Shown here piece by piece: positions 1 through 33,262 of a stretch of DNA of 33,262 bases (positions within the stretch are counted from its first letter, which is position 1; each line of letters begins with the position of its first letter). The translations under genes and the position numbers were made by a program. This DNA is from Spirochaetota bacterium (lineage in GTDB: Bacteria; Spirochaetota; UBA4802; UBA5368), in NCBI GenBank assembly GCA_004297825.1, contig SCSX01000021.1, positions 1 to 33,262 of the forward strand, in the 5' to 3' direction. The notes under the pieces are model-generated. The model had not been told where the DNA came from. It made no database searches and saw nothing but the letters and a program-made list of their open reading frames with translations.

Positions 1-1
1 T

Positions 2-175
2 CCCAGCGTCTCCGCGGCGATCACGGCCTACCTCCTGGAGGTGGCGCAGGTCGCGGTGGTGCCCGGGGTGGAATTTGGCGACGACGATTTCATCCGGCTC
101 TCGTTCGCGACCTCGGACGAGAACATCGTAAACGGGTGCGCGCGCATTCAGGCGGCGCTGGGAAAATTGGCGTAG
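2..175 (+). CDS. C-terminal end of a class I/II (aspartate-type) PLP aminotransferase, partial
   Basis: Only the last 57 codons are present; the gene starts outside the window. The reading ends with a V-x-V-V-P-G-x-x-F-G segment followed by I-R-L-S-F-A-T-S and a short C-terminal helix. This is the signature of the C-terminal small domain of class I/II PLP-dependent aminotransferases of the aspartate aminotransferase group. The conserved Arg in I-R-L-S normally binds the substrate alpha-carboxylate. The PLP lysine lies upstream and cannot be seen, so substrate specificity is undetermined. The family assignment is fairly secure; the gene name is not. Stop codon is TAG at 173-175. Confidence 0.8.
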   Translation, partial: PSVSAAITAYLLEVAQVAVVPGVEFGDDDFIRLSFATSDENIVNGCARIQAALGKLA

Positions 176-203
176 CACGCGATGCCTTAAAAGGCGTGTA
201 AGT

Positions 204-396
204 TAACAGGGATTTACAGGATATTCAGGATCGGTATTTTCGCCAGACAAGCTAATCCCTGTCCATCCTGACAGTCCCTGCTATAATGCCTTTGAGAATT
301 TAACAGGGATTCACAGGATATTCAGGATTGGTATAATAACCGGACAAGCTAATCCTGTCCATCCTGTTAATCCCTGTTATAATGCCTTTGAGAAAA
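204..396. repeat. Two tandem ~97-bp copies of an intergenic element, each with imperfect inverted ends
   Basis: Copy 1 (about 204-300) and copy 2 (about 301-396) align along their whole length with few differences, both ending in TATAATGCCTTTGAGAA. Within each copy the start (TAACAGGGATT...ACAGGAT...CAGGATT) is the approximate reverse complement of the end (AATCCTGTCCATCCTGTTAATCCCTGTTA in copy 2, given here as positions 351-379). Each copy can therefore form a long imperfect hairpin. The repeated ACAGGAT/CAGGATT words give it an internal short-period texture. It lies between the aminotransferase stop and the promoter of the first lipoprotein. It resembles dispersed intergenic repeats of many environmental bacteria; no coding function is seen. 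Confidence 0.8.
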
Positions 397-564
397 GCGT
401 ACACAGGCGATGGTGGCCCGGGGGCCGATATTGCCCCGTATCGCCGGAACCGGCATGCCTGACTTGAAAGCCCCCGCGAGGGCCCACCCCCCGTGACCCG
501 CGCCACGGGGTCCCCCCGGCGGCATCCCCGCATGAAAAATAAACACACCCAGGTTAAATTGTGC

Positions 565-592
565 TTGATAGCCCTGACGTTCTGAATATGGT
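565..592 (+). promoter_or_regulatory. Candidate sigma70-type promoter for the first lipoprotein gene
   Basis: TTGATA (565-570) and TATGGT (587-592) are separated by 16 nt and sit 33 nt upstream of the ATG at 625, in front of a good ribosome binding site (GGAGG at 613-617). The -35 is close to consensus and the -10 weaker. Prediction from sequence only. Confidence 0.35.
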
Positions 593-624
593 CTATTCCT
601 TGGTTACTCTCCGGAGGTATTGCC

Positions 625-1947
625 ATGAATTCCCGCCCGCGCCAGTTAATCCTGATACTGCTGCTTGCCGCGCTTCCGCTCTGGACCTGTTCCGGAAACA
701 TGGGGACCGCGCACCTGACGATCGAGCTGGGACTCCCCCATCATGCGACGTTCCAGGCCGCACCCACCGCGTTCGAGCGTATCTGCGCGTTGTTTCCACT
801 CTTTCCGAAATTAGCACACGCCGCACCGCCGGCGAACATTACCGGTTTGAAGCTCAAGGTTGCCCAGGGAGGAGCGATCACCTTCGAGGATAGCTTCTCC
901 CCCGGTTCTTCGTCCATATCCGCCGATGTTCCCGCGGGAAGCGGGCTCACGGTCACGGTGACCGCGTTTATCGATCCCGCCGATATCGGCGCCGTACTGG
1001 AATACGCGGGTAGCGCGAACGCGAACCTGTCGCCGGGGGATGAGGTTACGATTTCCATACGGATGATGGCGAGTGAGACGAAGATTGTGATTCCGGATTA
1101 TGGCTACAGTACAATTATCCAGGTAGATGACATTACCGGGAATAACAAGCTCTCATTACCGGTTGGTGGTTGCTACTCTCCTAATGATGTTGCGTTCGAT
1201 GCGGCCGGAAGAATCTATATCGCCTTCAGCTCAGGCGGACTTGTGAGAGTTGATGATATTTTAGGTTCCAATCAGATCTCTTCATATGATATAACATCCA
1301 TGGGCAGTATTCGGGCGGTCGCCGTTGACCGGGCGGCGGGGTTCGTCTATTATGCAAACGCGGGCAACATGATCCGTCGGACCACACTGACCCCGGGCAC
1401 ATACGCAACGTATGCGCCGTCCAACTTGAACCAAATTTCAGGTCTCGCAGTCGCCGATGATGGTACGCTTTATATTTCCGGTGTATATAACAGCGACGAT
1501 GCCGTTGTTCATTTTGATCCCGAAGCGAATTCAGGGGCTGGTGAGGTTATAGACACACCTTATACAGGTGGAATGATCACACGCAGGGCTATCCATGTTA
1601 AGTTTAATGACCCATATGTTTACGTAATCAATACCAGTTATATATCCACCCCAGTCGGAGAAATACTCAAGTTTTCAAAAAATCTCCAATTCATAGAGAA
1701 AACCGGGGCTGTCACCTCCTCAATGGGCTCCATCGAAAGCGCCCCCATGGAATTCTTTCACCCGGTACATTTTGTGGCCGTGCTCAACAGGAAATTTACG
1801 ATTATGGATACCGACACATCGTCCAGCTATGACCGCATCGTATCTTTCGGAAACCTGGAGGGCAGCGACTGGTCGGCATATGCAGAGTATCAATATTCAG
1901 GTTCATCGACGATGGGCACATACTTCAGTTTTTATTCATTTTCATAG
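625..1947 (+). CDS. Lipoprotein: shared N-terminal domain plus beta-propeller-like C-terminal part
   Basis: A 440-residue exported protein. Residues 1-22 are a signal peptide ending in L-W-T-C, an atypical lipobox that would be tolerated in spirochaetes, so surface or periplasmic lipidation is inferred. Residues ~27-150 form the domain common to six proteins in this window: a T-I-x-L-G strand, an A-P-T-x-F-E-R-I amphipathic helix, and a Y-A-G-S...L-S-P-G-D-E-V-T-I-S-I-R-M ending. The remainder has repeated V-A-F-D-A-A-G-R-I-Y / V-A-V-D-R-A-A-G / L-A-V-A-D-D-G-T-L-Y-I blades, resembling NHL or SMP-30-like beta-propellers. It is a close paralogue of the protein at 4175-5488, but this copy is visibly AT-richer in its C-terminal half. 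The ATG at 625 is preceded by GGAGG. Ligand and function are unknown. Confidence 0.85.
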   Translation: MNSRPRQLILILLLAALPLWTCSGNMGTAHLTIELGLPHHATFQAAPTAFERICALFPLFPKLAHAAPPANITGLKLKVAQGGAITFEDSFSPGSSSISADVPAGSGLTVTVTAFIDPADIGAVLEYAGSANANLSPGDEVTISIRMMASETKIVIPDYGYSTIIQVDDITGNNKLSLPVGGCYSPNDVAFDAAGRIYIAFSSGGLVRVDDILGSNQISSYDITSMGSIRAVAVDRAAGFVYYANAGNMIRRTTLTPGTYATYAPSNLNQISGLAVADDGTLYISGVYNSDDAVVHFDPEANSGAGEVIDTPYTGGMITRRAIHVKFNDPYVYVINTSYISTPVGEILKFSKNLQFIEKTGAVTSSMGSIESAPMEFFHPVHFVAVLNRKFTIMDTDTSSSYDRIVSFGNLEGSDWSAYAEYQYSGSSTMGTYFSFYSFS

Positions 1948-2027
1948 GATTAGGCGCGATCGCCGCACAATGACCTCGCATCTGCGTCATCATGCGGCAT
2001 TCTCTATTGTAAACTTCGCACGGCATA

Positions 2028-3890
2028 GTGAAAAGGGTATTGGACACCAGGACCGACTCCCCGGCTGATAAAACCTATATTGCCTTGAACCCGAAACTTC
2101 ACCGTTCTTACGGTGAAGAATATCTTGTCTTCGATAATTCAACATCCCGCACCCTCAGAATCCACGGAACACTTGTGCTCATGCTTCACAGGCTAACCAG
2201 GTTTCGTACTCTGGAAGAGCACGCGCAGGAAGCGGCCGCGAGCGGCTGGGGCGGCGGGGACCTTGCCCTGGCCCGCGATGCGCTCCGCGAGCTCGTGTCC
2301 ATTGGGCTCCTGGTCCCCCACACGGAAATTGTCAGGCGCATAACGCGATTCGGCCAGACTACCGAAAAACCGGCGCCTATTTCGGCCATTTGCTGGCCCA
2401 CCAAGGATCGGCCGGCACTCCTCCTCCGTGGAATGAAGAGTTTCATTGCGAACGCGCACGTCCACGGGCGCGCGCCGGGTTACATAGCGCTCAATGACTC
2501 AACCGACGTCTCGGCGGAGATACACATGGTCGTTGCGCTTTCGAAGCTCTCTCTCGAAGAGGGGATCGCCATACGATATGCGGGGCAGGTCGAAAAAAAA
2601 GTTTTTGCCGAAGAGATTGCGCGTCGGCTGGAACCTCTCGGCCTTCCCCCGGAACTGATCCGGTTTGCGCTTTTCGACACTTTGAACTGCGGCCTTACCT
2701 ACGGCGCCAATAGGAATGCGTCTCTCCTTGCAACCACCGGCTGCATGGCCCTCAGCACGGACGATGACATTGTATGCGCCCCGGCGCCATCGCCGGAGCT
2801 TGAAGGCGGTCTGGAACTCGCGGAAATTCCCGGACCGGGAGGGCTGCATTTCTATAGCAGCCGGGAGGAGCTTCTGCATGAAGTCAAGACAAGGGATACC
2901 GATATTCTTGCTGTCCATGAGGTATTACTGGGCCGCAAGGTTTCGGGCATCGCGCGCGAATACGCGGATGCCAATGCGCTCAAGCTCGACATGGGTGCGG
3001 GGCAATTCCTTGATACTCTTATGACCTTCGGCGCACAGGTGCTCGCTACAGCCGGGGGATCATACGGCGATTCCGGTATGGGAACACCCCGGTCTTTCCT
3101 CATGCTTGAAATGTCAAACCGGGAGAGACTCGTATCCACGGAGAAAGCCTATAGAGAAGCCTTTTATTCCCGTGAACTACTCCAGGTATTCACGCGTACC
3201 ACCATAACACCCGGACCATACTTTCCCGGGATGAACGTAGGCCTTGACAACCGTGATCTGCTCCCTCCATTCATCCCCGTGCTGCGCGGCGAGGACTTCA
3301 TTTTCGCATATGCACTCAAAGCATGTTTCAAGGATTGTGCGATAGGATACCCCCCCTGGGCACTCGCACATTTCCCCTCCGGCGCAAGGAATTTCACGCA
3401 GGATTCAGCGGTAAAAGCCCTGCTCTATTTCTCGGAGATTGTTTTCATCGCGCTGCATTCCTTTGGCCCTTCCCCCGGGATGGATTCCCCCCGCGACCGC
3501 ATGGGTGCACTGGGGACGCACCTTCAGAGCATCGCCTCCATGGACAACGCCGACTACGAGTCCTTCATGAAATCCCGTTGGATTGCGCAGGCGAGCTACC
3601 GCATAGGCCTTATGGAAAACAGTCTCATGGAATACAATCACCAGCCCTCCTTCTGGGCGCGCGATCTGGAGCGCGCCATTAAATCAATGGAAGAGTTCGC
3701 GCTCAAGGGCGAGGCATCGGTGCCGAGCGACCTGCTGCAGGGACGCACGCCTGTGGAGGCGCGCGACCTGGGTAAAAAGATCCTGGGGATGTACGGCGAG
3801 CTCCTGTACTGGTGGCCTTCGATCGTCGATGCGGCGCGCGCGCTGAAGGAAGATGAGATAGAGCTCACCCGGGAAATACCGGTTTCCTGA
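2028..3890 (+). CDS. PqqD-like domain fused to GT-A glycosyltransferase-like protein
   Basis: A 620-residue cytosolic protein with no signal peptide. Residues ~18-98 look like a PqqD-type winged-helix domain (a fold used as a RiPP recognition element): Y-L-V-F-D-N-S, then helices ending in L-R-E-L-V-S-I-G-L-L. Residues ~130-440 resemble a GT-A glycosyltransferase: Y-G-A-N-R-N (225-230), an acidic triad D245-D246-D247 in the place of the nucleotide-sugar/metal DXD motif, and a later R-G-E-D-F-I-F segment like the catalytic acidic region. The C-terminal ~180 residues are helical and unrecognised. The start is GTG at 2028, the first start after an in-frame stop; no strong Shine-Dalgarno is seen, and TTG at 2040 is an alternative. 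It lies 80 nt after a lipoprotein gene. Substrate unknown; no radical SAM or obvious precursor peptide nearby. Confidence 0.75.
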   Translation: MKRVLDTRTDSPADKTYIALNPKLHRSYGEEYLVFDNSTSRTLRIHGTLVLMLHRLTRFRTLEEHAQEAAASGWGGGDLALARDALRELVSIGLLVPHTEIVRRITRFGQTTEKPAPISAICWPTKDRPALLLRGMKSFIANAHVHGRAPGYIALNDSTDVSAEIHMVVALSKLSLEEGIAIRYAGQVEKKVFAEEIARRLEPLGLPPELIRFALFDTLNCGLTYGANRNASLLATTGCMALSTDDDIVCAPAPSPELEGGLELAEIPGPGGLHFYSSREELLHEVKTRDTDILAVHEVLLGRKVSGIAREYADANALKLDMGAGQFLDTLMTFGAQVLATAGGSYGDSGMGTPRSFLMLEMSNRERLVSTEKAYREAFYSRELLQVFTRTTITPGPYFPGMNVGLDNRDLLPPFIPVLRGEDFIFAYALKACFKDCAIGYPPWALAHFPSGARNFTQDSAVKALLYFSEIVFIALHSFGPSPGMDSPRDRMGALGTHLQSIASMDNADYESFMKSRWIAQASYRIGLMENSLMEYNHQPSFWARDLERAIKSMEEFALKGEASVPSDLLQGRTPVEARDLGKKILGMYGELLYWWPSIVDAARALKEDEIELTREIPVS

Positions 3891-4174
3891 CTGCGCAGAG
3901 AAAAATTACGCATGTGAGCATTCCGCTGTTCGGCATGGATGGACTGAAAAACCCTCGATTACCAGGTTAAGCGTATCGGCACCCCCCCCTTCCCCATCAC
4001 CGTGTATCAATATTTTTTCTGTTTTTTCCCATTTTTACCGCCGCCGCTTGAAAGACCTCGGCGAGGCTTGTATTTTCTTCTATTGGTCCGCGCAGGCGTC
4101 AGCCGCATGTACGGCGTGGGAAGATTATCTAAAGCGGTGAGTCGCGGGCGCGGAGTATCCTGGAGGTATTCATC

Positions 4175-5488
4175 ATGAAACTTCGTGTATTCCTGATTTT
4201 CGCCATTATCATACTCGCGCTTTTTCCGCTGTGGAGCTGCGGGGGCGGAGGCTATGCGCATGTAACGATAATGCTGGGCCTTCCCCATCACGCCGTGCTC
4301 CAGGCCGCACCGACGGTCTTCGAGCGTATCTACGCCCTGTTTCCGCTCTTCCCCACGAACGCGCACGCCGCGGTGCCTGCGAATATTACCAAGTTAAGGC
4401 TCCAGGTAACGCAGGGGGGAATGGTCACCTTCGAGGAAAGCTTTTCACCGACCTCGTCATCCATTTCAGTCGACGTCCCCTCGGGAAGCGGCCTCGTGCT
4501 GACCGTAACGGCGTACATCGATCCCCTTGATCCGGGCGCGGTCCTGGAATACGCCGGAAGCGCGAATGCGGACCTCGCCCCCGGCGAAGACGTGACCATT
4601 TCGATTCAAATGCTGGCGAGCGAGACGAAGCTGGTGATTCCCAATTACGGAATGGGCACGATCATCCAGATCGACGATATCAACGACACGACGCCGTCGA
4701 CGTACACACCGCCCGCGCTCTACAATCCCTACGATGTCGCGTTCGACGCGAGAGGAAGGATTTACGTCGCCCTGGGAAGCAGCGGTCTGATACGCATCGA
4801 TACTATCAGCGGGGCGAATTTCTTCTCAGGGTACGATACCACTTCCGGCGGGATGGGAGGATCGCTGCGCGCGGTCGCCGTCGACCGGGCGGCGGGGCTC
4901 GTGTATTATGCAAACGCGGGCAACATGATCCGCCGGACCACGCTCACCCCGGGCACATACGCAACGTATACGCCCTCGCTCCTCACCCAGGTCACCGGGC
5001 TCGCGGTCGCGGACGACGGGATACTTTACATCTCGGGCGTGTACAACGGCGACGACGCCGTGGTTCGATTCGATCCGGAGGCGGGCGCGGTAATCGGCGC
5101 GCCGTACGTGGGCGGCATGATCACGCGAAGGTCGCTTCATGTTAAAATCAGCGAACCGTACGTGTACGTCATCAATGCGAGCTATGTATCCACGCCCGTG
5201 GGCGAGATTCTCAGGTTCACGAAAAGCCTCCAGTATGCCGGGAAAGCGGGATCGGTTACTTCCACCTTCAGCTCGATCGTGAGCGCGCCCATGGAATTTT
5301 TCCACCCGGTGCACTTCGTGGCCGTGCTGAACAGGAAGTTCGTCCTCATGGACACCGACACGGTGCACGGCTATCCGGTGTTCGACCGGGTCGTCTCGTT
5401 CGGCGACCTGAGCGGCTCCGACTGGTCGGCCTATGCCGAGCTGGACGGTTCCGGGTCGAGCATGTTCAGTTTTCTTTCGTATTCATGA
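4175..5488 (+). CDS. Lipoprotein, paralogue of 625-1947 (shared N-domain plus beta-propeller-like part)
   Basis: A 437-residue protein aligning over its full length with the product of 625-1947. It has a signal peptide with P-L-W-S-C lipobox, the common T-I-M-L-G / A-P-T-V-F-E-R-I / Y-A-G-S-A-N-A-D-L-A-P-G N-terminal domain, and a C-terminal region of blade-like repeats (D-V-A-F-D-A-R-G-R-I-Y-V-A, V-A-V-D-R-A-A-G-L-V-Y-Y, L-A-V-A-D-D-G-I-L-Y-I). Some stretches are near-identical at the DNA level (around 4880-4970 against 1325-1415), while wobble positions here are much richer in G/C than in the paralogue. GGAGG in front of ATG 4175 gives a confident start. A strong hairpin follows the stop. 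Function unknown; extracytoplasmic binding or scaffold role is a guess. Confidence 0.85.
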   Translation: MKLRVFLIFAIIILALFPLWSCGGGGYAHVTIMLGLPHHAVLQAAPTVFERIYALFPLFPTNAHAAVPANITKLRLQVTQGGMVTFEESFSPTSSSISVDVPSGSGLVLTVTAYIDPLDPGAVLEYAGSANADLAPGEDVTISIQMLASETKLVIPNYGMGTIIQIDDINDTTPSTYTPPALYNPYDVAFDARGRIYVALGSSGLIRIDTISGANFFSGYDTTSGGMGGSLRAVAVDRAAGLVYYANAGNMIRRTTLTPGTYATYTPSLLTQVTGLAVADDGILYISGVYNGDDAVVRFDPEAGAVIGAPYVGGMITRRSLHVKISEPYVYVINASYVSTPVGEILRFTKSLQYAGKAGSVTSTFSSIVSAPMEFFHPVHFVAVLNRKFVLMDTDTVHGYPVFDRVVSFGDLSGSDWSAYAELDGSGSSMFSFLSYS

Positions 5489-5497
5489 GGGAAGGGC

Positions 5498-5529
5498 GTG
5501 AAGGCGCGGAAGCGTTTCCGCGCCTTCAC
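5498..5529 (+). terminator. Perfect 14-bp hairpin downstream of the second propeller lipoprotein
   Basis: GTGAAGGCGCGGAA (5498-5511), loop GCGT, and its exact reverse complement (5516-5529), starting 10 nt after the stop codon. There is no T-tract, so it may be a terminator or an mRNA 3'-end stabiliser. Confidence 0.55.
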
Positions 5530-5691
5530 AAGGCATAACAATGCCTATCGAGTGAGACGCGACTGCGGATATCTTTGGTTACGGCCCTGCCGGGAAGTAT
5601 TTTTTACTTGCCTTCGCACCCCTTCCCGGTGTTTCATCCGTGAATCGGCGCGCTTTCCCGCGCACCACATCAATATCGGAAACATGACCGC

Positions 5692-6804
5692 ATGAGCGCC
5701 CTGCCCTCCAAAACTCCCGCGCACGCGCATCGCCCGGAACGCAACCCCGGGCTGGACGCGCTCAGGGGCCTTGCGATAATTCTCATGGTGCAGCAGCACC
5801 TCATGGCGTGGCTGTGGAGCGAGCCCTGGGTCAACATGACGGCGATCTTCAAGGCGCACCCCTTCATGATGGCGCTCAACAGCACGGGCGCCTTCAGCGC
5901 GCCGCTATTCGTCATGCTCGCGGGCGCGGGATCGGCGTACCTGTTCGCGTCGCGCACGCGCCCCGGCAGGACGCTCGCCGCGCACGGGCTCTGCATTCTC
6001 GCGCTCGGTTACGTGTTGAATTTCGCCGCGCCGCACTGGTTCACCATCGGTTCGTGGTACGTGCTTCACCTTGTCGGAATTTCGCTCATTCTCGCCGGGG
6101 GGCTGAATCGGCTCCCCTCGTGGTCGCTTGCCTTACTCGCGCTCGCCGCGCTCGCCGGCGCCGTGCTCGCGCAGACCTGGCTCGACTCGCCGCTCTTCTT
6201 CAATAGAACGCGCATATCGGACTACGGCCAGGCGGGGGGCGTCGCACGGCTCGCGCTCGCGGAGGGCCATTTCCCCATCCTGCCCTGGACGGCATTTTTC
6301 ATCGCCGGGATCCCGGCCGCGCGGCTCGTCATGAAAAACAGTTTCCGCGCGGTCGCGCTCGCGGGGTTCGCGTGTCTCGTCGCGGGGGCGGCGCTCGCGC
6401 TCGCCTACAGGCACGGGTTCGCGTTCGCGACCTACGGGACCTTTTACCGCGCCTTCGTCATCCAGGCGCACTTCTATCCGGGCCAGCCGCCGCTCCTGCT
6501 CATGCTGGGCGGGGGGGCGCTCGTTGCCGTCGCGCTTTTCGCATGGATAGGTCACCGGGGGCTCCTCACGAGTGAAGGCCCGCTCGCGAGCGCGGGGCGC
6601 GCTTCGCTCAGCATCTTCATGATCCACGTCATGCTCTTCATGGAATTGAGCAGGCTTATCGGCACCTTCAAGGCATTTTCCGAGGCGGAGACGCTTGCTA
6701 TCGTCGCGGCGGTGCTCGCGCTGTTTATGACGGGCGCGTACTACTGGAAGCGAATCGGATACCGGTACGGGTTCGAGTGGCTGATACGCCTCCCGGCGGG
6801 TTGA
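5692..6804 (+). CDS. Integral-membrane acyltransferase, HGSNAT/DUF1624-like
   Basis: A 370-residue polytopic membrane protein. After a basic ~18-residue N-terminus it reads G-L-D-A-L-R-G-L-A-I-I-L-M-V-Q-Q-H, the hallmark of the heparan-alpha-glucosaminide N-acetyltransferase catalytic domain / DUF1624 group and of related acyltransferase-3 proteins, with a conserved His at the end of TM1. About ten hydrophobic segments follow, including a W-Y-V-L-H-L-V-G-I segment and F-M-I-H-V-M-L-F near the C-terminus. These families move acyl groups onto sugars or other acceptors at the membrane. The acceptor cannot be told here. The ATG at 5692 has only a weak upstream GGAAAC. It appears monocistronic, between a hairpin and a repeat-rich gap. 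Confidence 0.75.
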   Translation: MSALPSKTPAHAHRPERNPGLDALRGLAIILMVQQHLMAWLWSEPWVNMTAIFKAHPFMMALNSTGAFSAPLFVMLAGAGSAYLFASRTRPGRTLAAHGLCILALGYVLNFAAPHWFTIGSWYVLHLVGISLILAGGLNRLPSWSLALLALAALAGAVLAQTWLDSPLFFNRTRISDYGQAGGVARLALAEGHFPILPWTAFFIAGIPAARLVMKNSFRAVALAGFACLVAGAALALAYRHGFAFATYGTFYRAFVIQAHFYPGQPPLLLMLGGGALVAVALFAWIGHRGLLTSEGPLASAGRASLSIFMIHVMLFMELSRLIGTFKAFSEAETLAIVAAVLALFMTGAYYWKRIGYRYGFEWLIRLPAG

Positions 6805-6805
6805 C

Positions 6806-7051
6806 CCTTCGACTCCGCTCAGGGACCACCCTCGGCTCCGCTCCCTGAGCGAATTCCCCTCCCGAGAAACTACATACAGTGACAATCCGCTATTTGCTCG
6901 CTGAGCCATGTCCCTCTCGCTAAGACATGTCCCGCCCCCTTGAGCCATGTCACGCTCCCTGAGCGGAGTCGAAGGGAGCACCCCAGCAGACCGTACCCCC
7001 CGAGCGATGCCCCATTTCCAGCCCGCTCCCTGAGCGGAGCCGAAGGGAGCG
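6806..7051. repeat. Cluster of TGAGCGGAGTCGAAGG-type dispersed repeats and short tandem words
   Basis: The 336-nt gap between 6804 and 7141 contains no credible gene. It holds the word GCTCCCTGAGCGGAGTCGAA (6952-6971) and a close copy at 7024-7043 on the plus strand, plus the reverse-oriented CCCTTCGACTCCGCTCAGGG at 6806-6825 and a partial copy near 6830-6850. Between them GAGCCATGTC / AAGACATGTC-like words recur three times (about 6903-6955). The opposed copies could pair into a long stem. The core word belongs to a repeat class found between genes in many bacteria. Confidence 0.75.
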
Positions 7052-7140
7052 CTTGAATTCCGCCCCGCCCCTTTGTATTATTCAAGATTCGGGGCAGGCG
7101 CGATGCGTTCACCCGTGCAGCACCCAAGGAGGAGTGAAGA

Positions 7141-7863
7141 ATGAGAAATGCATATATAGCCGCGCTGATAACACTTCTGGCGCTTGTACCCGCGTGTTCC
7201 GATACGAACACAGCGCGGGTGACGATCGTGATCGGGGATCTCGCAACCGCGAAGGCCGAGACCCCGTCGATTATCGACCGGTTCCTCATGCTGTTCGGCA
7301 CGAGGGCGGAGGCGGTGAGTGCGCCCCCCTGGCCGTCGACGCACCTGGATTCCGATATCGACATCACGCTCACCATAGAAGCGCCCGATATCGAAACGAT
7401 CACAGCCCACATTCCGACGGACACCAGCACCTTCACGACCGAGCTTCCCGCCGGGGCGGCACGGAAGTTGACAGTGGTTTCGATGACCAAGAGCAGTTAT
7501 TCGACGAACCCCGATTATGAGAATTTCGGGGGCATGTCCGTCATTGACCTCTCCCCGGGCGACGACGTCACGGTCCATATCACTATGATCCCGATTACCA
7601 GGATTCAGGCGGCCTACGGCATAGTCACCGCGGAATGGGACGCCGTGACACAGACCGGTGTAACGGGATATGACATGTACATTTCCACCTCGATCGATGG
7701 TCCCTACACCTTCGTGGGCCATACGGCCGGTGCGATCAGCACATTCGGTTCGTTCCCTGTCAGCCTTATAAACGGAACGACCTATTATGTCCGAATCGTC
7801 GTAACGAGTACTAATGGTGATGGACTACCTTCGGAGCCATTCGCGTTCGTATATGTAAGCTGA
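7141..7863 (+). CDS. Lipoprotein: shared N-domain plus fibronectin-III-like domain
   Basis: A 240-residue protein with a signal peptide ending V-P-A-C (residue 19) and a strong ribosome site (AGGAGG) before ATG 7141. Residues ~24-150 are the window's common lipoprotein domain: A-R-V-T-I-V-I-G, P-S-I-I-D-R-F-L-M-L-F-G, T-E-L-P-A-G-A, and F-G-G-M-S-V-I-D-L-S-P-G-D-D-V-T. Residues ~155-240 look like one fibronectin type III-like domain (A-E-W-D-A-V...G-Y-D-M-Y-I-S...G-T-T-Y-Y-V-R-I-V-V-T-S...G-L-P-S-E-P). The closest relative is the next gene (8116-8832). Expected location is the periplasm or outer-membrane surface; ligand unknown. Confidence 0.85.
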   Translation: MRNAYIAALITLLALVPACSDTNTARVTIVIGDLATAKAETPSIIDRFLMLFGTRAEAVSAPPWPSTHLDSDIDITLTIEAPDIETITAHIPTDTSTFTTELPAGAARKLTVVSMTKSSYSTNPDYENFGGMSVIDLSPGDDVTVHITMIPITRIQAAYGIVTAEWDAVTQTGVTGYDMYISTSIDGPYTFVGHTAGAISTFGSFPVSLINGTTYYVRIVVTSTNGDGLPSEPFAFVYVS

Positions 7864-8115
7864 GACGGTTCGATCTGCGGCGACTGCTCCCGGGTATGAA
7901 CGCGATTCACCACCCGGGGGTTGGTCGCGGATTCGTTCACGGGTGGGTTGGATCGCATGGACCCGCTCGATTTGTCGGCGCAATCCATGATTCGAAAAAC
8001 CCGGATAATATCTTGCACTATTCCCCCACCCGTTGTGTAATGCATTATCATAGACAGATATAGAGTGGGGCCCGTACACTGGTACCCCTCCCAACAACCC
8101 GTGCAGGAGTTATAA

Positions 8116-8832
8116 ATGAAATACAGATGGATGCTCTGCATACTCGTGATGACCACGCTCGCCCTGGGCTGTTCAAGTTCCGATATGGCGCGAGTGACGA
8201 TAGTGATCGGGGACTACACAACTGCGAAGGCGGAGGCGCCCTCGATCATTGACCGGGTTTTGATGCTGTTTGGCACGAGGGCGGAGGCTATGTCCACAAA
8301 TTGGCCGGATGCGCATGGTGACATCCTGCTGAAAATAGAGGGAGACGGTTTGGAAACCATCGAAACCCTTTTTCCTGCAGGAACGGACAGTTTTTCAACC
8401 GAGGTACCCGCAGGAACACAGAGACGAATTACCGTCAAATCAACCATCACCGGAACCGGATATCTGAATTACGGCGGCAGCGAGACGATCGATCTTAACC
8501 CCGGGGATGATGTGACGCTCCCCATACGAATGATACCTATCGTTGAAATTTTCGCAACGAGCGGGGGGATGAATATCCTTTTGAACTGGGACAACGCCAA
8601 CACGCTTAGCCTTGGGGCGTTCGTGAGCGGTTACAACCTGTATCGCTCCGATTCACCGGAAGGGGGATATTCATTTCTGGGTTATTTCCCCAATTCAACG
8701 AATGCGCAAACATCGACCTCAAATACGCCCCCTCTCATACTCCCTGTCTCTTATTATTATAGGGTTACTGTCGTGAGCAGTGAGGGAGAAGGTTTACCAA
8801 GCGAACCGGCAAGCAGCTATCGATCGTATTAG
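8116..8832 (+). CDS. Lipoprotein: shared N-domain plus fibronectin-III-like domain
   Basis: A 238-residue protein with the cleanest lipobox of the set (L-A-L-G-C, Cys19). The common domain follows: A-R-V-T-I-V-I-G, P-S-I-I-D-R-V-L-M-L-F-G-T-R-A-E-A, T-E-V-P-A-G-T, and Y-G-G-S-E-T-I-D-L-N-P-G-D-D. The C-terminal ~90 residues are fibronectin III-like (G-Y-N-L-Y-R-S...S-Y-Y-Y-R-V-T-V-V-S-S-E-G-E-G-L-P-S-E-P). It is most similar to the 7141-7863 product in the first ~100 residues and diverges after. AGGAG precedes ATG 8116. The 250-nt gap from the previous stop argues for its own promoter. A T-run at 8880-8886 may be part of a weak terminator. Confidence 0.85.
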   Translation: MKYRWMLCILVMTTLALGCSSSDMARVTIVIGDYTTAKAEAPSIIDRVLMLFGTRAEAMSTNWPDAHGDILLKIEGDGLETIETLFPAGTDSFSTEVPAGTQRRITVKSTITGTGYLNYGGSETIDLNPGDDVTLPIRMIPIVEIFATSGGMNILLNWDNANTLSLGAFVSGYNLYRSDSPEGGYSFLGYFPNSTNAQTSTSNTPPLILPVSYYYRVTVVSSEGEGLPSEPASSYRSY

Positions 8833-8937
8833 GCGGGAATACATTAGCGCAGTTTCCCCGACGTCCTTTCCAGGGCCGGTTTTTTTAACTCCCGGACAGA
8901 GGGATGCCGCCCCCATCCGGCCTTGCTGCGCGCGGCC

Positions 8938-8962
8938 GCCTTCCCCTTGTGAAGGGGAAGGC
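8938..8962. repeat. REP-like hairpin (GCCTTCCCCTT / AAGGGGAAGGC)
   Basis: An 11-bp perfect stem with a GTG loop in the 416-nt gene-poor gap after 8832. It is related in composition and layout to the C-rich/G-rich hairpins at 9043-9061, 13836-13856 and 14213-14247. No gene is seen between 8833 and 9248. Confidence 0.65.
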
Positions 8963-9042
8963 GCTTTAAGCCAATTGCACATCCCGCTATAAGGACGCTT
9001 TTTCACACCGTTTCAGACAACCGAGCATGCTTCTCACACCTC

Positions 9043-9061
9043 CCCCCTTTTTCCAAGGGGG
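9043..9061. repeat. REP-like hairpin (CCCCCTT / AAGGGGG)
   Basis: A 7-bp stem with a 5-nt loop, followed by GCAGCTCCCGGACAT. It is one of several CCCCTT...AAGGGG elements in this window. A word similar to the following CTCCCGGACA also occurs at 8889-8898, so the two elements may share a longer repeat unit. Confidence 0.5.
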
Positions 9062-9248
9062 CAGCTCCCGGACATCCTTGTCCTCCGCTGCATTTGTACT
9101 TCCTGTACACCAGAGGCCTGGAGGGGGTCGCTCTGTTTACGATCCAGTCCCCATTTCCGGTAACATTTTCCCCCCGCATTTGACGCTTCCCCCTGTTTTT
9201 TGTACATTAACCGATCTGACCTAACGTCACAGGAGGTATTCACTGGCC

Positions 9249-9338
9249 ATGAAACAAAAATCAGTCGCACAGAACATTTTACTGGCATTGACTCACACTC
9301 GCTCCATGAAAAATACATGGGCAAAATGCTTGACATAA
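9249..9338 (+). pseudogene. Possible relic of a lipoprotein leader (29-codon ORF)
   Basis: AGGAGGTATTCACTGGCC directly precedes an ATG at 9249. This is the same GGAGGTATT-type start region as at 613 and 4160, upstream of the two propeller lipoproteins. The frame (M-K-Q-K-S-V-A-Q-N-I-L-L-A-L) begins like a signal peptide but stops at 9336-9338 without lipobox or domain. It is interpreted as the remains of a lost family member or a short leader ORF. It could be chance; no other evidence. Confidence 0.3.
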
Positions 9339-9454
9339 GACATAATATGAACTACGTTCACCGCACACTCGGGCCAAAAATAAGCTTGTACATTTTTGAA
9401 ACCCGTATGGTAATAGGCGCAGATACACAGATCTCATTACGTGCGGAGCGTGAT

Positions 9455-10297
9455 ATGAAAACGGGGAGAATGAAGGCGGTATTCCCAATACTGCTGGCGT
9501 GTTGTGCAATCGCATTATCATCAGGCTGCTCAAATTCCGACATGGCGCGCGTCACCATCAACTTGGGCATCCCGTCCCAGGCGAAAACGTACGCGCCGTC
9601 CCTGTTCGACAGGATAGTTGCGCTGATAAGCCTATCGACCAGGGTACAGGCGGAACCGCCAACAGGGCTTTCTTACCAAATCGACACGATCGTAATCAGC
9701 GTTTCGTCGGGAGGCGCCGAAGTTGTCACGAAAACTATCACCAGCGACCCTCCGTCATCTGATTGGGACGATGGGCAGACAAGCCTGGAAATTCCCGCTG
9801 GAGGACCATACTTGTTTACCGTGGTCGCGTGGTATACCCAGGATGGAACCTATAAGCGATACGGCGGATTGAGTCTTCTTGATTCGATAGCCGGTGGTGC
9901 TGAGACTAGCCTGCCGATACAAATGGGCTTGTTGCCGATAGAAGTATCGGATTATACTTTCACTTTAGTTGCTGATACGGGTTCCTACCCAATACTTCAA
10001 TTTGTCCCTGTTTCCCAAAACATCAAAGGGTATATTATACATCGTGCCAATGCGACCTATACCTATGATAGTTTTTATCAGTCTTATTATTGGAGCTATG
10101 GGGCATATGCTAAGATAAAAACAATCGAAGCCGCCGCATACCCCTTACCGACCGCCTTCACTGATACGGACGGGGTTTTAGGAACCGGTTGCCTAGCGGT
10201 AGGAATTGAGGTATCAGGCTATTTCGTAGTACCAATCAATGAATTTGGCGAAGGGGACGATTCTGACGAACAACCCGCATTCTTTGATAACTGCTAA
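9455..10297 (+). CDS. Lipoprotein: shared N-domain plus divergent fibronectin-III-like part
   Basis: The frame is open from 9200, but the start is placed at ATG 9455. GGAG lies 7 nt upstream, and translation from there gives a classical lipoprotein signal (M-K-T-G-R-M-K-A-V-F...L-S-S-G-C), whereas the upstream 85 codons look non-coding. The 280-residue protein has the common domain (M-A-R-V-T-I-N-L-G, A-P-S-L-F-D-R-I-V-A-L-I-S-L, L-E-I-P-A-G-G, Y-G-G-L-S-L-L-D-S-I-A-G-G). A C-terminal region with G-Y-I-I-H-R and V-P-I-N-E-F-G-E-G-D is distantly fibronectin III-like and ends in Cys. A 99-nt block (9535-9633) is almost identical to the next gene. First gene of a probable operon running to 13733. 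Confidence 0.85.
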   Translation: MKTGRMKAVFPILLACCAIALSSGCSNSDMARVTINLGIPSQAKTYAPSLFDRIVALISLSTRVQAEPPTGLSYQIDTIVISVSSGGAEVVTKTITSDPPSSDWDDGQTSLEIPAGGPYLFTVVAWYTQDGTYKRYGGLSLLDSIAGGAETSLPIQMGLLPIEVSDYTFTLVADTGSYPILQFVPVSQNIKGYIIHRANATYTYDSFYQSYYWSYGAYAKIKTIEAAAYPLPTAFTDTDGVLGTGCLAVGIEVSGYFVVPINEFGEGDDSDEQPAFFDNC

Positions 10298-10328
10298 ATC
10301 ACATGATTATTAGAAAGGGGGAACCAAA

Positions 10329-11135
10329 ATGAAAAAGACTACACTACATATGACCATCATCGCGGTCATGACATTCTTTTTCATCAGCTGCTCCAGTTCC
10401 GACGTGGCGCGCGTCACCATCAACTTGGGCATCCCGTCCCAGGCGAAAACGTACGCGCCGTCCCTGTTCGACAGGATAGTTGCGCTGATAAGCCTTTCTT
10501 CCAACGCGCAGGCGGACCAGCCGTCCGGGCAGTTGAGCGTGGACAGGATCACCATAACGGCGACATCCGGCGGAAGCGAGGTCGCATCCGTCTTTTTCAG
10601 CAACACCGACCCGGAGTGGGTCACGGGCGCGGCAACGCTTGAAATTCCCGCGGGAGGCCCGTATACATTCATCGTTGTGGGTCAATACTTTAATGGTCAA
10701 ACCGTGAACCGGACATACGGTGGAATAGAAACCCTCGAAAGCATATCAGGAGGGCAGGAGATGATGTTAAGTATTAATATGGGATTGCTCCCGGTTTATA
10801 ATTCCGATTTTTATTTAAGCACTTCAGGATCAAATCCATTACTGCTCGATCTTTTTACCCAATCAACAAATATAGAGGGCTATATCGTTTACAGAGCTCA
10901 GGGCACATGGAGTGCAGGCATCAATGATTGGATAACAGGCAGCTTCAGCAAGATCGTTACTTTTGATGCTGCGCCGTTATCGACAACCGTAACGTATAAC
11001 GATCCCGAGGGAATTTCTGATGATTGTACTCAGACCGAGGGAGATCCTGCATCGGTATATAAAATTGTGCCTTTTAACAGCTTCGGAGAAGGGGATACTG
11101 TCGAACATGTGGCGATAGGAAACGGCGGTTGTTAA
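10329..11135 (+). CDS. Lipoprotein: shared N-domain plus divergent fibronectin-III-like part
   Basis: A 268-residue protein starting 31 nt after the previous stop, with AAAGGGGG before ATG 10329. The signal peptide ends F-I-S-C. The common domain shares the 99-nt block (10397-10495) with the preceding gene at one mismatch, yet the rest of the two genes differs considerably. The C-terminus (G-Y-I-V-Y-R-A-Q-G...K-I-V-P-F-N-S-F-G-E-G-D) matches the preceding protein in pattern and also ends near a terminal Cys. Its first ~60 nt, including the ribosome site, are nearly the same as those of the following FecR-domain gene. Envelope localisation expected; function unknown. Confidence 0.85.
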   Translation: MKKTTLHMTIIAVMTFFFISCSSSDVARVTINLGIPSQAKTYAPSLFDRIVALISLSSNAQADQPSGQLSVDRITITATSGGSEVASVFFSNTDPEWVTGAATLEIPAGGPYTFIVVGQYFNGQTVNRTYGGIETLESISGGQEMMLSINMGLLPVYNSDFYLSTSGSNPLLLDLFTQSTNIEGYIVYRAQGTWSAGINDWITGSFSKIVTFDAAPLSTTVTYNDPEGISDDCTQTEGDPASVYKIVPFNSFGEGDTVEHVAIGNGGC

Positions 11136-11162
11136 TATTTTGAACTTTAAGGAGGAACCAAA

Positions 11163-11885
11163 ATGAAAAAGACTACACTGCTTATGACCTTACTCGCGGT
11201 CATGGCGTTCGGTACCGCGGGCTACTCTGCGGTCACGACAACGGCGGTCAACGGCTACGCGGCGTATCTCACGCCGGGCGGTACGTGGAACATGCTCGGG
11301 GCCGGGATGCCTGTCGCGGAAGGGAGCCTTATCAGCACCGGCATGTTTTCGTCGGTGGACCTCTCCCTGGACGGGCACGAGATGACGGTGGAACAGCTTA
11401 CCACCATCAAGATATACAAGAACCTGTTCACGGGTGAAGAGTCCGAGAATTCCGTGGGCCTCAAGTACGGGAGCGTCTCCGCGAAGATCAACAAGATTGG
11501 CGCGGTCAAGACCAGGTTCAACATTACGACCCCGGTCGCGACGTCCAGCGTCCGCGGGACCAGGGAGCGCATCGCGTTCGGCCCGGTCCGGGGCATGAGC
11601 GCCCTCGCGAGGGAAGGCGTCCTTCGCCTGCACAACAACAGGGGTGTGAGCAACCGCGTGAGCGGAAGATCGTTCTTCAACCTGACGGGCAGCAATCCCA
11701 GGCCCGATCCGCTCCTGAACGAGCAGAGGGGCAACTCGCTCGTCAAGGTGCACCCCGACGGGATCACCGACGAGGAACAGCAGACGCACCAGATATACAG
11801 CGACCTGATCGACAACGCCGAGACACCGGTCGATGTATTCGACAACCTTCCTTCGAAGGTGACGGTCGACCTGATCTGGCCGTAA
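11163..11885 (+). CDS. Secreted FecR-domain protein
   Basis: A 240-residue exported protein. The signal peptide (M-K-K-T-T-L-L-M-T-L-L-A-V-M-A-F) ends near A-G-Y-S-A and lacks a lipobox, so it should be released to the periplasm rather than lipidated. Residues ~40-140 match the FecR ligand/signal domain: G-S-L-I-S-T-G-M-F-S-S-V-D-L-S-L-D-G, L-K-Y-G-S-V-S-A-K-I, and T-P-V-A-T-S-S-V-R-G-T. Unlike true FecR anti-sigma factors it has no cytoplasmic helix or transmembrane segment, so it is a stand-alone domain of the kind often found with CHASE2 cyclases. AGGAGG lies before the ATG. It is 27 nt after the lipoprotein gene and 37 nt before the next, in line with co-transcription. Confidence 0.85.
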   Translation: MKKTTLLMTLLAVMAFGTAGYSAVTTTAVNGYAAYLTPGGTWNMLGAGMPVAEGSLISTGMFSSVDLSLDGHEMTVEQLTTIKIYKNLFTGEESENSVGLKYGSVSAKINKIGAVKTRFNITTPVATSSVRGTRERIAFGPVRGMSALAREGVLRLHNNRGVSNRVSGRSFFNLTGSNPRPDPLLNEQRGNSLVKVHPDGITDEEQQTHQIYSDLIDNAETPVDVFDNLPSKVTVDLIWP

Positions 11886-11922
11886 GCGTATAAACGATCA
11901 TCAAAACGTGTGAGAGGATGAA

Positions 11923-12366
11923 ATGAAACAAATGCTCGCGTTTATCCTTGTGTTCTGCGCGTCGGCGGTATTTGCGCAGGACATCGGATTCGTGAACGAG
12001 CTCGCTAAAAAAGAAACGGCCACCTTCGGGGACGCCGTGAAGCTCTTCGTCCCCGCGGCGGGCGGTCAGTCCGCGGGATTCCAGGCCGATGCGCAGTTCC
12101 TTGAGGCGCAGGGGATCATCAAGGCCTCGCGGTACGCAGAGGGCGAAACGCTTCGCAAGGGGACGCTCGCGCTCATGATAGCGAACCAGATGAAGCTCGG
12201 GGATTCGCTCCTGTTCGCCGTTATCGGAACACGGCGCTATGCGGTTACGGCGTGCGTCGCGGCGGAGATCATGCTTCCCGGCAGCGGTGAGTGGGAGATC
12301 GTTTCCGGCTCCGAGCTCATCGAGACCATACGGGTCATGATGGAGAAGAAGGGAGGCGCCAAATGA
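11923..12366 (+). CDS. Small secreted protein of unknown function
   Basis: A 147-residue protein with a signal peptide (M-K-Q-M-L-A-F-I-L-V-F-C-A-S-A-V-F-A-Q, cleavage after A-x-A). The mature part is helical with the pattern F-G-D-A-V...F-L-E-A-Q-G-I-I...L-R-K-G-T-L-A-L-M-I-A-N, which loosely recalls S-layer-homology repeats (a domain start, G-I-I, then a Thr/Arg-rich turn before an A-L-M-I-A helix). I do not claim membership. The stop codon overlaps the start of the outer-membrane barrel gene (ATGA at 12363-12366), so the two are translationally coupled and their products probably act together in the periplasm and outer membrane. Confidence 0.75.
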   Translation: MKQMLAFILVFCASAVFAQDIGFVNELAKKETATFGDAVKLFVPAAGGQSAGFQADAQFLEAQGIIKASRYAEGETLRKGTLALMIANQMKLGDSLLFAVIGTRRYAVTACVAAEIMLPGSGEWEIVSGSELIETIRVMMEKKGGAK

Positions 12367-13733
12367 GAAAGCTATTATTTGCGTGTGCGGCGCTCCTGAT
12401 CGCGGCCATGTACGCTCCCGCGTTCGCACAGCCCGCAGGTTATGCGTCCGAGGACGGGTTCATTCCCAACCTTGGCATGGACCCGGACATGGCGGCTGCC
12501 GGCAAGAACAAGGCCCCGTTCGTGTTCAGCTACGGCGGCTGGGTGACGCCGGTATTGATCGACGAGAAGAAGGGATCCGATCCCGACAGCGGCTCCGCGA
12601 TCGTCACCACGAAGCTCTGGATGCAGATGACCCTGTGGCCGGATGCGTATATCTATGTGCGCGGCAAGGACGATTACCTGATTCCGGGGAGCATCAAGGA
12701 TAAGAAATTCAATTCCGCGGCCGACGACAACGTCTATGATCTCGACATGGGGTATATCAACATGACGTTCGCCTCGGGCGCCCTGCGGGTCGCGGCGGGA
12801 CGCAAGTATTACGTGATCGGCACGGGTCTTGTCATGAACGGTCGCGCGGACGGCGGCGAGGTCGATATTTTTACGAACATAATCGACCTGAAGGCGTTTG
12901 GCGCGTACACGGGTTACCTCAAGAAGGACAACAACCCCTACGGCCTGAGCACCAGGGACATCGCGGACGGCTCCAAGCGCGTCTTCGCGGGGGGCACCAT
13001 TGAACGCACGATGGCGAATCAGACCCTCTATCTCTTGGGCCTCATGCAGATGGACAAGGGCAAGGAAGACGCGGGAACAAAAACACGCTACCAGTCGCAG
13101 TACTATGGCGGGGGACTCAAGGGCGTCCTTGCCGACGGGCTCGATTATTACGCCGAATTCATCTACGAGATGGGCGAAAGCTATATCGGAACCACGAACG
13201 AGAAGGCCGACGTAAAGGCGATGGCGTGGATGCTCGGGATTAACTATTACTTCGACGCCGCATTCAACCCGGCTATCCTCTTCCAGTACGCCTACGGCTC
13301 GGGCGACAAGGACCGCGGCGGGTACAAGGACCCCACGGGCAATACCGCGGGGGATGATAACGGTTTCATCACGTTCGGTACGTACCAGGGCGGGTATGCG
13401 CTCCGGCCCACGCTCGCGAACCTTCATATCGCGCGGCTGGGGGGCTCGTTCGTGCCGCTGTATGCGGCCTCGTCCCCGACTATGCGGCGGATCAACTTTC
13501 TCTTCTACTATACGTATTACATGAAGGATGAAGCGAAGGGGACCATTAACTCCGGGGAAGCTCCCAACAACAGCACGGACGTAGGCCAGGGACTGGACGC
13601 TGCGATTAGGTGGGGTATCCTGCACGACCTCGCCTTCTTCGTGAACTATGCGGCCTTTATACCCGGCAAGGCGTATGCGTCATCGGAGCCCACAAGGCAC
13701 TTCGTCATGGCCGGCTTCAACCTGAGTTTCTGA
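12363..13733 (+). CDS. Outer-membrane beta-barrel protein (alginate-export/porin-like)
   Basis: A 456-residue protein. The start is the ATG at 12363 inside the ATGA overlap, giving a clean signal peptide (M-R-K-L-L-F-A-C-A-A-L-L...A-F-A-Q). Upstream codons in the open frame are ignored. The mature chain consists of alternating amphipathic strands with many aromatic residues and Gly/Asp-rich turns, e.g. G-G-G-L-K-G-V-L...Y-Y-A-E-F-I-Y-E-M-G-E-S and F-Q-Y-A-Y-G-S-G-D, which resemble alginate-export-type barrels. It ends F-N-L-S-F, with the C-terminal Phe expected for BAM-dependent insertion. Transported solute is unknown. It is the last gene of the probable 9455-13733 operon and is followed by a 30-nt perfect palindrome. 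Confidence 0.8.
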   Translation: MRKLLFACAALLIAAMYAPAFAQPAGYASEDGFIPNLGMDPDMAAAGKNKAPFVFSYGGWVTPVLIDEKKGSDPDSGSAIVTTKLWMQMTLWPDAYIYVRGKDDYLIPGSIKDKKFNSAADDNVYDLDMGYINMTFASGALRVAAGRKYYVIGTGLVMNGRADGGEVDIFTNIIDLKAFGAYTGYLKKDNNPYGLSTRDIADGSKRVFAGGTIERTMANQTLYLLGLMQMDKGKEDAGTKTRYQSQYYGGGLKGVLADGLDYYAEFIYEMGESYIGTTNEKADVKAMAWMLGINYYFDAAFNPAILFQYAYGSGDKDRGGYKDPTGNTAGDDNGFITFGTYQGGYALRPTLANLHIARLGGSFVPLYAASSPTMRRINFLFYYTYYMKDEAKGTINSGEAPNNSTDVGQGLDAAIRWGILHDLAFFVNYAAFIPGKAYASSEPTRHFVMAGFNLSF

Positions 13734-13769
13734 TTTAGCGCTTTACTTTTTCAACACGGCACCTATAGT

Positions 13770-13799
13770 ACCAAAGGGAAGCATATGCTTCCCTTTGGT
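13770..13799. terminator. 30-nt perfect palindrome after the barrel gene
   Basis: ACCAAAGGGAAGCAT followed immediately by its exact reverse complement, centred in GCATATGC, 36 nt after the stop. It would fold into a 13-15 bp stem in RNA. There is no T-run, so termination efficiency is uncertain; a protein-binding site is the alternative. Confidence 0.6.
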
Positions 13800-13809
13800 G
13801 TATTTCCGG

Positions 13810-14325
13810 ATGGTATTCCGAATAGAACCTTTTCCCCTCCCCCTTGAGGGGGGAGGCCGGGTGGGGGTGAGGGGTTGTTTGAATAAAAATTTAACCTCAT
13901 TTGCAAGAGCATTGCGATCAAATCAGACGGAAGCGGAAAAGCTGCTTTGGAAGCGCCTGAGGGGAAAACAAGTGCGAGGTTTTAAATTCAGGAGACAGCA
14001 GCAAATCGGTAATTATATCGTGGATTTCATGTGTTCCCCATTGAATCTCGTTATCGAACTGGACGGAAGTCAGCATATAGAATCATGCACGGACGGGGTC
14101 AGGGAGCATTGGCTGAATGAACAAGGTTATCACGTATTACGATTCTATAATACCGATGTACTCAAGAATTTGGAAGGCGTATTGACTATTATTGATACCC
14201 ATTGCATGAGTCACCCTCCCCTAACCCCTCCCATCGAGGGAGGGGAAACAAAGACAGCACTTATCCATTCAATAAGCGATCAAAATAAATTAGAAAAAAC
14301 ATGCGGAACAACTCCCTCTGATTAG
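13810..14325 (+). CDS. DUF559 (Vsr/restriction-endonuclease-like fold) protein
   Basis: The core, residues ~28-135 from ATG 13810, reads F-A-R-A-L-R-S-N-Q-T-E-A-E-K-L-L-W-K-R-L-R, F-K-F-R-R-Q-Q-Q-I-G-N-Y-I-V-D-F, and L-V-I-E-L-D-G-S-Q-H. This is the DUF559 pattern of small endonuclease-like proteins related to very-short-patch repair nucleases, with D (I-V-D-F), E and D (I-E-L-D-G) and H as likely catalytic/metal residues. Start is uncertain. Translation before ~13879 only reads through a REP element (P-L-P-L-E-G-G-G-R-V-G-V-R-G), so TTG 13879, preceded by GAGGGG, may be the true start. The C-terminus likewise reads through the matching element. Activity and targets of this family are poorly known. 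Confidence 0.75.
   Translation: MVFRIEPFPLPLEGGGRVGVRGCLNKNLTSFARALRSNQTEAEKLLWKRLRGKQVRGFKFRRQQQIGNYIVDFMCSPLNLVIELDGSQHIESCTDGVREHWLNEQGYHVLRFYNTDVLKNLEGVLTIIDTHCMSHPPLTPPIEGGETKTALIHSISDQNKLEKTCGTTPSD
13834..13875. repeat. REP-like element, left flank of the DUF559 gene
   Basis: A hairpin CCTCCCCC-TTGA-GGGGGAGG (13836-13856), then CCGGGTGGGGGTGAGGGG. The whole is approximately the reverse complement of the element at 14213-14247, so the two bracket the DUF559 domain as inverted copies. Confidence 0.7.
14213..14247. repeat. REP-like element, right flank of the DUF559 gene
   Basis: CCCTCCCCTAACCCCTCCC-ATCG-AGGGAGGGGA. An inner hairpin of about 7 bp is seen, and the element is in inverse orientation to that at 13834-13875. 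It is translated as P-P-L-T-P-P-I-E-G-G-E in the DUF559 frame. Confidence 0.7.
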
Positions 14326-14360
14326 AAGGAGAAATTAATAAATACGCACGCGGTGGAACC

Positions 14361-16982
14361 ATGATAAAAAACTTTATCGCTCAATTCAAGGAAAACCTCA
14401 AGCAGAACAAGTACTACGCAGTGGGCGTTTCTGTCGTCCTGGTGCTCTTCATCCTGCTCCTGAGCCTGACCACCATCTACGAGCTCTTCGAGCTTAAGCT
14501 CTATGACCTGCGCTTCCGCGTGAAACCGGCTCCCGCCCAGTGGGAGATGCTCACGTTCCTGGATATCGACGATAACGCGATCAAGATCGGCGGACAGTTT
14601 CCGTGGCCGCGCTATATCTACGCGGACGGTGTCAATGTGCTGCACAAGGCCGGCCTTCGCCAGGCCGCGTTCGACGTCCAGTTCATGGACGATTCGCCGC
14701 GCATCGCCCGCAAGGATGAATTCTCGGCCATGATCGAGCGGGCCAGGGCCGGCGGGCGCATGACCGTCGAGGACGTCGAGAAAGCCGTGATCGACAACGA
14801 CAAGCTGCTGGCCGCCGCGCTGAAGCAATCCGGCAGCGTAGTGCTCTCCTACAGCTTCCTGAATGAAAAGATATCCATGGATCACCTGGACAGGAAAACC
14901 CGGCAGGAGTACGACGCCGCGTACAGGATTTTCACCGAGAAGGCGTCCATCCCCGTGCCCAAAGAGCGCGTCGGCGAGTTCCAATCGCTCGTTTCTCCCG
15001 ACCGCGTGATGATCCAGTTTCCCATCCCCGCCCTCACGCGCCAGGCGCGGACCTTTGGCTATGTAGACAGCGACTTTGACATGGACGGGATATCGAGGAA
15101 AATCCGGCTGGTGCGCGTGTTCGAGAACCGCGTCTATTTCCACATGGCGCTGGCGATGCTCATCGATCAATGCGGGATAAAGCCGGACGATGTCAGAATC
15201 ACCCCCGGGTCCCGCATAGTGCTCCCGAACGCGGTCAATCCCGTAACCCTGGAAAAGAAGGACATCGTCATTCCCATCGACGCGAAGGGGATGATGTTCA
15301 TCAACTGGGCGGGCCAGTTCGCGACCACCTTTCACCACCTGTCCTTCAGCGCGCTGCTCGAATACGGGAACTTCCGCGACAGCGTGTACGCGTTCCTGAA
15401 CGACGAGGGCGATGACTTTCTCCGTGAACAGAAAATGACCCGAAAGTCGATCGTGGCGGAGCTGCCCAAACGTATCGCGGACTACGCCGCGGCGAAGGAT
15501 CCGGCCCAAAGGGCCGATAAATGGAAAACGCTCGCCGCCACCAGGGACAAGCTGCGTTCCGTGGACGTCGCGATCTTTAAAGGCATCCAGGACGAGGCGG
15601 CAACAAGCGCCGAAAAGCTTAAATCCGCGCCTAAGCGCGACCTCCAGGAATACGTCACCAATCTGCAGAATCTCTCGGCCGCCTTCAAGCTCGTAAGCGA
15701 GGTCGACCAGCTCCGTGACAAAACCGGTATTATCGGACTCACCGCCACGGCGACCCAGGACATGGGGGTGACGCCGGTGTCATCGGAGTATCCCATGGTG
15801 GGCACGTATCACAATATTTTCAACACCATAGTCCAGAACAACTACATCCACAAGGCGCATCCCCTTATTAACATTCTGATAATGCTGGCTATCGCACTGG
15901 CGGCGGGTCTCCTCATACAGCGCCTTTCCGCCATGCAGATAATCGTCGCGATCATCGCCGGTTTCATAGGCGTGACCGTCGTGAGCGTACTCGTCTTCGC
16001 CCTGGCCGATGTCTGGCTTGACCAGCTCGGAATAACCCTGTCGCTTCTCCTGCCCTCCGTCGCGATCGGTGCCATAAAGTTCGCGAGCGAGGAAAGCCAG
16101 AAGCGCTTCATCAAGTCCGCGTTTTCGAACTACCTTTCCCCCCTGGTCATCGACGAGATCATCAAGAACCCCGAGTCCCTCCAGCTCGGCGGCGAGCTGC
16201 GGGAGATAAGCATATTTTTCTCGGACGTCGCCGGTTTCTCGACGATCTCCGAGAAGCTGAACCCCCAGCAACTGGTCGCGCTGTTGAACGAGTACCTCTC
16301 CGAAATGACCGACATCATACTCGGTTATGGGGGCACCGTCGACAAGTACGAGGGGGACGCCATTATCGCGTTTTTCGGCGCCCCGCACCCCTTCCCCGAC
16401 CACGCCCAACGGCTCTGCTTCGCGGCGATTGACATGAAGAAGAGACTCGCGGAGCTCAGGGACGAATGGCGCAAAACGGGGCGCGACGAGCTCAAGGTCC
16501 GCATGGGCATGAACACCGGTAACGCGGTCGTGGGCAACATGGGTTCCAAGATGCGCATGGACTACACCATGATGGGCGACGCGGTCAACCTCGCGGCGCG
16601 GCTCGAGGGCGTGAACAAGAAGTACGGGACCTACGCCATGATCGCGGAGAACACGTACGAGCAGGCAAAGGACGTGATCGAGGCGCGCGAGCTTGACATC
16701 ATCCGGGTTGTCGGCAAGGAGGAGCCCACCAAGGTATACGAGCTCCTGGGAAGAAAGGGCAGCCTCCCCGACTACATGCACGAGATGCTGGAAAAATATT
16801 ACGAGGGGCTCGCGGCATGGCGCGAGCGCGAGTGGAAGGCCGCACGCTCGGCGTTCAGGTCAGCGCTCAAGATCGTCGAAAACGACGGCGCGTCCAAGAC
16901 CTACTACGACCGCTGCACCGAATTCATCGAGAATCCCCCGCCCAAGAGCTGGGACGGGGTATACCGGCTCACGACAAAATAA
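14361..16982 (+). CDS. CHASE2-domain class III adenylate cyclase
   Basis: An 873-residue membrane protein. One TM segment (~20-42) leads into a large periplasmic CHASE2 sensor (Y-D-L-R-F-R, V-L-H-K-A-G-L-R-Q-A-A-F-D-V-Q-F), interrupted by a helical insertion (~340-450). Three TM segments (~497-575) and a cytosolic cyclase domain (~610-790) follow. Catalytic residues are present: metal-binding D622 (F-S-D-V-A-G-F-S) and D666 (Y-E-G-D), adenine-selecting K662 with T736, and transition-state N743 and R747 (V-N-L-A-A-R-L-E). The Lys/Thr pair favours ATP, so cAMP is the expected product. The C-terminal ~80 residues form a TPR-like helical tail. ATG 14361 has GGTGGA upstream. Nearby FecR-domain and outer-membrane genes suggest an envelope stimulus. 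Confidence 0.9.
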   Translation: MIKNFIAQFKENLKQNKYYAVGVSVVLVLFILLLSLTTIYELFELKLYDLRFRVKPAPAQWEMLTFLDIDDNAIKIGGQFPWPRYIYADGVNVLHKAGLRQAAFDVQFMDDSPRIARKDEFSAMIERARAGGRMTVEDVEKAVIDNDKLLAAALKQSGSVVLSYSFLNEKISMDHLDRKTRQEYDAAYRIFTEKASIPVPKERVGEFQSLVSPDRVMIQFPIPALTRQARTFGYVDSDFDMDGISRKIRLVRVFENRVYFHMALAMLIDQCGIKPDDVRITPGSRIVLPNAVNPVTLEKKDIVIPIDAKGMMFINWAGQFATTFHHLSFSALLEYGNFRDSVYAFLNDEGDDFLREQKMTRKSIVAELPKRIADYAAAKDPAQRADKWKTLAATRDKLRSVDVAIFKGIQDEAATSAEKLKSAPKRDLQEYVTNLQNLSAAFKLVSEVDQLRDKTGIIGLTATATQDMGVTPVSSEYPMVGTYHNIFNTIVQNNYIHKAHPLINILIMLAIALAAGLLIQRLSAMQIIVAIIAGFIGVTVVSVLVFALADVWLDQLGITLSLLLPSVAIGAIKFASEESQKRFIKSAFSNYLSPLVIDEIIKNPESLQLGGELREISIFFSDVAGFSTISEKLNPQQLVALLNEYLSEMTDIILGYGGTVDKYEGDAIIAFFGAPHPFPDHAQRLCFAAIDMKKRLAELRDEWRKTGRDELKVRMGMNTGNAVVGNMGSKMRMDYTMMGDAVNLAARLEGVNKKYGTYAMIAENTYEQAKDVIEARELDIIRVVGKEEPTKVYELLGRKGSLPDYMHEMLEKYYEGLAAWREREWKAARSAFRSALKIVENDGASKTYYDRCTEFIENPPPKSWDGVYRLTTK

Positions 16983-16985
16983 AAA

Positions 16986-17009
16986 TGGTCATGGCTTTCG
17001 CCATGACCA
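16986..17009 (-). terminator. Intrinsic terminator, minus strand (possibly shared)
   Basis: A 10-bp perfect stem TGGTCATGGC/GCCATGACCA with a 4-nt loop. Read on the minus strand it is followed by TTTTTATTTT, a good U-tract, so it mainly terminates the SCP2-like gene. It also lies 3 nt after the cyclase stop on the plus strand. Confidence 0.7.
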
Positions 17010-17045
17010 CGTGAGTAAATCCGGAGGATAGATGCAGAATATCGT

Positions 17046-17825
17046 TTATTTTGCCGGCATAAGCATGTTCTGGATGCGCACCATGAACGAGCCCATGGAG
17101 CCCGCGTATTCCGGCGAGCCCTCGAGCTTCACGTCCCCGTCGCGCATCGCCTGTACGGTCTCCTTGTTTTCGGCGAGCACCTTGTAGGCGCCGTCAAGCC
17201 CGTTGAACATCATGTGCATGAACGGCGCCTTCCGGCCATACACGCCGTGGCCGGACTTCGACTTGCCGCCCTTCACGCGCAGGTACGCCGCGGGCCCGTC
17301 GGGCTGCACCGAAAGCTGGTAGATGCGGTCCGGCTGCTTGCTCGTCCATGCCGCCATGTCCTCGTCGCCGCCCTTGTTGAGCTGCGAAAGGGCGTTCGTG
17401 ATCATGTACATGGTGAGCTTCACCTTTAAAAGCCTCGTCGCGGTGTCCCTGGGCTGTTTGTTCGGCATGAGCAGCAGCAGCCCCAGGAAGAGGGGAATGA
17501 GCTTCATGAGAAGCCTTAAGCGCCACAGTCCCGATATGGACGGCAGCGCCACGCCCCCGGTGAAGAACGCCACCAGGTCTTCCGGTTTCTTGAATGCGAA
17601 GTGAATGCCGGGTTTCTCGACAATGCCCTGAACTATGTCAAGTTTTCCGTCCTTGAAATCGAGATATGCGCCCGAATCGGTTCCCTTCACCGAGAACTGG
17701 ATCGTCCCGTCGACCCCCCCGAGCATCTTCTTGTAGAAGCCCTCGTTCTCGTTGTAGAGCGTCTTGAACAGGGGGAGGATCGAGCGTAATATGATGCGAA
17801 TTGTCAGCTGTGTTCTGTCCGCCAT
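17046..17825 (-). CDS. Tandem SCP2-like (sterol-carrier/lipid-binding fold) protein
   Basis: A 259-residue protein without a secretion signal. Residues ~35-95 carry an SCP2-like pattern (I-Q-F-S-V-K-G-T...A-Y-L-D-F-K-D-G-K-L, G-I-H-F-A-F-K-K-P-E-D-L-V-A-F-F-T-G-G). After a hydrophobic middle (~98-125, possibly membrane-associated), residues ~165-255 repeat the pattern (Y-Q-L-S-V-Q-P-D-G-P-A-A-Y-L, P-F-M-H-M-M-F-N-G-L-D-G-A-Y-K-V-L). A two-domain lipid- or hydrophobic-ligand-binding role is inferred. AGGAGGGG stands before the ATG. It is 10 nt downstream of the transketolase genes on the same strand, so probably the third gene of that operon. Confidence 0.65.
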   Translation of the reverse strand: MADRTQLTIRIILRSILPLFKTLYNENEGFYKKMLGGVDGTIQFSVKGTDSGAYLDFKDGKLDIVQGIVEKPGIHFAFKKPEDLVAFFTGGVALPSISGLWRLRLLMKLIPLFLGLLLLMPNKQPRDTATRLLKVKLTMYMITNALSQLNKGGDEDMAAWTSKQPDRIYQLSVQPDGPAAYLRVKGGKSKSGHGVYGRKAPFMHMMFNGLDGAYKVLAENKETVQAMRDGDVKLEGSPEYAGSMGSFMVRIQNMLMPAK

Positions 17826-17835
17826 TGCTCCCCTC

Positions 17836-18843
17836 CTAAGTTTCGTCGTCCCAGTTTTCGTCTTCTTCGATTTCTTTCTTCATAAGCGCGCCCACCGCCT
17901 CGATGATTCCGTCGGCGTCGAACTTGTAGTAGTTGTACAGATCCTCCGGGTAGCCCACGATCGCGAACGCGTCGGGAACGCCCAGCTTCTTGAAGGCGCA
18001 CGCCTTGCCGCCTTCCACGATCACCTCGCCCACAGCGCTTCCCAGGCCGCCCATGACGTTATGCTCCTCGACGGTTATGATGCGCCGGGTTTCGACGACC
18101 GCCTTGAGGATGACCTCGCGGTCGATGGGCTTGACCGTGTGCATGTTAATCACGCGCACCGAGAGCCCCTGGCTTTCGAGCACCTTCGCGGCGCGCATCG
18201 CCTGGCCCACGCAGACCCCGCAGGTGATGACGGTAACGTCCTTTCCGTCCTTCATCGTGACCGCTTTGCCGATCTGGAAGCCGTAGTCCTTCGTGGTGTT
18301 GACGGGCGGTTCGAACCCGCGCCCAATGCGGATGTACACCGGTCCGGCATGGTCCATCGCCGCGACCACGGCGTTCCCGGTCTCGATCCCGTCGGCGGGC
18401 ACGATCACGGTCATGTTCGCGAACGAGCGCATCACCGCGATGTCCTCGGTGCAATGGTGGGTGGAGCCCGCCTGCCCGAATGAGATTCCCGCGTGCGTCG
18501 CGATTATCTTCACGTCCAGGTTCTGGTAGCAGATATCCGTGCGCACCTGCTCGGCGCTGCGCAGCGCCGCGAACACCGCGAACGTGGAAACCACCGGCGT
18601 GTACCCGACCATCGCCAGGCCCGCGGCCACGCCAAAGAGCGAGTTCTCGGCGATACCCATGTTGATGAACCTTTCGGGAAACTTGTCCCCGAACGCGCCA
18701 ATCTTGGTGGACTTCGCGAGGTCCGCCGTCATCGCGATGATTTTATCGTTCTTCTCACCGAGCTGGGTGAGCACCTTCCCGTAAATTTCGGCCTGCGTGA
18801 GCTTGTCACCGTCCAGCACCGACCATGTCATACCTTCAGCCAT
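17836..18843 (-). CDS. Transketolase, C-terminal section (pyrimidine-binding plus C domains)
   Basis: A 335-residue protein corresponding to the second half of transketolase. The pyrimidine-binding domain begins near residue 15 and includes M-G-I-A-E-N (63-68) with E66, the Glu that activates the thiamine aminopyrimidine. The sequence H-A-G-I-S-F-G-Q-A-G-S-T-H-H is in the substrate region. The C-terminal domain (V-T-V-I-T-C-G, G-L-S-V-R-V-I-N-M-H-T-V-K-P-I-D) is complete, followed by an acidic tail (E-I-E-E-D-E-N-W-D-D-E-T). It works with the adjacent N-terminal half to move two-carbon ketol units in the non-oxidative pentose phosphate pathway. The gene starts 1 nt after its partner's stop, with AGGAGG inside the partner. 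Confidence 0.92.
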   Translation of the reverse strand: MAEGMTWSVLDGDKLTQAEIYGKVLTQLGEKNDKIIAMTADLAKSTKIGAFGDKFPERFINMGIAENSLFGVAAGLAMVGYTPVVSTFAVFAALRSAEQVRTDICYQNLDVKIIATHAGISFGQAGSTHHCTEDIAVMRSFANMTVIVPADGIETGNAVVAAMDHAGPVYIRIGRGFEPPVNTTKDYGFQIGKAVTMKDGKDVTVITCGVCVGQAMRAAKVLESQGLSVRVINMHTVKPIDREVILKAVVETRRIITVEEHNVMGGLGSAVGEVIVEGGKACAFKKLGVPDAFAIVGYPEDLYNYYKFDADGIIEAVGALMKKEIEEDENWDDET

Positions 18844-18844
18844 A

Positions 18845-19693
18845 TCAGCCTCCTACCTTGTCGTAATAGGTATCGATGCAGGCGAACGCCTTGTCCCTCA
18901 TGTCCGAGTCCAGCCCGCCGTAGTGCCACTTTGATTCGTCTTCCATGAAGTCGACGCATTTGCCCTTGACCGTATCGCAAATGATCATCGTCGGCTTGTT
19001 CTTGATCGTCTGCGCCTGCTCGATCGCCCCGCCCAGCTTCTGCATGTCGTGCCCGTCCACGTGCAGGACTTCCCAGCCGAACGCCTTGAACTTCTCGTCC
19101 AGGCTCTCCAGCATGGTGATGTCTTCGGTGCGGCCGTCGATCATGAGGTTGTTGCGGTCGACGAACGCGGTGAGGTTATCCAGCTTGTGGAACGCGCCGA
19201 TAATCGCCGCCTCCCACACCGAGCCCTCGCAACACTCGCCGTCACCCATCACGCAGTAGGTCCGGAAATTCTTTCCCTGCTTCTTCGCGCCTATCGCCAT
19301 TCCCACGGCGATCGCGAGCCCGTGCCCCAGCGATCCCGTCGAAGCGTCGCACCCGGGAACCTTGAGCGAGTCAAGGTGCATCCCGAAGGGCGAGCCGGTC
19401 TTGTTGAAGTTTTTGAGGAGAGCCTTGTCGAAATACCCCTTTTCGCCGAGCACCGCCGCCCACCCGAGGCCGCCGTGTCCCTTGGAAAGGATCATGCGGT
19501 CGCGGTCTTCCTTCTTGGGATTTTTGGGGTCGATATTCATGTACTTGTAGTAGAGCGCTACCAGTATGTCGGTCTGGGATAGCGAGCCGCCGATATGCCC
19601 TCCCCCCGCCGTGAAGGTGATGTCCACGATCGATTTGCGGACGTCCTTCGCCTTCTGCTGCAACAATTTGACTTCGTCTGCCGTGAGCGGCAT
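18845..19693 (-). CDS. Transketolase, N-terminal section (thiamine pyrophosphate domain)
   Basis: A 282-residue protein: H-I-G-G-S-L-S early, L-S-K-G-H at 69-73, and the TPP/Mg motif starting with G-D-G at 150-152 and ending with N181-N182 (V-D-R-N-N). His33 and His73 sit where catalytic/phosphate-contacting His residues of transketolases lie. It forms the active site together with the C-terminal section encoded immediately downstream, as in archaeal and many anaerobic bacterial split transketolases. GGGAGG precedes the ATG. A palindrome lies 35 nt upstream and may be an operator. Confidence 0.92.
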   Translation of the reverse strand: MPLTADEVKLLQQKAKDVRKSIVDITFTAGGGHIGGSLSQTDILVALYYKYMNIDPKNPKKEDRDRMILSKGHGGLGWAAVLGEKGYFDKALLKNFNKTGSPFGMHLDSLKVPGCDASTGSLGHGLAIAVGMAIGAKKQGKNFRTYCVMGDGECCEGSVWEAAIIGAFHKLDNLTAFVDRNNLMIDGRTEDITMLESLDEKFKAFGWEVLHVDGHDMQKLGGAIEQAQTIKNKPTMIICDTVKGKCVDFMEDESKWHYGGLDSDMRDKAFACIDTYYDKVGG

Positions 19694-19727
19694 TTCCGCA
19701 CCTCCCTGCCAGATATTAGAAAACGAG

Positions 19728-19741
19728 TGAGCGTTCGCTCA
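19728..19741. promoter_or_regulatory. Palindromic candidate operator upstream of the transketolase operon
   Basis: TGAGCG-TT-CGCTCA lies 35 nt before the transketolase ATG (minus strand). Six-base arms with a 2-nt spacer resemble TetR-type operators. No regulator gene is adjacent; the TetR gene at 20216 has a different, better site of its own. Confidence 0.35.
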
Positions 19742-19921
19742 TTTCCGTCACACTAAGCTCATGCCTTTTTTATATCAAGCACTTTTTGCCCGGTGTGGTT
19801 AACGGTGTAATTCTAACAGATCATATCTATATTAATCAAGAATTTTCACCCTGATCAGCCCATTAAATTCATGTCCGGTGATCAGCGGAGGAAGAGATAA
19901 AGGATTAGGGATTCTTCCTCT

Positions 19922-20001
19922 GTCATTTCGAACCCGCCTTCCGAGGTGAGAAATCTTGTGGGGCATTGACACAAAAGATTTCTCCCTGCGGTCGAAATGA
20001 C
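19922..20001. repeat. 80-bp MITE-like hairpin element (GTCATTTCGA...TCGAAATGAC)
   Basis: Terminal inverted repeats GTCATTTCGA and TCGAAATGAC (the latter at 19992-20001) enclose a second inverted pair, GAGAAATCTT (19948-19957) and AAGATTTCTC (19975-19984). The element sits in the 522-nt gap between the divergent transketolase and TetR genes. It belongs to a type of dispersed hairpin repeat seen between genes in many bacteria and carries no ORF. Confidence 0.75.
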
Positions 20002-20170
20002 GGGGCCATGAACGGGCCAGATTCAATCCCGGTCTCTATCTCTTCAATCGCCGCCGGCGGATCATCGTTTTGTTTGACAATGATGCCCCAGTCGAAGGGT
20101 CGGGGGCCGATACGCGTACCCGGCCAGGCGATGAAAATTTTTTGCCGAAATCGAGTTTTCTTCTTGATAT

Positions 20171-20198
20171 ATAACGTATGTTTTATAACATGTGTTAT
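20171..20198. promoter_or_regulatory. Probable TetR operator
   Basis: ATAACGTATGT - TTTATA - ACATGTGTTAT: two 11-nt arms that match in 9 of 11 positions, 18 nt before the TetR ATG and just ahead of its AGGAG (20203-20207). Position and symmetry suggest autorepression of the TetR-flavoprotein operon. Confidence 0.6.
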
Positions 20199-20215
20199 AT
20201 TAAGGAGTAAAACGC

Positions 20216-20800
20216 ATGCCTCCTAAAACCACATTCGACGCCGCGAGCGTCATCGACGCGGCCTTCACCGTGCTCCGCAGCGAGGGCTTCGACAACCTGA
20301 GCGCACGGACCATCGCCGATAAATTGGGCTCCTCCACGACACCGGTGTACTCCGCGATCGGGTCCATGAAAAAACTGGAGGAGGCGTTGCTCGCGAGGGC
20401 GAACGGCATGCTTTACGAATTCCAGACCACCCCGCGCACCGGTCACGTCTTTCTCGACATGGGCGTGGGGTACGCGCTGTTCGCGAAAGAAGAGCCCATG
20501 CTCTTCCGCGCGCTTTTCCTGGACGAGTCCCCGCACCGCGCGCTCCGGAGCCGGCTGCGCAAAGAGCATTTCGGCCGGCTGGAAGCCCAGATGGCGGGCG
20601 AGGCGATGCTCGCGGGACTGAGCGAAGAAGGCCGGCACCGGGTGCTCGAGCACATGTGGGTATATACCCACGGCCTCTCGCTCCTGGCGAGCCAGAAGGC
20701 ACTCGACGACGACAGCATCGAATACATCACGGATTTTTTAAAGGTCACCGGCTACGACATCGCGATGGCCGAAATCAACAGGGAGCGGGGTGCGCAATGA
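20216..20800 (+). CDS. TetR/AcrR-family transcriptional regulator
   Basis: A 194-residue protein. The N-terminal helix-turn-helix domain (~8-50) reads V-I-D-A-A-F-T-V-L-R-S-E-G-F-D-N-L-S-A-R-T-I-A-D-K-L-G-S-S-T-T-P, given here in part, with the recognition helix around P-V-Y-S-A-I-G-S. The C-terminal ligand domain is of the TetR_C type with G-Y-A-L-F-A-K-E-E-P-M-L-F-R-A-L-F (~79-95). ATG 20216 follows AGGAG. A palindrome immediately upstream is its likely target. Its last codons overlap the start of the flavoprotein gene (ATGA), so the two are made together. The inducer is unknown. Confidence 0.88.
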   Translation: MPPKTTFDAASVIDAAFTVLRSEGFDNLSARTIADKLGSSTTPVYSAIGSMKKLEEALLARANGMLYEFQTTPRTGHVFLDMGVGYALFAKEEPMLFRALFLDESPHRALRSRLRKEHFGRLEAQMAGEAMLAGLSEEGRHRVLEHMWVYTHGLSLLASQKALDDDSIEYITDFLKVTGYDIAMAEINRERGAQ

Positions 20801-22188
20801 AGGCTTTAAAGATCCTCATTTTGAACGGGAGTCCCAAGGGGGCGGTGAGCGTCACGATGCAGTATGTCGAATATATCAAAAAGCACTTCCCCGAACACGA
20901 ATTCGAGTCGGTCAATGTTTCGCAGCTCATCCACCGCGTGGAGAAAGACGAAAAGTTTTTTAGCGAAATAATCGAATCGGTGAAGCGGGCGGACGGCGTG
21001 GTCTGGGCGTTTCCCCTGTATTACATGCTGGTCCCCGCGCAGTACAAGCGCTTCATCGAGCTCGTCTTCGAGCGCGGCGCCGCGAAGGCGTTCTCCGGGA
21101 AATACGCCGTGAGCCTGACCACGTCGATACACTTCTTCGACCACACCGCGCATGCCTACATGAACGGTATTATCGACGACCTTGAAATGCGCTTTGCCGG
21201 CTCGTATTCGCCGTACATGTTCGATCTCATGAAAGGAAGCGAACGCGAAAGGCTCGTGGGTTTCGCGCGCGGATTTTTCGACGCAGTGACGGGAAGATTG
21301 AGCTTCCCGCGAAGGACGGCGCCGCTGGCCGCGTACAAGTCCTCCTACAGGCCGGGAAAGGTCACGGGCGGCATCGACACCGGCGGAAAGCGCGTCCTCA
21401 TCCTCACCGATGAAACCGGCACAAGGGGTTCACTCGCGGGCATGACGGGCAGGCTCGCCGGGTTGTTCGGCGATTCCGCGGAGAAATTCAACATCAACGA
21501 TCTCGACATTAAGGGCGGGTGCCTGGGCTGCATCCGCTGCGGATGGGACGGGGACTGCGCCTGGTCCGGGAAGGACGGCTATATAGAATTTTTCAACGAA
21601 AAGGTGAAGGGGGCGGATATACTCCTGTTCTGCGGCACGATCCGCGACCGCTACCTGTCTGCGCGCTGGAAGACATTCATCGATCGCTCATTCTACAACA
21701 ATCACCAGCCGCTCTTCCAGGGGAAACAGGTCGGCTACGTGATCTCCGGGCCCATCGGCAGCCTGGGGTTCCTTCGCGAAATATTCGAGGCGCACACGGA
21801 GCTGATGCACGCGAATCTCGTGGATATCGTGAGCGACGAGCAGGGCGATTCACGCACCCTTGACCGCGTGCTTTCCGATTTCGCGTCACGCCTGGCCGCG
21901 GCGTCGCGTGCCGGTTATACCAGGCCCAGGACCTTCCTGGGGGTGGGCGGAATGAAGGTATTCCGCGACGAAATATTCTCGCACCTGCGGTTTCCTTTCA
22001 GGTCCGACCACGAATATTACAAGAAGCACGGGATGTACGACTTCCCCCAGAAACGCTTCAAGATGCGCGCCATAGCCTCGGTCATGCTCCTGATTTCAAG
22101 GATACCGTTCATGCGTCGGGAGATTTACCGCAACAAGATCAAATCCGGGATGGTGGCGCCGCTCAAGGCGATAGTCGCGAAGCACTGA
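20797..22188 (+). CDS. Double flavodoxin-fold NAD(P)H/FMN oxidoreductase with iron-sulfur motif
   Basis: A 464-residue protein starting at the ATG in the ATGA overlap with tetR. The first flavodoxin-like domain (~4-190) begins K-I-L-I-L-N-G-S-P-K-G, the FMN-phosphate loop. The second (~197-360) begins R-V-L-I-L-T-D-E-T-G-T-R-G and carries a C-x2-C-x2-C-x5-C motif (from G-C-L-G-C-I-R-C, about residues 243-254). That is like the compact cluster motif of archaeal/anaerobe iron-sulfur flavoproteins, but here it lies inside a duplicated protein. The C-terminal ~90 residues are basic and helical, with a hydrophobic S-V-M-L-L-I-S-R-I-P-F segment. A redox/detoxification role under TetR control is inferred; substrate unknown. 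Confidence 0.82.
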   Translation: MKALKILILNGSPKGAVSVTMQYVEYIKKHFPEHEFESVNVSQLIHRVEKDEKFFSEIIESVKRADGVVWAFPLYYMLVPAQYKRFIELVFERGAAKAFSGKYAVSLTTSIHFFDHTAHAYMNGIIDDLEMRFAGSYSPYMFDLMKGSERERLVGFARGFFDAVTGRLSFPRRTAPLAAYKSSYRPGKVTGGIDTGGKRVLILTDETGTRGSLAGMTGRLAGLFGDSAEKFNINDLDIKGGCLGCIRCGWDGDCAWSGKDGYIEFFNEKVKGADILLFCGTIRDRYLSARWKTFIDRSFYNNHQPLFQGKQVGYVISGPIGSLGFLREIFEAHTELMHANLVDIVSDEQGDSRTLDRVLSDFASRLAAASRAGYTRPRTFLGVGGMKVFRDEIFSHLRFPFRSDHEYYKKHGMYDFPQKRFKMRAIASVMLLISRIPFMRREIYRNKIKSGMVAPLKAIVAKH

Positions 22189-22242
22189 GGGAATAGTCGA
22201 ATCTGGGGGCAGCCGGGGCGGAGTACGCGATTCCGCGGCGGG

Positions 22243-23793
22243 TCAGAGTATCTCGAAGCCCAGGAGGACCACGTCGTCGTTTATCCGCGCCGATCCCCTG
22301 AAGGCGTTGACCGCTTCAATTATCGTATCGAGCGTAGCCGACAGCGTTTCGCGGCGGGATTCATGGAAGAGCTTTACGAGTCCTTCTTCGAAGCCCAGCA
22401 TTTCCTTGCGCTCGTTTTCCGTTTCCGATATGCCGTCTGTGTATAGCAGAAGCCTGTCTCCTTTTCCGAGCACCATGGTCTTCTCCTCGTACACCGCCTG
22501 CTCGAACGCCCCGATAATCGTGCCCCGGGAATCGAAGAGCTCCGCGCTCCCGTCCGCGCGTAGCAGTACCGGATATGGATGCCCGCCGTTGCAGAAGGTG
22601 AAGCGCGCGCTCCCGTCGGTAAGGAAACTGAACAGCCCGTATATGCCCGTAAGGAAGTAGCTCGACATGTAGTCCTTGAGCTGGATGTTGAGCTGTTTGA
22701 TATATTCTGCGGGCGAGAAGGCATGCTTGCGGAAGATGCGATCGGTGGTGAATTTCACGAGTGACACGAAGAGCGCTGCGGCGATCCCATGCCCGGACAC
22801 GTCGCCTATGAACACGCCAAGCTCCAGGTCGCCGTACGGGAGGACGGTGAAATAGTCCCCACCCACCGTGTCCAGGGGGATATAGCGGTACTCGACCTGG
22901 AACCGCGTGCTTTCAGGAAGCTGCTTGTGGATGAGCGCGCGCTGCGTGAGCTGCGCGAGCTTCATGTCCTTCTCGACCGCATCGCTGCGCTCGCGCAGTT
23001 TCCCTTCGGAGACGCGCAGTGCGTCTTCCGCCGCCTTGCGCGCGGTGACGTCCTCCTTCACGGCGACGAAATGCGTAATCTCGCCGTTCCCTTCCCTGAT
23101 AGGGGAAATGGAAGCGGATTCCCAGTACAGCTCCCCGTTTTTTTTCCGGTTGTGGAACTCCCCACGCCACTCGTTCCCCGCCAGTATGGTCTGCCATAGA
23201 TCCCGGTAGAAAGGCGCGTCCTGGGTCCCCGACTTGAGTATTCGCGGGTTTTTGCCCACCGCTTCATCGAGGGTGTACCCCGTGAGCTTGGTGAACTTGG
23301 GATTTACGTACTCTATGGTGCCGTGCTTGTCGGTAATGACGACGGTGGAGGGACTTTGCTCTATGGCCCGCGAGAGCTTCCTCAGGGTAAGCTCCCGCTC
23401 CTTCTGCGCGGTGATATCGACGAGGAATCCGTCCATGCGGTACTCCCCCGGCTGGTCGCCGCCCGAAGCCGTACAGGTGTTCGAGACCCAGCGCACGCTG
23501 CCGTCCTTGCGCACGATGCGGTGCTCAATGCTGGAAGAGGCGCCGCTGTTCCTGACTGCGGCCAGAAAGGCGGACACGCGCGCGCGGTCCTCGGCATGAA
23601 TCATGAGGTACCAGAGGTAGGGGTTGGAGCCAAGCTCTTCCGGGGAATAGCCGGTGACCCTGGCGGATTGGGGGCTGTGGTAGGAACGCACGCTCTCCTC
23701 GTCCCGCATCCGGACGCTGTAGATGTATTCACTTACGTTGCTTATGATCGACCTGAAGGTATCCTCGTTCTGCAATAGCGAATCGGAACTCAT
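22243..23793 (-). CDS. PAS-PAS-SpoIIE (PPM/PP2C-type) serine phosphatase
   Basis: A 516-residue cytosolic protein. A first PAS/PAC (~10-130; R-V-T-G-Y-S-P-E-E-L) and a second PAS/PAC (~140-265; V-V-I-T-D-K-H-G-T-I-E-Y-V-N-P-K-F) are followed by a short coiled linker and a SpoIIE domain (~305-516). Metal-binding residues are present: D313 (G-G-D-Y-F), D331 (I-G-D-V-S-G-H-G), Y-T-D-G-I-S-E, and D506-D507 (N-D-D-V-V-L-L-G). Such proteins dephosphorylate anti-sigma-factor antagonists in partner-switching pathways; no STAS or RsbW-type partner gene is in the window. The start at 23793 has a GAGGATG-type site. It converges with the flavoprotein gene. Confidence 0.9.
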   Translation of the reverse strand: MSSDSLLQNEDTFRSIISNVSEYIYSVRMRDEESVRSYHSPQSARVTGYSPEELGSNPYLWYLMIHAEDRARVSAFLAAVRNSGASSSIEHRIVRKDGSVRWVSNTCTASGGDQPGEYRMDGFLVDITAQKERELTLRKLSRAIEQSPSTVVITDKHGTIEYVNPKFTKLTGYTLDEAVGKNPRILKSGTQDAPFYRDLWQTILAGNEWRGEFHNRKKNGELYWESASISPIREGNGEITHFVAVKEDVTARKAAEDALRVSEGKLRERSDAVEKDMKLAQLTQRALIHKQLPESTRFQVEYRYIPLDTVGGDYFTVLPYGDLELGVFIGDVSGHGIAAALFVSLVKFTTDRIFRKHAFSPAEYIKQLNIQLKDYMSSYFLTGIYGLFSFLTDGSARFTFCNGGHPYPVLLRADGSAELFDSRGTIIGAFEQAVYEEKTMVLGKGDRLLLYTDGISETENERKEMLGFEEGLVKLFHESRRETLSATLDTIIEAVNAFRGSARINDDVVLLGFEIL

Positions 23794-23891
23794 TCGAACA
23801 TCCTCGAAATTTGATTTTGCAGCGGCCTCATTTACCTGTCATGATGTAATATATCACGCCCGCGCGACGCGCTCAAACGATATCCGGTGGT

Positions 23892-24506
23892 TTAGAAAAG
23901 ATTTAACGGGATACCGGCACGAATCACCACGACCCAGTCGTCGTGGAATTCGGAGTCCCGCGGCCGAACACCCTCTATGGAGGTAAAGCGGTGATAGCGC
24001 ACCCGCGCCGATAAATCGAATCCCCCGGCGATGCCCCCCACGGTTCCCCATGCCGCCCAGCCGCCGTGGTAGCGGTTGCTCGCTTCCGCCTCCCCGAGAA
24101 CCTCGGTCCACATGGCCCCCTTGAACAGCCCCCCGCCCGCGCCCAGGTACAGGCCGCCCAGGCCGATATACGGCTCCACGCCTGCCATGAACATGTAATA
24201 TGCCGTCGCCGGCGGATCAAAGACGCGGTACTTGTAGTAGCCAACGAGACCCTCGAACCGGATCCCGCCCGCTTCGCTCCCGGCCTCAACGGTCAGTCCC
24301 AGCTCGCCCGTAATGAGCCCGCTGTCGCCCGCTTCCTTCGCGATCTCCCCATCCGCGTCCAGGAGCACGTCGAGCATGAAGATCGCGAAGCTCGTTCCGG
24401 AAAGCCCGGCGAAGGGTTCGATGGTGAGTCCCGCACGCGCGGGAGAGCTGGGGGTGAGAACGGCCAGGAGGATCGCGAACAACGAGGCAATGGCATTCTT
24501 GTACAT
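23892..24506 (-). CDS. Small outer-membrane beta-barrel-like protein
   Basis: A 204-residue protein with a signal peptide (M-Y-K-N-A-I-A-S-L-F-A-I-L-L-A-V-L...A-R-A). Alternating strands rich in Gly and aromatic residues (I-R-F-E-G-L-V-G-Y-Y-K-Y-R, Y-I-G-L-G-G-L-Y-L-G-A-G-G-G, F-D-L-S-A-R-V-R-Y-H-R-F) end in P-L-N-L-F with terminal Phe, consistent with an 8-stranded barrel. AAGGAGA stands before the ATG. It lies 45 nt downstream of the diguanylate cyclase on the same strand and 98 nt before the SpoIIE phosphatase, so co-expression is possible. Family not recognised. Confidence 0.7.
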   Translation of the reverse strand: MYKNAIASLFAILLAVLTPSSPARAGLTIEPFAGLSGTSFAIFMLDVLLDADGEIAKEAGDSGLITGELGLTVEAGSEAGGIRFEGLVGYYKYRVFDPPATAYYMFMAGVEPYIGLGGLYLGAGGGLFKGAMWTEVLGEAEASNRYHGGWAAWGTVGGIAGGFDLSARVRYHRFTSIEGVRPRDSEFHDDWVVVIRAGIPLNLF

Positions 24507-24551
24507 AACTTCTCCTTCGACTTGATTATCGGGCCCGGATCCGCCCGTTCA

Positions 24552-26192
24552 TCATCCCTGGTCCGCGGAAATCTCGGAATCCTCCGCGATCAGTACTACG
24601 TTCCTTCCCGCCCGCTTCGCGCGGTAGAGGGCCTTGTCGGCGATGCGTATGAGCGCGGTATGGTCCGATGCGTGACGCGGGTACATCGATATCCCGCCCG
24701 AGAGTGTCGCCTTGATACTATGCCCCCCGCTCCGGCTGCGCACCGCGGCGAAATGGGAGCGCACCGCCTCGGCGCGATCGAGGACGATTTCCTCCCGCGC
24801 GCCGGGCATTATTATCAGGAACTCCTCGCCCCCGTAGCGGCAGGTGATGTCGCTTTTCCTCGTAAATTCGCGCATGATGTCGCCCAGCGCTTTAAGGATG
24901 AGGTCCCCCGTCTGGTGCCCGTACTCGTCATTGACGATCTTGAAGAAATCGATGTCAAGGAGAATGCACCCGACCGTTTCGTTCGAGCGCTCCGCGCGTA
25001 CAAGCTCCTTCGCGAACACCTCGTCGAGGAAATAGCGGTTGAACAGCCCGGTAAGGGGGTCCCGCATGGCCATCTCCTCCAGTTTTTCCTGGAGGGCCTT
25101 TGCCCGGTCAAGACGCGCGAGGAGCAGGTCGTGCGACTTCCTGAGCTCCAGCTCCATGTTTTTCCTTTCCGAAATGTCCCTGAGCACGAGAAGGCGGCCC
25201 TGCACGACGTTACCGGAGGGCGAGAGGTCCCATGATTTCATTTCAAAGTGCGCGGGGCCCCGGGGCGTTTCGAGCACGACATCTCGTCGAATCCCCCCCG
25301 GGGCGAGATCGGCGGGGAGGGCTTCACTCATCCCGGGACACATAGTCCCGACGTCCGCCCCGATCATGAGTCCGCCGTTCGCCGCGCATATATCGGACGC
25401 GGCCTTGTTATAGTCCAGCACACGCGCGTTATCGTCGAGCACGATTACCGCGTCGTCCATCGTCTCAATGAGCAGGTCCCTGGCCATGGGAATGGTATCG
25501 AAGTGCCGGTAGCGGACCAGGCCCCACGCGGCGAGCAGGCCTCCCGTTGTTATGGTGAACGGGGAAATGTCCCTGAGCGGGAAATCGCACAGCGCGGCCA
25601 GCGTGACGGCCGCGCCCAGCAGCGGAATCGCGTGCCCCGCTATGACGAATCCGACCTGCCGGCGATACAGGTGGTGCATGCGAATGAAGGCCCGCAGGAG
25701 AATGAGAAGGGCGTGCAGGAGGACGAGCAGCACGCACGCGGCGGCAATGATGGCCAGGGGGGAAAATTCGTAAATCAGGAAAAGGCCGCCCTCCCGGGAT
25801 TCCAGCCGGGGGTCGATCCGCGCAAGGCCGTGGAAGGGATCGGTTGCCATGAACAGAATGCCGGCGATCGCGGGGAGCGCGATGAGCAGGGAAAGGGGCC
25901 GGGGAGGCTTTATGCGGGCGCTCGCGGTGACCGCGGCGAAATGCCACAGGAACACCGCCCACCCTGCCCCGCCCGCGTACTGTAAAAGGTCCCAGGAAAG
26001 CTTGTGCTGGATAGTCGTCGCGAGCAGGTCGAGGAGCGTTCCCGTGATCCAGAGCGCCTGGAACAGGGATACGGCCCCGTAACAAAGGGCGCCCGGCTCC
26101 CTGCGCCTGCCGATGCAATACCAGGCAAGTGAAAGCGAGACACCCAGTGAGAGCACGCAAAAAAGTATATATATGCCCCTCGTGCTTACCAT
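24552..26192 (-). CDS. 7TM-PAS-GGDEF diguanylate cyclase
   Basis: A 546-residue membrane protein if started at M-V-S-T-R-G-I-Y-I-L-F. Seven hydrophobic segments (~5-230) are of the 7TM sensor type seen in some histidine kinases and cyclases. A PAS-like domain (~235-360; A-V-I-V-L-D-D-N-A-R-V-L-D-Y-N-K-A), a coiled coil (~365-390) and a GGDEF domain (~392-546) follow. The active site is G-G-E-E-F at 454-458, with an intact inhibitory RxxD (R445-D448) five residues before it. It should therefore make c-di-GMP with product feedback. The frame is open to an ATG at 26294, giving 34 extra residues; neither start has a good ribosome site. The shorter one places TM1 close to the N-terminus, so I prefer it. 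Confidence 0.88.
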   Translation of the reverse strand: MVSTRGIYILFCVLSLGVSLSLAWYCIGRRREPGALCYGAVSLFQALWITGTLLDLLATTIQHKLSWDLLQYAGGAGWAVFLWHFAAVTASARIKPPRPLSLLIALPAIAGILFMATDPFHGLARIDPRLESREGGLFLIYEFSPLAIIAAACVLLVLLHALLILLRAFIRMHHLYRRQVGFVIAGHAIPLLGAAVTLAALCDFPLRDISPFTITTGGLLAAWGLVRYRHFDTIPMARDLLIETMDDAVIVLDDNARVLDYNKAASDICAANGGLMIGADVGTMCPGMSEALPADLAPGGIRRDVVLETPRGPAHFEMKSWDLSPSGNVVQGRLLVLRDISERKNMELELRKSHDLLLARLDRAKALQEKLEEMAMRDPLTGLFNRYFLDEVFAKELVRAERSNETVGCILLDIDFFKIVNDEYGHQTGDLILKALGDIMREFTRKSDITCRYGGEEFLIIMPGAREEIVLDRAEAVRSHFAAVRSRSGGHSIKATLSGGISMYPRHASDHTALIRIADKALYRAKRAGRNVVLIAEDSEISADQG

Positions 26193-26356
26193 GATGTGAG
26201 AATATTCCGCATTTTCTTTGTAGTGTGCCCGGATACCGTACTTTTTATAAAAGCGCCTCCCGGGCGCTTCCCTTTCGTGGTATTCCTGTCTCATCTATTT
26301 CATGAAACGCTTGAAAAGTCAAGCAGTCCGCATTCATGCGCGAATGGAAAAAGCAC

Positions 26357-26385
26357 TTGACACTATTACTACGTATGAGTAATTT
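26357..26385 (+). promoter_or_regulatory. Candidate promoter with palindromic operator for the thioesterase-MarR operon
   Basis: TTGACA (26357-26362) is a consensus -35. A weak TAATTT (26380-26385) lies 17 nt on. ATTACT-ACGTATG-AGTAAT (26365-26383), a 6-7-6 inverted repeat, occupies the spacer, where a bound repressor such as the MarR protein encoded downstream would block polymerase. Confidence 0.45.
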
Positions 26386-26421
26386 TTGTATACGTAATAT
26401 TATTTCAATGGAAGGTTGCCT

Positions 26422-26859
26422 ATGCCGTCTCAGGATCATTACCGGAAACTCGAAAACCTGATGCATTCGGCCCCCATCGTCAAGCTCACGCGGGCGCGGG
26501 CGCTCATAGGAGACGGCACCGCCGAAATCACCATCCCCGTGAGGGAAGAATTTTTCCACGCCGCACACGCGCTGCACGGCTCCATATATTTCCTGGCGCT
26601 CGACAACGCGGCCTTCTTCGCGGTGAACTCCCTCGTCGAAGACGTGTTCGTGCTCACGGCAAGCTTCACGACCTATCTCACGCGGCCCGTCACCTCCGGC
26701 GAGATCAGGGCCGCGGGTAAGGTGGTTTCTCGCGGGAATTCCCAGTTCATCGCCGAATCGGTGCTGTACGACGAGGACGGAAAAGAGATCGGGAGGGGCA
26801 ACGGGATATTCGTGAAAAGCAGGATAGCGCTCGACGAGCGGGTAGGGTATACTGCATGA
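26422..26859 (+). CDS. PaaI-type hotdog-fold thioesterase
   Basis: A 145-residue cytosolic protein. Start ATG 26422 follows GGAAGG (26410-26415). The sequence H-A-L-H-G-S-I-Y-F-L-A-L-D-N-A-A-F-F (~50-67) is the hotdog active-site region: the H-G and the acidic residue in the following helix are typical of PaaI/DUF4442-like acyl-CoA thioesterases. It continues T-A-S-F-T-T-Y-L-T-R-P-V and A-G-K-V-V-S-R-G-N. Hydrolysis of an acyl- or aryl-CoA is inferred; the substrate is not evident. The MarR gene follows 58 nt later, and the upstream palindrome suggests substrate-responsive control. Confidence 0.8.
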   Translation: MPSQDHYRKLENLMHSAPIVKLTRARALIGDGTAEITIPVREEFFHAAHALHGSIYFLALDNAAFFAVNSLVEDVFVLTASFTTYLTRPVTSGEIRAAGKVVSRGNSQFIAESVLYDEDGKEIGRGNGIFVKSRIALDERVGYTA

Positions 26860-26917
26860 CCCGCCGGGAGCGATCCGCCGGGGGGAAAACTATCAGTCAT
26901 TTCGGGGACGGTGTGCG

Positions 26918-27406
26918 ATGAAATATGTATCCATCGATGATCCGTCGGCGTGCCCCTACGGCATGCTGTATCGGCTCTCGCTCCTGGCCACTGCCGCGGT
27001 CAAGGCGGAGTTCGCGCGCGCGGGTATAAGCGCGGTGAAGCCGGCGTATCTTGGTGTGCTCATGCGCCTGTGGTACGCCGAAAGGACCGATGGCACGGTG
27101 AGCAGGCTGGGACACGAGGACGGCATCAGGATAAGCGAACTGGGAAGGATGACCGGGCTGGAGCCTTCGAGCATGACGGGCCTCGTGGATCGCATGGAGC
27201 GCGACGGCCTGGTCCTGCGCGCCCCCGATCCCCACGACCGGAGGTCGCAGGTGGTGAGCCTCACGGAGGCGGGAAGCGCGGCGCAGTCCGGCGTCATTGC
27301 CGCGCTGGACCGCGCGCTCGAAATGGTTTTCCAGGGTATGCCGCAGTCGGAACTGGCCGCCGGGAAGAAATTCCTGGAGCGGGCGATCGCCAACCTGGAG
27401 GCCTGA
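26918..27406 (+). CDS. MarR-family transcriptional regulator
   Basis: A 162-residue protein with the winged helix-turn-helix of MarR proteins. I-R-I-S-E-L-G-R-M-T-G-L-E-P-S-S-M-T (~69-86) is the helix-turn-helix region, L-V-D-R-M-E-R-D-G-L-V follows, and the wing is D-P-H-D-R-R-S-Q-V-V-S-L-T-E-A-G (~107-122). The D-x-R-D/R-R wing residues contact DNA in this family. It is probably co-transcribed with the thioesterase and represses the shared promoter through the palindrome at 26365-26383; the ligand may be an aromatic acid or acyl-CoA. A short terminator hairpin follows directly. Confidence 0.88.
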   Translation: MKYVSIDDPSACPYGMLYRLSLLATAAVKAEFARAGISAVKPAYLGVLMRLWYAERTDGTVSRLGHEDGIRISELGRMTGLEPSSMTGLVDRMERDGLVLRAPDPHDRRSQVVSLTEAGSAAQSGVIAALDRALEMVFQGMPQSELAAGKKFLERAIANLEA

Positions 27407-27427
27407 CCGGCGTACGCGGTACGCCGG
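27407..27427. terminator. Bidirectional hairpin between convergent marR and acsB-acsD genes
   Basis: CCGGCGTAC-GCG-GTACGCCGG, a perfect 9-bp stem, fills the 22-nt space between the two stop codons. There is no T-tract on either side, so termination strength is uncertain. Confidence 0.6.
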
Positions 27428-27428
27428 C

Positions 27429-30400
27429 TTACCGCGCCTCGACCAGGCCGTCGATCGTCCTTCTGAGCGCCGCAGCCGATTCCGGGTTGTACATGATGAG
27501 AATATCCGCGCCCGCGTAGAGGAGCGCCGTCGCGGTTGAAAGCTCCCACACGGCCGCGCGCTTTTCGAGCTCTCCCCACTCGGGGAAGTCCGCGCCGGAC
27601 GCGCGCAACTCCTTGATCTTCGCGCACTCCTGTCCCGGAGACACGATCATGGGCGCGGCGAGCGCCGCGTCCCCGCCCAGCCCCGTGAGCCGAATGCGCT
27701 CCATCACGGAATAGGTATACTCGATCCCGTAGCCCATCGCCCCCGTCATGGGATCTATCACGATGCGGTTCGCGGGAATGCCCATGTTGCCCAGCAGTAT
27801 GCAGAGCTGTTTCGCGATGTTCACGTCGATGGGGCTTTGCGCGACCAGGGTATGGCCGTACGCGAGCGCCGCCCCGGCGATGGTCCGGTAGTTGTCCTGC
27901 TCCACCCAGTTCAGCAATAAATTTTCCCCCGCGCATCCACGCGCGATCTCCTTCATCACCTCGTTGTTTTTCTCGTAATGGTTGTGGCCCGTGACGATGA
28001 GCGGCACGTCGACGGCGGCGAGCACCTCCTTTACGAACGCGAGCGAATCGGCCGCCGCGCGGTTTCCCCGCTCGGGGTGCGTTCCGTCCAGGCGCACGCT
28101 GATGACGTCGGCGCCGTATTTTTCCACGCACGCGCGCGCCATCTCCGCAGGCCTGGCGAGCAGGCCGCCCCACATGGCCCTGAGCACGGGCGGATACTTT
28201 TCGCTCACGCGGTCGAAGACCTCCATCGCGACGAGCGGCCGGTGCGGCGCGCTCCCCTCCCATCCATGAAAAGGCATGGACGGCGCCCCGCCTATGGTGA
28301 GCGTCCTTCCGCGTGTTCCCCCTTCCGCCCTGGTCGCGCCCAGGGTTATCGCGTGGACGGGAATCTCGACGCGGTCCTTTCTTACGGCGAAGGATTTTAT
28401 GGCGCCGATTCGCTCGGCCGCCCGGGGCGCCGCGGGTTTCACGGCGGGAGCTTTCTGCGGCGTATGCGCATCGCGCGCCTTCCCCGTCCCCGTATGCCCG
28501 GTGGCGCCGCGATGCCGCACGAGCTCCGCCCCATCAAGAAATTTCCCCGAAAGGACGCCGATAATATCGGTCACTATTTCGCGCGTGAGCGATTCCTTTA
28601 TCTCCGCGCGTACCTGGCTCATGATTTCTTCTTTAAGTGCGGCAATGTCCAGCGTGCCTGGGATCGCGGGTCCCGAAGCCTGGGGCGCCTCCACGACGCT
28701 TTCCGGCGCCGCTGGAATTTCACGGAGCGCCTGCTTTCCGGACGGGGCAGGCGCCGCCTGCGCCGGGGAAGGATCCCCTCCTTCCGCGACATTCGCCATG
28801 TCCTCCATGGAGAGCGCCGGGTGCCCGGCCTTTTCCATGAAGGCGCGCACCTCGCGTGCCTCGATCGCGATCGACTCGTCCGCAATCATGTCGAGAAGAC
28901 CGGGGGCGCCCTGCTCCCCGAAGCGCCGGTTGAGGTCGTCCGCGAGGAGCTCCTTGAGTTCCTTCGTCATCCAGACCAGGCGCCTGTGGCCACCCTCGGC
29001 GTAGAGGAACTTGCGCGAGGTGAGGAAGACCTTGCCGCATCCCATGAAGCCGGGGGTCTGGGCGCCGCCGCCCACGTTCCCGGCGAGCGTGGAAAAGCTC
29101 ATGCCCACGGGCGTCTCCCCGGTGTATTCCCGGTTCACGGCCATGACGCCGTTCGCCTCCGGGAGATAGGCGAGTATCACCTCGAAGCAGCCGCAGCTCG
29201 TCATGGGGCGCTCCATGATGGAATAGAGGCAGAAACTTTCCACGGACTTGTGCGAATTCGCGTACACGTACTCGTTCACGCCGGACCACACGCCGCGCAC
29301 CGGGTCCATGCACTCGCCCTTGCGCACGGGCTGGTTGGGACCCGTCTCGTCGATCTCGTGGGCGGCCTTGCCGTCCAGCCAGTTGTACGCGCCGCACAGC
29401 CCCAGGCGCTCCGGCGTGATCACACACACGTGGTTGGGCGCGAACGACTGGCAGAGCAGGCATGAGTAGAAGGTGTCCACCGATTCGTCGGTCATGGATT
29501 CGAGCCTGCGGTTGCGCTCCTGGTAAATCTTGCGCGCAACGGCTATGCGGCGCTCCACCTCGGCCGCGTCGGTGAAGAGGGTGACCTTCACCTTGTCGAC
29601 GATCGCCGGGTAGTTCGCGAGGAATTTGGCGTGGAGTATCTCGCCGTAATCTTTAAGGCGCAGTCCCTTCCCGAAGCCGTTTTTAGAAATGCGCGTCCAT
29701 ACGATATCGCGCTGGCCCATGTGCCAGATGCCCTCCGCGCCGTTGACCAAGTGGTGTATCTGGCGCTCGAGGATGGACTCGAAGTCCGGCTGCATCTTGC
29801 GGCCCGCCACCTCGACCCAGATCGCCAGCGGCAGCGCGCTCCCCGGCTCAATGTCATCCACGTCCTTTCCGACAATCTCGATCTCCCCGTCGTTGATATC
29901 CTCCAGCCCCACGGTTGTCACGAACTCGAAGGCCGTCGTGATGTTCCCGCCAAACTCGACGTGCGTGTCCTGCTTGCGGATGCGCTCGCCCTCGAAGGCG
30001 GCGCCGTAGGGGACGGGGATGGGCACCTTCGTGATCCTGATCTTGCATCCCCTCACCTCGAGCGCCTTTTCCACCATGGTTTCGGGCGGCACGTTCGACA
30101 CGACGTGCTCGTAGGTCGTGATCCCGGACGGGAGTATCTGCGGGATGTCGGTGTCGGCGATGACGGGGAAGCCGTAGTTGAGCGCCCCCGCGGCGGCGGC
30201 GTACTTCGCGGAATCGACCTCGCCCATCGCGAGCACGAAGGCGAAGATGCGGTCCTTGTTGTAGCGTAAATTCGCACGGAAATCCCCCGGCTTCACCCCG
30301 CCGAACGAGAGGGCCGCGCGGTTCGCGAAGCCCAGCGCGTAGATGAGCGCCGATACGTCGGGCCCGAAGGGAACGAGCCTGGTTTCCCAGCCAAGCTGCA

Positions 30401-30971
30401 CCCCCTCCTCGTGCAGCTGTTCCGCGAACTGCTTCCCGTTCGTGGAACCGGCCATGAACACGTAGAGGTTTTTCTCCTGGAGCTCGCGCGCGATCCGGAC
30501 CGCGATCGCGTTCGTAGGCGCGGCCCCGGTAATCGCCGCGAATCCCGGCGCGGTGCCGTCCACGAACTCGATCCCGCGCTCGCGCATGATGATGTCGTTC
30601 GCCGCGCCCAGCCATATGCCGTTCACGGGGGACGGTCCCGCAAGATACTTGCACGCCTCGATGATCTCGCAGGCGAAGAGCGCCGCGACCCCGGCGTCAA
30701 GGGTATTGCCCAGGTAGGGCAGCCACACGTGCTCCGCGGGGCGCGCGGGCAGAAGAGATTTCGCATAACGAAGGAGGCGCCTGAGGTCGGCGACGGTTTC
30801 CATCTTCTCACCGGTAAAGGAGTATATGACGGGCAGGTAGTACGCGGTGTCGGGGAATCCCGTATCGGCCCCCTCCCCCTTCTCCGCCATGGCCCGGTCG
30901 AGCATCTGTTCGGCGCGGGCGACCCACTCGACGGCGCCGTCTATGGCGCTCGCGCATATCAGCTTAGACAT
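27429..30971 (-). CDS. acsB-acsD: Acetyl-CoA synthase fused to corrinoid iron-sulfur protein small subunit (AcsB-AcsD)
   Basis: An 1180-residue fusion. Residues ~1-730 are a bacterial-type acetyl-CoA synthase including its N-terminal CODH-docking domain. A-cluster ligands are complete: C504, C507, C516 and C526 for the cubane, C593-G-C595 for the distal nickel; spacing equals that known for Moorella AcsB. Residues ~735-865 are an Ala/Pro-rich linker with a charged amphipathic helix (~775-815). Residues ~865-1180 are the AcsD/CdhD TIM barrel (L-G-A-T-R-A-E-G-G-T-R, Y-G-A-D-V-I-S-V-R-L-D-G, V-I-D-P-M-T-G-A-M-G-Y-G-I-E-Y). These are normally separate genes. It joins a methyl group, CO and CoA into acetyl-CoA. 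The start overlaps the CODH gene by 8 nt, with AGGAGG upstream. No frameshift or stop interrupts the junction. Confidence 0.93.
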   Translation of the reverse strand: MSKLICASAIDGAVEWVARAEQMLDRAMAEKGEGADTGFPDTAYYLPVIYSFTGEKMETVADLRRLLRYAKSLLPARPAEHVWLPYLGNTLDAGVAALFACEIIEACKYLAGPSPVNGIWLGAANDIIMRERGIEFVDGTAPGFAAITGAAPTNAIAVRIARELQEKNLYVFMAGSTNGKQFAEQLHEEGVQLGWETRLVPFGPDVSALIYALGFANRAALSFGGVKPGDFRANLRYNKDRIFAFVLAMGEVDSAKYAAAAGALNYGFPVIADTDIPQILPSGITTYEHVVSNVPPETMVEKALEVRGCKIRITKVPIPVPYGAAFEGERIRKQDTHVEFGGNITTAFEFVTTVGLEDINDGEIEIVGKDVDDIEPGSALPLAIWVEVAGRKMQPDFESILERQIHHLVNGAEGIWHMGQRDIVWTRISKNGFGKGLRLKDYGEILHAKFLANYPAIVDKVKVTLFTDAAEVERRIAVARKIYQERNRRLESMTDESVDTFYSCLLCQSFAPNHVCVITPERLGLCGAYNWLDGKAAHEIDETGPNQPVRKGECMDPVRGVWSGVNEYVYANSHKSVESFCLYSIMERPMTSCGCFEVILAYLPEANGVMAVNREYTGETPVGMSFSTLAGNVGGGAQTPGFMGCGKVFLTSRKFLYAEGGHRRLVWMTKELKELLADDLNRRFGEQGAPGLLDMIADESIAIEAREVRAFMEKAGHPALSMEDMANVAEGGDPSPAQAAPAPSGKQALREIPAAPESVVEAPQASGPAIPGTLDIAALKEEIMSQVRAEIKESLTREIVTDIIGVLSGKFLDGAELVRHRGATGHTGTGKARDAHTPQKAPAVKPAAPRAAERIGAIKSFAVRKDRVEIPVHAITLGATRAEGGTRGRTLTIGGAPSMPFHGWEGSAPHRPLVAMEVFDRVSEKYPPVLRAMWGGLLARPAEMARACVEKYGADVISVRLDGTHPERGNRAAADSLAFVKEVLAAVDVPLIVTGHNHYEKNNEVMKEIARGCAGENLLLNWVEQDNYRTIAGAALAYGHTLVAQSPIDVNIAKQLCILLGNMGIPANRIVIDPMTGAMGYGIEYTYSVMERIRLTGLGGDAALAAPMIVSPGQECAKIKELRASGADFPEWGELEKRAAVWELSTATALLYAGADILIMYNPESAAALRRTIDGLVEAR

Positions 30972-32913
30972 TCTGCTCCCTCCTGTCCTTCATATCCATA
31001 AGCCGCCGCTCCTGTTTCCTGTTGATGCCGAGCCTCGTCCTGCGTTCGTCAATGATCCGGAGTATCGCGGCGGCGGCCTCCAGGGGGTCGGTGTGCAGGT
31101 GGAAGGAGGCGCCGTAGGTCTCCCGGGCGCCGCCCAGGAGGTACCCGTCCACGTTCGCCGAACCGCCCGTGTAGAAGGGGTTCCCCAGGACCACGTCAAT
31201 CCCGGAGGCAACGAAATAGCAGCCGATCGCGATCGCCTTCTCGCTCATCCATTCCGGCGCGACGCCCACGACCGGGACATCCGAGAGGTCCTCGCCCAGG
31301 CCCCCCTCGCGCACGACCTCGGTCGCGGCCTCGAGGAGGCGCGAGTTGTCGACACAGCTTCCCATGTGGAGGACCGGCGGCATGCCCACCGCCTCGCACA
31401 CCTCGCGCAGACCCTTCCCCGCGGCCTCGAGCGCCGCCTCGGGCGTGAGCATTCCGGCCTTCGCGGAGGCGATGGCGGCACAGCCCGTTTTCAGAATGAG
31501 CACGTCGTTTTTCAGGAGCTCCCTCGTGAGCACGTTGATGTACTCGTCCAGCCGCGTCTTGGGATTGTTGCAGCCCACGATGCCAGCGATGCCCCTGATG
31601 CGCCCCTGGATCACGGCGTCGTTGAGCGGCCGGAACGAGGCGCGGAAGCTCCCGCCCAGCATGTACTTGATCGCCGGGACGCTGAATCCCGCAACGAGCG
31701 GCTGGGAATGCTTCGGTATGCAGACCTTGTGTGGATCGCGGTTTCGGAAATTGTCGATCGCGCCGTAGAGGAGCTTCTTTGCGCCCTCCATCGCGTGTTC
31801 GCGCGAAAAGCTCTCGTGGGTCGCGCCCACCGTGCGCGCGATGTCACTCGTCGACACGATCCGGGTGTGGTACGCCGCGGCCACCTCGGGCAGCGAAGGC
31901 ATGCAGCACTGCACGTCGATGATCATCATCTCGACCGCTCCCGTGATGATCGCGAGCTCCTGCTGCAGAAAGTTCCCCGCGATGGGGATGCCGTGGCGCA
32001 TGAGGATCTCGTTCGCCGTGCAGCATATCCCCGCGAGGGTGATGCCGTTCGCCCCCGCCATGCGCGCGTACTCCTTAACCTCCGTATCCATGGAGGCGAG
32101 CGCGAGCATCTCCGAGAGCGCGGGCTCGTGGCCGTGCACCACCACGTTCACCGTGTCCTCGCCCAGCACCCCGAGGTTCGCGGTGCTCTTCACCGGCGAG
32201 GGCGTGCCGAACAGGATGTCCCCAACGATGCTCGCGATGCGCGAGCCGCCCCAGCCGTCGGCGAGGGCGGTGCGGAAGGCGTGTGTGAGGATGTTCCGGA
32301 AATCGTGGTCCACGCCCATGTGGGTGCGGTGCAGGCTTTCCACCACCATGCGGTCGATGCCGGCGGGCTCCACGCCCACACGCTCCCACACGCCCTGCCG
32401 CTTAACGGGCGCGAGCCTCAGGGTGGCGAGCTTTTCTTCCTGCGCGGTGAACTCCGCAAGGAAGGTCTCCGCGAGCTCGAGCGCCACCTTCATGGCGGAG
32501 AGCCCCGCCTCCTCGACGCCGTAGGCGCGCGCCGCGACGCGGAGCGCCTTCTCGTCCTTGATCTCGTAACTCCCGCCCTTGCCCAGCGCGATGTCGCGGA
32601 GCAGCAACACCAGGTGCCTCCCGTGGTCCGAGTGCGCGGCCGTCCCGGAGGCGACCTCCCTTAAAAAGTTACGCGCGACGACGGTGTCGGCATCGGCGCC
32701 GCACACGCCGCGGGGGGTCTTGGGCGTGATGCGGCAGGGCCCCATGTGGCAGACGCGGCAGCACACGCCGGAGGTCCCGAACTTGCACTGCACGGCCTGC
32801 CGGTCCATGCGGACGAAGCTCGTCTCCACGCAGTCGCGCTCGGCCTTGCCCAGTATCTCGATCGAGGCGCGGTCGGTGGCCCGCTCCTCGGGTGTGCGCG
32901 CATGGTTGTCCAT
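30964..32913 (-). CDS. acsA: Nickel CO dehydrogenase catalytic subunit (AcsA/CooS type)
   Basis: A 649-residue protein interconverting CO2 and CO, which is fed to acetyl-CoA synthase. Cluster ligands are visible: C43 and C51 for the D-cluster bridging the dimer, C52, C55, C60 and C71 for the B-cluster. The Ni-Fe-S C-cluster is bound by H262, Cys297/298, Cys336/337, C448, C478 and C520, with K559 in the place of the catalytic Lys. No signal peptide is seen, so it is cytosolic. It is the first gene of the two-gene operon and overlaps the fusion gene by 8 nt. GAGGAG lies about 10 nt before the ATG. Proximity to AcsB argues for the acetyl-CoA-forming rather than the hydrogenogenic CODH class. Confidence 0.93.
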   Translation of the reverse strand: MDNHARTPEERATDRASIEILGKAERDCVETSFVRMDRQAVQCKFGTSGVCCRVCHMGPCRITPKTPRGVCGADADTVVARNFLREVASGTAAHSDHGRHLVLLLRDIALGKGGSYEIKDEKALRVAARAYGVEEAGLSAMKVALELAETFLAEFTAQEEKLATLRLAPVKRQGVWERVGVEPAGIDRMVVESLHRTHMGVDHDFRNILTHAFRTALADGWGGSRIASIVGDILFGTPSPVKSTANLGVLGEDTVNVVVHGHEPALSEMLALASMDTEVKEYARMAGANGITLAGICCTANEILMRHGIPIAGNFLQQELAIITGAVEMMIIDVQCCMPSLPEVAAAYHTRIVSTSDIARTVGATHESFSREHAMEGAKKLLYGAIDNFRNRDPHKVCIPKHSQPLVAGFSVPAIKYMLGGSFRASFRPLNDAVIQGRIRGIAGIVGCNNPKTRLDEYINVLTRELLKNDVLILKTGCAAIASAKAGMLTPEAALEAAGKGLREVCEAVGMPPVLHMGSCVDNSRLLEAATEVVREGGLGEDLSDVPVVGVAPEWMSEKAIAIGCYFVASGIDVVLGNPFYTGGSANVDGYLLGGARETYGASFHLHTDPLEAAAAILRIIDERRTRLGINRKQERRLMDMKDRREQNV

Positions 32914-33008
32914 CAGGGGGTCTCCTCGTACTTATGTCCCGTGAGTATCGGCGAAGCCCGAAACGCGGGCATTGTCAGGTAAGTGTACCGCTAAACTACA
33001 CCGGCGCT
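32914..33008 (-). other. 5' leader of the acsA operon with hairpin and tRNA-like segment
   Basis: From the predicted start point to the ATG there are about 90 nt. On the minus strand they start with a tRNA-like 5' half (GCGCCGGTGTAGTTTAGCGG, and on to about 32970). They can form GTGTA/TACAC pairing and a GCCCG-CGTTT-CGGGC hairpin (32956-32970). No 3' half with a T-arm or matching acceptor strand follows, so it is not a complete tRNA. Function unknown. Confidence 0.3.
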
Positions 33009-33038
33009 ATTATTTCAAACGAAATTCGGCGCCTGCAA
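33009..33038 (-). promoter_or_regulatory. Candidate promoter of the acsA operon
   Basis: On the minus strand TTGCAG (33038-33033) and AATAAT (33014-33009) with an 18-nt spacer. The -10 matches consensus in five of six positions, the -35 in only three. The remaining upstream region to ~33215 shows no gene; it is AT-rich with a G-run near 33117-33126. Confidence 0.35.
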
Positions 33039-33215
33039 TTATTTTTGGTGAATTAGGGTTCAGTTAAATTTCGCGTTTTGCGGCACAGGGAATTCACGGA
33101 AGCGAGAATCAAAGTCCGGGGGGGGTTAGCATTGTAGATCCATGAAAATGTTCCGATTTTCCGCCCCTCCTTCGTATTCATTTCATACTCTCCACATTAT
33201 CCCGGGGGATACGGA

Positions 33216-33262
33216 ATGCTGCGAACAAGTATCAACATGAAAAACGACATCTTCTTTAAGAT
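33216..33262 (+). CDS. Possible start of a gene cut by the window edge
   Basis: An open frame from ATG 33216 (M-L-R-T-S-I-N-M-K-N-D-I-F-F-K), or from ATG 33237, runs off the end. GGGGGATACGGA precedes the first ATG but is a poor ribosome site. Too short to identify. Confidence 0.25.
   Translation, partial: MLRTSINMKNDIFFK

Follow-up and report, generated by a model that had tools for sequence, protein, structure and literature searches.

An acetyl-CoA synthase fused to the CFeSP small subunit in Spirochaetota and other bacteria

Introduction

In CODH/ACS systems, CO made by CODH passes through a tunnel to acetyl-CoA synthase (ACS), the C-terminal domain of which swings out to the corrinoid; in the methanogen complex, CFeSP is stably bound (PMC12289521, PMC11474084). 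The encounter between ACS and its methyl donor is an acknowledged gap. In one study, crowding of the micrographs with CH3-CoFeSP prevented their analysis (PMC12289521), and in another the ACS-CFeSP interaction remained to be seen (PMC11474084); a Clostridium autoethanogenum complex has been deposited since then. A natural protein that joins both partners would be a good target for capturing this state.

The window analysed here (33,262 nucleotides) is the whole of contig SCSX01000021.1 from a Spirochaetota bacterium, whose 4.89-Mb, 95%-complete genome is a metagenome assembly in 96 contigs. An initial annotation of the window described one gene encoding both ACS (AcsB) and the CFeSP small subunit (AcsD), which are separate subunits in characterised systems. 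Is this fusion real, how far does it extend beyond the source genome, and what might such a protein do?

A single frame for ACS and the CFeSP small subunit

The fused gene and its two halves are located as follows.

27429..30971, minus strand: acsBD, the fused gene (open frame and translation; same frame at 76 other loci)
28797..30944, minus strand: ACS (AcsB) half, residues 10-725 (NF040764; Pfam PF18537, PF03598, PF19436)
29187..29462, minus strand: A-cluster cysteines C504, C507, C516, C526, C593 and C595 (invariant in fused ACS)
27441..28376, minus strand: AcsD (CFeSP small subunit) half, residues 866-1177, a TIM barrel (NF003376; 4djd_D)

The acsBD frame comprises 1180 codons without an internal stop and thus encodes a single 1180-residue protein, as first described; the motif AGGAGGG lies immediately 5' of its ATG. 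Residues 10-725 form a complete bacterial ACS, which scores 1028.6 bits against NF040764 (cut-off 800). This half contains the N-terminal CODH-binding region (PF18537, residues 21-110) and both ACS domains, and the gene of the partner CODH, acsA, is located directly upstream. Among solved proteins, this half is closest to ACS chains such as 7zkj_B. All six A-cluster cysteines are found at the positions originally assigned to them, and none of the six varies among 71 fused ACS sequences.

Residues 866-1177 constitute a complete CFeSP small subunit, in agreement with the full AcsD/CdhD barrel that had been proposed. This half scores 356.8 bits against NF003376 (cut-off 280), matches Pfam CdhD, and aligns with the Moorella CFeSP small subunit (4djd_D) at an E-value of 1e-88; its scores against other AcsD models lie under the cut-offs of those models. 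AcsD is here part of the ACS chain and not a separate subunit. A search of the source genome for a second acsB or acsD, including an unfused acsD, found none.

Conservation and spread of the fusion

The initial annotation named a sequencing error at the junction as grounds for rejecting the fusion, and the origin of the sequence in a metagenome assembly of 96 contigs might favour a sequencing or assembly artefact. We consider this explanation to be practically negligible, and refuted by the conservation of the architecture: the frame is intact in a sister genome at 84% identity, and an identical open junction, with a conserved helix inside it, occurs at 76 loci from other assemblies. These loci come from a scan of 84,980 species, one genome per species, with the linker helix and the AcsD half as the query. 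ACS and AcsD share one frame at 76 of the 80 loci obtained, and the remaining four frames run off a contig end; as the query targeted the fused type, this ratio is not a prevalence. The search for identical architectures in genome collections thus bore out the initial observation.

Within the same order, the fusion occurs in ten genomes (the source genome included) from three families, with 65-84% identity to the source AcsBD. In two other families of this order, acsB and acsD are separate and the ACS is about 56% identical; in a few draft genomes of the order the fused gene is broken by contig ends. The close relatives that bear names are uncultured Spirochaetota. Two further samples were less biased than the scan. 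The first, 118 genomes from the phylum to which one Syntrophaceae member belongs, includes about 60 with a full-length ACS, and the only fused one is the genome on which the sample was centred. In the second, 145 genomes from the phylum that contains a Lentisphaerae member, ACS is present in three, two of them fused (both known already) and one unfused. As a separate observation, many unfused AcsD proteins in the Syntrophaceae phylum sample (G200, G205, G156 and others) are encoded in frames of about 520-550 codons, compared with the usual 320 or so, and may carry an N-terminal extension.

We calculated trees for ACS (70 fused and 42 unfused sequences) and for AcsD (77 fused and 13 unfused), with unfused sequences sampled from two phyla only. 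In both trees, a branch with SH-aLRT support of 100 separates the fused group from all other sequences. The fusion thus looks, from these sequences, to have a single origin and is now present in more than ten phyla. According to the names of the deposited records, its members belong to Spirochaetota (including termite-gut Treponema), Lentisphaerota, Verrucomicrobiota, Planctomycetota, Bacteroidota, Ignavibacteriota, Fibrobacterota, Acidobacteriota, Thermodesulfobacteriota, Myxococcota, Bdellovibrionota, Bacillota, Actinomycetota and candidate phyla, although nearly all of these records are metagenome bins and some are apparently misnamed. The patchy spread combined with a single origin suggests horizontal transfer of the fused type. 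Several independent fusions are unsupported by either tree. An AcsD tree that implied six changes was an artefact of five edge-truncated loci labelled as unfused, and the effect disappeared after relabelling.

The arrangement was initially regarded as unusual in comparison with the separate subunits of characterised systems. It is indeed a single chain here, but with a distribution over more than ten phyla it is not peculiar to the source genome. We found no description of an AcsB-AcsD fusion in the open-access literature; Adam et al. 2018 (PNAS) may hold one. What appears to be new is the joined architecture together with the linker helix, and the fact that AcsE is usually lacking; the kinds of protein involved are already known. 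Many uncultured anaerobes, termite-gut Treponema among them, have the fused type as their carbonyl-branch enzyme, and surveys that demand separate acsB, acsD and acsE genes (for example, the presence rule in PMC12827605) could misjudge such organisms.

The linker and its helix

Between the two halves lies a linker with one helical segment.

28377..28796, minus strand: linker, residues 726-865 (140 residues), rich in Ala, Pro and Glu, between the ACS and AcsD halves
28533..28646, minus strand: conserved linker helix (profile match, E 3.3e-18; AlphaFold2 helix 776-811)

An Ala/Pro-rich linker with one helix had been proposed from the window sequence, and the helix proves in addition to be conserved. 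Linkers in 77 fused proteins measure 64-192 residues (median 125), are rich in Ala, Glu and Pro, and are mostly unalignable. AlphaFold2 assigns low confidence to residues 732-775 and 807-846 and places a single helix, 776-811, within this low-confidence sequence. A gap-free conserved segment of about 38-39 residues is present in 66 of the 77 linkers. Its last half approximates T-K-E-I-V-x-D-I-I-G-T-L-S-x-K-F-L-G, in which the I-I, L and F-L-G positions are near-invariant. The hydrophobicity of the helix has a period of 4.0 residues, with a peak matched by none of 2000 shuffles.

No convincing relative of the helix was found in the PDB or Pfam. The VASP tetramerisation domain is matched weakly (best E 0.0056), which hints, and no more than hints, at an oligomerising right-handed coil. 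Among 39 related genomes, strong matches to the helix profile are confined to ten fused proteins; inheritance of the helix from unfused AcsD or from another protein was considered and dropped, as neither the unfused relatives nor other proteins of these genomes gave a strong match. The helix probably serves in docking or self-association. It is not essential to every fused enzyme, since it is absent from a subgroup of four Syntrophaceae loci and one Ignavibacteriae locus with linkers of 64-70 residues.

Operon context and AcsC

The gene order common to fused loci is cooC-acsA-acsBD-acsC-acsV, and acsC adjoins acsBD in most of them. In the window, acsBD is preceded by the CODH gene.

30964..32913, minus strand: acsA, catalytic CODH (TIGR01702, 615 bits, cut-off 478; 8-bp overlap with acsBD)

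The initial annotation stated that AcsC, the partner of the small CFeSP subunit, is absent. This holds for the window contig only. In the source genome, acsC is located on another contig (C6; 468 bits, cut-off 306), where it adjoins acsV, and an acsC homologue is present in all 50 fused genomes searched, which rules out a missing AcsC. In 45 of these genomes it scores above the curated cut-off; the five below it comprise four with partial acsC pieces and one (G126) with a distant match only.

Several further observations concern these loci. In some, a DUF3786 protein follows acsV, as at L037:13944-14561, and similar genes occur at 13 other fused loci. Beside the fused operon in G010, L037:3361-4422 encodes a 353-residue protein that weakly matches methionine synthase PRK00957 and might belong to the corrinoid-linked core methionine synthases of the MesB type (PMC7857596). 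One Victivallales genome (G124; loci L083 and L159) has, in addition to the fused system, a second, unfused set of ACS, AcsC, AcsD and AcsE on another contig. An apparent fusion of AcsC at locus L116 comes down to a long open frame in which the ACS part contains a frameshift, and a tRNA-like stretch 5' of acsA received no support from ARAGORN or Rfam.

A putative tethered subunit

We propose, with a probability of roughly 0.7, that the product of acsBD is a working bifunctional subunit that keeps ACS permanently tethered to the CFeSP small subunit. This reading, drawn from sequence comparison, is favoured by both halves scoring above curated cut-offs with key residues kept, by the fusion at 76 of 80 loci and the branches with SH-aLRT support of 100, by the shared operon together with an acsC homologue in 50 of 50 fused genomes, and by a flexible linker with one conserved helix. 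It also agrees with the published structures, in which ACS swings out to CFeSP and the methanogen complex holds CFeSP stably. Three points count against it: AlphaFold2 does not place the halves of AcsBD relative to each other (pTM 0.45), AcsBD could be cut into separate chains in the cell, and one subgroup has no linker helix.

In the proposed unit, the ACS half would bind CODH (AcsA) via its N-terminal domain, and the AcsD half would bind AcsC, the carrier of the corrinoid and an Fe-S cluster. The AcsD half with its bound AcsC would hang on a flexible arm from the ACS C-terminal domain, so that the methyl donor is always at hand. Each ACS would carry its own CFeSP, so that the methyl donor would be more concentrated locally around the A-cluster. 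The tether would also fix the ratio of ACS to AcsD at 1:1. The stoichiometry of the complex may change, as the initial annotation proposed. The earlier suggestion that tethering keeps the methyl donor near the A-cluster is plausible and concerns a real fusion; the absence of AcsC that accompanied it was wrong.

An alternative explanation would be that the fusion merely secures co-translation and equal amounts of the subunits, the linker being an inert spacer and catalysis proceeding as in ordinary bacterial ACS and CFeSP. The mostly unalignable linker and the resemblance of the halves to ordinary ACS and AcsD are consistent with this explanation. However, a helix conserved across phyla within a drifting linker implies selection there, and because AcsC is unfused, the fusion does not determine the stoichiometry of CFeSP as a whole. 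We consider the inert-spacer explanation unlikely.

The tethered subunit shares with the CODH/ACS systems of Moorella thermoacetica, Carboxydothermus hydrogenoformans and C. autoethanogenum the ACS with its N-terminal CODH-binding domain and A-cluster, the CFeSP small subunit, and the presence of CODH and AcsC in the genome. It differs from these bacterial systems, in which CFeSP is separate, in that AcsBD is one chain with a conserved linker helix and AcsE is usually missing. In holding ACS and CFeSP together it would resemble the archaeal ACDS complex of methanogens, and a tethered ACS-CFeSP unit would most likely be a bacterial counterpart of that stable assembly. In the E2 subunits of 2-oxoacid dehydrogenase complexes, functional modules are likewise connected by flexible, Ala/Pro-rich arms, between which lies a small helical element. 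AcsBD is similar to them in this plan of module, arm and helix but is unrelated; a sequence relation was neither found nor claimed, and the chemistry differs.

AcsE and methyl loading

CFeSP is normally methylated by AcsE, the CH3-THF:CFeSP methyltransferase. Around the 80 loci of the fused scan, the flanking genes include no recognisable AcsE; in the unfused Spirochaetota clusters at L039 and L040 it is present. The 95%-complete source genome, in which the initial annotation had suggested looking for acsE, yields no match to NF005719 above the cut-off, and its only carriers of the pterin-binding domain PF00809 are FolP and an 812-residue MetH-like protein. A stand-alone AcsE of at least 200 bits was found in two of 39 fused genomes versus seven of ten unfused controls (Fisher p 4e-5), and at a lenient 60-bit limit a stand-alone MeTr-like gene in nine of 39 versus seven of ten (p 0.008), in a comparison where the genomes are incomplete and non-independent, the thresholds were chosen after the data had been seen, and three of the ten controls also lack AcsE. 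One of the two fused genomes with AcsE is G124, which also has an unfused system. The methyl-branch genes fhs (contig C86) and metF (C84) are present in the source genome, so CH3-THF should be made.

Another methyltransferase might load the corrinoid, or the methyl group might come from methylated compounds. One candidate is the 812-residue MetH-like protein (L168:10136-12574, contig C89), which has homocysteine methyltransferase, pterin-binding and B12 domains. It is the sole pterin-binding protein of the source genome besides FolP, and the AcsE model matches its pterin domain at 213 bits. However, no recognised Wood-Ljungdahl gene lies near it, and it has B12 and homocysteine domains of its own, like a methionine synthase. 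Such loading is a credible, if tentative, answer.

Archaeal CFeSP accepts the methyl group directly from the archaeal pterin. By analogy, the AcsD half of the fused clade together with AcsC might take the methyl group directly from CH3-THF and so replace AcsE. The scarcity of stand-alone AcsE in fused genomes and the presence of fhs and metF point in this direction, as does a feature of the fourth barrel strand (LLNWVEQDN): it contains Asn1021-Trp1022 in the fused clade, and position 1021 is elsewhere mostly Gly or Ser (14 unfused AcsD sequences and solved structures). A profile-profile alignment pairs Asn1021 with the Asn in the INS motif of AcsE, which we take to be a pterin ligand. On the other hand, the remaining positions of the AcsE pterin site are matched only in part, some stand-alone MeTr-like gene occurs in nine of 39 fused genomes at the lenient limit, and the post hoc thresholds and AcsE-lacking controls weaken the contrast. 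We regard direct acceptance as rather improbable. Clade-specific changes at positions 965 and 994, seen against the 14 unfused sequences, were unsupported by the sequences of solved AcsD structures and were set aside.

The most far-reaching proposal would be that the fused clade represents a distinct, AcsE-independent bacterial CODH/ACS, tethered, possibly assembled through its helix, with an AcsD that accepts the methyl group of CH3-THF, convergent with ACDS and overlooked in more than ten phyla. We judge this combination to be a long shot.

Other genes in the window

A MarR-family regulator gene (26918-27406, plus strand; PF01047) lies tail to tail with acsBD. At 14361-16982 (plus strand), the window encodes an 873-residue protein with CHASE2 and adenylate/guanylate cyclase domains, and near this gene are those of PAS-SpoIIE and 7TM-GGDEF proteins at 22243-23793 and 24552-26294.
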